Of a DNA stretch of 64,000 bases, positions 1-64,000 are shown piece by piece. Positions within the stretch are counted from its first letter, which is position 1, and each line of letters starts with the position of its first letter. The translations under genes were made by a program, and so were the position numbers. Source of the DNA: SAR86 cluster bacterium (lineage in GTDB: Bacteria > Pseudomonadota > Gammaproteobacteria > Magnimaribacterales > D2472); assembly GCA_023703615.1 (NCBI GenBank), contig CP097971.1:1-64000 (forward strand), in the 5' to 3' direction. The notes under the pieces are model-generated. The model was not told the DNA's origin, ran no database searches, and saw nothing but the letters and a program-made list of their open reading frames with translations.

Positions 1-102
1 TATCCACAGAAAATTCATAAACTTATACTGTAGATATCTTGTGGATTTTTTTATAGACTAGTTACTTCAAACTAAATCATTAATCCAAGCAGGGGAAACA
101 GA
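1..102. promoter_or_regulatory. origin-proximal dnaA upstream region with DnaA-box-like sites
   Basis: The window opens with TATCCACA at 1-8, which matches the last eight bases of the DnaA box TTATCCACA. TGTGGATTT at 40-48 is a partial match to the inverted box (7 of 9 bases). The two face each other across an AT-rich stretch directly upstream of dnaA. DnaA boxes at this place usually mean autoregulation of dnaA or the edge of oriC; the rest of any origin would lie before base 1. AGGGG at 91-95 is the dnaA ribosome binding site. Seen: the boxes and their position. Inferred: origin proximity. Confidence 0.55.
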
Positions 103-1395
103 TTGAAACTTTGGAATAAATGTTCAGAAAACTTAGAAAACAAACTTTCTCAGGAAGAATTTAACACATGGGTAAGGCCTCTAAAAGCCAATTTTGATAA
201 AAATATACTTGAAGTTTTAGCCCCCAATGATTTTATATTAAATTATGTAGAGAAAAATTTTGCAGATGATATTAAATTTATATTAAACAAACAATCAAAA
301 AAAGACATAAGTCTGGTTTTTAAAACTCTTACAAAAGAAACATTTGTTGACAAATATAAAGATTCTAAATCTTCAAACTCGCAGCTTGTTGATAAATATG
401 TCTTTGAAACCTTTGTGGAAGGTAAATCTAACCATTTAGCCCTTGCAGCTGCAAGACAAGTTGCATTAAACCCAAAGGGTGATTATAACCCGCTTTTTAT
501 TTACGGTGGCGTTGGTTTGGGTAAAACTCACTTGATGCATGCGGTTGGCAATGAAATCTTAATAAACGAACCAAACAAAAGAATTGTTTATGTGCATTCA
601 GAAAAATTTGTTTCAGATATGGTAAAAGCCCTACAACTTGGCGCAATGAATGAATTTAAGACATTTTATAGAAACGCCGATGCATTGTTAATCGACGACA
701 TTCAATTTTTTGCTGGTAAAGAACAATCACAGGAAGAGTTTTTCCACACTTTTAATGCATTGTTAGATAGAAACAACCAAATGATTTTAACCTGTGATAA
801 ATATCCCAAAGAAATTGAAGGTCTTGAAGAAAGACTTAAGTCAAGGCTTGGCTGGGGTCTTCCTGTTGTTATTGACCCTCCAGAGCTTGAAACAAGAGCC
901 GCTGTTTTGTTAAGCAAAGCATCGTCGATGGGTGTTGTTCTTCCAAATGACTGTGCAATTTTTATTGCTCAAAGAATAAGATCAAACATCAGAGAGCTCG
1001 AGGGGGCGCTAAAAAGAGTTGTAGCCAATGCTAGATTCACCAATCAAGAAATTGATTTAACACTAGTTAAGTCAGCGTTAAAGGATTTGTTTGTTATATC
1101 AGCAAAAATGATAAGTATTGAGAATATCCAAAAAACTGTTTCGGAGTATTATAATATTAAACTCTCAGACCTTTTATCTAAAAGAAGGAGTCGCTCTATA
1201 ACAAGACCAAGACAGCTCGCTATGGCTTTAACTAAAGAGCTAACCAACCATAGTCTACCTGAGATAGGGGAGGCCTTTAATGGCAGAGATCATACAACAG
1301 TACTTCATGCGTGCAAAAAAATATTAGAGCTAAGAAAAGAAAGCCCATCTCATGAAGAGGATTATAGAAACCTTCATAGGGCTCTTACTAATTAA
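103..1395 (+). CDS. dnaA: chromosomal replication initiator DnaA
   Basis: This is the AAA+ initiator that binds DnaA boxes and opens oriC. The 430 residues are somewhat shorter than E. coli DnaA (467), mainly in the linker after the N-terminal oligomerisation domain. Walker A GGVGLGKT lies at about 135-142 and Walker [10 protein letters not shown] at about 195-203. The C-terminal box-binding signature [12 protein letters not shown] is present near the end. The start is TTG, with AGGGG seven bases upstream; no ATG fits the domain start. It leads the classic dnaA-dnaN-recF-gyrB cluster and is followed by dnaN after one base. Confidence 0.98.
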
Positions 1396-1396
1396 A

Positions 1397-2499
1397 ATGG
1401 ATTTCTTTATTGCAAAAGAAGAAATAGTTAATTCTCTTAATACTACTCTGGGTGTGGTCGAAAAAAGACAGACTCTTCCAATACTTTCTAATGTATTATT
1501 TGAAGTCGATGAATTATCTTTAAAACTAACAGCAACTGATTTAGAATCAGAAATTCTAACAGTTTCTACAATTTCTAATTTTAAAAGTGGTGGCAAAACT
1601 ACTGTACCAGCAAAAAAAATAAGTGAATTATGTAGACTTTTGCCAGAAAATTCTGAAATACATATATATCTAGATGGAGAAAGTCTTAAAATTGAAACAG
1701 CTTCAGGAAAATATAATTTAGCAACATTGCCAAGCGAAGATTTTCCCGTTTTTGACCAAGAAGAGGCCTCATCGCCTATAAATATAACTTCTAAAAACCT
1801 TAAACGCCTTATAACAAAGACTTCTTTTGCGATGGGCAATCAAGATTGGAGGCATTATTTAAATGGTCTGTATCTATCTGTTGAAGACACTTATATTACA
1901 AGCGTTGCAACAGATGCACATAGACTTGCAACAGCTTCATTAAGTTTAAATGAGTCTGTCTCAGAGAGCATATCAGGAATAGTTCCAAGAAAGGCTATTA
2001 ACGAAATAGCAAAACTAGTTAGTGAGGAGGGCGATAATATAATTCTAAGCCTAGGAAGCAACTCTATTAAAGTAGTTTCAGGCGGCACCACATTTATAAG
2101 TAAGTTAATTGAAGGAAAATTTCCAGATTATGAACAAGTTATTCCCTCTGGTGAAAGCTCTACTCTTAAAATAGGCAGAAAACTATTTTCAGAAAGCTTA
2201 AGCAGAGTAAGCGTTTTATCTAGTGAGAAATATAGAGGTGTTCGAATAGTTACAAAAAGCGATGAAATTAATTTATCAGCAAACAATCCAGACAAAGAGC
2301 AGGCTGAGGAATCTTTGGTATGTAATTATGCTGGCGAATCAATAGATATAGCTTTTAATGTAAATTATTTGCAAGAAATTCTTTCTAATGTTGATGATGA
2401 TGAAATAGAGGTGCATTTTTTTGGTTCAGATAAAAGCTGTTTATTGACTTGTCCAAATTCTGAAACTTATAAATATGTTGTAATGCCTCTTCTGATATA

Positions 2500-2500
<1 letters not shown>
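1397..2500 (+). CDS. dnaN: DNA polymerase III beta sliding clamp
   Basis: DnaN is the ring-shaped processivity clamp of the replicative polymerase. The product is 367 residues, close to the 366 of E. coli, and begins MDFFIAKEEIVNSL with the usual TLPILSNVLFEV segment of domain 1. It ends in the conserved VMPL(L) tail that forms part of the partner-binding pocket. The open frame extends upstream into dnaA, but the ATG at 1397 gives the family length. The stop codon shares its last base with the GTG of recF, so translation is probably coupled. Confidence 0.97.
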
Positions 2501-5489
<2,989 letters not shown>

Positions 5490-5493
5490 ACTA

Positions 5494-6198
5494 CTACTTT
5501 AAAGCACTATACTGGCTTTTAACCCATTCTTCAGTAAGAGCTGTCATTTTTTTTATATCATTTGATTCAATTGGTTTGCCAATAACAATATCGATAATGC
5601 CAGGAACTTTACTAAATTTTCTATTTTTCCAATATTTGCCTGAATTGTGACATATTGGTATTAACGGCACATTATTTCTTAAAGAAAGCACCGAGCAACT
5701 TGATGAGAAACTTTTTATACCCTTTTCCGGCCTAGCTCTAGTGCCTTCAGGAAATATTATTATTGAAAAACCAGAAGATAATCTTTTTTTTCCTTCAGAT
5801 AAGACTTTTTTAATACTTTTAATTTTATTTGATCTAGTAAGCGATATGGGTTTCAAGCATAATAAAGCCCATCCAAAAAAAGGTATTAGCAATAGTTCTC
5901 TTTTAATTATGCTAGAGCACGGTATAAAAAGTGTTTGCAAGAAAAGAGACTCCCATGGCCCTTGATGATTAGAAACCAAAATACATGGAGTTGAAGGTAT
6001 ATTTTCTATTCCTTTTATTCTCCATCTAACACCACAAATTTTTTTTAATGATTGTAAGATAAAATAAATCCATTTTGAGGTCACTATTTGAAGTTGTTTT
6101 GTCGAAAATAAAGGATACAAGAATAGAATACAAATAGAAGTTAATACTAATGTTGAATAGAAAATTAGATTAAAGAGAAGGCTTCTAATAACTTGCAC
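5494..6198 (-). CDS. plsC: 1-acyl-sn-glycerol-3-phosphate acyltransferase family protein
   Basis: This is an inner-membrane acyltransferase of the PlsC family that adds the second acyl chain to lysophosphatidate. N-terminal hydrophobic segments (about 8-30) precede the catalytic block. Block I reads SNHQGPWES (His78, Glu83), an HX4E form instead of HX4D that is also used by a proteobacterial subgroup. Block III reads FPEGTRARPEKG. The start is GTG, three bases after the glycyl-tRNA synthetase stop, so the two are probably co-transcribed. The convergent gyrB ends four bases away with no visible terminator. Position next to gyrB matches the lptA/plsC gene of Pseudomonas as I recall it. Confidence 0.88.
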   Translation of the reverse strand: MQVIRSLLFNLIFYSTLVLTSICILFLYPLFSTKQLQIVTSKWIYFILQSLKKICGVRWRIKGIENIPSTPCILVSNHQGPWESLFLQTLFIPCSSIIKRELLLIPFFGWALLCLKPISLTRSNKIKSIKKVLSEGKKRLSSGFSIIIFPEGTRARPEKGIKSFSSSCSVLSLRNNVPLIPICHNSGKYWKNRKFSKVPGIIDIVIGKPIESNDIKKMTALTEEWVKSQYSALK

Positions 6199-6201
6199 AT
6201 T

Positions 6202-7557
6202 TTATCCAATAATTAATTTTTTAAAAATATCACTAATTTCTTCTATTTGAACCCTTTCCTGTTCCATTGTATCTCTCGATCTGATTGTTATGGAGCTGTC
6301 CTCTAGACTATCAAAATCAATAGTAATGCATAAAGGAGTGCCTATTTCATCATGTTTCCGATAGCTCTTTCCAATATTTCCAGTATTTTCAAGTATTACA
6401 CGGCCTAAAGATAATTTTTGTAGACTATTTTTTACTTTTTTTGAAAGTTTAACAATCTCCTTATTATTCTTTTTTAAAGGTATTACAGCTGCTTTTATAG
6501 GCGACAAATGAGGCATAAGTTTTAATAGAGTTCTTTTTTTTCCATCCTCTAAATCCTCAATCGTATATGATTCATTAAGAATTGCTAAGAACCCTCTTTC
6601 GACACCAGCCGATGGCTCTATGACATATGGCACAAGCCATTTACCAGACTCGTCTTGTATTGCTAATTTACTATTGGAATGTTTATTTTCAGTCACAGAA
6701 GCAGTTAAATTCAGATCTTCTTGATTTTTTGAATGTGACCCAAGATCAAAGTCAGTCCTATTTGCTATACCTTCAAGCTCTTCTAATCCATGTGGAAATT
6801 TATACATTAAGTCTATAGTTTTTTTTGAATAATGCGCAAGTTCATTTGATGGTACATCATATAACTCTATAGATTTTCGTGATATACCTTGATTTTCCCA
6901 CCAATCAAGTCGTTTATTTACCCAATCATCATGAGCATTTTCATCATCTCCAGGCTTAACAAAATACTCTAGCTCCATTTGTTCAAATTCTCTTACTCGA
7001 AATATGAAGTTTCTTGGTGTTATTTCGTTTCTGAATGCTTTTCCAATTTGAGCTATGCCAAATGGTAAAGATTTTGAAGACGAATCAATAACATTTTTAA
7101 AATTTGAGAATATACTTTGGGCTGTTTCAGGTCGTAAGTATCCATAACTTGTATCATCCTCAATAGGACCAACATTTGTCTTAAACATTAAATTAAATTG
7201 TCTAGGCTCTGTTAGATCATCTTTTTTACATTTTTCAGGTACCTGATCAGCTCTAAATCTCAAATTACATGATTTACAGTCAATCATTGGATCAGAGAAA
7301 GTTTCTTCATGTCCTGAGTATTTTAAAATTAGTGGGTTTGTAAGAATTGAAGCGTCAAGACCTTCAATATTGTCATTTTCATAGACCATTGAGCTCCACC
7401 ACGCATTTTTTATATTATTCTTGAGCTCAACCCCTAAAGGACCAAAGTCATAAATTCCTTGAAAACCGCCATATATCTCACTAGATTGATAAATAAAGCC
7501 CCTTCTTTTACATAAAGAAACAAGTTCTTCCATTGATTTAGCAGTCACAATTCGCAT
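6202..7557 (-). CDS. glyQS: glycyl-tRNA synthetase, single-chain (archaeal/eukaryal-type, alpha2)
   Basis: This class II synthetase charges tRNA-Gly. The sequence belongs to the one-gene homodimeric family found in Archaea, eukaryotes and some bacteria: N-terminal [16 protein letters not shown] and [11 protein letters not shown], motif 2 region [20 protein letters not shown], and a C-terminal anticodon-binding domain with [21 protein letters not shown] zinc-ribbon-like CKSCNLRF lies near residue 93. At 451 residues it is a full enzyme. Most gammaproteobacteria carry the unrelated tetrameric GlyQ/GlyS at this same place between plsC and a lipid A acyltransferase, so this looks like replacement in situ. 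Confidence 0.95.
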
Positions 7558-7569
7558 TCCTCATATTAA

Positions 7570-7585
7570 AGCAACAAATGTTGCT
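7570..7585. promoter_or_regulatory. 16-bp perfect palindrome upstream of glyQS
   Basis: AGCAACA and TGTTGCT flank a two-base centre, 13-28 bases before the glyQS start codon, in the divergent gap shared with the lipid A acyltransferase gene. It could be an operator or a hairpin in the glyQS leader. No T tract follows it, so it is not a terminator. An AT-only-looking second inverted pair (ATATTGAT at 7594-7601, ATCAATAT at 7629-7636) lies nearby and may be chance. Function unknown. Confidence 0.3.
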
Positions 7586-7657
7586 AATTAATTATATTGA
7601 TATTATTTATTTATAAATAGGTTTATTAATCAATATTAAGTAAAATCATGTTTAAAT

Positions 7658-7663
7658 TATAAT
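7658..7663 (+). promoter_or_regulatory. perfect -10 hexamer just before a start codon (possible leaderless promoter)
   Basis: TATAAT ends six bases before the ATG at 7669, so transcription from it would begin at about the start codon. No Shine-Dalgarno sequence is visible. The -35 position (about 7635-7640) does not match consensus, so the call is weak in this AT-rich DNA. Confidence 0.3.
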
Positions 7664-7668
7664 ATTAC

Positions 7669-8523
7669 ATGAAGTTACTATTTTATATTCTAACAGTTCC
7701 ACCGATAGAATTTATCAATTTTATTTTAAATATAATATTTAGTTTAAATTTTGTTAAATCTACTGAAGCCTTTAAAGTTTCAAAAGTTAATTTAAAGATT
7801 GCTTATCCAAGCTTAAATAGTATCGAATTAGACAAGCTTGCAATTAAAAGTGTAAAGGAATCAATCATAAGCGGATTTGAGTCGATGTATTCATGGTCAC
7901 GAGAGTCTAATAAATTATTATTTAGAATTGATAACAATTTTATATTGCAAAATAAAAAAAAATCGAACAAAGGATTAATGATTTTATCCCTTCATAACAG
8001 AAGTGTAGATACGCTTTTAAAATGGATCTGCTCTTTTCAACCAACAATAACACTTTATAAAAAAGTAAAAATTAACTTCTTAGACTCTTTCATAAAAAAA
8101 CAAAGACAGCACAATAATAGTCAAGTCTATGAAACTAATATTAATGGTGTGAGACAGCTTTACAAAGCCTTGCTAAAAAATAAAGTTATTTGCATGGCTG
8201 TTGATCAAGTTCCACAAAAGGGTATGGGCGAATATGAAAACTTTTTTAACAGACCCGCTTATACAAATACACTAATGAGTTCGTTGGCTGTAAAAACAAA
8301 TAAAGATGCAGTATATTGCAGTCTAAATAAACTTTCAAATAATAGACTCCATGTAGTAATAAAAGATAATAATAAAGGTTTATTTGACAGTAGTAAGTGC
8401 ACACTATCTATGAATCTGACTCTTGAAGAACTTATTAATAATAATCCTTCTGATTATTGTTGGGAATATAAAAGATATAAAAGGCCACCAAATGGATTTA
8501 AAGATCCATATAAAGATTTATAA
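7669..8523 (+). CDS. lipid A biosynthesis acyltransferase (LpxL/LpxM family)
   Basis: This is a membrane-anchored late acyltransferase that should add a secondary acyl chain to Kdo2-lipid A. An N-terminal hydrophobic segment (about 1-28) precedes the family core. The catalytic HX4D reads HNRSVD (His109, Asp114), and later AVDQVPQKGMGEYENFFNRP matches the conserved DQ...G...FFG-like block. At 284 residues it is slightly short (about 305 usual). It cannot be assigned to LpxL or LpxM from sequence. It ends immediately against the convergent trkH stop. Confidence 0.85.
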   Translation: MKLLFYILTVPPIEFINFILNIIFSLNFVKSTEAFKVSKVNLKIAYPSLNSIELDKLAIKSVKESIISGFESMYSWSRESNKLLFRIDNNFILQNKKKSNKGLMILSLHNRSVDTLLKWICSFQPTITLYKKVKINFLDSFIKKQRQHNNSQVYETNINGVRQLYKALLKNKVICMAVDQVPQKGMGEYENFFNRPAYTNTLMSSLAVKTNKDAVYCSLNKLSNNRLHVVIKDNNKGLFDSSKCTLSMNLTLEELINNNPSDYCWEYKRYKRPPNGFKDPYKDL

Positions 8524-9957
8524 TTATTTTTGCCAAAACATTGGTGTTAATAAAATCAAAAGAGTAAATATTTCTAACCTCCCTAATATCATAGCAAAAG
8601 ATAATATAATTTTTCCGACAGAAGAAACGCTATTATAGTTTTGTGAGACCTCACCAAGTCCTGGACCTAAATTATTTAAACAAGCTCCAATTGCAGAAAA
8701 CGCAGATTCAAAATCTAGTCCAGTTACCAGCAATGCTCCAAGTAAACATACAAATAAAATTACATAAATAGAAAAAAATCCCCATACAGAATTAGCAACG
8801 TCGTCTTCAACAGTTTTTGATCCTATTTTTAGTGATATTACTGAATTAGGATGAATTAAGCGCATCACGTTGACATATGCATAGTTGATCATTATTAATA
8901 CTCGCCAAGACTTTATACCTCCTCCAACAGAGCCCGAGCAGGCACCTATAAATGCACCTATAAGAAGAATAAATCCAATTGAGACTGGCCATGACGCTGA
9001 ATCTGTAGATGTAAAACCAGTTGTTGTAACAATAGAAACTGAATGAAATAGAATATCACCTATATTTATAATATTTTGGCTACCAAATATAGAGATCAAC
9101 AAAGTTATAGCAATAATTATTAGTAATACTGTTATAAAAAACCTTAATTCCGCATCTTTTAAATATTTTAGAGGTTTATTTAAATATATTGCAAAATAAT
9201 GCAAAGTAAAACTTAAGGCAGACACGAGCATAAAAATCATACATATAATTTCAATGCTAGCACTATTAAAATACCCAATGCTTTCGTCGTGTGTTGAAAA
9301 TCCACCAATAGATACAGTGCTAAAGCTATGTGAAATAGCATCAAATAAGGGCATTCCTGCAAGATAATATAAAATTGCGCATAAAACGGTAAGTGATAAA
9401 TAAATCAACCATAATGCTTGAGCAGTTTCTTTAATTCGGGGAGTTAATTTTTGATCTTTCATCGCACCAGGTATTTCGGTCTTATATAGCTGACCACCTC
9501 CTATACCTAGTAAAGGCATTATTGCAATAGCAAGAACAATTAAGCCCATTCCGCCCATCCATTGAAGCATTTGTCTGTAAAAAAGTATTGATTTTGGCAA
9601 ATTTTCTAAATTAACAAGAGTAGTCGCACCTGTGGTTGTTATTCCTGACATTGATTCAAATATCGAATCAACAACATTCATGCCACTAAAAATAAAAGGT
9701 ATGGCTCCTATTAAAGACAATACTAACCAGAAAAATGTAATTACTATAAAGCCATCTTTTGTATTAAGTTCTTTGGTATTTTTTCTTGTAAGAATCCATC
9801 CAATCCCGCCTGTAAACGAAACAATTAAAAATGTTTTGATAAACATATATATATTTGTTTCTGAATAAAAATAAGCTATTAATATTGGAAATATAAAGGA
9901 AAAACTGAATACTAAAATAAGTATGCTAAATAAATTAATAACAGATTTTAAATTCAT
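8524..9957 (-). CDS. trkH: Trk potassium uptake channel subunit TrkH
   Basis: TrkH is the K+-translocating membrane subunit that works with the cytoplasmic gate TrkA. The 477 residues contain about ten hydrophobic helices plus re-entrant selectivity-filter segments, including SGITTTGATTL, STVSIGGFSTH and SIVTTTGFTSTD, and SGSVGGGIKSWR. It follows trkA by five bases on the same strand, so the pair forms a trkA-trkH unit. The N-terminal start MNLKSVINLF gives a first membrane helix as expected. Confidence 0.96.
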   Translation of the reverse strand: MNLKSVINLFSILILVFSFSFIFPILIAYFYSETNIYMFIKTFLIVSFTGGIGWILTRKNTKELNTKDGFIVITFFWLVLSLIGAIPFIFSGMNVVDSIFESMSGITTTGATTLVNLENLPKSILFYRQMLQWMGGMGLIVLAIAIMPLLGIGGGQLYKTEIPGAMKDQKLTPRIKETAQALWLIYLSLTVLCAILYYLAGMPLFDAISHSFSTVSIGGFSTHDESIGYFNSASIEIICMIFMLVSALSFTLHYFAIYLNKPLKYLKDAELRFFITVLLIIIAITLLISIFGSQNIINIGDILFHSVSIVTTTGFTSTDSASWPVSIGFILLIGAFIGACSGSVGGGIKSWRVLIMINYAYVNVMRLIHPNSVISLKIGSKTVEDDVANSVWGFFSIYVILFVCLLGALLVTGLDFESAFSAIGACLNNLGPGLGEVSQNYNSVSSVGKIILSFAMILGRLEIFTLLILLTPMFWQK

Positions 9958-9962
9958 TATTC

Positions 9963-11312
9963 TTATTTAAATAAAGCCTCAACCTCTTTTAGTTTGGTTT
10001 TGTCAGATAGAAAAATAATTAAATGATCATTTAGAGCTAAGTCTACATTTGAGCTAGGCATTATGACTTCGCCATGTCTTAATAAGGCTCCGATAGAAGC
10101 ACCTTCGGGTAATGGGATATTTTCTATAGATTTGCCAAACAAGTCTGATGTAAGGGTATTTGCATGAACAATGCCTTCAAGCGCTTCAGCTCCGGTGTCT
10201 ATCTTCAACATAACGTCCTGTGTAACATCCGATTCTCTAAGGTCTTGAAGAACAGAAGAAACAGTTAATCTATATGGCGCTACATATATATCTATAAATC
10301 CTGGCACCAAACCAAGATAGGAGGGATTGTTGAGAATAATCATAGTTTTTTTTGCACCCATTTTTTTTGCAAGCAAAGATGACATAAGATTTGTTTCATC
10401 GTCATTTGTTAATGCGCAAAAGACATCAATATTTGAAATATTTTCACTTTTCAAAAGATCTTCATCAGTTGCAGAACCATTTAAAACAATTGTTTTATTT
10501 AGTTTTTTAGATAATTTTTTACATATTTCAATGTCAGATTCAATAAGTTTTACTTTATAGTTTTCTTCAATCTGCTCTGCTAAGGATGAGCCAATCTTGC
10601 CCCCACCAATTATCATTATTCTTGAATGTGCATCTTCATGATGTCTGAATTCATCAACAATTTTATTTATATTTTCTGATGATGAAATAAAATATACCTC
10701 ATCATTTTCTTTGATGACAGTATTCCCGTTTGGTATAAAAGGCTTATTTTTTCTATATATGGATGGTATGAAAGAATCAATATCTGGCATATCTTCTCTA
10801 ATACCCTTGAGCTCTCTTCCAACAAGTTTACCCTTCTTTTTTGCTTTAACAGAAACTAATTTAATTTTTCCGGCTGCAAATTCTTCTATTTGTTCTGCAC
10901 CAGGATGAACTATTAACTCTTTTAGATGATTAGTTACTTCATTTTCAGGATTAATTGCAACGTCAAGAGTATTTTCACCAAATGTAGATAAGTTATCTAA
11001 ATATGATGAATCACTAAATCTACAAATGGTTTTTTTAACATTGAAGATTTTTTTGGCAATTTGACATGCAACAATGTTCACTTCATCATTTGAAGTAACT
11101 GCAATCACAATAGATTCTTCATTAATGCCAGACTTTTTGAGCGTTTTTGGATGAGACGCATAACCTTCAACGGTCATTAAGTCATGCTTATCGCCAAGTT
11201 CTTGAAGTACTGTTTTTTCACTATCAATAATGACAATTTCATAATCACTTGATGATAAATTTTTAGCTAAACTGCTACCAACACGCCCAGCCCCCAAAAT
11301 AACAATTTTCAT
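9963..11312 (-). CDS. trkA: Trk system potassium transporter TrkA
   Basis: TrkA is the peripheral NAD(H)-binding gating ring of the Trk K+ transporter. Two tandem RCK units are visible, each with a dinucleotide-binding loop: GAGRVGSSLA near residue 7 and GGGKIGSSLA near residue 237. Each is followed by a RCK-C (TrkA-C) domain. The 449 residues equal the usual length (458 in E. coli). It lies downstream of def-fmt as in other gammaproteobacteria, but the rsmB gene normally between fmt and trkA is absent. A small hairpin (ACCTC/GAGGT, 11327-11340) precedes the start. Confidence 0.97.
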   Translation of the reverse strand: MKIVILGAGRVGSSLAKNLSSSDYEIVIIDSEKTVLQELGDKHDLMTVEGYASHPKTLKKSGINEESIVIAVTSNDEVNIVACQIAKKIFNVKKTICRFSDSSYLDNLSTFGENTLDVAINPENEVTNHLKELIVHPGAEQIEEFAAGKIKLVSVKAKKKGKLVGRELKGIREDMPDIDSFIPSIYRKNKPFIPNGNTVIKENDEVYFISSSENINKIVDEFRHHEDAHSRIMIIGGGKIGSSLAEQIEENYKVKLIESDIEICKKLSKKLNKTIVLNGSATDEDLLKSENISNIDVFCALTNDDETNLMSSLLAKKMGAKKTMIILNNPSYLGLVPGFIDIYVAPYRLTVSSVLQDLRESDVTQDVMLKIDTGAEALEGIVHANTLTSDLFGKSIENIPLPEGASIGALLRHGEVIMPSSNVDLALNDHLIIFLSDKTKLKEVEALFK

Positions 11313-11369
11313 ATATGCTAAATTAAACCTCTTTTGAGGTAATTAAAAGACTTACTCTCAAAATTTTTT

Positions 11370-12290
11370 TTAAATAAAAAAATCTCTATGTGAATTATAT
11401 GCGTCTGAGGATGAAATTATATTTTTATTTGGGAATTGTAAGTAAGTAATTACTATTACTTTATCTATTGTATTTACGTATATTCCATCTGTTGAAAACT
11501 TATGAATCGTACCGGGCTTATCACTTGATTTAGTATCAGATATATGTAATTTATGTATTTTAATTAATATATCACTAAACAAAAAATTTGTTCCAGGCCA
11601 TCCTTCAAACGCTCTATACCTGTTATAAATTTCAATAGAACCTTTACTAAAATCAATCATTGAATCATCTTTTACAATTTTTTTGCAGTAGGATGATTTG
11701 TTATTATTTTGTTTTTTGAGCTTGTATTTGTTTGATTTAATTAAATCAAATACTTCAGGAAATTTTTCAATAGATAGATCGCACAATTTTTTTTCTAGAG
11801 TAGACTTTTTATCTAGGAAATCTATTGCACATTTATAGGATTTAATTATTTCTCCAGAGTCTAATTCTGAATTTAACTTAATGAAAGTAACACCAGTTTT
11901 TTTATCATTATTAATTAATGCACTCTGTATTGGAGAAGCTCCTCTATATTTTGGTAGTAAAGAAAAATGAAGATTTATTGATAATAATTTTGAGCATTCA
12001 AGCAACCAATCTGGAATTTTTTTACCATAAGCAATAACCACTAAGCAATCAATCTCCATATTAATAATACGCTTTGTAAATTCATCATCATTTAGGTCAG
12101 TTGGTTTAAAAAGATCAATATTATTAGCTTTAGCAATTAACGAAACATTAGATTCAAGAGTTTTATTTCCCCTTTTTTGGGGTTTATCGGGCTTAGTTAT
12201 TACCCCAATAACATTAATTGAGTTATTTTTTATTATGTTTTTAAGAATCTCGGCTGAAATTTGAGGCGAACCTGCAAACAAAATGTTCAT
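11370..12290 (-). CDS. fmt: methionyl-tRNA formyltransferase
   Basis: Fmt formylates initiator Met-tRNA using 10-formyltetrahydrofolate. The N terminus MNILFAGSPQIS matches the family start, so the ATG at 12290 is preferred to one three codons upstream (12299). The formyltransferase signature region includes SLLPKYRGASPIQ (active-site SLLP with RG) and later DSGEII. The product is 306 residues, close to the usual 315. It lies downstream of def on the same strand, forming the standard def-fmt pair that adds and removes the formyl group. No clear ribosome binding site is seen. Confidence 0.95.
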   Translation of the reverse strand: MNILFAGSPQISAEILKNIIKNNSINVIGVITKPDKPQKRGNKTLESNVSLIAKANNIDLFKPTDLNDDEFTKRIINMEIDCLVVIAYGKKIPDWLLECSKLLSINLHFSLLPKYRGASPIQSALINNDKKTGVTFIKLNSELDSGEIIKSYKCAIDFLDKKSTLEKKLCDLSIEKFPEVFDLIKSNKYKLKKQNNNKSSYCKKIVKDDSMIDFSKGSIEIYNRYRAFEGWPGTNFLFSDILIKIHKLHISDTKSSDKPGTIHKFSTDGIYVNTIDKVIVITYLQFPNKNIISSSDAYNSHRDFFI

Positions 12291-12342
12291 ATTTATCATT
12301 AATTTACGTTAAAATCTATCAAAATATCTTAATATCTTCTAT

Positions 12343-12837
12343 TTACCTAGAAAGTTTTTTTCTAATTCGGTCTCTTTTTATAGGGCTTATGTAATCTACC
12401 ATTAATTTACCTTCAAGATGATCAATTTCATGTTGAATACATACAGTGAGAATGCCTGAAGGCTTGTTCTTATGGGATTTTCCATCCAAATCTTGCCATT
12501 CAAGAATTATATTGTCAGGTCTGGTTATTTCTTCATTGAATCCGGGAACAGAAAGACAACCTTCTTCAAACGATAGTGTAGTATCAGTGCTAATGACCTT
12601 AAACTCCGGATTTACAAAAAATAAAGGATCATCTTTATTTTCACTTATATCAATAACAATTAGTCTAATATGATGATTTACTTGTGTGGCTGCTAAACCT
12701 ATTCCATTTTGTTCGTACATAAGTTTAAGCATATCATTTGCTAGTTTTTTTAGACTTTTGTCGAATTTTGTTACTTTCTTTGCAACAGTTCTCAATCTAG
12801 GATCTGGAAAAGTCAAAATCTTAAGTTTTTCTATCAT
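12343..12837 (-). CDS. def: peptide deformylase
   Basis: This metalloenzyme removes the N-formyl group from nascent proteins. All three family motifs are intact: GIGLAATQV (motif 1), EGCLSVP (motif 2, metal-binding Cys) and QHEIDHLEG (motif 3, HEXXH). The 164 residues match the usual 168. It is transcribed toward fmt and diverges from purE across 64 AT-rich bases. That gap holds two copies of ATTATAAT-like sequence (near 12855 and 12870) that could act as -10 elements in either direction. Confidence 0.97.
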   Translation of the reverse strand: MIEKLKILTFPDPRLRTVAKKVTKFDKSLKKLANDMLKLMYEQNGIGLAATQVNHHIRLIVIDISENKDDPLFFVNPEFKVISTDTTLSFEEGCLSVPGFNEEITRPDNIILEWQDLDGKSHKNKPSGILTVCIQHEIDHLEGKLMVDYISPIKRDRIRKKLSR

Positions 12838-12901
12838 AAATGTAGTATTTCTATTATAATTTTGATGATTATAATCTATATTTTAAACATTTTTACTTAA
12901 A

Positions 12902-13402
12902 ATGACTGATAACAGCTTAGATATTGCGATTTTAATGGGCTCAGACTCAGATTTGCCAATTGTAGAGGCTATTTTCCCGATTTTAGATGAATTTGAGATA
13001 AATTATACAAAAAATGTCCTTTCAGCCCATAGAACTCCCCATGAGGTAATGGACCTGATTAAAAAATCAGAACAAAATGGTTGTAAAGTTTTCATTGCCG
13101 CTGCTGGAATGGCTGCACATTTGGCTGGAGCCATAGCTGCTCACTCAATTAGACCAGTTATTGGTATACCAATCGAGTCTGGAGGTATGGGAGGAATAGA
13201 TTCACTTCTCTCAACTGCAATGATGCCGCCAGGTGTTCCAGTTGCAACAGTTGCAGTAGGCAAAAGTGGAGCCAAAAATAGCGCAATTCTAGCGGTTCAA
13301 ATACTTGCAACTTATAACGAAACTCTTTCAAATAAGTTACTAGATTATAGAAATAATATGAAAGAGGAAGTTCTTAAAAAAGACAAAGCACTAAATTCAT
13401 AA
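12902..13402 (+). CDS. purE: 5-(carboxyamino)imidazole ribonucleotide mutase
   Basis: PurE converts N5-CAIR to CAIR in purine synthesis. The signature MGSDSDLP, the AHRTP loop, and GMAAHLAGAIAAHS and GGIDSLLSTAMMPPGVPVA segments are complete. At 166 residues it is a class I enzyme. Its usual partner purK (N5-CAIR synthetase) is not next to it; tsaC follows directly after the stop. PurK could be elsewhere in the genome. The gene begins the purE-tsaC-hemF-aroE-yheV run, in which all spacings are below three bases or overlapping. Confidence 0.96.
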   Translation: MTDNSLDIAILMGSDSDLPIVEAIFPILDEFEINYTKNVLSAHRTPHEVMDLIKKSEQNGCKVFIAAAGMAAHLAGAIAAHSIRPVIGIPIESGGMGGIDSLLSTAMMPPGVPVATVAVGKSGAKNSAILAVQILATYNETLSNKLLDYRNNMKEEVLKKDKALNS

Positions 13403-13960
13403 TTGAAACAAAAATTATTTAATTTAGATCAATCCATCGCTTGGTTGAAGCAATCCAATATCCTTATACATCCATCAGAATCTATTTGGGGTATAGGCTG
13501 TGATGCAGAGAATGAAAAATCAATTGATAAAATATATAAATTAAAGAAAAGGTCAAAAAATAAAAACTTTATTTTATTAACTTATTCAATCGAAAAAGCA
13601 CTATTTTTTGCCGATAATATTAATGATGACAAATTGAATTTTATTTCATCTAAATGGCCGGGGCCAAATACATTACTAATCAAGTTTAACAACAAATTAC
13701 CTAGTCATTTAAAAAATGAAACAGGAAAAATAGCAATAAGAGTAAGCGATTACTATCATTTAAATGCACTTGGTAAAGGTTACAAAAATTTTATGATTTC
13801 AACGTCAGCTAATATTTCGGGTAAAAAAGCTATCGCAAATCCAATTGATATTTTAAAAACTTTTGATGATCCTACCATTGCATATTATGATGCACCCTTG
13901 GGTGGAAACTTAAAACCATCTAACATTATTGATTTAGAAACAAGAAAAATTATTAGGTAA
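13403..13960 (+). CDS. tsaC: threonylcarbamoyl-AMP synthase (TsaC/YrdC/Sua5 family)
   Basis: TsaC makes threonylcarbamoyl-AMP for the t6A modification of ANN-decoding tRNAs. The family core is visible: SESIWGIGCDA near residue 23, KLKKRSKNKNFILL near 45, and KWPGPNTLLI, then ISTSANISGKKA. At 185 residues it is the short TsaC form without the extra Sua5 domain. The start is TTG, abutting the purE stop with no gap. In Pseudomonas the gene also sits near hemF and aroE, which supports the call. Confidence 0.92.
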   Translation: MKQKLFNLDQSIAWLKQSNILIHPSESIWGIGCDAENEKSIDKIYKLKKRSKNKNFILLTYSIEKALFFADNINDDKLNFISSKWPGPNTLLIKFNNKLPSHLKNETGKIAIRVSDYYHLNALGKGYKNFMISTSANISGKKAIANPIDILKTFDDPTIAYYDAPLGGNLKPSNIIDLETRKIIR

Positions 13961-13962
13961 AT

Positions 13963-14868
13963 ATGAATAAAAATGTTGAATTGCTTTTTAGGCAAAATCA
14001 TCAGTCTATTATTGATACTTTTTTATCTATAGAAGGTAAATCAAAAGCTATTATTACAAAAGATAGATGGAAAAGATCAGAAGGCGGCGGCGGAGTAACA
14101 TTTGTTATTCAGGATGGGAAGTTCTTTGATAATTGTGCAGTAAATTTTTCTTCAATCAAAGGTAGATCACTACCAAACTCAGCTTTAGGCAATAAAATGA
14201 TTCAATCTTCAAAATATGGTTTTCATGCAATAGGAATATCTGTAATTGCACATCCAAGAAATCCATATGTACCTTCAAGTCACATGAATATTCGTTTATT
14301 TTGTACTTTAACTAAAAATAAACAAATTAAAGACTGGTGGAGTGGAGGAGGTTATGATTTAACACCATATTTTGGCTTTAAAGATGATTGCGTCAAATGG
14401 CATAGCTCTGCAAAAAAAACTTTGGATAAGTATGATAAGCGTTTATATAAAAAGTTCTCTAAAAATTGTAATGAATATTTCTTTTTACCACATAGAAACG
14501 AAAGAAGAGGAATAGGCGGCATTTTTTTTGACAACTTTAAAAGAAAAACACTTAGTGAAACATCTGACATGCTTATGTCTGTCGCTAATCAATATAAAGA
14601 GTCTTATTTAAAAATTGTAAATAATAGAAACAAATTAAAATATGGTAAAAATGAAAAAGAATTCCAAAAGATTAGAAGAGGAAGGTACGTAGAGTTCAAT
14701 TTGCTTAATGATAGAGGAACTGCTTTTGGACTTCAGTCAAAAGGAAGGACTGAATCAATACTCGCATCATTGCCAATTGAAGCAAAATGGAATTACAGTA
14801 AAAATGAGTATGTTACTAAAAATGAACGAAAGCTCTTAAAATTTTTTAATAAGAATTGGAATGACTAA
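13963..14868 (+). CDS. hemF: oxygen-dependent coproporphyrinogen III oxidase
   Basis: HemF uses O2 to convert coproporphyrinogen III to protoporphyrinogen IX in heme synthesis. Family motifs are complete: GGGGVTFVIQDG near residue 41, the SSHMNIRLF segment, WWSGGGYDLTPYFGF, and RRGIGGIFFDNF. The C-terminal RGRYVEFNLLNDRGTAFGLQ and GRTESILASLP are also present. The 301 residues match the family (299 in E. coli). Its ending ATGACTAA overlaps the start of aroE by eight bases. An aerobic lifestyle fits the oxidase cluster downstream. Confidence 0.97.
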   Translation: MNKNVELLFRQNHQSIIDTFLSIEGKSKAIITKDRWKRSEGGGGVTFVIQDGKFFDNCAVNFSSIKGRSLPNSALGNKMIQSSKYGFHAIGISVIAHPRNPYVPSSHMNIRLFCTLTKNKQIKDWWSGGGYDLTPYFGFKDDCVKWHSSAKKTLDKYDKRLYKKFSKNCNEYFFLPHRNERRGIGGIFFDNFKRKTLSETSDMLMSVANQYKESYLKIVNNRNKLKYGKNEKEFQKIRRGRYVEFNLLNDRGTAFGLQSKGRTESILASLPIEAKWNYSKNEYVTKNERKLLKFFNKNWND

Positions 14869-15676
14869 GAAATATAAGTTGGGGGTTATAGGATCACCGA
14901 TCGAACATTCCTTATCGCCTTTTATACAATCAAGATTTGCAAGACAAGAAAATATTTATATTGACTACAGACCTTTCAAGGTTGAACCAGATGATTTTGA
15001 ATATTTTGTAAAAGATTTTTTTGCAGATAGTTCATCAAAAGGACTAAATGTTACTTTGCCATTAAAATCATTAGCATATAATTTGAAAGGAACTCTTTCT
15101 AAAGAAGCTTCGCAAATACAAGCGGTAAATACTATTAACAAGAAAGACAGAAAAATTTATCTTGATTCAACAGATGGTATCGGTTTTGTTGAGGATTTGA
15201 ACAGAAAGAAGATTTTATTAGAAAATAAAAATGTGCTTATTATTGGTGCAGGTGCTGCAGTAGAAAGCATACTTTTTAATATTATCCAAAAAAAACCAAA
15301 AACTATATTTCTTATGAATAGAACAAAATCAAAGGCTGCTAAGCTCATAAAAAAATATGAGAAAAGCTTTGGCTTAAATATTTTTGACGATCATGAAAAT
15401 TTATTTGATGTAATTATAAATGGAAGTTCTGCTGGTTTGACTGGTGAATTTAAGCCACCTAAATTAAAAGTTAGTAATAAACCAAGTTTTTATGATCTAA
15501 ATTACTCATTAACATCAACACCATTTTGTCAGTGGGCAAAGGAAAAATCAGAATTTGTATTTGACGGAACAGGAATGCTTGTTAACCAAGCAGCGTACTC
15601 ATTTAAAATATGGTTTGGCATAATGCCTTCTATTGATAAAGTATTGAACGATATGAACAATCTAAAAAATGACTAA
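14861..15676 (+). CDS. aroE: shikimate dehydrogenase
   Basis: AroE reduces 3-dehydroshikimate to shikimate with NADPH in aromatic amino-acid synthesis. The N-terminal GSPIEHSLSPFIQ, the catalytic region NVTLPLKSLA (Lys of NVTLPLK), the NADPH loop IIGAGAAVESI and C-terminal GTGMLVNQAAYSF are all in place. The 271 residues match E. coli AroE (272). It overlaps hemF by eight bases and yheV by eight bases, so translation is probably coupled through the whole run. Confidence 0.96.
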   Translation: MTKKYKLGVIGSPIEHSLSPFIQSRFARQENIYIDYRPFKVEPDDFEYFVKDFFADSSSKGLNVTLPLKSLAYNLKGTLSKEASQIQAVNTINKKDRKIYLDSTDGIGFVEDLNRKKILLENKNVLIIGAGAAVESILFNIIQKKPKTIFLMNRTKSKAAKLIKKYEKSFGLNIFDDHENLFDVIINGSSAGLTGEFKPPKLKVSNKPSFYDLNYSLTSTPFCQWAKEKSEFVFDGTGMLVNQAAYSFKIWFGIMPSIDKVLNDMNNLKND

Positions 15677-15869
15677 ATTCATTCAATTCATTGCTGGAGC
15701 TATATGTCCATCATGTAAAGCCATGGATAGCATCGCAATTAATAGAGAAAATGATCAGATTTATTGTGTTAAGTGTGATTATAAAGAAGATCGCCCAAAA
15801 GAAAAAAATTCCAAACAAGCAAACATCAATGTTATTAATCTTGAAGATTACAAAAAAACTAAACGCTAG
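15669..15869 (+). CDS. yheV: YheV-family putative zinc-ribbon protein
   Basis: This 66-residue protein has two cysteine pairs, ICPSCKAMDS near residue 13 and YCVKCDY near residue 34, which form a probable zinc ribbon. The N-terminal FIAGAICPSC and the spacing match the gammaproteobacterial YheV family (DUF2387), whose function is unknown. The lysine-rich tail looks disordered. It overlaps aroE by eight bases at ATGACTAA and ends the purE-tsaC-hemF-aroE run. A second overlapping frame (from 15691) has no family character and is ignored. Confidence 0.82.
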   Translation: MTKFIQFIAGAICPSCKAMDSIAINRENDQIYCVKCDYKEDRPKEKNSKQANINVINLEDYKKTKR

Positions 15870-15922
15870 TAATATAATCGACAAAAAGATATTATAAGCA
15901 CCAAATTATTTAACAGAAAACT

Positions 15923-15951
15923 TTGGTTATTATATATAGATAGTTTATAAT
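15923..15951 (+). promoter_or_regulatory. probable promoter of the cytochrome oxidase operon
   Basis: TTGGTT at 15923-15928 and a perfect TATAAT at 15946-15951 are separated by 17 bases, the ideal sigma-70 spacing. The expected start of transcription is near 15958, about 40 bases before coxB. It sits in one of the few gaps over 100 bases (15870-15997). No other element is seen in this gap. Confidence 0.6.
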
Positions 15952-15997
15952 ACATTATCATTAAACTTTATTTTTATAGCACTTTATATTGAGAAAC

Positions 15998-17149
15998 ATG
16001 AGTTATATAACTAAATCGATAAACAATCATATTGTAAAAATATTTGTTGTTCTATTATCTTACACAACAGATATTAATGCTGATTGGTCTGCTCTAAACA
16101 TGACAAGAGGCGTCACAGGTGTAAGTAACGAAGTTTTTGAACTTCATATGCTTATATTCTGGATATGCGTTGCAATTGGTGTTGTTGTATTTGGAGTAAT
16201 GTTCTATTCGATGTATGCGCATACAAAGAAAAAAAATCCAGTTGCGTCAACATTTCACGAAAGTACGAAAGTTGAAATTGCTTGGACAATAATTCCATTT
16301 TTAATATTAATTGCTATGGCAATACCAGCATCTAAAACCCTGGTTAAGATATACGATGATGAGGCTGGCGACATAAATATTCAGGTAACCGGTTATCAGT
16401 GGAAGTGGCAATACAGGTATTTAGAAGATGATGTAAGTTTTTTTGCAAACCTTTCTACTGACCTTGATGAGATATATAACTTAGTTCCTAAAGGTGAAAA
16501 TTATCTTCAAGAAGTTGATGAGATGGTTGTCATACCTGTTGGAAAAAAAATAAGGTTTTTGATTACAGCAAATGATGTTATTCATTCATGGTGGATGCCA
16601 GCTTTTGCAATTAAACAAGATGCAATACCTGGATTCGTCAATACAGCTTGGACTATTGTTGATGAGCCTGGCACATATAGAGGTAAATGTACTGAGTTAT
16701 GTGGAAAAAATCATGGCTTTATGCCAATCGTTGTAAAGGCCGTTGAGCAAGAAGAATATGATCAATGGATAAATGACAAAAAGCAAGCTGCAATGAAACT
16801 TGCAGAACAAACTACCAAAAATTGGACTACCGAAGAACTAATAGCAAAAGGGCAAGATGTGTACGCTGTTAATTGTGTTGCCTGTCACCAAACCAATGGA
16901 GAGGGCATAACAGGAATCTTCCCCGCCTTAGCAGGCAGTGATATTGTATTAAACAATAAACCAAGAAACATTGAAATACTAATGGAAGGAGTTCAGGGCG
17001 CAGCTATGAATTCTTTTGATTATTTATCAGAGGTAGAATTGGCATCAGTCATAACTTACACCAGACAGAGTTGGGGAAATGACGCTAAAGGAGATGGAAC
17101 TGTTGTTTTACCTCAAGACATTGTGACATATAAAGAACCAAAAATTTAG
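15998..17149 (+). CDS. coxB: cytochrome c oxidase subunit II with fused C-terminal cytochrome c domain
   Basis: Subunit II receives electrons from cytochrome c at the CuA centre. Two membrane helices (about 47-72 and 92-112) precede the cupredoxin domain. CuA ligands read His196, Cys231, Glu233, Cys235, His239 and Met242 (CTELCGKNHGFM). A class I cytochrome c domain follows with heme motif CVACH at 293-297, so this is a caa3-like subunit. The first 29 residues resemble a signal peptide ending ..INADW. The ATG at 15998 is preferred to a TTG three codons earlier. It heads the coxB-coxA-ctaG-coxC operon. Confidence 0.95.
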   Translation: MSYITKSINNHIVKIFVVLLSYTTDINADWSALNMTRGVTGVSNEVFELHMLIFWICVAIGVVVFGVMFYSMYAHTKKKNPVASTFHESTKVEIAWTIIPFLILIAMAIPASKTLVKIYDDEAGDINIQVTGYQWKWQYRYLEDDVSFFANLSTDLDEIYNLVPKGENYLQEVDEMVVIPVGKKIRFLITANDVIHSWWMPAFAIKQDAIPGFVNTAWTIVDEPGTYRGKCTELCGKNHGFMPIVVKAVEQEEYDQWINDKKQAAMKLAEQTTKNWTTEELIAKGQDVYAVNCVACHQTNGEGITGIFPALAGSDIVLNNKPRNIEILMEGVQGAAMNSFDYLSEVELASVITYTRQSWGNDAKGDGTVVLPQDIVTYKEPKI

Positions 17150-17165
17150 ATAAAGGAATTATATT

Positions 17166-18746
17166 ATGAGTGCAGTAATAGAAAATCATCACGATGATCA
17201 TCATGGACCAGCTAAAGGTCTTACACGATGGCTTTATACAACAAATCATAAAGATATAGGAACCCTATATTTGTGGTTTAGTTTCGCAATGTTCCTGATT
17301 GGTGGAGCCATGGCCATGGTTATTAGAGCAGAACTTTTCCAACCAGGAATGCAAATTGTTGAGCCCGAGTTCTATAATCAAATGATTACGCTCCATGGCT
17401 TAATTATGATCTTTGGAGGTGTTATGCCTGCATTTGTTGGTTTAGCAAATTGGTTAGTACCAATGATGATTGGTGCACCAGATATGGCTTTACCGAGAAT
17501 GAATAACCTTAGTTTCTGGATTTTACCTTTTGCATTTTTTATTTTGTTGTCTTCACTATTTATGGAAGGAGGTGCGCCTAACTTTGGATGGACATTCTAT
17601 GCACCGTTATCAACAACGTATGCTCCACCAAGTGTTACTTTCTTTATATTTTCAGTCCATATTATGGGAGCATCTTCAATAATGGGAGCCATTAATGTTG
17701 TTGTAACAATTATGAATATGCGAGCACCTGGAGTTACTTTAATGAAAATGCCATTATTTGTATGGTCATGGTTAATAACTGCTTATCTTCTTATAGCTGT
17801 AATGCCAGTTCTAGCTGGAGCAGTGACAATGATGCTTATGGATATTCATTTTGGCACAAGCTTCTTTAATGCTGCCGGAGGTGGAGATCCAGTTTTATTT
17901 CAGCATATATTTTGGTTTTTTGGACATCCGGAAGTTTACATAATGATATTGCCAGCATTTGGTATTGTTTCTCACATAATTGAAACATTTTCTAGAAAAC
18001 AGTTATTTGGGTACTCCTCAATGGTATGGGCTATGCTATCAATTGCTATTCTGTCCTTCGTAGTTTGGGCTCACCACATGTTTACAGTTGGGATGCCATT
18101 AGCAGCTGAATTATTTTTTATGTGGGCTACTATGCTTATTGCAGTCCCCACAGGAGTTAAAGTATTTAATTGGGTCGCTACTATGTTTAGAGGGTCAATT
18201 ACATTTGAAACGCCTATGCTTTTTGCTTGTGCCTTTGTTGTTCTTTTCACAATTGGTGGCTTTTCAGGCTTGATGTTAGCAATAGTTCCTGCAGACTTTC
18301 AATACCATGACACTTATTTTGTTGTAGCACATTTTCATTATGTTTTAGTGCCAGGAGCAATTTTTTCTATTATGGCTGCTGTATATTATTGGATTCCTAA
18401 ATGGTCAGGGAATATGTATGACGAAAGATTAGGTAAACTGCATTTTTGGTTATCATTTATTGGCGTAAATGTTACTTTTTTTCCTCAACATTTTATAGGT
18501 CTTGCTGGCATGCCAAGAAGATACCCTGACTATTCACTACAATTTGCTGATTGGAATATGGTTTCTACAGTGGGTGCCTTCTTATTTGGATTCTCTCAAT
18601 TATTGTTCTTATTTATAGTGCTTAAAACTGTTATGGGTGGTAAAAAAGCTACTGATCAGGTTTGGGAAGGCGCACAAGGTTTAGAGTGGACTGTTGCTTC
18701 GCCTGCGCCGTACCATACTTTTTCAACACCGCCAAAAATTGATTAA
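17166..18746 (+). CDS. coxA: cytochrome c oxidase subunit I
   Basis: This is the catalytic heme a/a3-CuB subunit of an A1-type aa3 oxidase. Conserved segments include the [14 protein letters not shown] loop (D-channel Glu and CuB-tyrosine motif), the [10 protein letters not shown] His pair, and [15 protein letters not shown] carrying heme ligands. The 526 residues with about twelve helices match the family. A histidine/aspartate-rich N terminus (NHHDDHHG) precedes the [14 protein letters not shown] start of the core. A ribosome site AAGGAA is visible at 17153-17158. The stop overlaps the ctaG start by one base. Confidence 0.98.
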
Positions 18747-19312
18747 TGAATAATAAAGGAAAAAAAACTTTAAGGAATCTTTTAATTGCAGTGCCCTTAA
18801 TGTTTGCATTTGCTTTTGCACTTGTACCTTTATATGACGTTTTTTGTGAAGTTACTGGGATTAATGGAAAAGTTTTTCAATCAGAAGAAAACGATAAATT
18901 AGTTATCACAAACGGCAGAGACCTTTCCTTGCAATTTATTTCAACTAATAATGAAATGATGCCATGGGTATTTAAACCATCAGAAGAAGTAATGAAGATT
19001 AAAACCGGTCAATATTATACTGCCTCCTTCTATGTCAAAAACCCAACTGATAAGCCTATGATTGCTCAAGCAGTTCCAAGTGTTGCTCCATCAAATGCTG
19101 CTGCACATATGAAAAAACTTGAGTGTTTCTGTTTTGAACAGCAAGAACTAATGCCTGGTGAAGAGGCTCTTCTACCTGTAAGACTTTTAATTTCTGATGA
19201 ACTTCCTAAGAATATTAAAAATGTAATACTCTCATATACTATTTTCGACATTACTAATTACAATGATGAGACTTTAGCTCATCACAAATCAGATATGGAC
19301 CAAAAGTTATGA
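18746..19312 (+). CDS. ctaG: cytochrome c oxidase assembly protein CtaG/Cox11
   Basis: CtaG (Cox11) delivers copper to the CuB site of subunit I. One N-terminal membrane helix (about 12-32) is followed by a periplasmic immunoglobulin-like domain. The copper-binding CFCFEQQ motif (ECFCFEQQELMPGEE) lies near residue 128. The 188 residues match the family. It overlaps coxA by one base and coxC by four (ATGA), and sits between them as in Pseudomonas and many proteobacteria. Without this gene the CuB centre would not be assembled. Confidence 0.96.
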   Translation: MNNKGKKTLRNLLIAVPLMFAFAFALVPLYDVFCEVTGINGKVFQSEENDKLVITNGRDLSLQFISTNNEMMPWVFKPSEEVMKIKTGQYYTASFYVKNPTDKPMIAQAVPSVAPSNAAAHMKKLECFCFEQQELMPGEEALLPVRLLISDELPKNIKNVILSYTIFDITNYNDETLAHHKSDMDQKL

Positions 19313-20223
19313 GTGGAGGAAGTTATTATGTGCCTGACCAAAGTAGGTTTCCAATCTTCATGGCAGTATCACTATTTATACTTGTTATGGGTGCCTCAAG
19401 CACAATTAATAATTTAGATAATCCCTCTAGTAATTCAGTTTATATACTTTATTCAGGTTTAGGATGCTTATTTTTGACTATGTTTTTTTGGTTTAGACAG
19501 GTCATAAAAGAACATCTTGCTGGACTAGATTCAAATCAACTTAAACAATCATATGTCTATGGCATGGCTTGGTTTATTTTTTCGGAAGTCATGTTTTTTG
19601 CAGCCTTTTTTGGTGCATTATTTTATGTAAGAACGCTTGCAGTTCCATGGCTAGCTGGTGAAGGTGAAAAAGGAATTGGCATTTCTGCAATAGAACTATG
19701 GCAGGGTTTTGAATCAACATGGCCTGTAATAGTTACACCAGACCAAGGTGATGGGTTTGTTCTCGCTGAAAAAAGTATGGCTTGGCCAGGATGGAATCAT
19801 GCTCTCGAATGGTTACCTCTTTGGAATACAATAGTTTTGTTGAGCTCAAGCGTAACTGTACATTTTGCTCATTTAGGACTTAAGAATGGAGACAGAAAAA
19901 AATTTAATAGATTTTTAGGTGTAACAGTTACTCTAGCGCTTATTTTTGTAGGTTTGCAGGCAGCTGAATACTATGAAGCTTATGCTCACTATGGATTAAC
20001 TTTAAATTCTGGTATATACGGTTCAACCTTCTTTATGCTTACTGGTTTCCATGGATTTCATGTAATGATGGGTGGTTTTATGTTAGCAATTATGCTTGGT
20101 AGATCTGTTTTTGCTGGTCATTTTGAAGAGCATGATCATTTTGGGTTTGAAGCTGCCTCGTGGTATTGGCATTTCGTAGATGTGGTATGGGTTATGTTAT
20201 TTTTATTTGTTTATATTCTCTAA
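19309..20223 (+). CDS. coxC: cytochrome c oxidase subunit III
   Basis: Subunit III is the seven-helix partner that stabilises the oxidase. Typical segments include GMAWFIFSEVMFFAAFFGALFY, here cited only by its FSEVMFFAAFFG core near residue 87, then GFHGFHVMMGG near 245, and the C-terminal SWYWHFVDVVWVMLF. The 304 residues match the longer proteobacterial form with an inserted loop. It overlaps ctaG by four bases and ends flush against the convergent DUF2909 gene with no terminator visible. Confidence 0.96.
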   Translation: MSGGSYYVPDQSRFPIFMAVSLFILVMGASSTINNLDNPSSNSVYILYSGLGCLFLTMFFWFRQVIKEHLAGLDSNQLKQSYVYGMAWFIFSEVMFFAAFFGALFYVRTLAVPWLAGEGEKGIGISAIELWQGFESTWPVIVTPDQGDGFVLAEKSMAWPGWNHALEWLPLWNTIVLLSSSVTVHFAHLGLKNGDRKKFNRFLGVTVTLALIFVGLQAAEYYEAYAHYGLTLNSGIYGSTFFMLTGFHGFHVMMGGFMLAIMLGRSVFAGHFEEHDHFGFEAASWYWHFVDVVWVMLFLFVYIL

Positions 20224-20442
20224 TTAAGAATCTTCCCAAGGAACACTATTTCCAAGCTCTCCAGTGTAAAGACCAATTGCCACCAATGTTACTAATAAAG
20301 CTGCAAAAAATACTCTTAGACCGAGCAAATATACTGTCCTTTTTCTACCAGTATCACCTTTATCGACGAGTAAAAAAAATAAACCTCCAGCGAGAGATAG
20401 CAGTAAAAGTGTTAAAACAATATAGATAAGAATGGTAATCAT
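20224..20442 (-). CDS. DUF2909 twin-transmembrane protein
   Basis: This 72-residue protein has two hydrophobic helices (about 3-26 and 40-60) joined by a short basic loop VDKGDTGRKRT. This is the pattern of the DUF2909 family, which is often encoded on the opposite strand between coxC and the SURF1 gene in gammaproteobacteria, exactly as here. A role in oxidase assembly or stability is suggested by position only. It ends flush with coxC and diverges from SURF1 across 34 bases. Confidence 0.8.
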   Translation of the reverse strand: MITILIYIVLTLLLLSLAGGLFFLLVDKGDTGRKRTVYLLGLRVFFAALLVTLVAIGLYTGELGNSVPWEDS

Positions 20443-20476
20443 AATAAAATTTTAAAGCATATATACTTTAATAGAT

Positions 20477-21175
20477 ATGAAAAAAAATAAATTTAATCCT
20501 GGAATAAAAGTCACAATATTTTTTGTATTTTTTTCCTGTGTATTTTTTTCATTGGGTTTATGGCAAATCGAAAGAGGTCAAGACAAACAAAGTATCTTAG
20601 ATCAATTTGAGAATAATACTTCTAAAGCACCTTCAGTAATATCAGACAAATCACAAAAATGGGACAGAGTGAGAGTCAAAGGCACTTGGCAAAAGGAAAA
20701 ACAGATTATTATTGATAATGTTATAAATAAAGGACTCGCTGGATATAAGGTTTTGACACCATTGCAAATTGCTAGTTCCAACCAATTTATTTTAGTTGAT
20801 AGAGGGTGGGTGCCTCAGAATAAAAATAGAAATATAAAACCAAATATTAGTATAAAAAACGAAGAAGTAGTTGTTACAGGATTGCTTGAAAATCATGAAT
20901 TAGGTTTTGTTCTATCTGATGATCTTGTTTACGGAGATTGGCCAAAAATATCTCAAACGAAAAATTTAGGTGTTATAAATAAAGCTTATGAAGTAGATTT
21001 AGTTCCATACGTATTATTGGCAGAACCTATTTTAAAAGATAGTCTTGAATACATTAAGCCAGTGCCAACTAACATGCTTCCTTCAAAGCATTATGGATAT
21101 TCAGCGCAGTGGTTTACTATGTTAATTGCACTTGCTGCGATGTATTTATGGTGGGGATTTAAGAATGAAAAATAA
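20477..21175 (+). CDS. SURF1-family cytochrome oxidase assembly protein
   Basis: SURF1 (Shy1) proteins help insert heme a into subunit I. Two membrane helices at the ends (about 9-29 and 210-228) flank a periplasmic domain. Signature stretches are FFSLGLWQIERGQDK near residue 25, VLVDRGWVPQ-like ILVDRGWVPQ near 105, and the C-terminal HYGYSAQWFTM. The 232 residues match the family. It starts the second half of the oxidase cluster and overlaps the next gene by eleven bases. Confidence 0.93.
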   Translation: MKKNKFNPGIKVTIFFVFFSCVFFSLGLWQIERGQDKQSILDQFENNTSKAPSVISDKSQKWDRVRVKGTWQKEKQIIIDNVINKGLAGYKVLTPLQIASSNQFILVDRGWVPQNKNRNIKPNISIKNEEVVVTGLLENHELGFVLSDDLVYGDWPKISQTKNLGVINKAYEVDLVPYVLLAEPILKDSLEYIKPVPTNMLPSKHYGYSAQWFTMLIALAAMYLWWGFKNEK

Positions 21176-21716
21176 AATATTCTTAGCATTGATTTTGTTA
21201 ACACCCATCATTGTTGTTTCTTTATCAACACTATTTTTTTCATATGGATATGCCCCAGAAAATACAAAAAACAATGGTATTTTTTTTAAGAGTTATTTTA
21301 ATTTTGATCAGTTTAATAATATTAGCTCAGAGAATCCTATATTGTCTTTTGAAGATGGAAAATGGATAGCTGCTGTATACATTACAGATACAGAAAAATC
21401 TGCTAAGTCATTGTATTTAATGAGGCAATTAAATATTGCGCTAAATAGAGATATTAATAAACTTAAGAGGGTTGCATTTTATTCAAATGCATCTATATCT
21501 AGTGATATTGAAATGTTAATAACAGAATTTCCTAGAACAGAATTAGTAAATGACGCGAATGGAGTTTTATTATCAGTGCTTCAAAAGAATTCTAAAATAG
21601 ATATGAATATTGAGAATCCAATATTCATAATTGATCCATATGGAAGGGCAGTGATGTATTTTGATCCAAACATAGATCCAAAAAAAATATTAAAGGATCT
21701 AAAGGTATTAATTTAA
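21165..21716 (+). CDS. conserved hypothetical protein of the cytochrome oxidase cluster
   Basis: This 183-residue protein has one N-terminal membrane helix (about 5-25) and a periplasmic remainder. Its end reads IDPYGRAVMYFDPNIDP, resembling the strand-turn-strand end of SCO/thioredoxin folds, but there is no CXXXC motif. A gene of this kind occupies the same slot between SURF1 and ctaA in Pseudomonas (PA0111 as I recall). The ATG at 21165 overlaps SURF1 by eleven bases; the frame extends upstream but begins inside SURF1. The stop shares one base with ctaA. Function unknown; an assembly role is inferred from location. Confidence 0.75.
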   Translation: MKNKIFLALILLTPIIVVSLSTLFFSYGYAPENTKNNGIFFKSYFNFDQFNNISSENPILSFEDGKWIAAVYITDTEKSAKSLYLMRQLNIALNRDINKLKRVAFYSNASISSDIEMLITEFPRTELVNDANGVLLSVLQKNSKIDMNIENPIFIIDPYGRAVMYFDPNIDPKKILKDLKVLI

Positions 21717-22690
21717 TGAAAAATATACAAAATTTATCTTTTTTTGGTGTTTGTTTGGCTTTTGTAGTTATTGCACTTGGTGCATGGACTAGGCTTGTTG
21801 ATGCAGGATTAGGTTGTCCAGATTGGCCAGGATGTTATGGTTTTGTTGTATTTCCAACAAATGATGCTGAGATAGCGCTTGCAGAGTCAAGATATCCGTC
21901 CTTTCCTTATGACATAAATAAAGCAATACCAGAAGTTGTTCACAGATACTTTGCGGCATCTTTAGGCTTACTTGCAATTTTTTTAACTTATTTTTCGTTT
22001 AAGTTAAAAGAGAAAAACAACATAAAATGGTGGTCTCTTGGGCTTCTAATTTTCATATGTTGCCAAGGACTATTTGGTTATTTAACAGTTAGCTTAAAAT
22101 TACTACCTATAATTGTTACTCTTCATTTATTTGGAGGGTTTACTACATTAACTTTATTTTTTTATATTTTTTTAAGATCTGGAAATTTCAAAAGCGTGGA
22201 TGTTATGAAGATACCACACCTTAAAGTAATTTCAGCAGTTGCCTTTGTTGCTTTACTAATTCAAATATTTTTAGGAGTATGGACCAGCACAAATTATGCT
22301 TCATTGGCGTGTGCGGATTTTCCTACGTGTCAAGGTACTTATATTCCAGAAATGGATTTCAAAAATGGATTCAATCTTAATCAAGAGGTTGGACCTAATT
22401 ATTTATATGGCCTCCTTGATAATCCTGCAAGAGTGGCAATTCATTATTCCCATAGGGTTTCTGCTATTTTATTAACAATAATCTTTTTAATTTTGATGTC
22501 TAAGCTGTGGTTTAGTGTTGCAGCTCCAATGGCTTCCACACTCGGTATACTCCTTTTAACTCAAATAACACTGGGTATTATCAATGTAGTTTATGTGTTG
22601 CCTCTATATGTTGCAATAGGACATAATCTTGTGGCCGCTTTATTATTGCTTGCAGTATTTTCAGTAAATCATTTAGCTTGGAAAAAATGA
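21716..22690 (+). CDS. ctaA: heme A synthase (CtaA/Cox15)
   Basis: CtaA oxidises the C8 methyl of heme O to give heme A. The 324-residue membrane protein has about eight helices and the ligand histidines expected for the family: VVHRYFAASLG near residue 66, the THLH-like TLHLFGG near 135, HYSHRVSA near 241 and AIGHNLVAALL near 306. The N-terminal GAWTRLVDAGLGCPDWPGC carries the conserved extracytoplasmic CPDWPGC, repeated in the second half as CADFPTC. It overlaps cyoE by four bases. Confidence 0.95.
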   Translation: MKNIQNLSFFGVCLAFVVIALGAWTRLVDAGLGCPDWPGCYGFVVFPTNDAEIALAESRYPSFPYDINKAIPEVVHRYFAASLGLLAIFLTYFSFKLKEKNNIKWWSLGLLIFICCQGLFGYLTVSLKLLPIIVTLHLFGGFTTLTLFFYIFLRSGNFKSVDVMKIPHLKVISAVAFVALLIQIFLGVWTSTNYASLACADFPTCQGTYIPEMDFKNGFNLNQEVGPNYLYGLLDNPARVAIHYSHRVSAILLTIIFLILMSKLWFSVAAPMASTLGILLLTQITLGIINVVYVLPLYVAIGHNLVAALLLLAVFSVNHLAWKK

Positions 22691-23547
22691 AAGTTATTAA
22701 AAGTTACTACGATTTGTGCAAACCAAACGTAGTATACATGATGCTCATTTGTGCTCTTGTCGGTATGTTATTAGCAGAAGATTCAGTGGCATCATACTCT
22801 TACTTATTAGTTTCATTGATTGGCATAGCTCTTTGCTCAGGATCGGCAGCAGCAATAAATCAAGTTATAGATAGAAAAGCAGATGCTGCAATGACAAGAA
22901 CTGACCAAAGACCTATTCCTCAAGGGGAATTAAGCCCATTTCATGCTTCATGTTTTGCATTTTTTATTGGATCTTTAGGATCTCTCATTTTATTTATGTT
23001 TGTTAATACTTTAACAATGGTACTAACAATAGCTTCTTTAATTGGCTATGCATTTGTTTATACCATTTATTTAAAAAGAGCAACGCCACAAAATATTGTC
23101 ATAGGAGGTCTGGCGGGTGCTGCTCCTCCTTTACTTGGTTGGTCAGCTGTGTCAAATACAATTGATCCATACGCTTTACTGCTTGTCTTAATAATATTTG
23201 TATGGACGCCTCCACACTTTTGGGCTTTAGCAATTTATAGAAAAGATGAATATGCAAAAGAATCAATTCCCATGTTGCCAGTAACTCATGGAGTTGCTTT
23301 TACAAAACTTCAAATAGTTTTATATACATTAATTTTATTTATAGTAAGCCTTTTACCATATGTAGTTTTAATGTCAGGTTTTATATATTTAATCTCAGCG
23401 ATCATTCTTGGATTAATTTTTCTTTTCTATAGTATAAAATTATATTTAAGTGATGATATTGAAATTGCTATGCAAACATTTAATTTTTCAATTTATTATA
23501 TTTTCTTAATATTCTTAAGTCTTTTGGTTGATCATTTTGTCTCATAA
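22687..23547 (+). CDS. cyoE: protoheme IX farnesyltransferase (heme O synthase)
   Basis: This UbiA-family prenyltransferase joins farnesyl diphosphate to heme B to make heme O, the substrate of CtaA. The first polyprenyl-binding motif reads NQVIDRKADAAMTRTDQRP near residue 59, and the second region YRKDEYAKESIPMLPV near 180. The 286 residues have about nine helices. The ATG at 22687 forms an ATGA overlap with ctaA and is preferred to a TTG three codons upstream. The gene may equally be named ctaB. Confidence 0.95.
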   Translation: MKVIKSYYDLCKPNVVYMMLICALVGMLLAEDSVASYSYLLVSLIGIALCSGSAAAINQVIDRKADAAMTRTDQRPIPQGELSPFHASCFAFFIGSLGSLILFMFVNTLTMVLTIASLIGYAFVYTIYLKRATPQNIVIGGLAGAAPPLLGWSAVSNTIDPYALLLVLIIFVWTPPHFWALAIYRKDEYAKESIPMLPVTHGVAFTKLQIVLYTLILFIVSLLPYVVLMSGFIYLISAIILGLIFLFYSIKLYLSDDIEIAMQTFNFSIYYIFLIFLSLLVDHFVS

Positions 23548-24183
23548 ATGAACGCTATAAAAAAAAATATAATAATAATAATTCTTTTTATATTTGTGGT
23601 TCTTGCTTTATTCATAAATAAATTAACAACACCTAGAACTTTAAGTACAAATGACTTGTTAATAAATGGGCTTTATATTTTTGATGAACCTAAACAAATC
23701 TCTAATTTTGAATTTTTTACTTCAAACAATAAATCTTTTACAAAAGAGGACTTAATCGGTAAGTGGACATTAATGTATTTTGGTTTTTCCAGATGTCCAG
23801 ACGAATGCCCAACTACAATGTACGAACTATCGAAACTAATAAAAATCTTAAGAGAAAAAGGCTCTAAACTTGACGACAAACAATGGATTTTAATTAGCAT
23901 AGATCCAGAGAGAGATTCGCCTAACGAGATAGATACTTATGCCAAAGGATTTGATAGCAGTTTTATTGGAGCAAGCAGCTCAAGAGCTATGTTGCTAAGT
24001 TTAGCTACTCAACTTTCTGTTAATAATATTAATCCATCAAAAAATAGTACAGATCATTCTCATTTAGATAATCACGTTAATAATATTATTTTATTCAATC
24101 CCAATGGTGAATATGTTGGTATATTTCGACCACCATTCAGCACTCCAAGACTTTCCCTAACATACCAATCAATAACAAATTAA
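23548..24183 (+). CDS. SCO1/SenC-family copper chaperone
   Basis: SCO proteins deliver copper to, or reduce, the CuA site of subunit II. One N-terminal helix (about 7-25) anchors a thioredoxin-like domain. The copper-binding CPDEC (CXXXC) lies near residue 88 within YFGFSRCPDECPTTM, and the distal His is in DHSHLDNHVNNIILF. At 211 residues it has the usual length. It closes the oxidase cluster and runs four bases into the convergent quinone oxidoreductase gene. Confidence 0.93.
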   Translation: MNAIKKNIIIIILFIFVVLALFINKLTTPRTLSTNDLLINGLYIFDEPKQISNFEFFTSNNKSFTKEDLIGKWTLMYFGFSRCPDECPTTMYELSKLIKILREKGSKLDDKQWILISIDPERDSPNEIDTYAKGFDSSFIGASSSRAMLLSLATQLSVNNINPSKNSTDHSHLDNHVNNIILFNPNGEYVGIFRPPFSTPRLSLTYQSITN

Positions 24184-25178
24184 ATTTTTATTATGACTTT
24201 GCCTTTTGCTTTCCTATCTTTTAAATGAGCAATTGCACTTGCACCATCCTCTAATAAAAATGAATCTGAAACTTCTGGATTAATTTTTCCTTGTGAATGC
24301 AGTTCAAAAAGCTCTTGAAAATTCTGTTTATTTTCTTCTGGGAACATTCCAACCCATGCACCCCAAAATACTCCAACAATCTTCATACCTTTTAAAAGAG
24401 CAAGATTAATCGGGATCTTTGGAATTTCCCCAGCTGCAAATCCAATTACTAAATATCTTCCATCCCAAGCCGTTGCTCTTATGCATGGCTCAGAATATGC
24501 GTCACCAATTGGATCATAAACAACATTCACACCAATACCTCCGGTTAATTCTTTAATCTTTGAAGAAAGTTTTTTTTGTTGATCTCTATCAAGATTTCCA
24601 CTTGGGTAGATAAAACCCTCATCAGCACCATGCTTTATGCATAAGTCTATTTTTTCTTGAGTAGATGCTGCAGCTATAACCTTAGCACCCATAGCTTTTC
24701 CGAGCTCAACTGTTGCAAGCCCAACGCCTCCAGCAGCACCAAGAACAAGTAACGTTTCTCCTTCCTTTAATTCTGCCCTTTGTTTTAGAGCATATAAAGA
24801 AGTTCCATAGGTCATAGGAAGAGCTGCAGCAGTTTCATAATTCATTGTTTCCGGAATCCTTACCACTGAACTTTTGTGAACAACAATTTTCTCTGCAAAA
24901 GCTCCAAGACCAGTCATTGCAAATACTCGGTCACCAATCTCTATATTCTTTACCCCTTCGCCAATAGCAGAAACAATTCCTGAAGACTCGCCACCCGGGC
25001 AGAAGGGAAGTTCTGGTTGAAACTGATATAACCCTTGAATCATTAAAACATCAGGAAAATTTACACTTGCAGCTTTGTTATCTATTACAACATGATCTTG
25101 AATAGCTTTAGGTTCTGGAACGTCATTAACTTCTAGCTTTTCAGGCCCACCTAATTCTGTACATTGTAATGCTTTCAT
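24180..25178 (-). CDS. quinone oxidoreductase family protein (zinc-independent MDR)
   Basis: This is an NADPH-dependent medium-chain dehydrogenase/reductase with an N-terminal GroES-like domain and a Rossmann domain. The cofactor loop reads LGAAGGVGLATVELGKAMGA near residue 145. No zinc-ligand cysteines of alcohol dehydrogenases are present, which places it in the quinone oxidoreductase group. The substrate cannot be told from sequence. It lies ten bases after gshA on the same strand. In Pseudomonas a qor gene lies beside hemF; here it is elsewhere, next to the oxidase cluster. Confidence 0.88.
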   Translation of the reverse strand: MKALQCTELGGPEKLEVNDVPEPKAIQDHVVIDNKAASVNFPDVLMIQGLYQFQPELPFCPGGESSGIVSAIGEGVKNIEIGDRVFAMTGLGAFAEKIVVHKSSVVRIPETMNYETAAALPMTYGTSLYALKQRAELKEGETLLVLGAAGGVGLATVELGKAMGAKVIAAASTQEKIDLCIKHGADEGFIYPSGNLDRDQQKKLSSKIKELTGGIGVNVVYDPIGDAYSEPCIRATAWDGRYLVIGFAAGEIPKIPINLALLKGMKIVGVFWGAWVGMFPEENKQNFQELFELHSQGKINPEVSDSFLLEDGASAIAHLKDRKAKGKVIIKI

Positions 25179-25187
25179 ACCAACCCC

Positions 25188-26681
25188 CTACAATTTTGAA
25201 TTGTATGTTTCTATAAATTTATCGATACTAATTTCATTTGAATTATTTATCTTATCAAATTTTTTAAGGGATTCATTAACCTTAATCTTGATATCATCAT
25301 TAATATTAGATATTTTTTTTAATTCATTGAAATGCTCTTTTGATTTTTTCAATGCGTGATCATGGAAGCTAGTTCTTATTTTTAAATTGAATTTATTTAT
25401 TGAAAGTTTTGCTACGGCTTGAATATATTTTTCATCTAAATTATTAGCAATAATACTTAGCTCATTTATATAATCTTCTCGCGCACTACTTAACTCTATA
25501 TTTTTACCTTTATAAAAAGTTTTTATATTTTGCAATCTCCCAGAATTAATAATTTTTTCATCACTTTCTTTTATTTTTTGCATTTCTTCATTTGAAATTG
25601 AAGGACTAGGCAATAAAAGACAATGAAGAAGAATTAAATCTAGTATTCTAATTTGATCTTTTGAAATACCAATAATACTTTCTGAAGATAAATCAATCCC
25701 ACGAACTTCAACGTATCCAATACCTTTTTCTTTCAAAAGCTCATAGGGTCTTTGCCCACTTTCGCCAGATCTTTTTGGCCTAATGGAATCATAAAATTCA
25801 TTCTCAATTTGTAAAATACCCGATGAAATTTGTTGAAATTCCATATTTTTATCTCTTAATTTTAAATCATAAAATTTTTTGTATGGCGCGAGAATAGCTT
25901 CTTTAATCTTTATTAAAAATTCATCAAGAGAATTATATTTTATATTTAAATTTTTTTGAGCTTCACTTTGATAGCCAATTTCACTCATTCGTAGAGAGGT
26001 AGCACCTTCACTAAAAACATCTCCAAATTTGTTTATGTCTAAATTATGGTTTCGATTTTTTACAAACGATCCGTCAGCAATACTAGAATCACCAAATTCA
26101 CTTAAAATAAACCAATAAACTCTTTTAAAATTTCTTATTAAGCTTAAATAAGCACTATCAATATCATCTTGTTTGTTACTATTAATTAACTTAACCATTG
26201 ATTGCTCACTTATTGAAAAATTATAGTGAATACCTGCAACGCATTGCATGGTAGCTCCATACCGAACCTCTAGACCTTTTCTGTAAATATTTTTTAACTT
26301 TCCAATGTTACTGGTTCCATATTCAGCTATTCTTATTGAGCTTTCATCAGAAATTTTAGGTGGCATAGAAAATGCCCATAACAGTTCTCCATCTTTTAAA
26401 TTTTTAACTGTATAAGAATGCAGTGAAAGTAAGAATTCATATAACTCATTAATGTCACTAAAAACTGGCGTAACAAATTCTATTAAAGCTTCGGCAAAAT
26501 CAGTTGTTATATATGGATTTGTTAAGGAAGAACCAAGCCCGATCGGATGAGTCTTTTCAGAAATAGCACCATCTTTGTCAACACGCAAAGATTCTTTTTC
26601 AATTCCCCTTTGAATCTCTAAAGTACTAAAGAAGTCAATACTCTTTAAGTAGAGTAGTTTTTTTTTAAGTTCACTAGACAT
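25188..26681 (-). CDS. gshA: glutamate-cysteine ligase
   Basis: GshA makes gamma-glutamylcysteine, the first step of glutathione synthesis. The 497 residues match the proteobacterial GCS type 1 family (518 in E. coli): [14 protein letters not shown] near residue 21, [14 protein letters not shown] near 144, the [11 protein letters not shown] segment, and [14 protein letters not shown] near 320. The ATG at 26681 makes an eight-base overlap ATGTCTAG with pckA and is preferred to a TTG one codon upstream. Glutathione supply fits the peroxidase at 61.7 kb. Confidence 0.94.
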
Positions 26682-28227
26682 CAAAGCCAGGACCAGCAGA
26701 TACTATCTCTGTCCCAACTTCGAACTTTTTAAAATTTTCTTGGAATTTAGCAACTAGTTTGCTGAGATATTCATTATACTTTTCTTGATCTTCCCATGTT
26801 TCGGCTGGATTTAAAAGAGATGATTCCACACCGTCTATAGCAACAGGTACTTCTAGGTTTAAACCTTTTATAAATTTTGTTTCAACTCCTTTAAGTTCTC
26901 CATTTTGAACAGCATTGATTATTCTTCTTGTTGTAGGAATATCAAACCTCGATCCAATTCCATAAGGACCACCAGTCCAGCCTGTATTAACTAAGTAAAC
27001 TTTTGAACCAAACTTTTCAATTCTTTTCATTAACAATTTCGCATAAATTCCAGCGGGTCTTGGAAAGAAAGGCGCACCAAAACATGTTGAAAATGTTGAC
27101 TCAATTGCACTACTTGAACCAATTTCTGTAGAACCTACTTTAGCTGTATAACCACTTAGAAAATGATATGCTGCTGCTTCTTTTGAAAGTATGGACACAG
27201 GAGGAATTAATCCTGTTAGATCACATGTCAAAAATATCACTGTTTCTGGCTCGCCTGCTGCATTTTCTTTTATGGCATCTTGGATATGTGTTCTTGGATA
27301 ACAACATCTACCATTTTCTGAGAGAGATGTATCATCGTAATCAGGATTTAAATCGTCACTTAAAACAACGTTTTCAATAATACTGCCATGCTTAATGGCC
27401 TTATAAATAACTGGTTCATTTTTTTCTGATAAGTTTATTGTTTTGGCATAGCAACCGCCTTCAAAATTAAATACAGAACCTTCACTCCAACCATGTTCAT
27501 CATCGCCAATTAAAGAACAGGATGGATCTGCAGACAATGTAGTTTTACCCGTGCCAGATAGACCAAAAAATAAACAAACTTTTGAATCTGCATTTACGTT
27601 TGCGGAACAATGCATTGGCAGAACATCTTTCTCCGGCAATAAGAAATTTTGTGCAGAAAACATAGATTTTTTCATTTCACCTGCATATTTCATTCCAGCA
27701 ATTAAAACCTTTCTTTTTGCAAAATTTAATATTACACATCCCTCTGAATTAGTACCGTCTATTTCAGGATTACATACAAAGTTTGAGGCACTTAAAATTT
27801 GCCATTCCTTCTTATTAGAAGAATTGTATTGTTCAGGTACCACAAAGATCAATCTAGAAAATAGACTATGCCATGCAGTTTCAGTTTTAACATTAACTGG
27901 CAAATAATGATCTTCATGAGAGCCTACATGCACTTTTGACGTATAGCGATCTTTTTCTGCCATGTATCTCTCAACTTTATCCCACAAAACGTCAAATTTA
28001 ACTTCATCGAAAGGTTTATTTACTTCACCCCAATCAATTAAATCAGATGTCGTACTTTCTTTTACAATAAATCTATCATTTGGACTTCTACCAGTTCGAG
28101 CACCTGTTGCTGTTGAGAAAGCTCCGTTATCTGCTATAACACCCTCATTGTTATCAACAGCTTTTTGAATTAGTTCGTCATTTGTAAGCTCATACACTAT
28201 TGAGGTCGAGCTATTATCATCAGTCAT
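26674..28227 (-). CDS. pckA: phosphoenolpyruvate carboxykinase (ATP)
   Basis: PckA converts oxaloacetate and ATP to phosphoenolpyruvate, CO2 and ADP, the entry to gluconeogenesis. The P-loop [15 protein letters not shown] near residue 222 is the ATP-dependent PEPCK signature, followed by IGDDEHGWS (metal-binding Asp). N-terminal [15 protein letters not shown] carries the oxaloacetate-binding Arg. The 517 residues are slightly shorter than in E. coli (540). Upstream, a TATAAT lies on the minus strand at 28260-28265 without a clear -35. It is the first gene of a pckA-gshA-qor run. Confidence 0.96.
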
Positions 28228-28429
28228 TTATTATGTTTTTAATCCTTAAGGGGTGAGTAATTATAAGCAAGTAAGTCTAAATATGCTTGTATTTCAATAA
28301 ATTTTATTAATTAATGTAGTGAAGTAAAGATTATTAACTAAAAAAAGTCAATATTTCTAATTAATAGCCTAGAAATAGGATATATCTATGTAATTTATGT
28401 AGTTTAAATACAAATATAGATGAGCTGCA
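28228..28429. other. 202-base intergenic region between dsbB and pckA
   Basis: Very AT-rich and without a credible gene. On the minus strand it holds a perfect 8-bp inverted repeat TATTTCTA/TAGAAATA (28352-28359 and 28370-28377) followed, after five bases, by seven T residues. This could be a weak terminator for dsbB. Nearer pckA a TATAAT (28260-28265, minus strand) may be its -10 element. I see no tRNA and no riboswitch-like structure. Confidence 0.45.
28352..28377 (-). terminator. weak AT-rich hairpin with T tract downstream of dsbB
   Basis: TATTTCTA pairs perfectly with TAGAAATA across a ten-base loop, and a run of seven T residues follows on the minus strand after TTGAC. The stem has only two G-C pairs, and the T tract is displaced, so termination efficiency would be low. 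It would end the dsbB transcript before pckA. Confidence 0.35.
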
Positions 28430-28948
28430 TTATTTAAAATGTGTCATGGTCTTAAATAGATTAGCAATAAAATAAACGCAAAAGAATATTAAACCCCATT
28501 CAGCAAAATTAAATATGAATCGCCATACTTCCAAAGCGCATGATGGACCACCTTTATAAACATTTGCAAGACCTTCAAAGAGTCCAAAATATTCAATCTG
28601 TGTTGCGAGGGGCATATCGCATCCTGGAGTTAACAACGCTATTTCCTCAGAGCTGAGGTTTTGCAGATAGATTAATTTAGATGAAATAACTATACCGTAA
28701 ATAGATAAGCTTAATATCAAAAATCTAACTACATAATTCAATTTCTTTACAAAAAAGCCTACTAATGAAATCAAAGCTATCAACCCAAAAATATATCTTA
28801 TTAAAATACACAATGGACATGCATTTAAATTTAGAAGATTGTCTAACAAAAGTGCTATCAAAATTATTAATGTTGCACATAAACAAGACGCTATTTCAAA
28901 ATAGTTTTGGTAAACTATTTTAATTAACTTTAAAAGTTTCGTTATCAT
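28430..28948 (-). CDS. dsbB: disulfide bond formation protein DsbB
   Basis: DsbB reoxidises DsbA and passes electrons to ubiquinone. The 172-residue membrane protein has four helices. The quinone-proximal pair is CPLC in NACPLCILIRY near residue 48, and the second periplasmic pair is Cys in TPGCDMP and GPSCALEVW. Arg near RYIFG is conserved for quinone binding. It diverges from polA across 30 bases. Its partner DsbA is encoded at 34.4 kb. Confidence 0.92.
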   Translation of the reverse strand: MITKLLKLIKIVYQNYFEIASCLCATLIILIALLLDNLLNLNACPLCILIRYIFGLIALISLVGFFVKKLNYVVRFLILSLSIYGIVISSKLIYLQNLSSEEIALLTPGCDMPLATQIEYFGLFEGLANVYKGGPSCALEVWRFIFNFAEWGLIFFCVYFIANLFKTMTHFK

Positions 28949-28978
28949 TATTCGGGAGTATACATATAAATTTTTATT

Positions 28979-31651
28979 ATGAAAGATAGAATATTTGTAA
29001 TTGATGGGTCTTCATATTTGTATAGGGCTTTTCATGCTATGCCACCACTTTCTACATCTACAGGTATTCCCACTGGAGCAATAAAAGGCGTCACAAATAT
29101 GTTGATGACACTTAAAAAGGATTCTGAAGGGTCGCCTATCATTGTTGTATTTGACGCAAAAGGTAAAACATTTAGGAATGATATTTTTTCTTCATATAAA
29201 GCAAATAGACCACCTATGCCAGACGATCTTCGATCACAAATAGAACCAGTCAAACTAATTTGTAAGGCAATAGGATTTCCATTACTAATTATAGATGGAG
29301 TTGAGGCAGATGATGTAATCGCAACTGTTGCAGAAAAGGCAAAGAATAGAAATTTAAAATGTGTTATTTCTTCACTTGATAAAGATTTAATGCAATTAGT
29401 AGAAGATCCCAAGGTATCAATGATGAATACCATGACTCATCAAATTTTTGATGAAGAAAAAGTTTTAGATAAGTTTGGGGTAAAACCCACACAAATTAGG
29501 GACTTGTTAGCATTAACTGGCGACTCTTCTGATAATATTCCAGGCATACCAAAAGTAGGTCAGAAAACTGCTGCCAAATGGCTAAATGAATTCGAAAACA
29601 TTAAAAATATTAAGTCCAATGCAGATTCCATAAAAGGCGTTGTTGGAGATAATTTAAGAGGATTTATAACTGATTTAGATAGAAATATTGAATTGGTGTC
29701 CTTAAAAAGAGATGTTGACTTAAAAGTTAAGTTTGAAGATCTCTTGATTGCAAATCCAAATGAAGACGAACTTGAACGAATTTTTAAAGAGTTAGAATTT
29801 ACGAATCCTAATTCAGTTAAAGAAGCTCCTGCTACAAAGAAAGATAATAAATACGAGACAGTTTTAACTGAAAAAGAGCTAAATAATTGGATTTTAAAAA
29901 TTAATGAATGTAATTCATTCGCAATTGATACAGAAACAGATTCTGTTCAAACTGTGTCAGCAAATCTTCTTGGTATTTCTTTATCAGTTTCTGAAAATGA
30001 AGGATGTTATATACCCTTAGGTCATCAATACGATGATTGTCCCAAACAATTGGAAATGGATTATGTGATAAAAAGCCTTGGCTCCGCGATAGAAGATAAT
30101 CAAGAAAAAGCAATAGGACAAAATCTTAAATTTGATATTCCCATACTTGCAAGACATGGAATTAAGATTACAAAATTTCTAGCAGATACAATGCTTATGT
30201 CATATGTATTAAATAGCACCGCTACTAGACATGGAATGGATAGGCTGGCTGATTTTTATTTAAATTACAAAACAACAAAATATACTGATGTTACTGGAAC
30301 AGCCTCAAAGCAAATAAGTTTTGCTGAAGTTAAGCTAGATGTAGCTACTGATTATGCTGCTGAAGATGCTGATATTACTCTAAGACTTTATAAGGTTCTT
30401 AATAAGTTGTTAAAAGAAAAACCAACACAGCAAAAGTTGTTAAATGATCTTGAATATCCTCTTGTACACGTTCTTTCAAGAGTCGAACAAAACGGAGCAA
30501 AAATTGATAAAAAAAAGCTATCCAATCATTCAAAAGAATTAAGTGAAAAAATTTCTGATTTAACATCACAAGCATTCAAAATTTCTGGAGAAGAATTTAA
30601 TTTAGACTCTCCAAAACAGCTACTAGAGATCTTATATGAAAAACAAGGACTACCCGTTTTAAAAAAAACGCCGAAGGGTCAGCCCTCAACAAATGAAGAT
30701 ACACTTCAAAGATTATCTGAGGACTATGAACTCCCTAAGATTATTTTGCAATACAGAACATTGGCAAAATTAAAATCTACTTATACTGATAGTTTAATTA
30801 ACATAGAAAATCCAAAAACAAAAAGAATTCATACGTCTTATCAACAAGCAATAACATCAACAGGAAGACTTTCGTCAACAGAACCAAATTTACAAAACAT
30901 TCCAATCAAAACAGCTGAAGGAAGGAGAATTAGAGAGGCTTTTGTGCCTGAAAATGGAAATGTTTTAATTTCTGCTGACTATTCTCAAATTGAATTAAGA
31001 ATAATGGCACACTTATCTGAAGACAAAAATCTTACGCATTCTTTTAATAATAATATAGATGTTCATTCATCAACTGCTGCAGAAGTATTTGGCGTATCAA
31101 TTGATGATGTTAGTCCAGACCAAAGAAGAAGTGCCAAAGCAATTAATTTTGGATTGATGTATGGCATGTCAGCTTTTGGTCTCACGAGGCAATTAGGAAT
31201 ACCAAGAGGAGAAGCTCAAGAATATCTTGATACTTATTTTGCCAGATATACAGGGGTTAGGGACTACATGGACAATATAAAAGCTCAAGCAAAAGAAGAT
31301 AAATATGTTGAAACCATCATGGGTCGTCGCCTTTATCTAAACGAAATAAATGCAGCTAATGGTCTTAGGAGACAAGCTGCAGAGAGAGCAGCTATTAACG
31401 CACCACTTCAAGGATCAGCGGCTGACATCATCAAAAAAGCAATGTTAGATATAGATGAACTTTTATTAAATGAATTGCAAGATGTACAAATGATAATGCA
31501 GGTTCACGATGAATTAGTTTTTGAGTGTCCAAAAAACAAAGCAGATGCAGTTATGAAAAAGATGAAAGACACTATGGAAGATACAGTAGAACTGAAAATT
31601 CCTTTAATAGCTGATGCAGCAATTGGTTTGAATTGGAATGAAGCTCATTAA
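28979..31651 (+). CDS. polA: DNA polymerase I
   Basis: This repair and Okazaki-fragment polymerase has all three activities. The 5' nuclease domain opens with VIDGSSYLYRAFHAMPPL. The 3'-5' exonuclease acidic motif IDTETDS near residue 316 is intact. Polymerase motif A DYSQIELR lies near 666, motif B KAINFGLMYG follows, and motif C VHDELVFE is near 841. At 890 residues it is a little shorter than E. coli (928). It points toward the convergent hydrolase gene. In related genomes engB follows polA closely; here two genes intervene. Confidence 0.97.
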   Translation: MKDRIFVIDGSSYLYRAFHAMPPLSTSTGIPTGAIKGVTNMLMTLKKDSEGSPIIVVFDAKGKTFRNDIFSSYKANRPPMPDDLRSQIEPVKLICKAIGFPLLIIDGVEADDVIATVAEKAKNRNLKCVISSLDKDLMQLVEDPKVSMMNTMTHQIFDEEKVLDKFGVKPTQIRDLLALTGDSSDNIPGIPKVGQKTAAKWLNEFENIKNIKSNADSIKGVVGDNLRGFITDLDRNIELVSLKRDVDLKVKFEDLLIANPNEDELERIFKELEFTNPNSVKEAPATKKDNKYETVLTEKELNNWILKINECNSFAIDTETDSVQTVSANLLGISLSVSENEGCYIPLGHQYDDCPKQLEMDYVIKSLGSAIEDNQEKAIGQNLKFDIPILARHGIKITKFLADTMLMSYVLNSTATRHGMDRLADFYLNYKTTKYTDVTGTASKQISFAEVKLDVATDYAAEDADITLRLYKVLNKLLKEKPTQQKLLNDLEYPLVHVLSRVEQNGAKIDKKKLSNHSKELSEKISDLTSQAFKISGEEFNLDSPKQLLEILYEKQGLPVLKKTPKGQPSTNEDTLQRLSEDYELPKIILQYRTLAKLKSTYTDSLINIENPKTKRIHTSYQQAITSTGRLSSTEPNLQNIPIKTAEGRRIREAFVPENGNVLISADYSQIELRIMAHLSEDKNLTHSFNNNIDVHSSTAAEVFGVSIDDVSPDQRRSAKAINFGLMYGMSAFGLTRQLGIPRGEAQEYLDTYFARYTGVRDYMDNIKAQAKEDKYVETIMGRRLYLNEINAANGLRRQAAERAAINAPLQGSAADIIKKAMLDIDELLLNELQDVQMIMQVHDELVFECPKNKADAVMKKMKDTMEDTVELKIPLIADAAIGLNWNEAH

Positions 31652-31674
31652 AGCTCTTTTTATTATTACGCTTA

Positions 31675-32583
31675 TTATTTTTTAATACTGTCTATGAATT
31701 CTTGAGCTATCTTTCTTTCAATACCAGTAGAAAAAAAATGACCACCAGAATATTTTTTAACTATTGGATTACTGTAGTTTTTAATAGCTTCTTCAATTAG
31801 TTTCGAATCTATTTCCATATCGTCTTCTGCATAGGCAAAATAGCTAGGGATAAAATTACTCCCAATAATATTATGATCGTAGAGCCTATTCCCCATAGCA
31901 TTACCTAAAAAGAACTCTTTAAAAAAATTCTCTGTTCCTTTAACATCAAATTGTCCAATGTAATGATCTAATAACTTTTTATCCATTAAATCCTCATATT
32001 CATCTATTCTTTCTAAAACACCAGGAACTAAAAATCCTCTAACTAATAAGTCACCATATAAAGGAATTTTTACTATTGATAACAAAGGGACATTTGCAGA
32101 ATTAATAAGTGGAACTTGGTAACCAATAAAGCTAATGTTTTTTAGGTTATTTGAGGCATATTTGGCTACAACTGCAGCACCAAAAGAGACCCCATACAAT
32201 ATTACATCTTCAACCTCACAATGCTCAATCAGCTCTCTAAGTTGTTGTTCCATAAGTTCAATGCTTACATTGTTTCGAACTCTATCTGAATAGCCTCTTC
32301 CATATTGATCATAGGTTATGACTCTATAGTTATTATTAAGAAAGACATTTACATATTCTTCATATGCAAGTGATCCAAAAGTAGCACCATGAACTAAAAC
32401 AATAACTTTGTTATTTTTATCTCCAATATCTTTGTACGAAGTAATGCCCGCACTTAATTTAACCTCTTGATAACCAGAATTTAATCTAAATTCATCAATA
32501 TCAATATTTTCCCTATCAAGAGCGAAATATAAAAAAGCTGGAATAACAATAAATATTAAAAAAAGATAGAGAATTTTTTTCAT
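31675..32583 (-). CDS. alpha/beta hydrolase, membrane-anchored, unknown substrate
   Basis: One N-terminal hydrophobic segment (about 3-18) suggests a signal anchor. The hydrolase fold is shown by the oxyanion VHGATFGS near residue 64, YDQYGRGYSDR near 95, the nucleophile elbow GVSFGAA near 130, and GGHFFSTG with the likely catalytic His near residue 284. An acidic residue near EDDMEID could complete the triad. It lies 54 bases after the COQ4-like gene on the same strand and may be co-transcribed with engB. The substrate cannot be inferred. Confidence 0.75.
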   Translation of the reverse strand: MKKILYLFLIFIVIPAFLYFALDRENIDIDEFRLNSGYQEVKLSAGITSYKDIGDKNNKVIVLVHGATFGSLAYEEYVNVFLNNNYRVITYDQYGRGYSDRVRNNVSIELMEQQLRELIEHCEVEDVILYGVSFGAAVVAKYASNNLKNISFIGYQVPLINSANVPLLSIVKIPLYGDLLVRGFLVPGVLERIDEYEDLMDKKLLDHYIGQFDVKGTENFFKEFFLGNAMGNRLYDHNIIGSNFIPSYFAYAEDDMEIDSKLIEEAIKNYSNPIVKKYSGGHFFSTGIERKIAQEFIDSIKK

Positions 32584-32637
32584 AAATATATTTCTTCAAA
32601 TGACTTACTAATCATATTCAAAACATCTACCTTCATC

Positions 32638-33135
32638 TTATCTTTCTATATGCGTATAATTTAATTCTTCAGGAAGAAGAATTTTAATGCCATGCTCACT
32701 TCTTAAATCTGATATTTTTGCACCTAGATATTCCTCAGGCATTTTAAAGGGCCATTTCTTTTTCATCTTAAAAGCCCTAAACATAGTTTTTCTTTTGATT
32801 CCTCCAAGTTTCCAATATATTTTTAGAAAACCAAAAATACCAAACTCTTTAAAGAGATCTTTAAAAAGTTGCTTTATTTGAGGAAGACTTCGATAACCCC
32901 ATATGTATTTCAATTTCCATTTACTACCCCAAATAACCCAAGTATCTAAAATAGCCTCTTGTTCAATAGAGGTATCAAGTCCAAAAATTACATGCGTACA
33001 GTCATGATCTCTTAACAAAGTTCCAGACTCTTCGTCATCTTCAAATATTTTGGTAGTGTTAGGAAAAGCTTTGTAATAACACTCCAAACCTTCTTGGAGG
33101 GTTAAATCACAATTCTGATTTTGATATTCCAACAT
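32638..33135 (-). CDS. COQ4-like ubiquinone biosynthesis protein
   Basis: The 165-residue product carries HDCTH at residues 44-48 and a Glu at residue 60, which is exactly the HDXXHX11E metal-binding motif of COQ4. The rest fits COQ4-type helical proteins of small size (Trp-rich middle, KKKWPF segment). COQ4 is needed for ubiquinone synthesis in eukaryotes, where a role at ring C1 has been proposed. It is not part of the E. coli ubiquinone pathway. It starts three bases after engB, so it is probably co-transcribed. The family call rests on the motif and length; function is inference. Confidence 0.62.
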   Translation of the reverse strand: MLEYQNQNCDLTLQEGLECYYKAFPNTTKIFEDDEESGTLLRDHDCTHVIFGLDTSIEQEAILDTWVIWGSKWKLKYIWGYRSLPQIKQLFKDLFKEFGIFGFLKIYWKLGGIKRKTMFRAFKMKKKWPFKMPEEYLGAKISDLRSEHGIKILLPEELNYTHIER

Positions 33136-33138
33136 TAA

Positions 33139-33717
33139 TTAAGTATAACTTAGTATTTGTTTTGAGAGTTTTTCAAAGCCTATCTTATCTTTTGATGATA
33201 TAGCGACAGGCTTTGATTCAGGGATCTTTTCTTTTATAAATGATACTGCTTTAGCAATATTGTTATTTGATAATTTATCACTTTTAGCAAGAGCTGGAAT
33301 GAAAGGAACATTATAGTTCCTGCACAAATGAATCATCTCCCAGTCGCTTTCTTTGAGTGGATGACGAATATCCATAAATATCACCACAGCACCTAATGCT
33401 TTTCGTTTTTGAAAATATTCTCCAATTAACGGACTCCAATCTTTCTTTTTTGCTTTACTAGACTTTGCATACCCGTATCCAGGCAAATCAAGCAACATAA
33501 GATCATCATTAACTTTAAAAAAATTTATTTCTGTTGTTCTTCCAGGTGTTTTGCTTATTCTTGCTAATTTTGAGTTATCAGTTAATACATTTAACGCACT
33601 TGATTTACCTGCATTTGATCTACCAGCAAGCAATATTTCAAATCCTTGGTCATCCGGAAGATCTTTATATTTTGTAACACCAAAAACAAATTCTGTATTT
33701 TTAAAAAGGTTTTTCAT
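33139..33717 (-). CDS. engB: ribosome biogenesis GTP-binding protein EngB/YihA
   Basis: EngB is an essential GTPase linked to large-subunit assembly and to cell division. G1 reads GRSNAGKSS near residue 32, the G2 region has TPGRTTEINFF, G3 DLPGYGYA near 77, and G4 is AKSDKLS, in which the usual Thr-Lys-Xaa-Asp has Ala first. The 192 residues match the family. It diverges from the cytochrome c4 gene across 65 bases and is near polA as in Pseudomonas and E. coli. Confidence 0.95.
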   Translation of the reverse strand: MKNLFKNTEFVFGVTKYKDLPDDQGFEILLAGRSNAGKSSALNVLTDNSKLARISKTPGRTTEINFFKVNDDLMLLDLPGYGYAKSSKAKKKDWSPLIGEYFQKRKALGAVVIFMDIRHPLKESDWEMIHLCRNYNVPFIPALAKSDKLSNNNIAKAVSFIKEKIPESKPVAISSKDKIGFEKLSKQILSYT

Positions 33718-33782
33718 TTTATTGTTTATATCATATCAAGCTACGTTTATAATACATTCACCTGTAGTAACACTTTTTTGAC

Positions 33783-34442
33783 ATGAGAATATCGCAAGTA
33801 TTAATTATATCCTTTTGTATATCTTTTTATGCAATGTCGGCTGACAATTCTTTGAAAGAAATGCCAACCGATCTCAAATCAGGAGACCCTGATAACGGAT
33901 CACAGCTTGTCCAAACATGTGCTGCATGTCACGGTCAAGATGGAAATAGCATTAATACAGAGTGGCCAAACTTAGCCGGACAAAATCAAAAATATTTGTA
34001 TGAACAACTACTTTATTTCAAGTCAGGAGATAGAAATAACGTTCTCATGATGAGTGTTACGCCATATTTGAATAGCATCTCAGATGAAGAAATATTAGAC
34101 ATTGCAGCATATTATGCTTCACAAAAATCAAACATAGGTCAAGCTAAAGACGATCCAGATTTATTGAAATTAGGACAAGCTCTATATAGAAATGGAAATT
34201 TAGAAAAAGGCATTCCTGCATGCACTTCATGTCATTCAGTATATGGAGATGGTAATAGTCAAGCTGGCTTCCCAGCCATTGCTGGACAACAAGTTGGCTA
34301 CTTAATATCTACTTTAAAAGCATATAGATCCGAGGAAAGAAACGCAGGCGAACAAGCTTTGGTAATGCAATCTATTGCTAAAAATTTAAACGATCAAGAA
34401 ATTGATGCTCTTTCAAACTATATGCATGGACTTTATGAATAA
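33783..34442 (+). CDS. cytochrome c4 (diheme c-type cytochrome)
   Basis: This periplasmic electron carrier has a signal peptide (about 1-20, ending SADN) and two class I cytochrome domains, each with one heme motif: CAACH near residue 48 and CTSCH near 150. Met ligands follow in MSVTPYL and QALVMQS. The 219 residues match cytochrome c4. It can deliver electrons to the aa3 oxidase. A TATAAT at 33748-33753 in the divergent gap may be its -10 element. It overlaps dsbA by eight bases, the same pairing as in Pseudomonas. Confidence 0.93.
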   Translation: MRISQVLIISFCISFYAMSADNSLKEMPTDLKSGDPDNGSQLVQTCAACHGQDGNSINTEWPNLAGQNQKYLYEQLLYFKSGDRNNVLMMSVTPYLNSISDEEILDIAAYYASQKSNIGQAKDDPDLLKLGQALYRNGNLEKGIPACTSCHSVYGDGNSQAGFPAIAGQQVGYLISTLKAYRSEERNAGEQALVMQSIAKNLNDQEIDALSNYMHGLYE

Positions 34443-35055
34443 TTTTTTTCAAAAACATCTTTTTACTTTTCTAATAATATTCTCTATTAATATTATGTCA
34501 GACTATAAACTAGGAGTTGATTATAGACTTGTTGATAATCCTCTGCCTGTAAAACAGGATGGAATTGTTGAAGTGACTGAAGCATTTTGGTATGGCTGTG
34601 GCCATTGTTATTCTCTTGAGCCTGCTATCAATCAATGGAAATCAAATCTTGGTGACGATGTAAAATTTACTAAAATGCCAATTACATGGGGAGCAGTTCA
34701 TCAACTTCATGCAGGATTATTTTATACAATAGATGCATTAAATTTAGATCAAACAACACATAAAGCTGTATTTGTTAGAATTCATAAAGAAGGTGATTTT
34801 TTACAAAATCCAAAAGCTATAGAAAATTTTTTGAAAAAGTTTGGCATTGCTCCAGAAATAACAAAACAATATCTAAATTCTTTTTCTGTTAGACAGAAAG
34901 TTAACAGAGGAATTAAAGTTGCTAAGCAATTAAAAATTTCAGCTGTCCCCATGATGATTGTTGACGGTACATATATTATTGAATCTAAAAGATCTTTTGA
35001 AGAGATGTTAAATGTAGTTGAGCATGTAATTGAAATTCAAAAATCAAACTCTTAG
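34435..35055 (+). CDS. dsbA: thiol:disulfide interchange protein DsbA
   Basis: DsbA introduces disulfides into periplasmic proteins. The active site CGHC in WYGCGHCYSLEP lies near residue 55, after an N-terminal hydrophobic signal (about 6-22). The cis-proline loop reads SAVPMMIVDGTY near residue 170. The ATG at 34435 forms ATGAATAA with the cytochrome c4 stop; this start gives 206 residues, close to the mature family length plus signal. It should be recycled by DsbB (28.4 kb). Confidence 0.93.
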   Translation: MNNFFQKHLFTFLIIFSINIMSDYKLGVDYRLVDNPLPVKQDGIVEVTEAFWYGCGHCYSLEPAINQWKSNLGDDVKFTKMPITWGAVHQLHAGLFYTIDALNLDQTTHKAVFVRIHKEGDFLQNPKAIENFLKKFGIAPEITKQYLNSFSVRQKVNRGIKVAKQLKISAVPMMIVDGTYIIESKRSFEEMLNVVEHVIEIQKSNS

Positions 35056-35063
35056 GATTGGAT

Positions 35064-35480
35064 ATGAATAGAAAACTTATAAATTCAAGAATATATTTGC
35101 TAGTGTTGCCATTAATAGTACTCTTTGTTTTTAATGGAAAAAAATACGATGCTGCTGTCATAGATAGAATTAATATACCTGTAAGAGTTTGTATTCAAGG
35201 TGAAGATTGTGGAGCCCCTCTCATTTCTGCATCTGACATGTTAGTAGACTCAAAGGGTACTAAGTTATACGCAGGGTGCATCGCATGTCATGGAACTGGT
35301 GGAGAAGGTGGAATAGGTCCATCATTTACTGGAAGAAGCGTTGATTATATTTCTGCAGCATTAATACAATATAAAAATAAAGAAGAAAGAGGCCCGCAGA
35401 GTGTTTTAATGTATGCTCAAGCAGCAGCTTTATCAGATAGTGATATACAAGAATTATCTGAATACATAATTACTCTATAA
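35064..35480 (+). CDS. small class I c-type cytochrome
   Basis: A hydrophobic N-terminal segment (about 9-25) serves as signal peptide or anchor. A single heme site CIACH follows near residue 75 in the form GCIACHGTGGEGGIGPSF, typical of cytochrome c5/c553-like proteins. The axial Met is probably in SVLMYAQ. Two extra cysteines (VCIQGEDCG) precede the heme and could form a disulfide. The ATG at 35064 has AGGA six bases upstream and is preferred to a TTG two codons earlier. It follows dsbA by eight bases and overlaps the convergent ubiK by six. Confidence 0.85.
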   Translation: MNRKLINSRIYLLVLPLIVLFVFNGKKYDAAVIDRINIPVRVCIQGEDCGAPLISASDMLVDSKGTKLYAGCIACHGTGGEGGIGPSFTGRSVDYISAALIQYKNKEERGPQSVLMYAQAAALSDSDIQELSEYIITL

Positions 35481-35708
35481 TTTTTTTTCTAAATCAGATA
35501 TTCTCTTTTCAAGATCCTTTACTAACTTATTTAAAAAATCATATTTTTCTTTTTTTATATACCCGCCTTTCTCAATAATTTTATCTATTTCTGGACCTAA
35601 TTGATTTTCAATTCTTTTTAATAAATCATTTGGAAAAATTTTTACAAATCGAGAAGTTTCTTTTTCAATAATCTTTAAGATTATTTTTGTAAGATCATTA
35701 TTTTTCAT
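35475..35708 (-). CDS. ubiK: ubiquinone biosynthesis accessory factor UbiK (YqiC/BMFP)
   Basis: This is a 77-residue helical protein with an amphipathic N-terminal part and a C-terminal coiled coil of regular heptads (FLNKLVKDLEKRISDLEKKL). That is the arrangement of the UbiK/YqiC (BMFP) family, which supports ubiquinone synthesis together with UbiJ. UbiJ is encoded at 50.5 kb, which strengthens the call. It overlaps yigB by eleven bases and is the last gene of the lptM-to-ubiK run. Confidence 0.72.
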   Translation of the reverse strand: MKNNDLTKIILKIIEKETSRFVKIFPNDLLKRIENQLGPEIDKIIEKGGYIKKEKYDFLNKLVKDLEKRISDLEKKL

Positions 35709-36408
35709 TTAAATCCTTAATTAATTTATAGCAATCATTCCAGTTTTTAAATTCATTAGGCTTCTTAAAATTTTGTTTCCATGTATCATTTTTTTTGTTG
35801 AACCATAAATGCTTAATGCCCAGCTCATACGCACCCAACATGTCATTTTTTTGATGATCTCCAATGTGAAGTACCTCCTCTTTTTTAACTCCAGCGTTCA
35901 ATTCAAATATTCTAAGAAAATGTCCGCTATCTGGTTTATTGCTTTTCACATCGAAAGAACTAACATGGAACTTAAAAAAATTGTCTATGTTTAACTTTTT
36001 AATATTAGCATTACCATTTGTTAAAACTCCCAAAATATATTCTTTATTAAGTTTCTCAAGACACTCTAATACTCCATCATAAAAACTTATATCATGTCTT
36101 TTATCGATAAAAAAATCGTACGCCTTTGTAACTATTTCTTCACATTCATGTTTTTTATCCAAAATGGGACTTAATTTATATCTATATATTTCTTTTCTAA
36201 GAGAACTAATATCCCATTCAAGATTTGGATTTTTGAAAATTAACTCTTTTCTATAGCTTAAAAAATCTTCGAGATCACCCCATTCAATCTTTTTATTAAT
36301 TTTTTTTTCAATCCAATTCCTTGTTTCGTATTCTGCTTTAAAAATTACTGATTCTATATCCCAAAAAGTGTCGTCAAGATCAAATGTTATTATTTTAATT
36401 TTGTTCAT
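35698..36408 (-). CDS. yigB: HAD-family hydrolase, YigB-like
   Basis: This haloacid dehalogenase-type phosphatase has motif I FDLDDTFWD near residue 9 (nucleophile Asp), motif II TNGN near residue 130, and motif IV HIGDHQKNDMLGA near residue 180. The 236 residues match YigB, an FMN phosphatase in E. coli. Position directly after xerC, with an ATGA overlap, is the same as in E. coli and Pseudomonas and supports the name. Substrate specificity is not visible in the sequence. Confidence 0.85.
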   Translation of the reverse strand: MNKIKIITFDLDDTFWDIESVIFKAEYETRNWIEKKINKKIEWGDLEDFLSYRKELIFKNPNLEWDISSLRKEIYRYKLSPILDKKHECEEIVTKAYDFFIDKRHDISFYDGVLECLEKLNKEYILGVLTNGNANIKKLNIDNFFKFHVSSFDVKSNKPDSGHFLRIFELNAGVKKEEVLHIGDHQKNDMLGAYELGIKHLWFNKKNDTWKQNFKKPNEFKNWNDCYKLIKDLNEK

Positions 36409-37301
36409 TTTTTAGCTCTTGGATGAGATTTATCATATATTTTAACTAAATGCTGATAATCTAACTTAGTATATATTTGAGTTGTTGATAAAGAGCTATG
36501 CCCAAGAAGTTCCTGAATAGTTCTAAGATCTCCACTAGATTCAAGCATATGCGTTGCAAAACTGTGTCTAAGCATATGCGGATTTACAGGTGGTAAACCT
36601 TGTTTTGTTGCTAATCTTTTTAATCTTAATTGAATACTTCTAACACTTAATCTCGAACCTTTTTTATTTATAAATAAAGCATTATCATCATTAGAATATT
36701 TGTCTCTTTCATCTACCCAATTATTAATAGCATTTATGGCATATCTTCCAATAGGCACAAGTCTTGTCTTCGATCCTTTTCCAAAAACACGCAAAAAAGC
36801 TTTATTTTCTTCAAAATGATCTATATTAATATTAATTGTTTCAGATACCCTTAATCCAGAAGAGTACATCAATTCAACTATCGCCAAATCTCTTATTTCT
36901 AAAGAATCTTTTGGTTTAAAATTAAGAAGTTGCTCTATATCTTCAGGCGAAAGGACTTCAGGCAAGTAACTTGGTGTTTTTGGAGATTCAATCAGTTCAA
37001 ATGGAGAGCTAGAGATGACACCATTTTTTTTTAAAAATCTAAAAAAGCCTTTAGCAGAAGAAATATGCCTTTGAATAGTTCTAGGATTATTATTATTTGA
37101 AAACAAACTGCCAATCCAACCCATACAGGTATCATCATTAATAACTTTGTAGCTCTTTACTCCAATATCTTCAAGATAACTTGATAGCTTTTTTAAATCT
37201 CTTTTATATGAATTAGAAGTATTAGAGGATAGATTTTTTATTTCAGCAATATATTTTATATAGTTATCAATATCGTTTCGAACAAAGTATTTAATTAGCA
37301 T
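36405..37301 (-). CDS. xerC: tyrosine recombinase XerC
   Basis: XerC, with XerD, resolves chromosome dimers at dif. The catalytic set is intact: Arg in SSGLRVSE, His-X-X-Arg in HMLRHSFATHML, and the Tyr nucleophile in LGHSSLSTTQIYTKLDY. An N-terminal SAM-like DNA-binding domain covers about 1-100. The 298 residues equal the family. It sits in the conserved dapF-DUF484-xerC-yigB order, so it is the housekeeping recombinase and not a mobile-element integrase. Confidence 0.95.
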   Translation of the reverse strand: MLIKYFVRNDIDNYIKYIAEIKNLSSNTSNSYKRDLKKLSSYLEDIGVKSYKVINDDTCMGWIGSLFSNNNNPRTIQRHISSAKGFFRFLKKNGVISSSPFELIESPKTPSYLPEVLSPEDIEQLLNFKPKDSLEIRDLAIVELMYSSGLRVSETININIDHFEENKAFLRVFGKGSKTRLVPIGRYAINAINNWVDERDKYSNDDNALFINKKGSRLSVRSIQLRLKRLATKQGLPPVNPHMLRHSFATHMLESSGDLRTIQELLGHSSLSTTQIYTKLDYQHLVKIYDKSHPRAKK

Positions 37302-37305
37302 TTAT

Positions 37306-37929
37306 CTAAAATGAGTCAAATCTCTTTTCTAATATATCCCTAACATATTTTATAAATGTAGTATCTTCATCACCAAGATATCTCTGGCGATCATAGCTTC
37401 CAAGTTTGAGAAGGCCTATACCTTCTTTTGCTGCTACAACAGCAAGCACCATCGATTGTATTTTTGATGTTTTAAACAAAAATTTCATTTTTTCTTTTGA
37501 ATAAGACCCACAATATATAGCACCTTTGTGAACTGACATGCTTGTTATCTCTTCAATTTGCTCAAGATCGTTTTTAGAATAAAAATTCATAAAACACTCA
37601 TCTACGTTAAAATCTTTAATGAAGCATTCTTCAACTTTTTGCATAATTTCTTCCTTAGAATTCGCCTCTAAAATCGACAATGTCAGTTTTTTTGATTTAT
37701 TAAAAAGATCTTCATTAAGATTTGCAGTTTTAACAAATGATTCAAGTAAAGCAATTAAATCTTTTTGTTCTTCTCTTAGTTTTTTTATTTGTCTTTCAAG
37801 CAAGGATGATGCTGAACTTGATGAATGTTTAAATTTAAGCTCAGAAACCAGGGCCTCTTTCTTTTCAAAAAAGTCCAAATTATCTAACAGATAAAGCTCG
37901 ACTTCTTTTTCATTAATTTCTTTAGTCAT
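37306..37929 (-). CDS. DUF484 family protein
   Basis: This 207-residue protein has a charged, coiled-coil-prone first half (about 25-70) and a GAF-like second half. That matches DUF484 (YigA in E. coli), a family of unknown function always found between dapF and xerC. It overlaps dapF by eight bases (ATGACTAA) and precedes xerC by four bases. Nothing catalytic is visible. Confidence 0.85.
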   Translation of the reverse strand: MTKEINEKEVELYLLDNLDFFEKKEALVSELKFKHSSSSASSLLERQIKKLREEQKDLIALLESFVKTANLNEDLFNKSKKLTLSILEANSKEEIMQKVEECFIKDFNVDECFMNFYSKNDLEQIEEITSMSVHKGAIYCGSYSKEKMKFLFKTSKIQSMVLAVVAAKEGIGLLKLGSYDRQRYLGDEDTTFIKYVRDILEKRFDSF

Positions 37930-38704
37930 TAATTATTCCAGAGCAAACGTTTTTCGCAGGTCCTATCATAATCATTTGCCCATTAACTTTCTTAAATTTT
38001 AGTTTACCGCCTTTTGAGCTTATAGTTACATAGTTATTTTTATTTTTAAGAGCTAGCATAGCAACTGATGCTGACGCAGAACCGCATGATAAAGTCTCAC
38101 CAACACCATTTTCATAGGTTCTAATTTCAAAATTATTACTGTCTAATTTGTTATATATCGATAAGTTGACGTTATGTGGTTTAATTAAAGTTTCTAATGA
38201 GAAATATAAATTTTCAAGATCAAATTTCTGAATTGATTCCTTTTTAATACAAAGATGAAGGTTGCCTGCATTAACAAAAGTGAAACTATCTTTACATATT
38301 TTTTTTATTGCTTTTTTTATATCTAATTTTTTAAGTTCTAAAGGTTCATCAAATAATACCTTAATGTTCTTGTTATGACTTTCACATCGAAGGACACCTT
38401 TTTTGGTATTAAGATTAAGAACTGTTTTTGGATGAAACTTTTCCTCCCAAACATAACGAGCAGCACATCTTATTCCATTAAGACACATGTCTGCTTGACC
38501 ACCATCTGCATTATAAAATGCTATATCAAATGAATGATTTTCATTTTTTGGAGGTGATATTAAAATAAGTTGATCGAAACCTATTCCAAGTTTCCTTTCG
38601 CCATATTTTTTTATAAATGATTTTTTTGGTTGGAAACCTGTTTCCAAAGAATTAATCATTAAAAAATCATTGCCGTTTCCATGCATTTTTTGGTACTTAA
38701 TCAT
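37922..38704 (-). CDS. dapF: diaminopimelate epimerase
   Basis: DapF interconverts LL- and meso-diaminopimelate for lysine and peptidoglycan. The two catalytic cysteines are in CLNGIRCAARY (near residue 73) and GETLSCGSASAS (near 214). The N terminus MIKYQKMHGNGNDFLM fixes the start at 38704, which overlaps the lysA stop by eight bases; the longer frame has a TTG seven codons upstream. The 260 residues are slightly under the usual 274. Its product feeds LysA next door. Confidence 0.94.
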   Translation of the reverse strand: MIKYQKMHGNGNDFLMINSLETGFQPKKSFIKKYGERKLGIGFDQLILISPPKNENHSFDIAFYNADGGQADMCLNGIRCAARYVWEEKFHPKTVLNLNTKKGVLRCESHNKNIKVLFDEPLELKKLDIKKAIKKICKDSFTFVNAGNLHLCIKKESIQKFDLENLYFSLETLIKPHNVNLSIYNKLDSNNFEIRTYENGVGETLSCGSASASVAMLALKNKNNYVTISSKGGKLKFKKVNGQMIMIGPAKNVCSGIIND

Positions 38705-39935
38705 TTGGAATTGTCTCCATTCCAATTAGATCTTGAATATTTTCTCTTCTTCGAATCAAATTAAAAGTTTTACCATCCACAAGCACTTCAGCAGATCTTA
38801 ATCTAGAATTGTAATTTGACGACATTACAAATCCATATGCTCCTGCAGTTTTTATACATAAAAGATCATCTTCAGCGATATCAAGTAAAATATCTTTTCC
38901 TAAAAAATCTGAGGACTCACATATTGGACCAACTACATTATACTTTTTCATAGCATTGGTTTTATTTTTAAGGTTCCAGATATCATGTTTAGCACCATAA
39001 AGAGCAGGTCTTATTAAATCATTCATAGCGGCATCAACTATCGCAAAGTTATCTTTGATATATTCAACTTTGGTTAATAAGACACCTGCATTGGCTGATA
39101 TACTTCTGCCAGGCTCCAATATTAACTTTTCATTTCTATTAACGAAAACCTCTTCTAGCATTGATATTAGTTCTTTAGGGTGAGGCGGCGATTCATCTAA
39201 ATAAGGAACACCAAGACCGCCACCCATGTCAAAAAACTGGAGATCAATTCCAAGCTTATTTATTTTAGTAGCAAGATCTATAGTTTTTTTTGAAGCTATT
39301 TCATAGCTTTTTAGATTTAAAATTTGTGAGCCGATATGACAAGCTAATCCAACCATTTCAAGGTTTTTTGAATCTCTTATGTATTTTGCTAATTCAATAG
39401 TTTCATCTAAATTATTAATCCCAAACTTATCACCTTTTCTTCCAGTTGTAATATAGTCATGACCTCCTGAGTCTATATCTGGATTGAATCTTATTGAAAC
39501 TGGTGCAATTTTCTTTAAATTACTAGCTACGGTCTCTATTTTTTTTAATTCAGCTTTTGATTCAATATTAAAAGATAAAATCTCATTTAAGATTCCATCT
39601 TCTATTTCATTTTTTGATTTTCCTACTCCAGAAAAGATTATTGATTTAGGATCTGCGCCAACTGAAATAGCTCTATGAAGCTCGCCGCCAGAAACAATAT
39701 CAAACCCGCATCCTTTATTCTTAAGAATATTTAAAATGGCAATATTGCTTAAAGATTTTACTGAAAAACATATTTGATAATCTTTGCTTGTAAATGAATC
39801 CATATAGGCATCTATATGAAGATTTAACGTTTTTGAAGAATAAACATAAGTAGGTGTTCCAAAATTTTCTGCAATTTCAATAAGATTTACTTCTTCACAA
39901 AAAAGCTCATCCTTTTTGTATTCAAAAAAATCCAT
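38697..39935 (-). CDS. lysA: diaminopimelate decarboxylase
   Basis: LysA is the PLP enzyme that makes lysine from meso-diaminopimelate. The PLP lysine lies in FSVKSLSN near residue 60, the HIGSQ segment near 200, the glycine-rich phosphate loop MGGGLGVPY, and the substrate-binding EPGRSISANAG. The C-terminal CESSDFLG carries the active-site Cys. The 412 residues match the family. It starts directly after the lptM stop with no spacer, and ends in an overlap with dapF, so lptM-lysA-dapF-DUF484-xerC-yigB-ubiK is probably one transcript. Confidence 0.95.
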   Translation of the reverse strand: MDFFEYKKDELFCEEVNLIEIAENFGTPTYVYSSKTLNLHIDAYMDSFTSKDYQICFSVKSLSNIAILNILKNKGCGFDIVSGGELHRAISVGADPKSIIFSGVGKSKNEIEDGILNEILSFNIESKAELKKIETVASNLKKIAPVSIRFNPDIDSGGHDYITTGRKGDKFGINNLDETIELAKYIRDSKNLEMVGLACHIGSQILNLKSYEIASKKTIDLATKINKLGIDLQFFDMGGGLGVPYLDESPPHPKELISMLEEVFVNRNEKLILEPGRSISANAGVLLTKVEYIKDNFAIVDAAMNDLIRPALYGAKHDIWNLKNKTNAMKKYNVVGPICESSDFLGKDILLDIAEDDLLCIKTAGAYGFVMSSNYNSRLRSAEVLVDGKTFNLIRRRENIQDLIGMETIPND

Positions 39936-40040
39936 TTAAATTATCCTTGTATTGTCTTCCGATACGACAGGACCTTTAACACCGCATGATACTAATGACA
40001 TTAGTATTAAGATAGAAATTATAACGTTACATGTTTTCAT
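39936..40040 (-). CDS. lptM: LptM-type small lipoprotein (34 residues)
   Basis: A 34-residue frame directly upstream of lysA encodes a signal peptide with lipobox LVSC (Cys19) followed by GVKGP. The CG(L/V)KGP sequence after the acylated Cys is the hallmark of LptM (YifL/LppL), a small outer-membrane lipoprotein that assists the LPS-exporting LptDE complex. Its position before lysA-dapF is the same as in Pseudomonas. The first cysteine, at residue 4, is inside the signal. The stop abuts the lysA ATG. At 34 residues it is shorter than E. coli LptM (67). Confidence 0.85.
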   Translation of the reverse strand: MKTCNVIISILILMSLVSCGVKGPVVSEDNTRII

Positions 40041-40041
40041 A

Positions 40042-40076
40042 GTGCGTATTATGGGCAATTATGCCCATAATTGCAC
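40042..40076 (-). terminator. strong hairpin between ahcY and lptM
   Basis: A perfect 10-bp stem (40048-40057 with 40062-40071) closes a four-base loop and is extended by GTGC/GCAC at the base. It begins nine bases after the ahcY stop and ends just before the lptM start. No T tract follows on the minus strand, so it is not a textbook intrinsic terminator. It may be a Rho-linked 3' end stabiliser for ahcY, a weak terminator or a leader structure of lptM. Confidence 0.5.
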
Positions 40077-40085
40077 AAAATTAAA

Positions 40086-41480
40086 TTAATATTTGTAGCT
40101 TTCTTCTTTAAATGGACCGTCTTGAGGAACGTTAATATAATCAGCTTGATCTTTTGTAAGCTTTGTCATTACTCCACCGAACCCAGCAACCATTAATGAA
40201 GCAACTTCTTCATCAAGTTTCTTTGGAAGAACTTCAACTGTTATCATCTCTGCTTTTGTTTCAGCATCATTAATATTTGCAAAACCTTGTTTGTACAAAT
40301 GAATTTGAGCCAAAACTTGGTTTGCAAAAGAACCATCCATAATTCTACTTGGATGCCCTGTAGCATTTCCAAGATTTACTAATCGACCTTCAGCCAAAAG
40401 AATAAGATAGTTTTTGCTTGACAAGTCAGGCGTTCCATCAGGTTTAGTATCTCTGAAGATTCTATGAACTTGAGGTTTGATTTCATCCCAGTAGTAATTA
40501 TCCCTCATAAAAGCAGTATCAATTTCATTATCGAAATGACCGATATTACATACTACCGCTGTATTTTTTAATGTACTTAGCATTGCTGAATCACAAACAT
40601 TTACGTTACCAGTTGTTGTAACTATTAAATCAGTATTGCCCATAACCTGCATATCAATATCCTCTACATTTCTTGAAACGACGCCATCTTTATAACAGGA
40701 TACTACTGTGAAGCCATCCATACAGGCTTGCATAGCACATATAGGATCAGACTCAACAACGCTTACTATCATTCCTTCTTGAGCAAGACTAGCTGCAGAT
40801 CCTTTTCCAACATCTCCATAGCCTATTACAAGACCTCTTTTACCCATGAGAAGCATATCTGTTCCTCTTTTAAGAGCATCATTAAGACTGTGTCTGCAGC
40901 CATATTTATTGTCGTTTTTGGCTTTAGTAACTGAATCGTTTACATTGATTGCTGGAACCTTCAGCTCTCCTTTTTCAAGCATTTCTTTAAGTCTATGAAC
41001 CCCAGTCGTTGTTTCTTCTGAAACACCATGAATAGTATCTAACATGTCAGGAAATTTTTCATGAACCATAGCTGTTAGATCACTTCCATCATCAAGAATC
41101 ATATTTGCATCCCAAGGTTTCCCATCCTTACAAATTGTTTGCTCAATACACCATTCAAATTCTTCTTCTGTTTCGCCTTTCCATGCAAAAGTTGGAATTC
41201 CTTTTGCAGCCATAGCAGCGGCAGCATGATCTTGGGTTGAAAAGATATTGCATGATGACCATCTCAGCTCAGCACCAAGATCAATCAGTGTTTCCATTAA
41301 TACAGCTGTTTGGATCGTCATGTGTATGCAGCCCATGATTTTAGCACCAGCAAGCGGTTGCTCAGATCTATATTTGTCTCTTAAAGCCATTAATGCAGGC
41401 ATTTCATTTTCTGCAAGTGAAATTTCTCTTCTTCCAAATTCTGCAAGATTAATATCAGCTACTTTATAATCGTTTTCCAT
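40086..41480 (-). CDS. ahcY: adenosylhomocysteinase
   Basis: AhcY splits S-adenosylhomocysteine to adenosine and homocysteine, relieving product inhibition of methyltransferases. The NAD-binding loop [10 protein letters not shown] lies near residue 220. Substrate-side motifs include [17 protein letters not shown] near 75 and GHFDNEID near 330. The C-terminal PKLDEEVA and the ending EESYKY are family features. The 464 residues match the long bacterial form. It follows metK by 21 bases, so SAM synthesis and SAH recycling are co-transcribed. This replaces the Pfs/LuxS route of enterobacteria. Confidence 0.97.
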
Positions 41481-41501
41481 TTTTTTTCCTTAATTTTTTT
41501 A

Positions 41502-42656
41502 TTATTGTGAAATATCTGAAGCTTTATCAGTTCTTTCCCATGAAAGATCAATGTCAGATCTACCAAAATGACCATAAGCTGCAGTCTGCAAGTATATAGG
41601 TCTTTTTAGATCAAGCATATTAATTAAGCTTTTTGGCCTTAGATCAAATTCTTCTTCAACAATTTTTACTATAGCTTCTTTAGATATCTTTTCACTATTG
41701 AAAGTTTCTACGTGAATAGATGTCGGTTTTGCTACACCAATAGCATATGAGACTTGAATTTCACAATAATCTGCAAGTCCAGCAGCAACGATATTCTTAG
41801 CAACATACCTTGAAGCGTAAGCTGCAGATCTGTCTACTTTTGACGGGTCTTTGCCAGAAAAAGCTCCACCTCCATGCCTTGCCATTCCTCCATATGTGTC
41901 TACAATTATTTTTCTTCCAGTTAGCCCACAATCACCAACGGGACCACCGATAACAAATTTACCAGTAGGGTTGATATAAATATTTGTAGAGTCAAGAATC
42001 CATTCTTGAGGAACAATTGGTTTGATAATTTTATCCATTACTTCTGATTTGATTTCTTCTTGTGAAACATCTTCATCATGTTGAGTAGATAGAACAACAG
42101 CTGATAATCCCTCTATTGATTTACCATCATCTGAGTAAATTACGCTTACTTGACTTTTAGCATCTGGTCTCAGCCATTTAATTTCTCCACTTTTCATAAC
42201 ATCAGCTTGTTTTTTAACTAGTCTATGAGATAGATCTATTGGAAGAGGCATTAATGATTCAGTCTCTTTACAAGCATAGCCAAACATTAATCCTTGATCA
42301 CCAGCACCTTGTTCTAGATTTTCCCCCTCACCTTCAGTTACTCCTTGAGAGATATCAGGCGATTGCTCAAAAACAAGATTTGTAAATTCGCAAGTGTCAC
42401 CATTAAAGCCATATTCATCAGAGTTGTAACCGATATCATTAATCGTTTTTCTAACAATTGGCTCAAGATCTGGACTACCAAGTGATGTGATTTCACCAGC
42501 TATATAGACCATGTTATTTTTTATCATCGTTTCGCAAGCTACTCTACTGTTTGGATCTTCAGCAAGATAAGCATCTAAAACAGCATCTGAAATTTGATCA
42601 CAGACTTTGTCTGGATGTCCACCTGAGACAGACTCGGATGTAAAAATATAACTCAT
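41502..42656 (-). CDS. metK: S-adenosylmethionine synthetase
   Basis: MetK makes SAM from methionine and ATP. Family signatures are intact: N-terminal [20 protein letters not shown], given here by its GHPDKVCDQ core, then [12 protein letters not shown] near residue 117, and the P-loop-like [19 protein letters not shown] near 260. The 384 residues match E. coli (384). AGGGG stands eight bases before the ATG. It diverges from tkt across 109 bases, an arrangement also known from Pseudomonas. I looked for a SAM riboswitch in the short leader and saw none. Confidence 0.98.
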
Positions 42657-42765
42657 AAAATACCCCTAAAATAAACAGTTCTACATTTTATAATAAAAAG
42701 GTAACACTAAGCTATGCTTTGTATGTAAAATATTAATAGTCAAAAATCTAATAGGAAGTATCTAG

Positions 42766-44748
42766 TTGTCAGAATCAGTAAATGCGCTAAGATTTTTATC
42801 TATCGACGCAGTTCAAAAAGCAAATTCCGGTCATCCAGGAATGCCAATGGGTATGGCTGAAATAGCAACAGCCTTATGGAGTAATCATTTAAGGCATAAC
42901 CCATCAAATCCTCGCTGGTTTAATAGAGATAGATTTGTGTTATCTAACGGACATGGCTCAATGCTTTTATATAGCCTGCTTCACCTAACAGGTTACAATT
43001 TGACAATAGAGGATATAAAAGATTTTAGACAGCTAAAATCAAAAACTCCTGGACATCCGGAGTATGACATTGAAATTGGAGTTGAAACTACAACAGGTCC
43101 ATTAGGTCAAGGTATTGCAAATGGAGTTGGAATGGCAATTTCAGAAAAAATACTAGCTGCAGAATTCAATGAAGAAGATATAAAACCTGTTGATCATTTT
43201 ACATATGTATTTCTTGGCGATGGCTGTTTAATGGAAGGTATTTCTCATGAGGCATGCTCATTTGCTGGAACTCATAATCTTGGAAAGCTAATATGTTTTT
43301 ATGATCAAAACGGAATTTCAATAGATGGAGAAATTAAACATTGGTTCACAGATGACTCTGTAAAGAGATTTGAAAGCTATGGATGGCAAACCATTTGTGT
43401 AGACGGTCACAACATCGAAGAAATTGATAAAGCTATTTCTGAGGCAAAAATTGAATTAAATAAGCCATCGATGATTTTTTGTAAAACAACAATTGGTTTT
43501 GGTTCACCAAACAAACATGGAACAGCAGATGTTCATGGAGCACCCTTAGGAGAAGAAGAAATAATAAAAACGCGAGAATCTCTTAACTGGAAATATGAGG
43601 CTTTTGAGATACCACAAGATATTTATAATTTTTGGAATGCAACTGAAAAAGGAAGTGCATTGAATTCAGATTGGGATTCACTTTTGAAAAAATATGAAGA
43701 AAAATATCCTGAAAAATCAAATGAACTTCAAAGAAGAATTAAAGGATTACTCCCTAAAAATTTTAATAAAAATTTCGAAGATTTTTTATCCAGCTGTAAC
43801 TCAAATAATTCTTCAATGGCAACAAGGAAAGCTTCTAAATCATGTTTAGATTTCTTTGTTCAAGAATTGCCTGAACTGGTTGGCGGCTCTGCAGATTTAA
43901 CACCATCTAATAATACTTTTTCTTCGTCAAGTTCTACATTTTCAAATGAAAATCCTGCAGGTAATCATATTAATTATGGGGTAAGAGAATTTGGAATGTC
44001 TGGCATTATGAATGGAATGGTGCTTCATGGCGGTATTAAACCATATGGAGCAACATTTCTTGTCTTTACTGACTATGCAAGAAATGCAGTCAGATTATCC
44101 GCATTAATGGGACTACCAAATATATTTGTTTATACACATGACTCAGTAGCGCTTGGTGAAGACGGACCTACCCATCAACCAATAGAGCACATGGTTACAT
44201 TGAGAGCAACTCCAAATTTAAATAATTGGAGGCCTGCTGATTTAGTTGAGGCTGCCGTAGCTTGGAAAGAAGCAATTACTTCAAAAGAAACTCCAACATG
44301 TTTAATATTTAGTAGACAAAGCACATCCCCAATATCGCGAACCCCGAAAAAAATATCTATGATTAGTATGGGTGGTTACTTGCTTGAAGAAAATGACAAT
44401 CCTGATATCACTATCATTGCTTCTGGCAGCGAAGTACAATTAGCTCTTGATGCAGCAAAAGATTTAAAAAATGATTCAGTTTTGGCTAATGTTGTATCAA
44501 TGCCTTCACTAGATATTTTCTTGCAACAATCGAAAGAATTTCAAAACGATGTTATCAAGCAGGATAAACCTATACTTGTTGTTGAATGTAGCCATCCAAA
44601 TTCTTGGTATAGGATTTTAAATAGAGATGATAAGGTAATTGGAGTCGAAGGTTTTGGAGAATCTGCTCCAGGCAGCGAGTTGCTTGAACATTTTGGCTTT
44701 AATAAAGCAAATGTTGTTAACACGGCTAAATCATTGCTTAATGATTAA
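42766..44748 (+). CDS. tkt: transketolase
   Basis: Transketolase moves two-carbon units in the pentose phosphate pathway with thiamine diphosphate. N-terminal NSGHPGMPMGMAEIATALW and the diphosphate site GDGCLMEGISHEA near residue 154 are clear. The middle domain has the DSVALGEDGPTHQPIEH segment and a C-terminal domain follows. The 660 residues match the family. The start is TTG, with AGGAAG seven bases before. It overlaps pgk by eight bases (ATGATTAA). The epd/gap gene that usually stands between tkt and pgk is missing. Confidence 0.97.
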   Translation: MSESVNALRFLSIDAVQKANSGHPGMPMGMAEIATALWSNHLRHNPSNPRWFNRDRFVLSNGHGSMLLYSLLHLTGYNLTIEDIKDFRQLKSKTPGHPEYDIEIGVETTTGPLGQGIANGVGMAISEKILAAEFNEEDIKPVDHFTYVFLGDGCLMEGISHEACSFAGTHNLGKLICFYDQNGISIDGEIKHWFTDDSVKRFESYGWQTICVDGHNIEEIDKAISEAKIELNKPSMIFCKTTIGFGSPNKHGTADVHGAPLGEEEIIKTRESLNWKYEAFEIPQDIYNFWNATEKGSALNSDWDSLLKKYEEKYPEKSNELQRRIKGLLPKNFNKNFEDFLSSCNSNNSSMATRKASKSCLDFFVQELPELVGGSADLTPSNNTFSSSSSTFSNENPAGNHINYGVREFGMSGIMNGMVLHGGIKPYGATFLVFTDYARNAVRLSALMGLPNIFVYTHDSVALGEDGPTHQPIEHMVTLRATPNLNNWRPADLVEAAVAWKEAITSKETPTCLIFSRQSTSPISRTPKKISMISMGGYLLEENDNPDITIIASGSEVQLALDAAKDLKNDSVLANVVSMPSLDIFLQQSKEFQNDVIKQDKPILVVECSHPNSWYRILNRDDKVIGVEGFGESAPGSELLEHFGFNKANVVNTAKSLLND

Positions 44749-45895
44749 TTTATCATCTTTAAATATAGCAAATAAAAACCTTGTTATTCGGGTTGATATG
44801 AATGTGCCAATAAAAGATGGCAGGATTCTTGATTCAACCAGGATAGAAGCTTGTATACCCACAATTAATTATGCGCTGAAAAATAATGCAAAAGTTTTAT
44901 TAGTAAGTCATTTAGGTAGACCATTGGAAGGTAATTTTGAAGAAAGCTTTTCTTTAAAACCTGTAGCAAATTTTTTGGGTGAAGTAATTAAAAGTTCTAT
45001 AGATGTAATTGATAAATTGGACTCGGTAGATTTTTTTAAATCTTCATCAAATATTCAAATCTTAGAAAACGTAAGATTCTTTGATGGAGAAAAAAGAAAC
45101 TGCGAGAAATTAGGAAAGAAATTAGGCTGTCTTGGAGACATATATGTCTTTGATGCATTCGGAACAGCACATCGAGAACAGGCTTCAACACACTCAGCAA
45201 TTGAAAATGCTTATATTGCCTGCGCTGGCCTATTGTTAGAAAAAGAAGAAAAATTTTTATCACAAGCTCTAAAAAAATATGACAGGCCTTATCTAGCAAT
45301 TATTGGTGGAGCAAAAGTCTCAACTAAGCTTGCGCTATTAAAACAAATCAATGAAGTTGCTGACTATATTATTGTGGGCGGCGGCATTGCAAATACTTTC
45401 TTAAAATCTTCAGGTTTAAATGTTGGTAATTCACTTGTTGAGGACTCAATGCTAGAAACAGCTAAGACAATTCTTGAAAAAGGTAAGATTGTGCTTCCAA
45501 AAAAAGTAGTTACATCAAAAACATTTGAAGGAGAAAACATAAAAGAGGCTACGATTAACGAAGTGAATAATGATGCAATGATCTTAGATTTATTTCTAGA
45601 ACAGGAATCAAAAGCTTTAATTAAAAATGCCAAGACTATACTTTGGAATGGTCCTATGGGAGTATTTGAAAATATTTATTTTGAAAAGGGTACTAAAGAG
45701 CTTTCTAAAGAAATAGCAAAGTCTGACGCTTTCTCTTTGGCTGGAGGTGGCGAAACATTATCCGCAATTAATAAATATATTAAATTAGATGATGTATCAT
45801 ACTGTTCAACAGGTGGAGGAGCCTTTTTAGAATTTATGGAAGGCAAAATTTTGCCGTCAATTAAAGCATTAAACGCAAAACAAACTGGGAGTTAA
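44741..45895 (+). CDS. pgk: phosphoglycerate kinase
   Basis: Pgk interconverts 1,3-bisphosphoglycerate and 3-phosphoglycerate. The N-terminal VIRVDMNVPIKDG and LVSHLGRP segments, IGGAKVSTKL near residue 190, and the C-terminal SLAGGGETLSAI are diagnostic. The frame runs upstream inside tkt, but the ATG at 44741 gives the family start and a 384-residue product (387 in E. coli). It is the second gene of tkt-pgk-fba. Confidence 0.97.
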   Translation: MINLSSLNIANKNLVIRVDMNVPIKDGRILDSTRIEACIPTINYALKNNAKVLLVSHLGRPLEGNFEESFSLKPVANFLGEVIKSSIDVIDKLDSVDFFKSSSNIQILENVRFFDGEKRNCEKLGKKLGCLGDIYVFDAFGTAHREQASTHSAIENAYIACAGLLLEKEEKFLSQALKKYDRPYLAIIGGAKVSTKLALLKQINEVADYIIVGGGIANTFLKSSGLNVGNSLVEDSMLETAKTILEKGKIVLPKKVVTSKTFEGENIKEATINEVNNDAMILDLFLEQESKALIKNAKTILWNGPMGVFENIYFEKGTKELSKEIAKSDAFSLAGGGETLSAINKYIKLDDVSYCSTGGGAFLEFMEGKILPSIKALNAKQTGS

Positions 45896-45898
45896 ACT

Positions 45899-46915
45899 AT
45901 GTCACTAAACAGTATAGAAGATATTGCAACTTATATAGTTGCAGATGGTAAAGGAATACTAGCTGCAGATGAAAGTAATCCAACCTGTGGAAAAAGATTT
46001 GACTCTATAGGAGTCGAATCAACTGAAGTTAACAGAAGAGATTACAGAGAAATGCTTTTTAGATCTAAAGGAATGAAAGGAAATATAGGTGGAGTTATAT
46101 TATTTGACGAGACTATTAGACAGTCAGCTGATGATGGAACTTTGTTGAGAGATTTAATATCAGATCAAGGCGCCCTTCCTGGAATTAAAGTTGATAAAGG
46201 CCTTCAGCCTATTGAAGACTGCCCAGGAGAAACGGTAACAGTAGGTCTCGAAGGACTTGACGAAAGGCTGAAAGAATATTCAACTATGGGTGCAAAATTT
46301 ACTAAATGGAGAGCTGTAATAAATATTGGGGATGGAATTCCAACTAATAAATGCATCGATGCGAACATGGAAGCTTTAGCAGATTACGCAAAATGCGCTC
46401 AAGATAATGGTATGGTGCCTATTGTAGAGCCCGAAGTGCTCATGGATGGCAATCATTCTATTGATGAATGTTATGACGCAACTGAGCGCTCATTGAAATC
46501 TCTATTTTCTTACCTTAAAAAAAAAGGTGTCAACATCAAGGGCACGCTATTAAAGCCAAACATGGTAACTTCTGGAAAAGACGCTGAAGAGCAAGCTGGA
46601 ATTAATGATGTTGCAGAAAAAACATTAGACTGTTTAATAACAAATGTTCCGTCGAGTCTTCCTGGAATAACATTTTTATCTGGTGGTCAGTCTGATGTCT
46701 TAGCCACTGCCCATTTAGATGCAATGAACAAAATTGGTGGCTTTTCATGGAAATTAAGTTTTTCTTACGGAAGAGCACTTCAAGCACCTGCTCTAAAAGC
46801 TTGGGGAGGAAAGTTAGAAAATATATTTATTTCTCAAGATGAACTATCACATAGAGCAGAAATGAATAAATTAGCTTCTCTTGGTCAATGGGAAGAAAAA
46901 TTAGAAGATAGATAG
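45899..46915 (+). CDS. class I fructose-bisphosphate aldolase (eukaryote-like)
   Basis: This enzyme cleaves or forms fructose 1,6-bisphosphate through a Schiff base, so it is metal-independent. KGILAADESNPTCGKRF near residue 19, KFTKWRAVI near 138, EPEVLMDG and the Schiff-base lysine in LLKPNMV near 218, and FLSGGQSDVLA are the class I (glycolytic, eukaryote-like) signatures. It is unrelated to the class II FbaA that follows pgk in E. coli. The 338 residues match. It starts three bases after pgk. Confidence 0.95.
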   Translation: MSLNSIEDIATYIVADGKGILAADESNPTCGKRFDSIGVESTEVNRRDYREMLFRSKGMKGNIGGVILFDETIRQSADDGTLLRDLISDQGALPGIKVDKGLQPIEDCPGETVTVGLEGLDERLKEYSTMGAKFTKWRAVINIGDGIPTNKCIDANMEALADYAKCAQDNGMVPIVEPEVLMDGNHSIDECYDATERSLKSLFSYLKKKGVNIKGTLLKPNMVTSGKDAEEQAGINDVAEKTLDCLITNVPSSLPGITFLSGGQSDVLATAHLDAMNKIGGFSWKLSFSYGRALQAPALKAWGGKLENIFISQDELSHRAEMNKLASLGQWEEKLEDR

Positions 46916-46918
46916 AAT

Positions 46919-47356
46919 TTGTTAGCAACTGTTCAAAGGGTTTTAAGTGCAAAAATAATTATTGATGATCAAGTTTTTTCATCTATAGATGAAGGATGTT
47001 TAGTATTTATTTGTTTTGAAAAAAATGATCTCTCTCAAAACATAATTAAAATGGTGAAAAAGATTATAAATTTTAGAATGCTTGATGGACCAAAGGGGTT
47101 AACATCTCTGGCACTTCAAAGTTCCAATGAAGAAGTTCTAATAGTTAGTCAATTTACTCTAGCCGCCATTACAAATAAAGGGAACAAGCCTAGTTTTCAT
47201 AAAGCTGCAAAACCAGAGGATGCTAAATTGATGTATGATAAATTTGTTAGTGAATTTAAGAATTTATTGCCAAAAGTTAAAGAAGGAAAGTTTGGATCAT
47301 ACATGCAAATAAGTTTGGTAAATAAAGGTCCTATGACATTTAATTTTAAGATATGA
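46919..47356 (+). CDS. dtd: D-aminoacyl-tRNA deacylase
   Basis: Dtd hydrolyses D-aminoacyl-tRNA as chiral proofreading. The family start LATVQRVLSAKI follows a TTG start codon three bases after the aldolase stop. Catalytic motifs SQFTLAA (SQXXL) near residue 78 and NKGPMTF (NXGPXTF, Gly-cis-Pro) near 137 are intact. The 145 residues equal E. coli Dtd. It overlaps the next gene by four bases (ATGA). Confidence 0.93.
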   Translation: MLATVQRVLSAKIIIDDQVFSSIDEGCLVFICFEKNDLSQNIIKMVKKIINFRMLDGPKGLTSLALQSSNEEVLIVSQFTLAAITNKGNKPSFHKAAKPEDAKLMYDKFVSEFKNLLPKVKEGKFGSYMQISLVNKGPMTFNFKI

Positions 47357-47934
47357 AAAATATTTCTATTTTTTGTGGAGCTCATAAAGGTAAAAATCCT
47401 AAATATGCTGAATCAGCCAAGACTATTGCAAAATATATAGCTAAAAAAAACATTAATATAGTTTTTGGTGGAGGCAATGTTGGACTAATGAAAATCATCT
47501 CTAACACCGCCATAGATAATGGAGTTGAGGTTCTAGGAATTTCTTTAAAGTCTCTACATGCTTTAGAATTAGCTAACCCAAGGCTAAAAGAGATAGTTGT
47601 TTCAGATACTCTGCTTAATCGAAAACATGAATTTATATCAAGATCAGATGCATTTATTGTTCTTCCAGGTGGCGTTGGATCACTAGATGAGCTAGCAGAA
47701 ATTATGGCAAGCAATCAATTAGGGATAATTAATAAACCTATTGGTATTCTAAATACAGATGGATACTATAATCATCTTTTAAAATGGTTTGATAAGGCCG
47801 TTGATGAAGGATTTATATCATCAGCAAATCTAAAAGAGCTAATAGTTTCTGATGATCCTTGTAAGCTTGTTGAGATGGTAGTTAATCATAAAAAACCAAC
47901 AGATGATAATTGGACTAAAAGACTTGGTCTTTAA
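47353..47934 (+). CDS. LOG/TIGR00730 family nucleotide phosphoribohydrolase
   Basis: Members of this Rossmann-like family hydrolyse nucleoside 5'-monophosphates; some plant and bacterial members release cytokinins. The nucleotide motif PGGVGSLDELAEI near residue 103 is the PGGXGTXXE signature with Ser for Thr. Also visible is FGGGNVGLM near 37. The 193 residues match the family. A general purine-ribotide salvage role is possible; plant hormone activity cannot be inferred. It ends 15 bases from the convergent tatC. Confidence 0.88.
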   Translation: MKNISIFCGAHKGKNPKYAESAKTIAKYIAKKNINIVFGGGNVGLMKIISNTAIDNGVEVLGISLKSLHALELANPRLKEIVVSDTLLNRKHEFISRSDAFIVLPGGVGSLDELAEIMASNQLGIINKPIGILNTDGYYNHLLKWFDKAVDEGFISSANLKELIVSDDPCKLVEMVVNHKKPTDDNWTKRLGL

Positions 47935-47949
47935 CAACTGATTTTGTAA

Positions 47950-48651
47950 CTATTTATTTTTAGATAGCAGTATGCCAATCTCAAATAGAAGCCACATAGG
48001 AAATGCCAAAAATAATTGTGAGAATATATCGGGTGGCGTCAGTAACATTCCTATAATAAGAAACACTACTATTAAATAAGGCCTTGCTTTTGTTAATGAT
48101 CTTTTGGTTACAATTTTACTATTTACTAAAAGAACAGTTGCTACTGGTATCTCAAAAGCTATACCAAAAGCAAAAACTAGCTTAAATATAAAACCAAGGT
48201 ATTCGTTTATGTCAGTCATAACTTGTATCGAGCTTGGCGCCATTCCAATAAAGAACTTAAAGATAATTGGACAAACTATAAAAAACGCAAAGCTTACTCC
48301 ACAAAAAAATAAGATGATTGTTGAGGCCATAAGTGGAGCAGTAAAGCTCTTTTCGTTTTCATACAATCCAGGAGATATAAACATCCATATTTGAATAAAT
48401 AACCACGGCATTGTAAACAACAAAGCTACATATAAAACTAGCTTTATGGGAGCCATGAACGGTGATGCAACTCCAGTTGCAATCATGGAAGTGCCTGCAG
48501 GCAGAGTTGCAACTAGTGGATCTGCAACAAAGCTATAAATTTCAGCAGCAAAAGGAATTCCAATAATCGATAGTACACTAAATAAAATAATTACCTTTAG
48601 TAGTCTTGATCTTAATTCAAGCAAATGACTTGAGATTGAATCGTTAGTCAT
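47950..48651 (-). CDS. tatC: Sec-independent protein translocase TatC
   Basis: TatC is the six-helix receptor for twin-arginine signal peptides. N-terminal HLLELRSRLLK near residue 5 is the conserved cytoplasmic motif, followed by six hydrophobic helices and FKLVFAFGIAFEIP near 150. The TPPDIFSQ segment near the end is also typical. The 233 residues match the family. It overlaps tatB by eight bases (ATGACTAA). Confidence 0.96.
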   Translation of the reverse strand: MTNDSISSHLLELRSRLLKVIILFSVLSIIGIPFAAEIYSFVADPLVATLPAGTSMIATGVASPFMAPIKLVLYVALLFTMPWLFIQIWMFISPGLYENEKSFTAPLMASTIILFFCGVSFAFFIVCPIIFKFFIGMAPSSIQVMTDINEYLGFIFKLVFAFGIAFEIPVATVLLVNSKIVTKRSLTKARPYLIVVFLIIGMLLTPPDIFSQLFLAFPMWLLFEIGILLSKNK

Positions 48652-48889
48652 TATTAGATTCTTTCGTTTCTTCTAGCTCTTCCATTCTAAGCTCATTAAA
48701 CACATCTTTCTTAATTTCATCTGCTCCAATATCTTCTTCAATGTCTTTTTTAAAAGCATTAAATTTATTTTCAATCTTTTTATAGATTTTTATAGTTGTT
48801 TTAATTACAACAGGAAGTCTTCTTGGACCGATAATTAAAAGGCCAAATATTAAAATGATTAGAATTTCTAAAAAACCAATTTGAAACAA
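48644..48889 (-). CDS. tatB: Sec-independent protein translocase TatB
   Basis: TatB sits with TatC in the Tat receptor complex. An N-terminal membrane helix (FLEILIILIFGLLII) is followed by GPRRLP and an amphipathic helix. The GPxxLP hinge and the EI after FL are characteristic. At 81 residues it is much shorter than E. coli TatB (171); the variable acidic tail is reduced. The start is TTG, two bases after the tatA stop. The order tatA-tatB-tatC is conserved. Confidence 0.9.
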   Translation of the reverse strand: MFQIGFLEILIILIFGLLIIGPRRLPVVIKTTIKIYKKIENKFNAFKKDIEEDIGADEIKKDVFNELRMEELEETKESNND

Positions 48890-48891
48890 TT

Positions 48892-49059
48892 TTAATCTTC
48901 TTTTTCTTTAGAATCTTCGTCTTTTACTGATTTCTTAAAGCCTTTTATGCTTGAGCCTAAATCTGAGCCGAGTGATTTAAGCTTTCCACTACCAAATATA
49001 AGAACAACAACAAGTAAAATTATTAACAATTGCCATATACTTATTCCACCAAAACCCAT
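48892..49059 (-). CDS. tatA: Sec-independent protein translocase TatA
   Basis: TatA oligomerises to make the Tat pore. The 55-residue product starts [20 protein letters not shown], with the IWQL motif and a single membrane helix, then the [14 protein letters not shown] hinge and amphipathic helix, and an acidic-lysine tail. These are the standard TatA/E features, but it is shorter than E. coli TatA (89). A strong ribosome site AGGAGA stands five bases before the ATG. It lies nine bases after the ubiB stop. Confidence 0.93.
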
Positions 49060-49067
49060 AAATTCTC

Positions 49068-50549
49068 CTAACTAACTATCAATATAATAGATATAACTAC
49101 TATTATACCAATACCAAACGCTTTATTAATTATATTTTGTTTATATAATTTTCTTTCTAATTCTTTAACCCTGTCATCGTCCTTTTTTTTGCTATTAGAA
49201 AAGCTTCTTATTTCATCTAAAGTTTCAAAAATAATTGATGGAATCTCTGACGCTTTAAGAAATATATCCTCTTTATTTTCTAAAATATAGTCCTTTAATT
49301 TTAATGGACTAAATTGTTCATTTAACCAACTATCAAGATAAGGTTCAGCGATTCCCCAAAAATCTAAATCAGGATATATCTGCCTACCCATTCCTTCAAT
49401 ATGAATTAATGTTTTTTGTAACAATACTAGTGAGGTTTGAAGAGACAAACCATATTGTCTTGTACTTTGAAAGAGATATAAAAGCAATTTACCAAATTCG
49501 ATCTCGGATAATGGTTTTTCAAATATAGGTTCGCAACATGCTCTTAATGTATTCTCAAGTTCAATATTATTTGTTTTAGCATTAACCCATCCTGAACTTA
49601 TAAATAAATTTGCTAAATTTTTGTAATTTTGTTTAAGAACAGATTGCAACATTCTTGCGAGGATGTATCTTTCTTCATTAGACAGCGAACCCGTTATAGC
49701 GCAATCTACTGCTATATATCCTGGATTTTCAGTATTCTTTTTTGAAACAAATATATTTCCAGGATGCATATCAGCATGAAAGAAATTATCTCTAAACACT
49801 TGATTGAGAAATATCATTACTCCATTCTCAGCAAGTAATTTTTTGTTTATCCCATGCTTTTCAATTTCCTCGATATTGGTACAAGGAATTCCATCTATTT
49901 TCTCAAGAACCATAATATTAGAAGTTGTGAAATCCCAATAAACTTTTGGTATGTATAGTTCATTTGAATTCAAAAAATTTTTTCTAGTGAGATTTGTATT
50001 AGATGCCTCAAGCTTCAAATCTAGTTCTTTCATTATTGTAGATTCATAATCTTGAACAACCTCATTTGGTTTTAACCTATAACTTTCCTTATATATATAA
50101 GAAAAAATTTTTGCAGCTGATTTAAGAAGACGAAGATTTTTTTTAACTTTCTTCTTTATGTTTGGCCTAAGAACTTTTATTACAACATGATCACCATTTT
50201 TAAGAATTGCTGAATGAACTTGAGCAAGCGATGCTGCTGCGAGAGGCTTTTCATCAAACGATTTAAAAATATTATTAATCGAATCACCAAGCTCTGATTC
50301 AACAATATTTTTTAGTGTATTAACATCAAAAGGATTACAGTTATCAGTTAAGCTTTCTAGTTCTTTTGCTGTTTCAACATCAAGAACATCGGTTCTAGTG
50401 GAAAGAAGCTGACCAAATTTTATAAAAATTGGCCCTAATGCTTCTAAATATTTTGATGCTTTCTTTCCATTAGGTTTTATGAATATGTTAAATCTGATTC
50501 CTAATAGAATCATTCTTAATAACTCAACTATCAAAATAATAGCATTCAT
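49068..50549 (-). CDS. ubiB: ubiquinone biosynthesis protein UbiB
   Basis: UbiB is an atypical protein-kinase-like ATPase needed for ubiquinone synthesis. The KxGQ motif is in [12 protein letters not shown] near residue 46, the alanine-rich nucleotide loop in [11 protein letters not shown] near 105, and the catalytic [10 protein letters not shown] near 260. C-terminal hydrophobic residues (about 473-491) form a membrane anchor. At 493 residues it is shorter than in E. coli (546). It overlaps ubiJ by four bases. The order ubiE-ubiJ-ubiB-tatABC is that of E. coli. Confidence 0.95.
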
Positions 50550-51052
50550 AAATTTTTTGAAGCCTCCATCCTGTCAACTTTTATAGAAAGCTCTCTTATT
50601 TTTTTATGAATTTTATTGTTATTAGTATTTATTTTAGTTTGTCTTGATTGAGAAATCTTTTTCTTAGCAAAATATAAAATTAACGCTGTTGAGCTCCCAA
50701 AATATTTATCAATTAGATATGTTAAATCAATATCAGATTTCAACACGGTGTTTATTAAAACAAAAGCTAATTCAATATCCCCTTTTATTAGCTCTTTTTT
50801 AATTTTTCTTGAAGAGATAGCTAAAACTAAATCTTCAATACTAGCTTTAATTTCGAAATCAATATGATTTAGTTTGTCTAGCGATATTTTTTTTGAATTT
50901 TTTTCCAAATTAACATATATATTTCCATAATTATTCAAATTTAATTTAAATTTTACTGGATATATTTCTTTCAACTTTTCTTTAGCATTAGGAGCAGAGT
51001 TCTCAATATCTTTAATGAAGCTGTTTAAATATTTTTCTAATTTATTTTTCAT
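50546..51052 (-). CDS. ubiJ: ubiquinone biosynthesis accessory factor UbiJ (SCP2 domain)
   Basis: UbiJ has a sterol-carrier (SCP2) lipid-binding domain and organises the ubiquinone biosynthesis complex together with UbiK. The 168-residue sequence is very lysine-rich and divergent, but its length, a charged coiled end (KIRELSIKVDRME) and exact place between ubiE and ubiB support the call. The ATG at 51052 overlaps ubiE by eleven bases; a TTG two codons upstream is possible. Sequence identity alone would give lower confidence. Confidence 0.82.
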   Translation of the reverse strand: MKNKLEKYLNSFIKDIENSAPNAKEKLKEIYPVKFKLNLNNYGNIYVNLEKNSKKISLDKLNHIDFEIKASIEDLVLAISSRKIKKELIKGDIELAFVLINTVLKSDIDLTYLIDKYFGSSTALILYFAKKKISQSRQTKINTNNNKIHKKIRELSIKVDRMEASKNL

Positions 51053-51782
51053 AAGCAATATGTATGGAAACTATACCGTTTAGAAGATTATAAAATTGAC
51101 ACTTTTTAAAGCCTGTAGATAAAATCATTTCTTTAAGTTTTTCTTGATCAGGATGCATTCTTATCGATTCTGCTAAATATCTATAACTATCTGAATCATT
51201 TGCAATGATTGAACCAAGTCTTGGCAAAATATTAAAGGAGTACCAATCATAAATTTTTGAGAAAACATGGTTTTTAGGTTTTGAGAATTCTAAGATAAGT
51301 AATTTACCATTCTGCTTTAGGCATCTTCTCATTTCCTTAAGGCCTTTTTCTTTATCTGTAAAATTTCTTAATCCAAAGCCAACTGTTATCAAATCAAATG
51401 TTTTATTTTTGAATGGTATTAATTCACCACTTAGCTGACAAAAATGACAATTAGAGGAAAAATTTTCATTTATAGCTCTATTTCTTCCCTCTAGGAGCAT
51501 ATCAATATTTATATCAGTCATAAATATTTCAGTATCTTTGTAGTTTGAATTTATGATTTTTGGAATATCTCCAGTACCACTTGCAATATCCAAAATAACA
51601 TCATTTTTTGAAATGCCACAAAGCTCAACAAGCACTTTTTTCCACAATCTATGCATGCCCATCGACATTGCATCATTCATCAAGTCATAATTAGTTGCTA
51701 CCGAAGTAAAAACATTTCCAACATGTTCTTCTTTATCCTTAATATCTACATCTTTAAAACCAAAATGTGTTTTTTTATTCAT
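51042..51782 (-). CDS. ubiE: ubiquinone/menaquinone C-methyltransferase UbiE
   Basis: UbiE methylates the quinone ring carbon with SAM. The N-terminal HFGFKDVDIKDKEEHVGNVF and YDLMNDAMSMGMHRLWK segments and the SAM loop DIASGTGDIP near residue 68 are diagnostic. FGLRNFTDKEKGL near 132 is a further UbiE signature. The 246 residues match the family (251). The ATG at 51782 overlaps the rsgA stop by eight bases (ATGAATAA); a TTG one codon upstream is less likely. Confidence 0.95.
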   Translation of the reverse strand: MNKKTHFGFKDVDIKDKEEHVGNVFTSVATNYDLMNDAMSMGMHRLWKKVLVELCGISKNDVILDIASGTGDIPKIINSNYKDTEIFMTDINIDMLLEGRNRAINENFSSNCHFCQLSGELIPFKNKTFDLITVGFGLRNFTDKEKGLKEMRRCLKQNGKLLILEFSKPKNHVFSKIYDWYSFNILPRLGSIIANDSDSYRYLAESIRMHPDQEKLKEMILSTGFKKCQFYNLLNGIVSIHIAYEK

Positions 51783-52641
51783 CAAGAAAGTCCCTAAATT
51801 TTATGAAATTATTGTATCTAGTTTCATGAATTTCTCCATTTTTTAAAGCTTGAAGTACTCCACAACCTTCTTCTGAAGTATGACTGCAATTTTTAAATTT
51901 ACAATTTTTTGCGTGTTCAAATATTTCTGAAAATCCTATAATAATTTTTTCTCTTCCCCATCCTGCTATGGTTACATCTCTCACTCCTGGACTATCTATT
52001 ATTTTAGTATTACCAGGAATTTCATAGAGAGTAGATAAAGAAGTTGTATGAACACCCCTATCATTTGAAAGAAAATTAGTCTTAATATCCTTACCAGTAA
52101 TAGATTTGGTGAGAGTTGACTTACCAGCCCCAGACTTACCAACAAATAAAACGCTCTCGTTCCTGAGAAAATCTTTTAATTTAGCTAAATTTATTTCTTC
52201 TTTAGAGGATATATCGATAACTTTAATATTAATTTCTTTGTATATGTTAATTTTAGATCTATATTCTTTATCCTGATTAAGATCAATTTTGTTATTTATT
52301 ATAAATGGTTCTATATTTGAAAGTTTGGCTGTAATTATCCATTTATCAATAAATTTCTCATTTGTTATTGGTTTTGGTGAAACTATAATCCCAACTTTGG
52401 AAATGTTAGCAGCAAAAATTTTTGATCTATACCCATCTTTTTTTTTAATAGATGATATTCTAGGAAGCAAATTAATGATTTTTCCTTTAATTTCATTGCT
52501 GTCTTGAATAACTTCAATCTCAACCATATCACCAACAACCACTCCTTTAATCGCAATACATTTTAAATTTGTATCACCAACCTTAACCAAACAACTATTT
52601 GAATAGAACTCAATAACTAATCCTGTTTGAACTTTTTTCAT
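51775..52641 (-). CDS. rsgA: small ribosomal subunit biogenesis GTPase RsgA
   Basis: RsgA is a circularly permuted GTPase that checks late 30S maturation. An OB fold at the N terminus is followed by permuted G motifs: G4 NKIDL, G1 VGKSGAGKSTL near residue 170, and G3 DSPGVRD near 217. The C-terminal zinc cluster CKFKNCSHTSEEGC is intact. The ATG at 52641 gives 288 residues and is preferred to an upstream frame extension. It diverges from orn across 41 bases, as in E. coli and Pseudomonas. Confidence 0.94.
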   Translation of the reverse strand: MKKVQTGLVIEFYSNSCLVKVGDTNLKCIAIKGVVVGDMVEIEVIQDSNEIKGKIINLLPRISSIKKKDGYRSKIFAANISKVGIIVSPKPITNEKFIDKWIITAKLSNIEPFIINNKIDLNQDKEYRSKINIYKEINIKVIDISSKEEINLAKLKDFLRNESVLFVGKSGAGKSTLTKSITGKDIKTNFLSNDRGVHTTSLSTLYEIPGNTKIIDSPGVRDVTIAGWGREKIIIGFSEIFEHAKNCKFKNCSHTSEEGCGVLQALKNGEIHETRYNNFIKFRDFLDE

Positions 52642-52682
52642 ATAAAGCACAAAATACACTAAACAGAGTAATATAAAAAGCT

Positions 52683-53234
52683 ATGAAAACCATGCAATCA
52701 AAACAAAATCTTATTTGGATTGACCTTGAAATGACAGGATTAGATCCAGAATCTGAAAGAATTATCGAAATAGCGACATTAATTACGGATTCTAATCTAA
52801 ATCTTGTTGCAGAAGGCCCTAATTTAGTTATTTCCCAGCCCGGAAGCTTAATTGATAACATGGATGATTGGAATAAATCCCAGCACAGTTCATCTGGTCT
52901 AATCGAAGAGGTCAAAAAAAGTATAATTACTGAGCAAGCAGCAGAAATAGAGACACTAGAATTTGTATCTAAATATGTTTCTGAAAAACAATCTCCAATG
53001 TGTGGAAATACTGTTTCCCATGACAGGCGCTTTTTAATAAAGTACATGCCTCGGCTAGAATCATATTTTAATTATAGGCATATTGATGTGTCTTCATTTA
53101 AAGAGGTCGCCGTTAGGTGGATGAATGAAGCACAAACCTATGAAAAGAATGGATCTCATAGAGCTTTAGGAGATATAAAGGAATCCGTTGAAGAATTAAA
53201 ATTTTACAAAAAATTGTTTTTGCCTGAGGATTAA
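52683..53234 (+). CDS. orn: oligoribonuclease
   Basis: Orn degrades 2-5 nt RNAs and pGpG in a DEDDh exonuclease fold. The motif WIDLEMTGLDPESERIIEI is here given by its IDLEMTGLD core near residue 13. Other acidic residues are in MCGNTVSHDRRFLIKYMP, and the DEDDh His-Asp lies in HRALGDIKES near 158. The 183 residues match E. coli (181). A second in-frame ATG lies three codons later. It converges on the DUF1820 gene. Confidence 0.96.
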   Translation: MKTMQSKQNLIWIDLEMTGLDPESERIIEIATLITDSNLNLVAEGPNLVISQPGSLIDNMDDWNKSQHSSSGLIEEVKKSIITEQAAEIETLEFVSKYVSEKQSPMCGNTVSHDRRFLIKYMPRLESYFNYRHIDVSSFKEVAVRWMNEAQTYEKNGSHRALGDIKESVEELKFYKKLFLPED

Positions 53235-53237
53235 ATT

Positions 53238-53564
53238 TTACTCTTTTTTATTTGCAGGTTGAATATTTAAAGGAAAAGGACTTACCTGACTGCTATTTTT
53301 TTTAATTTTTGCTTCTCCAGATTCAGAAACTTCATCTATTCTTATAATTGCATTGATGGGGATATAACTTCTCTCAACATTTACAAACTCATTCTTTAAT
53401 TTTTCAGAAGATGGATCGACAACTAGCTGTTTATCTTTATTAAATATATACTCTTCAACCTCTATGAAACCATACATATCACTTTGGTAAATCTGTTTAG
53501 CAAATACTTCATAGATTTCGCCAAGTTGAATGAATATAATTTTATATATATTGTTGGATTTCAT
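53238..53564 (-). CDS. DUF1820 family protein
   Basis: This 108-residue soluble protein matches the gammaproteobacterial DUF1820 family by the strings YKIIFIQLGEIYEVFAKQ, IYQSDMYGFIEVEE, VDPSSEKLKNEF and RSYIPINAIIRIDEV. Function is unknown. It is usually encoded beside miaB, as here on the opposite strand with a 50-base divergent gap. It ends three bases from the convergent orn. Confidence 0.85.
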   Translation of the reverse strand: MKSNNIYKIIFIQLGEIYEVFAKQIYQSDMYGFIEVEEYIFNKDKQLVVDPSSEKLKNEFVNVERSYIPINAIIRIDEVSESGEAKIKKNSSQVSPFPLNIQPANKKE

Positions 53565-53614
53565 AATTAATTATATGGGTATATTTTTTTATAACAAAAG
53601 ATAAAAAGTAAATT

Positions 53615-54940
53615 ATGTCAAAAAAATTATTTGTAAAAACTCATGGCTGCCAAATGAATGAGTATGATTCAGCAAAAATGATTGATCTTTTGCAAGAAAA
53701 TGAAAAATTTGAAATTGCTGAATCAGAAGACAAAGCTGATCTTTTAATACTAAATACCTGTTCGATTAGAGAGAAAGCTCAAGAAAAAGTATTTCATCAA
53801 GTTGGAAGATGGAGGAAATTAAAAGAAAAAAATCCAAATATTAAAATTGCTATTGGAGGTTGTGTTGCCTCACAAGAAGGCAAAGAAATTATTAAAAGAG
53901 CGCCTGCAGTTGATATTGTATTTGGCCCTCAAACATTACATAAACTTCCTGAGCTATACAACAATAGAATTAAAAATGATGAAAAACAGATTGATATATC
54001 TTTTCCTAAGTTAGAAAAATTCAATTATCTACCTATAAAAGGCATTGGTGAACCATCTGCATTTGTTTCAATTATAGAGGGATGCAATAAGTATTGTTCA
54101 TTCTGTGTTGTTCCAAAAACTAGAGGTCATGAAGTTTCAAGAAGTGTAGAGGATATTCTCAATGAAATTTCAAAGCTTGCAGACAACGGAACAAGAGAAA
54201 TCCATCTTTTAGGCCAAAATGTAAATAATTTTAAGGGCACATATAAAAATGAAAAATCATCACTAGCGAAACTTATTGAACTAACTTCAAAAATTGAAAA
54301 TATTGAGAGAATAAGATATACGACTAGCCATCCATATGAATTTAAAGATGATCTCGTAGATATTTACGATAAAGTTCCTGAATTAGTAAGCCATGTTCAT
54401 TTACCTGTTCAAAGCGGCTCAGATAGAATATTAAAATTAATGAGAAGAAGATATACGATAGACAGCTATTTAAGTTTAGTTGATAAAATTAAGAAAGTTA
54501 GATCTGACATGAGCTTTTCATCTGATTTTATTGTTGGATTTCCAGGAGAAACAGCAAATGATTTCGAGTTAACAATGAATTTAATCAATGAAGTCCAGTT
54601 TGATGAATCATATAGTTTTATATATAGCCCACGCCCAAACACAACTGCCTCTGATATGGACGATGATGTAACAAAAGATGAAAAAAAAGAAAGATTAGAT
54701 ATTTTACAAAATAGATTAAATCAACTTTCTTTTGGGTATAGCAGAAAAAAAGTGGACACACTTCAAACTTGTCTAGTGTATGGCCAATCAAAAAGGGACC
54801 CTGGCCAACTTCAGGCTAGAACAATTTGTAACAGAATTGTTAATTTTTCATCATGTGATATTGATTTAATTGGCCAAATGGTTAATATTCAAATTAATGA
54901 AGCATTACCAAATAGTCTTAGAGGCACATTAAGTAATTAA
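53615..54940 (+). CDS. miaB: tRNA-2-methylthio-N6-dimethylallyladenosine synthase MiaB
   Basis: MiaB adds a methylthio group at A37 of tRNAs that read UNN codons. The N-terminal UPF0004 cluster cysteines are in THGCQMNEYD, LNTCSIREK and GGCVASQEG. The radical SAM site is CNKYCSFCVVPKTRG near residue 153. A C-terminal TRAM domain follows. The 441 residues match the family. It heads the miaB-phoH-ybeY-corC-lnt run and its stop shares one base with phoH (TAATG). Confidence 0.96.
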   Translation: MSKKLFVKTHGCQMNEYDSAKMIDLLQENEKFEIAESEDKADLLILNTCSIREKAQEKVFHQVGRWRKLKEKNPNIKIAIGGCVASQEGKEIIKRAPAVDIVFGPQTLHKLPELYNNRIKNDEKQIDISFPKLEKFNYLPIKGIGEPSAFVSIIEGCNKYCSFCVVPKTRGHEVSRSVEDILNEISKLADNGTREIHLLGQNVNNFKGTYKNEKSSLAKLIELTSKIENIERIRYTTSHPYEFKDDLVDIYDKVPELVSHVHLPVQSGSDRILKLMRRRYTIDSYLSLVDKIKKVRSDMSFSSDFIVGFPGETANDFELTMNLINEVQFDESYSFIYSPRPNTTASDMDDDVTKDEKKERLDILQNRLNQLSFGYSRKKVDTLQTCLVYGQSKRDPGQLQARTICNRIVNFSSCDIDLIGQMVNIQINEALPNSLRGTLSN

Positions 54941-55902
54941 TGCCAAAAGATTCATCTTTAAAAAAAATAGAACTTAAACCTTCAAATGCAGATGCATTGG
55001 TTAGGTTTGTGGGTGAATTAAACCAAAATCTAAAATTTGTTGAAAAAACTTTTGACGTAAAAATATTTCAAAACGGTAATAATTTAAAAATTAAAGGCAA
55101 AGAAAAAGATGTTCAACTATCTGCCGATGCGCTTAAAAGACTTTATGAGGCAGCCGGACAAGGAGTTGAAATAACAAAAGAGTCTTTGTATCTTTATATT
55201 TATGATTCAGAAGATTCAATCAAAGATGAATCATTTATCATTGAAACGCCAAAAAAAAGAATTATTCCTAGAGGGAGCAATCAGAGCAGTTATATTAAAA
55301 ACATTAAAAATTTTGAAGTAAATTTTGGAATTGGTCCAGCTGGAACAGGTAAAACATATCTTGCTGTAGCGGCTGCAATTGATGCGCTTATTAATGAAAG
55401 TGTTAAGAGAATAATTTTAATTAGGCCTGCAGTAGAGGCTGGTGAAAAACTCGGTTTTCTTCCTGGAGATTTATCTCAAAAAGTTGATCCTTATTTGCGT
55501 CCTTTATATGATGCACTCTATGCCATGCTTGGTATTGATAAAACAGAAAAACTTTTGCTTAAAGGAATTATAGAAATTGCACCTTTAGCATATATGAGAG
55601 GGAGAACACTAAACGATGCCTTTATAATTATGGATGAAAGCCAAAACACTACTGAAGAACAAATGAAAATGGTCCTTACAAGAATAGGATACGGATCTCA
55701 TCTTGTGGTAAATGGAGATTTAACACAAATAGATTTACCTAAAAATATATCATCAGGTTTAAGTCATGTTGCTAAAGTTTTAAAAAATACAAAAGGCATA
55801 GGATTTACAATGTTTTCATCAAAAGATGTGATTAGACATCCAATAGTTCGAAAAATAATAGATGCATATAAAAAATTTGAAGATAATTTAATTAGAAAGT
55901 GA
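54940..55902 (+). CDS. ybeZ: PhoH family ATPase (YbeZ)
   Basis: This PhoH-like NTPase is thought to act with YbeY in RNA handling. Walker A reads GPAGTGKTYLA near residue 128 and Walker B DAFIIMDESQNT near 228. A KH-like N-terminal part covers about 1-80. The 320 residues match the YbeZ form. Its stop overlaps the GTG start of ybeY by four bases. The pair ybeZ-ybeY is conserved across proteobacteria. Confidence 0.93.
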   Translation: MPKDSSLKKIELKPSNADALVRFVGELNQNLKFVEKTFDVKIFQNGNNLKIKGKEKDVQLSADALKRLYEAAGQGVEITKESLYLYIYDSEDSIKDESFIIETPKKRIIPRGSNQSSYIKNIKNFEVNFGIGPAGTGKTYLAVAAAIDALINESVKRIILIRPAVEAGEKLGFLPGDLSQKVDPYLRPLYDALYAMLGIDKTEKLLLKGIIEIAPLAYMRGRTLNDAFIIMDESQNTTEEQMKMVLTRIGYGSHLVVNGDLTQIDLPKNISSGLSHVAKVLKNTKGIGFTMFSSKDVIRHPIVRKIIDAYKKFEDNLIRK

Positions 55903-56348
55903 GTCTATCAATTGCATTTGAAAAAAATTATTCCATTGAGAATTCATTAGCTAAAAAACTAATTAAAGCTTACGAATTTATCTGTGCAGAAGAAGGTATA
56001 CATGAGTCATCTATAAACCTTATGATATTAGGAGACAAAGAGATTACTGCTCTTAATAGCAAATACAGAAATAAGAAAAAGCCCACAGATGTTTTGTCAT
56101 TTACAAATGATGATATTTCAAAAACTCACACAAATAATTTAGGTGATATTGCAATTAATATTGAATTTGTAAGACGTGAATCAAAAGAAATTAATAAATC
56201 TTTTGAAAGTCATATGATTCACATGTTAGTTCATGGCATATATCATATATTAGGATATGATCATGAAATGGATGATAAAGCTATAATTATGGAAGAAAAA
56301 GAAACATTGGTATTAAAAAGTATTGGAATATCCAATCCTTACACATAA
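55899..56348 (+). CDS. ybeY: endoribonuclease YbeY
   Basis: YbeY is a metal-dependent RNase used in 16S rRNA 3' processing and 70S quality control. The zinc site HMLVHGIYHILGYDHE (H3XH5XH) lies near residue 106. KKPTDVLSF near 60 is also conserved. The 149 residues match (155 in E. coli). The start is GTG, overlapping the ybeZ stop as GTGA. corC follows with no spacer. Confidence 0.94.
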   Translation: MSLSIAFEKNYSIENSLAKKLIKAYEFICAEEGIHESSINLMILGDKEITALNSKYRNKKKPTDVLSFTNDDISKTHTNNLGDIAINIEFVRRESKEINKSFESHMIHMLVHGIYHILGYDHEMDDKAIIMEEKETLVLKSIGISNPYT

Positions 56349-57203
56349 ATGAAAGATCATCAGAAAACAGATGATAGTCACCCTCCTTCGGGACTATTAG
56401 ATAAGTTAAAAAAATATTTTAGAAATCCTTTCTTTATAAAGACTCAGTCTTTGTCTGAAGTTACAGATTTTTTAAAAGATGCTGTTGATCAAAATATAAT
56501 CGATAAAGAAGCTGAATCTATAGCTAATAAAGCAATAAGATTAAAGGATATTACTGTTAAAGAAATAATGGTACCAAAAGTAGATATGGTAACTGTTGAA
56601 ATCGACGAAGATACAGATGTTATTATTAAAAAGATTATTGAATCAGGTCATTCCAGATATCCTGTTCTTGGAAAAGAAAGGGATGAGGTAAATGGAATCC
56701 TGCTAGCAAAAGACTTGCTACCAAAACTTTTTTCTGGGTCGACTGACTTTGATATAGTAAATATGTTACGCGATCCTAATGTTGTACCTGAAACAAAAAA
56801 AGCTGACTCCCTTTTAGAAGAATTTAAACAAGATAGATCCCATTTAGCAATTGTGATTGATGAATACGGATCAATCTCTGGTCTTGTGACTATTGAAGAT
56901 ATATTAGAAGAACTTGTTGGAGAGATTGAAGATGAGCACGATATAGAAGAAGAGGAAATTATTCAGATTAGCAAAAATAAATATAGTGTTGATTCAAAAG
57001 TAGAACTAGAAGAATTTATCACCTATTTTAATATTGAAATTGATCCTCTAAGCATAGATGCAGAAACATTAGGCGGTCTATTTATTTCGAAATTTGGAGT
57101 TCTGCCAAAAAAAGGCGATCAAATAAAGCTAAGTAATTTAAAAATCAAAGTCTCTGATACAGACGCAAGAAGAATCAAGACATTTTTAGTCTCAAAAGAG
57201 TAA
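56349..57203 (+). CDS. corC: CBS-domain transporter-associated protein CorC
   Basis: CorC-like proteins carry two CBS domains and a CorC_HlyC domain and are linked to Mg2+/Co2+ efflux. The first CBS pair holds VKEIMVPKVDMVTVEI and GHSRYPVLGKERDEV, the second LAIVIDEYGSISGLVTIEDILE. A CorC_HlyC transporter-associated domain ends the protein. The 284 residues match E. coli CorC (292). There are no membrane helices, so the CNNM-type membrane part must be on another protein. It overlaps lnt by one base. Confidence 0.93.
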   Translation: MKDHQKTDDSHPPSGLLDKLKKYFRNPFFIKTQSLSEVTDFLKDAVDQNIIDKEAESIANKAIRLKDITVKEIMVPKVDMVTVEIDEDTDVIIKKIIESGHSRYPVLGKERDEVNGILLAKDLLPKLFSGSTDFDIVNMLRDPNVVPETKKADSLLEEFKQDRSHLAIVIDEYGSISGLVTIEDILEELVGEIEDEHDIEEEEIIQISKNKYSVDSKVELEEFITYFNIEIDPLSIDAETLGGLFISKFGVLPKKGDQIKLSNLKIKVSDTDARRIKTFLVSKE

Positions 57204-58660
57204 TGTTTTTTAAAAATTATCTATACCCATTCTTCTTTGGTTTAGTAGGCATCTTTGCATTTGCGCCCTTTTCAATCAAACCTTTAATTTTTGTTTCCTA
57301 CTTCTATTTAATCAACAGCCTAATCACAACAAAAAAAAATTTTTCTCAAATTTTAAGCTGGGGTATAGGCCATTGGAGTTTTGGAATGTCTTGGTTAATA
57401 GTAAGTATTTACTACTATGGAGAAACAACCATAGCAACTTCTTTAATAATTTATATTTTATTAATTTTGTTATTAACATTAGTATTTACCTTACCATTGT
57501 TAATTATTAATAAGATTTTAAAATGGTTAAATAACTCAAGAAAAGTATACGATGTTGTATTTGTTTCAATTGCATTCCTTATTAGCGAATGGTCGAGATA
57601 TTATTTTTTAAATGGTGTTCCATGGCTAATACCTGGCAACATTTTTTTAGACACTTACATACAAAATAGTTATCCGATTCTTGGGGTATTTTTTGGCTCA
57701 TTAATAATTTATTTATTTTCATCATCTTTTGTTTTTTATAACAAAAACACGCAAACTCTTATCGTTCTAATTTTATTATCAGCTTTAACAATCTTTCCTG
57801 AAAATAAAATTAACGAAGACGATAGTTATGATTATCAGATATCTATTGTTCAACCAGCATCTGATCCTTTTCTTAAATACGAAGAAAATTATTTTAGATT
57901 AATTGAAAATAATATAATTGAATTATTATCAAAGGTACCAAAAAATACGGATCTAGTTATACTTCCCGAGGCTGAATTACCATATGCGATAAATAGCGTT
58001 AAATTTGATCTTTTTCTAGATAAACTATCTAAGTCTAAGGGACTTATAATGGGTGTATGGCTTTTTGATAAAAATAAACTCTATAATGCTATTTATAACT
58101 TAGATAATAAAAATTTGTACAAAAAACAGCATTTAGTGCCATTTGGTGAATATATTCCTTTTTTACCGAAGTTGCGTGGTTTAATTCAATTTTTTGAATT
58201 ACCCATGTCAAATGTGAGTCATGGAGGCATTAATCAGGAAAAATTTTCCATTTTAGATAATATAGAAGTTGCAACACCTATATGTTTTGATATAGCTTTT
58301 GCAAAAACTGTTAGAAAAATAAACAAAAGTTCTAAAATTATGATTAATATCAGCAATGATACATGGTTTGGCGATTCTATTGGCCCACATCAGCATTTAA
58401 GCATTACAAGAATAAGAGCTCTTGAAAATAATAGATGGGTTATTAGAGCAACTAATAATGGCATTTCAGGAATAATTGACAATAAAGGAACTATTGTCGA
58501 TATTTTAGATAAAGGTAAAAAAGGATTACTTAACGGTAATGTTAATTTGGTTGATCATCAAAGTATATACAATAAGTTTGGTTATATGATTGTAGGAGTA
58601 GTCTCATTTATTTTTATATTAATCTTATTTATAATGAGAATATGCAAAAATCTTTATTAA
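57203..58660 (+). CDS. lnt: apolipoprotein N-acyltransferase
   Basis: Lnt adds the third acyl chain to lipoproteins at the inner membrane. The N-terminal half has about six helices, and a nitrilase-like periplasmic domain follows. The catalytic triad is visible as Glu in VILPEAELPY near residue 254, Lys in KKQHLVPFGEYIP near 312 and Cys in ATPICFDIAF near 363. WFGDSIGPHQHL is also typical. The 485 residues match the family (512). It overlaps the L,D-transpeptidase gene by 19 bases. LptM would be a substrate. Confidence 0.93.
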   Translation: MFFKNYLYPFFFGLVGIFAFAPFSIKPLIFVSYFYLINSLITTKKNFSQILSWGIGHWSFGMSWLIVSIYYYGETTIATSLIIYILLILLLTLVFTLPLLIINKILKWLNNSRKVYDVVFVSIAFLISEWSRYYFLNGVPWLIPGNIFLDTYIQNSYPILGVFFGSLIIYLFSSSFVFYNKNTQTLIVLILLSALTIFPENKINEDDSYDYQISIVQPASDPFLKYEENYFRLIENNIIELLSKVPKNTDLVILPEAELPYAINSVKFDLFLDKLSKSKGLIMGVWLFDKNKLYNAIYNLDNKNLYKKQHLVPFGEYIPFLPKLRGLIQFFELPMSNVSHGGINQEKFSILDNIEVATPICFDIAFAKTVRKINKSSKIMINISNDTWFGDSIGPHQHLSITRIRALENNRWVIRATNNGISGIIDNKGTIVDILDKGKKGLLNGNVNLVDHQSIYNKFGYMIVGVVSFIFILILFIMRICKNLY

Positions 58661-59220
58661 AAACTACGATTTTACTGCTTATTCTCGTATCACCACGTGA
58701 TTATACTAATGCAAATGATCAAATTGAAAAGCCGGAATTAAAAATAAAAATCTTAGTTGACATATCAGAACAAAGGCTCTATCTGAAAAGTGGTGAACAA
58801 ACCCTGGTGAGCTATCCAATTTCTACGTCTAAGTATGGTGAAGGCAGTAAAGAAAATTCATTTAAAACCCCCTTAGGCAATCATATTATTAAAGAAAAAA
58901 TAGGAGAAAATGCCCCTATTAATACAATATTTATTTCTAGAATAAATACTAAAAATATTGCATCAATTGAGAATAAACCAAAAAATACAGAAAATGATTA
59001 TGTAACTTCAAGGATTATGTGGCTTGAAGGAGAAGAGAATGGAGTTAATAAAGGCCCTGGTATTGATTCTTATGAAAGATACATCTATATTCATGGTACT
59101 CATGAGGAGGGCTTAATTGGCGTCAAAGCATCTCATGGATGCATAAGAATGTTTAATGTTGATGTGATTGATTTGTATGATCGTATATATAATGGGACAA
59201 AAGTCATTATTAGGGCATAA
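58642..59220 (+). CDS. L,D-transpeptidase (YkuD domain) with signal peptide
   Basis: This periplasmic enzyme should cross-link peptidoglycan or attach lipoproteins to it. A hydrophobic signal (about 5-20) precedes a YkuD domain of about 150 residues. The catalytic signature is IHGTHEEGLIG followed by SHGCIRM (His and Cys, near residues 155 and 173). At 192 residues it is a minimal form without LysM. It starts inside the end of lnt (19-base overlap) and ends convergent to the beta-oxidation gene. Confidence 0.9.
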   Translation: MQKSLLKTTILLLILVSPRDYTNANDQIEKPELKIKILVDISEQRLYLKSGEQTLVSYPISTSKYGEGSKENSFKTPLGNHIIKEKIGENAPINTIFISRINTKNIASIENKPKNTENDYVTSRIMWLEGEENGVNKGPGIDSYERYIYIHGTHEEGLIGVKASHGCIRMFNVDVIDLYDRIYNGTKVIIRA

Positions 59221-59245
59221 AGTTAATACTTAATAAGTCTATTAA

Positions 59246-61399
59246 TTAGAAATTATTAGCAACTGAAGACATCTCAAAGTCTAATTTTTCCTTTCTATCT
59301 TCCATCTGTGGTGCTTCACCTAGTTTTTTACCGTCTTTAGCAAGTTTTATCAATAAATCACTAGCTTTGTATGTATCATACCCAGTTTCTTTGTAATATT
59401 TATCAAGTTTTTCTATCACTTGTTGTAATCCCATTGCATTTGCGTGATGCATTGGCCCGCCTCTCCATATTGGGAATCCATAGCCATTTATGTATACAAC
59501 ATCTATATCTGATGCTCTTTGAGCGACTCCTTCAGATAAAATATCTGCCCCTTCATTTATTAAGGCTAAAATACATCTATCAACGATTTCTTCATCAGTT
59601 ATATCTTTTCTTTCGAAACCATTCTCTTCAGATATTCTTTTATAAACTTCTTCATTTTCAGGAGCAGGGCTTGGTGCTCGCGATCCCTCATTGTAATTGT
59701 AATAGCCCTTTGAACTTTTTTGACCAAATCTATCATTCTCACACAACTCATCTCCAATTTTTGCATGAAGTGGTGATTCTTTACCGCCAAGCTTTCTTGC
59801 TCTCCATCCTAAATCCAAACCAACTAAATCCATCATTCTAAATGGACCCATATTTAAACCAAAGTTCTCTAAAGCTTGATCTATTTGATGAGGAAGTGCA
59901 CCTTCTAATAAGAGCATATTTGCTTGCGCCGTATATTTAAATAGCATTCTATTTCCAATGAAACCTGGAGCGTTTAAGGATACTACTGCAGATTTTTTTA
60001 ACATTTTCCCAATCGACATTACTGTTGCTAAAGTTTCATTAGAGGTTTTATCACCTCGAACAACTTCTAATAGTCTCATAATGTTTGCAGGACTAAAAAA
60101 GTGAGTACCTACTACTAGCTCAGGTCTATTAGTTACTGATGCAATAGAATCAATATCTAAACCTGATGTATTACTTGCAAGTATTGCGCCAGGCTTAACT
60201 TGCTCGTCTAGAGACTTAAATATTTTTTCTTTAAGGTCTAGATTTTCATAAACAGCTTCAATAACAATGTCGCAATCTTTTAGATCAGAATAGTCTAAAC
60301 TTGAATCAACTAAACCAAAAACAGCATCTTTTTGATCACTTGTTAATCTTCCTCTTTTAACCATAAAATCATAATTTTTTTCTATTACTGAAATACCTCT
60401 TTTTAAATTATCTTCATCTTGATCGATTATGTGTACAGGTATGCCTGCATTTGCAAAACACATTGCAATACCACCACCCATTGTTCCCGATCCAATAATG
60501 CCTGCTTTTTTTATATCAATTAGTTTGGTATCTTTTGGTATATCCGATACTTTAGATGCAGACCTTTCACCAAAAAAGATATTTATCATTGCTTCTCTTT
60601 GAGGATGAAGTAGACATTCAATAAAATACTCTTGTTCTTTCTTAAGCCCCTCATCAAAATTATCACAATTTATAGCGGATTCAACACACTTTATTATTTG
60701 TCCAGGGGCAAATTGTCCCTTTCTAGTTTTTGCAACAAGTGATCTTGCTTCTGTTAAAACGTTATCATCGCCTCTAGAATCTATTATTTTATCGTTTAAA
60801 TGACGAACAAGAGGGTGCTCATTTGTATCTTTTGCTATTTTTTTTGCAAAATCTATAGATTCTTGGACAACATTTTCGGATAATGAATCCAAAATTCCCA
60901 TTGATAATGCCTTTTTAGCATTAATATGCCTACCCGTTAACATCATTTTTAAAGCTTCTTCTGGTCCAACAACTCTAGGCAGTCTTTGAGTACCACCACC
61001 ACCTGGTAAAAGCCCCAAATTTACTTCAGGAAGGCCTACTAAGGCTGCTGGAGAGCCAATTCTATAATTACAGCACAGTGCTGTTTCTAAACCTCCGCCA
61101 AGGGCAACACCATTAATTGCTGCAATAACAGGTTTTGAACAAAATTCTATTTTAGAAAATACTGTATGGAGATCCGTACCAATATCTTGTGCACCAAATT
61201 CAGATATATCAGCACCAGCAATAAAAGCCTTTCCTTGTCCTGTCAGAACAATACCTACAACATTATCATCATTCTCAGCTTTAATAATTCCATCATGTAA
61301 TCCTTTTCTGACACCCTCACTTAAGGGATTTACTGGTGGATTATCAATGGTTAAGATAGCTACATCATCATTTACTTCATATAAAACTGTGCCTTTCAA
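59246..61399 (-). CDS. bifunctional enoyl-CoA hydratase / 3-hydroxyacyl-CoA dehydrogenase
   Basis: Both steps of beta-oxidation are on one chain. The N-terminal crotonase fold has FIAGADISEFG near residue 58 (oxyanion and catalytic region) and PEVNLGLLPGGGGTQRLP near 123. The C-terminal part has the NAD loop IGSGTMGGGIAMCFANAG near 305 and two 3HCDH C domains. At 717 residues it resembles the single-chain FadB/FadJ and peroxisomal multifunctional types. No thiolase gene is adjacent, so it is not a fadBA operon. The start is TTG with a strong AGGAG upstream; a -10 TATAAT lies at 61430-61435 on the minus strand. Confidence 0.9.
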   Translation of the reverse strand: MKGTVLYEVNDDVAILTIDNPPVNPLSEGVRKGLHDGIIKAENDDNVVGIVLTGQGKAFIAGADISEFGAQDIGTDLHTVFSKIEFCSKPVIAAINGVALGGGLETALCCNYRIGSPAALVGLPEVNLGLLPGGGGTQRLPRVVGPEEALKMMLTGRHINAKKALSMGILDSLSENVVQESIDFAKKIAKDTNEHPLVRHLNDKIIDSRGDDNVLTEARSLVAKTRKGQFAPGQIIKCVESAINCDNFDEGLKKEQEYFIECLLHPQREAMINIFFGERSASKVSDIPKDTKLIDIKKAGIIGSGTMGGGIAMCFANAGIPVHIIDQDEDNLKRGISVIEKNYDFMVKRGRLTSDQKDAVFGLVDSSLDYSDLKDCDIVIEAVYENLDLKEKIFKSLDEQVKPGAILASNTSGLDIDSIASVTNRPELVVGTHFFSPANIMRLLEVVRGDKTSNETLATVMSIGKMLKKSAVVSLNAPGFIGNRMLFKYTAQANMLLLEGALPHQIDQALENFGLNMGPFRMMDLVGLDLGWRARKLGGKESPLHAKIGDELCENDRFGQKSSKGYYNYNEGSRAPSPAPENEEVYKRISEENGFERKDITDEEIVDRCILALINEGADILSEGVAQRASDIDVVYINGYGFPIWRGGPMHHANAMGLQQVIEKLDKYYKETGYDTYKASDLLIKLAKDGKKLGEAPQMEDRKEKLDFEMSSVANNF

Positions 61400-61508
61400 T
61401 TTATTCTCCTTTTTATCGCTAAGAGGGGCATTATACCTAAAAAAATATCAAAATTTTGCTGCAAATCCGTCTTTTTTAATAAAAATTACAATTAATTTAT
61501 CATTTCTA

Positions 61509-61536
61509 TTGATAATTAAATATAAATAATTATAAT
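61509..61536 (+). promoter_or_regulatory. sigma-70-like promoter of a candidate small RNA
   Basis: TTGATA at 61509-61514 and a perfect TATAAT at 61531-61536 are separated by 16 bases. The predicted start of transcription is close to 61541-61543, exactly at the base of the 9-bp stem that follows. It is one of the best -35/-10 pairs visible in the window. Confidence 0.65.
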
Positions 61537-61540
61537 AATG

Positions 61541-61615
61541 TTGTCAGCACTCCTCTCCCCCTATTATTTTGCTGACAAATCTGAAATTGTGGAGGGTTTT
61601 TTAACCCTCCTTTTT
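61541..61615 (+). ncRNA. candidate small regulatory RNA of about 75 nt
   Basis: A perfect 9-bp stem TTGTCAGCA (61541-61549) with TGCTGACAA (61570-61578) closes a 20-base pyrimidine-rich loop that contains CTCCTCTCCCCC. A twelve-base single-stranded linker leads to an intrinsic terminator. The loop is complementary to Shine-Dalgarno-like purine runs, as in CCUCC-loop sRNAs of other bacteria, but the sequence matches no family I recognise. There is no ORF of note. Alternatively the element is an attenuator in the leader of the glutathione peroxidase gene. Confidence 0.65.
61591..61615 (+). terminator. intrinsic terminator
   Basis: GGAGGGTT (61591-61598) pairs perfectly with AACCCTCC (61603-61610) around a TTTT loop, and five T residues follow directly. 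It is the strongest textbook terminator in the window. No protein gene ends upstream of it on this strand, which is the main argument for a small RNA. Confidence 0.85.
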
Positions 61616-61624
61616 AGGCATATT

Positions 61625-61711
61625 ATGAAACATAATTATAGAGACATTTTTGAAATATTATTTTTAACTTGTTTGTTTGTAACTTCTATCTCTGCAATTA
61701 CCCCTATATAG
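61625..61711 (+). CDS. possible 28-residue hydrophobic microprotein
   Basis: ATG at 61625 opens a 28-residue frame ending TAG at 61709-61711. The product has a charged N terminus and a hydrophobic core FEILFLTCLFVTSISA that looks like a membrane segment or a signal peptide with SISA before the end. A weak AGG stands six bases before the ATG. It lies just after the terminator and before the glutathione peroxidase gene, so it could be a leader peptide. Short AT-rich frames arise by chance, so confidence is low. Confidence 0.25.
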   Translation: MKHNYRDIFEILFLTCLFVTSISAITPI

Positions 61712-61733
61712 CATTTAATATATAATAGGTATC

Positions 61734-62255
61734 ATGAAATATATATATTTTTTATTTGTATTTTTTTCATCATTTTCGTATGCATGTTCTAGTCTATTGA
61801 ACACTGATATGAAAATATTGGATTCATCTCAATATGAAAATTTTTGTAAATACGAAGATAAAGTAATGCTTGTGGTAAATGTAGCAAGTCGATGTGGCTA
61901 TACTTATCAATATGAAGGCTTACAAAATTTGTATGACAAATATAAAGACAATGGTTTAGTAGTTGTAGGAATTCCATCCAGAGACTTCATGCAAGAATTT
62001 TCTGTTGAAAAAGATGTTGCAGAATTTTGTTCTACCGAATACGGAGTTGATTTTCCTATGTATTCAACTACAAAAGTTCGAGGAAAAAAAGCACATCCAT
62101 TTTATAAAAAATTATTTGCAGAATCTGGCGTAAGCCCAGGTTGGAATTTTTATAAATATTTAATATCGAGAGAGGGTAAAGTTATTAAATCATATAATTC
62201 GGGTGTGAAACCAGATTCTGAAGAACTATTAAATGATATAGAGAACCTTCTCTAG
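61734..62255 (+). CDS. glutathione peroxidase family protein, exported
   Basis: A thioredoxin-fold peroxidase with a signal peptide (about 1-18, ending SYAC; a lipoprotein is possible but the lipobox is imperfect). The peroxidatic Cys54 is in NVASRCGYT. The usual second motif with Gln reads GIPSRDFMQ here, so the tetrad Gln is not at its normal place. WNFYKYL carries Trp and Asn. The 173 residues match the family. With Cys as active site it may be thioredoxin-dependent. It abuts the convergent rpiA (one base apart). Confidence 0.85.
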   Translation: MKYIYFLFVFFSSFSYACSSLLNTDMKILDSSQYENFCKYEDKVMLVVNVASRCGYTYQYEGLQNLYDKYKDNGLVVVGIPSRDFMQEFSVEKDVAEFCSTEYGVDFPMYSTTKVRGKKAHPFYKKLFAESGVSPGWNFYKYLISREGKVIKSYNSGVKPDSEELLNDIENLL

Positions 62256-62256
62256 A

Positions 62257-62895
62257 TTATTTTCCAACCAATATTTCACTAGGTTTATTAACAGCAAATA
62301 TTCCATTTTCAACAACACCAGGTATATTATTTAATTCCATTTCAAGATTCATTGGATCAGAAATATCTAAATTTTTTACATCAATAATTTCGTTACCTTG
62401 ATCTGTTAAGAATCCACTTCTATAAAGTGGAATGCCCCCCATAGAGACTATCTTTCTTGATACAAGGCTTCTGCTCTCAGGAATAACTTCTATTGGCAAG
62501 GGGAAAGCCCCAAGTTGATTCACTAATTTTGATGAATCAACGATACATATAAAATAATTGGCAGCTGAGGCGACAATTTTTTCTCTTGTATGAGCACCAC
62601 CTCCACCTTTAATTAAATAATTGTCTTTAGATACTTCGTCAGCCCCATCAATATAGAACTCAATTTCTAATACTTCATTAAGATTGTATGTTTGAATTCC
62701 AGAATCATTAAGCAGTTTTGTTGAAGCGTTTGAAGAGGAAACCGCACCCTTAAAAAGATTTTTATATTTCTTAAGCTCGTCTATAAAAAAATTAACAGTT
62801 GATCCAGTACCAATTCCAATAATGGTTTCTGGCGTTATTTTTTTTTCAATTAATTTGACTGCTTGCTTTGCAACATTTATCTTTGGAGTATTCAT
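62257..62895 (-). CDS. rpiA: ribose-5-phosphate isomerase A
   Basis: RpiA interconverts ribose 5-phosphate and ribulose 5-phosphate. GIGTGSTVNFFIDEL near residue 25, YIDGADEVSKDNYLIKGGGGA near 80 (cited by its DGADEV core with catalytic Asp) and REKIVASAA are family motifs. The ATG at 62895 gives 212 residues (219 in E. coli); the frame extends five codons upstream without support. It diverges from ilvA across about 40 bases, the same divergent pair as in Pseudomonas. Confidence 0.95.
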   Translation of the reverse strand: MNTPKINVAKQAVKLIEKKITPETIIGIGTGSTVNFFIDELKKYKNLFKGAVSSSNASTKLLNDSGIQTYNLNEVLEIEFYIDGADEVSKDNYLIKGGGGAHTREKIVASAANYFICIVDSSKLVNQLGAFPLPIEVIPESRSLVSRKIVSMGGIPLYRSGFLTDQGNEIIDVKNLDISDPMNLEMELNNIPGVVENGIFAVNKPSEILVGK

Positions 62896-62934
62896 GCAGT
62901 TATAATACAAGAAAATTACATAGAGATAGTTAAG

Positions 62935-64000
62935 TTGAGACTAAAAATTAAAAAAACAGGTTCTTTTAAAAATTCAAAAAAGTACCTTAACATGATTGAA
63001 AATGCATCTGTGTATGACGTAGCAATTAATTCGCCTATAACTTTTGCATCAAATCTTTCAATGAAAGATGGCAATAAAATTTTCTTAAAGCGAGAAGACT
63101 TACAGCCAATATTTTCTTTTAAAAATAGAGGCGCATATAACAAAATTTTCAATCTCCCAAGCGAACTTAAAAAATGTGGCATTATTGCTGCTTCTGCTGG
63201 AAACCATGCACAAGGCGTTGCAAACGCTTGTAAAAAACTAAAATTAAAATGTTTGATAGTTATGCCAGTAACATCTCCAGAAATAAAGATTAAAGCAGTA
63301 AAAAATATGGGTGCCAAAGTTACTATGGCTGGTGATAATGTCAGTGAAGCTATTAATCATGCCGTTAAGATGTCAACAAAAAATAAAATGACTTTTATAC
63401 ACCCTTTTGATGATAAGTTCACAATAGCTGGCCAGGGAACAATTGGAAAAGAAATTCTTGAAGACAACAATGACTTTGATGTGATATTTGCTCCTGTTGG
63501 AGGAGGTGGTATTCTTGCAGGTATCTCTGCATGGATAAAGCAACATGTTAAAAAAGTTAAGATTATTGGTGTTGAAGTAGAAGATTCTGCCTGCTTGTAT
63601 GATGCTATTAAAGCTAATAAAAGAACACTTTTAAAAGAAGTAGGTCTTTTTGCAGATGGAGTTGCGGTCGCTCAAGTTGGAAAAAACAATCTTGATGTCA
63701 TCAAAGAATGCGTTGATGAAGTAATGACAGTCTCAGTAGATGAGGTTTGCTCTGCGGTAAAAGATATATTTGAAGATACAAGAGTTCTTTCAGAACCAGC
63801 TGGAGCTGTTGCTCTTGCTGGTCTTAAAAAATATTCTAAAAATCTTAAAAATAAAAAGTTGCTTGCGATAAGTTCTGGCGCAAACTTAAATTTTCAAAGA
63901 CTCCCTTACATTGTTGAAAGATCCGAATTAGGTGAAAAAAGAGAAAAAATATTAAGCATTAAAATACCTGAAATTCCAGGAAGCTTCCTAAACCTATGTA
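62935..64000 (+). CDS. ilvA: threonine ammonia-lyase, biosynthetic (truncated by window end)
   Basis: IlvA deaminates threonine to 2-oxobutanoate, the first step of isoleucine synthesis. The PLP lysine is in IFSFKNRGAYNK (near residue 65 from the TTG), followed by SAGNHAQGVA, and the glycine-rich phosphate loop APVGGGGILAG. Near the window end SEPAGAVALAG and the start of the regulatory domain (IKIPEIPGSFLNL) appear; about 150 residues remain outside. The TTG at 62935 is preferred because KYL before VYDVA is conserved in IlvA; an ATG at 62992 is the alternative. Confidence 0.92.
   Translation, partial: MRLKIKKTGSFKNSKKYLNMIENASVYDVAINSPITFASNLSMKDGNKIFLKREDLQPIFSFKNRGAYNKIFNLPSELKKCGIIAASAGNHAQGVANACKKLKLKCLIVMPVTSPEIKIKAVKNMGAKVTMAGDNVSEAINHAVKMSTKNKMTFIHPFDDKFTIAGQGTIGKEILEDNNDFDVIFAPVGGGGILAGISAWIKQHVKKVKIIGVEVEDSACLYDAIKANKRTLLKEVGLFADGVAVAQVGKNNLDVIKECVDEVMTVSVDEVCSAVKDIFEDTRVLSEPAGAVALAGLKKYSKNLKNKKLLAISSGANLNFQRLPYIVERSELGEKREKILSIKIPEIPGSFLNLC

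Follow-up and report, generated by a model that had tools for sequence, protein, structure and literature searches.

A conserved structured RNA with a C-rich loop ahead of a probable membrane-peptide gene and gpx in SAR86 bacteria

Introduction

The closest described counterparts of the RNA presented here are sX13 of Xanthomonas and RepG (HPnc5490) of Helicobacter pylori. Loop 3 of sX13 and RepG have the motif UCCCCCU in common, and both RNAs repress mRNAs with G-rich motifs located near start codons or in leaders; sX13 acts independently of Hfq, and the 4G motifs in its targets lack conserved flanks (PMC3771888). The loop of RepG pairs with a G-repeat in the leader of tlpB mRNA (PMC8295292).

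The locus described below, from a SAR86 cluster bacterium, encodes a strongly structured RNA that shares with both systems an apical loop containing UCCCCCU (PMC3771888) and, as regards sX13, lies in a genome without detectable Hfq. It differs from sX13 in carrying a single C-rich loop within roughly 75 nt, as opposed to three in about 115 nt, and in having no Rfam match. RepG, in turn, belongs to an unrelated organism, and no target of the RepG type was identified for the SAR86 RNA. The RNA is new to Rfam as a sequence family, and its probable mechanistic kind, a C-rich-loop sRNA, is already known.

Our literature search on regulatory and small RNAs in SAR86 found no relevant description. SAR86 bacteria are among the most abundant of the surface ocean, are scarcely cultured and have streamlined genomes. 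In this regard, the RNA offers a testable case of Hfq-less RNA regulation in streamlined marine bacteria: since almost all genomes of two families contain it and no Hfq was detected in the one genome checked, such regulation can be tested from existing metatranscriptomes. Additionally, the locus reveals an unannotated membrane-peptide family.

Results and Discussion

Promoter, hairpin and terminator

The window analysed here comprises positions 1 to 64,000, forward strand, of contig CP097971.1 of a SAR86 cluster bacterium (genome G000). An earlier note on this DNA had proposed that its only large spacer holds a small RNA locus with a TTGATA-16-TATAAT promoter, a 9-bp stem and a terminator followed by T5, and had been unable to match it to 6S, SRP, tmRNA, RNase P or a known riboswitch class. 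A sequence scan recovered each of these elements in its place. The features of this locus, named copy A to distinguish it from a second copy (B) in the same genome, are as follows:

59246..61399, minus strand: divergent fadJ/fadB-like gene, 717 aa (Pfam and NCBIfam); conserved neighbour
61496..61530, plus strand: conserved extension of the promoter that overlaps the -35 box, TTTATCA..TATTGATA..TATAAAT; a probable operator (alignments)
61509..61536, plus strand: sigma-70-type promoter TTGATA-16-TATAAT (consensus scan, 11/12), kept in nearly all homologs; -35 TTGATA at 61509-61514, 16-nt spacer, -10 TATAAT at 61531-61536
61541..61578, plus strand: stem-loop 1, with arms TTGTCAGCA (61541-61549) and TGCTGACAA (61570-61578) around the 20-nt loop CTCCTCTCCCCCTATTATTT (fold, compensatory changes, alignments)
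61579..61590, plus strand: single-stranded linker, UCUGAAA here (alignments)
61591..61615, plus strand: intrinsic terminator GGAGGGTT-TTTT-AACCCTCC-TTTTT (scan, compensatory changes), with arms at 61591-61598 and 61603-61610 and T5 at 61611-61615; as a whole, GGAGGGTTTTTTAACCCTCC plus T5
61625..61711, plus strand: unannotated small ORF (smORF), 28 aa, MKHNYRDIFEILFLTCLFVTSISAITPI, with homologous peptides in relatives
61734..62255, plus strand: gpx, glutathione peroxidase family, 173 aa (Pfam GSHPx, E = 3.5e-27); conserved neighbour

No gap between ORFs of at least 80 aa in the window exceeds that at 61400-61733 (334 nt). The next largest spans 312 nt (15677-15988) and is mostly occupied by a 66-aa ORF, so that calling the former the only large spacer is roughly correct. 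This 66-aa ORF (15669-15869) has paired CxxC motifs (MTKFIQFIAGAICPSCKAMDSI..) and appears YheV-like by eye.

The promoter at 61509-61536 is the best of the region, in which promoter-like sites show no overall excess (8 observed vs 11.4 expected). Stem-loop 1, a 9-bp hairpin, starts at about the predicted transcription start. The fold of the 76-nt RNA reaches -24.6 kcal/mol, far beyond chance when compared with shuffled sequences (-10.0 +/- 2.4 kcal/mol; z = -6.1; 0/200).

Rfam 15, which covers 6S, SRP, tmRNA, RNase P, riboswitches and sRNAs, gave no match in the window at the gathering cut-off, and only a tRNA in the sister-family and copy-B loci; as the earlier note had suspected, it holds no family for this RNA (cmscan). 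The best sub-threshold scores corresponded to two multi-copy sRNAs, PrrF (RF00444; 24.2 bits, cut-off 90) and LhrC (RF00616; 20.2 bits, cut-off 110). Both lie far under the gathering scores, and the SAR86 RNA is a member of neither family.

Conservation and compensatory changes in the home family

BLASTN found the element and its promoter in most genomes of the same family. A covariance model made from 24 homologs detected the RNA in 97 of the 107 family genomes at E <= 0.01 (18/19 among the near-complete ones) and in 95 at E <= 0.001. Among the genomes without a match, at least two (G066 and G090) have an incomplete locus, because their gpx contig stops close to the smORF. The single match at E <= 0.001 among other members of the order (G151, family f3) was weak and was rejected as a terminator-like hairpin without the loop. 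No viral contig among those searched carries the RNA. Pattern matches in non-SAR86 genome contigs were judged from their overall pattern to be due to chance, because they are single exact matches scattered over unrelated phyla.

The earlier note had named loss of either stem in relatives with the same flanking genes as grounds for giving up its claim; both stems are kept there, and both show the compensatory changes that it had suggested looking for. Among 76 matches (57 distinct), two-sided changes occur at 11 of 17 pairs, namely 6/8 in stem 1 and 5/9 in the terminator. Paired variants can be read directly, such as GUCAGC/GCUGAC, UACCAAC/GUUGGUA, CAUCAAC/GUUGAUG and CUAGC/GCUAG. Furthermore, 93% of cells pair, as compared with 36-53% after the partners have been shifted by 1-3 columns, and the covariation score is 0.205 vs 0.112 +/- 0.007 in shuffles (0/500) and 0.03-0.05 in the shifted controls; the underlying alignment was fitted to the covariance model and hence leans towards the structure. 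A MAFFT alignment, which is unfitted but from which the structure itself was taken, gave 9 two-sided pairs (0/500 shuffles). The loop CUCYCCCC is nearly invariant, and CUCYCCCCYUAU is the least variable part of the alignments.

In the window, a frame is open from the ATG at 61538 across the hairpins into the smORF, and the interval could on that account be coding, as an N-terminal extension of the smORF with a leaderless start (57-aa ORF, 61538-61711). Of 47 distinct A loci, nevertheless, just 17 have this frame open; distances to the start of the smORF fall into all three classes modulo 3, and the changes track base pairing instead. The coding reading is refuted by the loss of the frame, and we give it practically no credence. 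We are highly confident that the interval encodes a conserved structured RNA and, from its sequence features, this element is very probably a small RNA.

The sister family

In the sister family (f4), the region upstream of gpx contains the promoter, the hairpin GUCAGUC-UCUCCUCUCCCCCAAU-GACUGAC and GGGGCUUCGGCCCC, followed by small ORFs. A second model comprising promoter and stem-loop (R2; 23 sequences, three of them from f4) matched in 11/11 f4 genomes tested, 8 of which lie outside the model, and in none of the 26 genomes tested from other families of the order (0/14 in f3, 0/12 in f2). At the f3 and f2 gpx loci listed, gpx lies close behind a ykuD-like gene, without the RNA element.

The f4 terminator differs in sequence: GGGGCUUCGGCCCC, which ends in a U-run in most copies, replaces GGAGGGTT/AACCCTCC. 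The predicted terminator hairpin itself is kept across the two families and its sequence is not; the comparison leaves the promoter region, stem 1 and the C-rich loop as the constant parts. At four f4 loci from several genomes (L265, L266, L272 and L274), an additional small ORF, 34-35 aa long (..YPLWGCAFFGCGYLIG..), is located between the RNA and the 28-aa smORF.

A conserved, probable membrane peptide and a stand-alone paralog

At the loci examined, copy A lies in the order fadJ (minus strand), RNA, smORF, gpx (plus strand) and rpiA (minus strand). The smORF starts ten bases past the T-run in the window, and copy A is found 10-30 nt upstream of it across loci. We identified 39 distinct homologous peptides, 25-33 aa long, in the equivalent position of related genomes. 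The sister family f4 also has a homolog, and E, L, F and P are invariant in the alignment that takes it in. Mean pN is 0.30 against a mean pS of 0.60, a comparison that is indicative only, since pS is near saturation. The product is probably a single-pass membrane peptide, and profile searches of Pfam, NCBIfam and PDB returned no relatives. The smORF represents an unannotated, conserved family of probable membrane peptides, 25-33 aa in length. As the sequence between terminator and ATG is too short for another promoter, smORF and gpx are probably expressed from the RNA promoter through terminator read-through.

The earlier note had overlooked this ORF as well as the second RNA copy of the genome. 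Its small RNA locus stands as far as the stems, their conservation and the lack of an Rfam family are concerned, and has to be amended in that the RNA is here also the upstream part of a smORF-gpx unit. SgrS/SgrT is a dual-function sRNA locus with a small ORF, and likewise joins a small-protein gene and a regulatory RNA in one unit; in SAR86, by contrast, the ORF lies past the terminator, outside the sRNA, and the second copy has no ORF. An sRNA with its terminator ahead of a micropeptide-gpx unit, together with a stand-alone paralog, is an uncommon arrangement.

That paralog, copy B (G000:C1:790880-790954), is also present in genera g2 and g5. It has the same promoter and loop as copy A and a partly different stem and terminator, and it lacks both the linker (consensus UCUGGAA in A copies) and the smORF. 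Its neighbour genes are other than those of copy A, and its hairpin stops just before the end of the convergent sbcB. In this context, copy B is a stand-alone RNA gene. One further genome (G125:C10; L134 1513-1588) holds a third RNA copy, with the loop CTCCTCTCCCTATTGGG, in a different gene context.

The arrangement of copy A raises the question of whether the RNA is mainly a cis-acting leader of smORF-gpx, that is, an attenuator whose terminator sets read-through and whose C-rich loop senses a protein, a metabolite or an RNA. The RNA precedes the smORF at that short distance wherever the smORF is readable, in two families and with unrelated terminators, an observation that fits a leader role too. 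Moreover, A copies often have an interrupted T-run (ATCTCTTT, AAGTCTTA), and the linker is restricted to A copies. Copy B, however, shares the promoter, the loop and a terminator and has no downstream gene to lead, so the RNA cannot be a leader only. In addition, the tails of A and B copies differ little (5.1 vs 5.7 T in 8), and pairing of the loop with the 5' arm of the terminator is possible but no better than for shuffled loops (10 examples), no antiterminator being found. We therefore regard a mainly cis-acting role as possible, though unlikely. The stand-alone paralog and the f4 copies with their unrelated terminator sequence support a real, terminated small transcript.

The C-rich loop and its candidate targets

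The nearly invariant loop CUCUCCCCCUAU includes the UCCCCCU motif, so that a 4C/5C motif is displayed apically on a covarying stem of 7-9 bp, as in RNAs of the sX13 type. Our search for Hfq (PF17209) detected none in the genome of the window, which is 95% complete; the same search was positive in 5/14 control genomes, including E. coli. Any activity of the RNA in this genome would thus be Hfq-free.

Start codons with 9-11 nt of complementarity to the loop exist in several genomes. Candidate sites are UAAUAGGGGAG before a GcvT-domain gene in this genome, whose start lies at about 1079270 of G000, AUAGGGGGAG before a TonB-receptor gene in G006 and, in both G007 and G015, AAUAGGGGGAG before the gene for a 71-aa protein. 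No conserved mRNA target with long complementarity was found; the sites fall at different genes in different genera, which keeps the proposed targeting conditional, and part of the G-rich sites near starts would be expected anyway, given that ribosome binding sites are themselves rich in G.

A C-rich loop might also belong to an RNA that acts as a sponge or decoy for a protein, either of the Csr/Rsm type or another RNA-binding protein, rather than by base pairing. A copies do carry GGA at two places, the linker (UCUGGAA) and the terminator arm (GGAGGG). These positions are nonetheless linker and terminator stem, not the several GGA-bearing hairpin loops typical of Csr/Rsm sponges; f4 lacks the GGAG arm, B copies lack the linker GGA, and conservation is highest in the C-rich loop. 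Protein titration accordingly appears improbable to us.

We consider it slightly better than an even bet that the RNA is a trans-acting, Hfq-free sRNA that targets G-rich motifs and also forms the 5' part of a smORF-gpx read-through transcript; for action in trans through the loop, taken by itself, the analysis leaves the balance close to level. Under this trans-acting reading, the locus would most likely be transcribed into a terminated RNA of about 75 nt, whose stem 1 would expose the loop CUCYCCCCYUAU. The loop would then most likely pair in trans, without Hfq, with sequences close to start codons that are G-rich or resemble a Shine-Dalgarno site, and this pairing would lower translation of the mRNAs concerned, as with sX13 and RepG. 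Read-through of the terminator from the same promoter would, most likely as well, yield the membrane peptide and gpx.

Both outputs might moreover be coupled, one promoter giving either the terminated trans-acting sRNA or the mRNA for peptide and peroxidase, with the RNA itself setting the ratio: termination would change when the C-rich loop is occupied by a protein or by G-rich mRNAs. If so, the operon would report the abundance of sRNA targets and the paralog would supply the sRNA alone. We view such coupling as a speculative extension with little chance of being correct.

A promoter sequence shared with other genes

Copies A and B, like the sister family, keep the extended promoter region, and the stretch TTTATAAAnnCTATTGATAATTAATTATAAATA..TATAAT is conserved far beyond a plain promoter. 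We searched 41 family genomes with the pattern TTGATAWNNNNWTATAARY, for which a backward control gave 0-2 matches per genome. Matches correspond to the RNA copies, a pseudoazurin-type gene and a membrane-protein gene, the others being scattered and chance-like.

The pseudoazurin-type gene (Copper-bind, E = 1.1e-4) is preceded by the pattern in seven genomes, namely the present one (L309 524-600; G000:C1:448424) and six relatives. In genus g8, the putative operator lies before a gene whose product is a membrane protein of 60-71 aa (MITNVQEATAEETREWLENDYF.., a family without assignment; L319, L320 and L321). sRNA A, sRNA B, pseudoazurin and the 60-71-aa membrane protein would therefore make up a small set of units with the same promoter sequence, which points to their common regulation. 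In genus g5, the matches (L317, L318 and L324) precede a TTG-start gene that, from its position, probably encodes the same 60-71-aa membrane protein.
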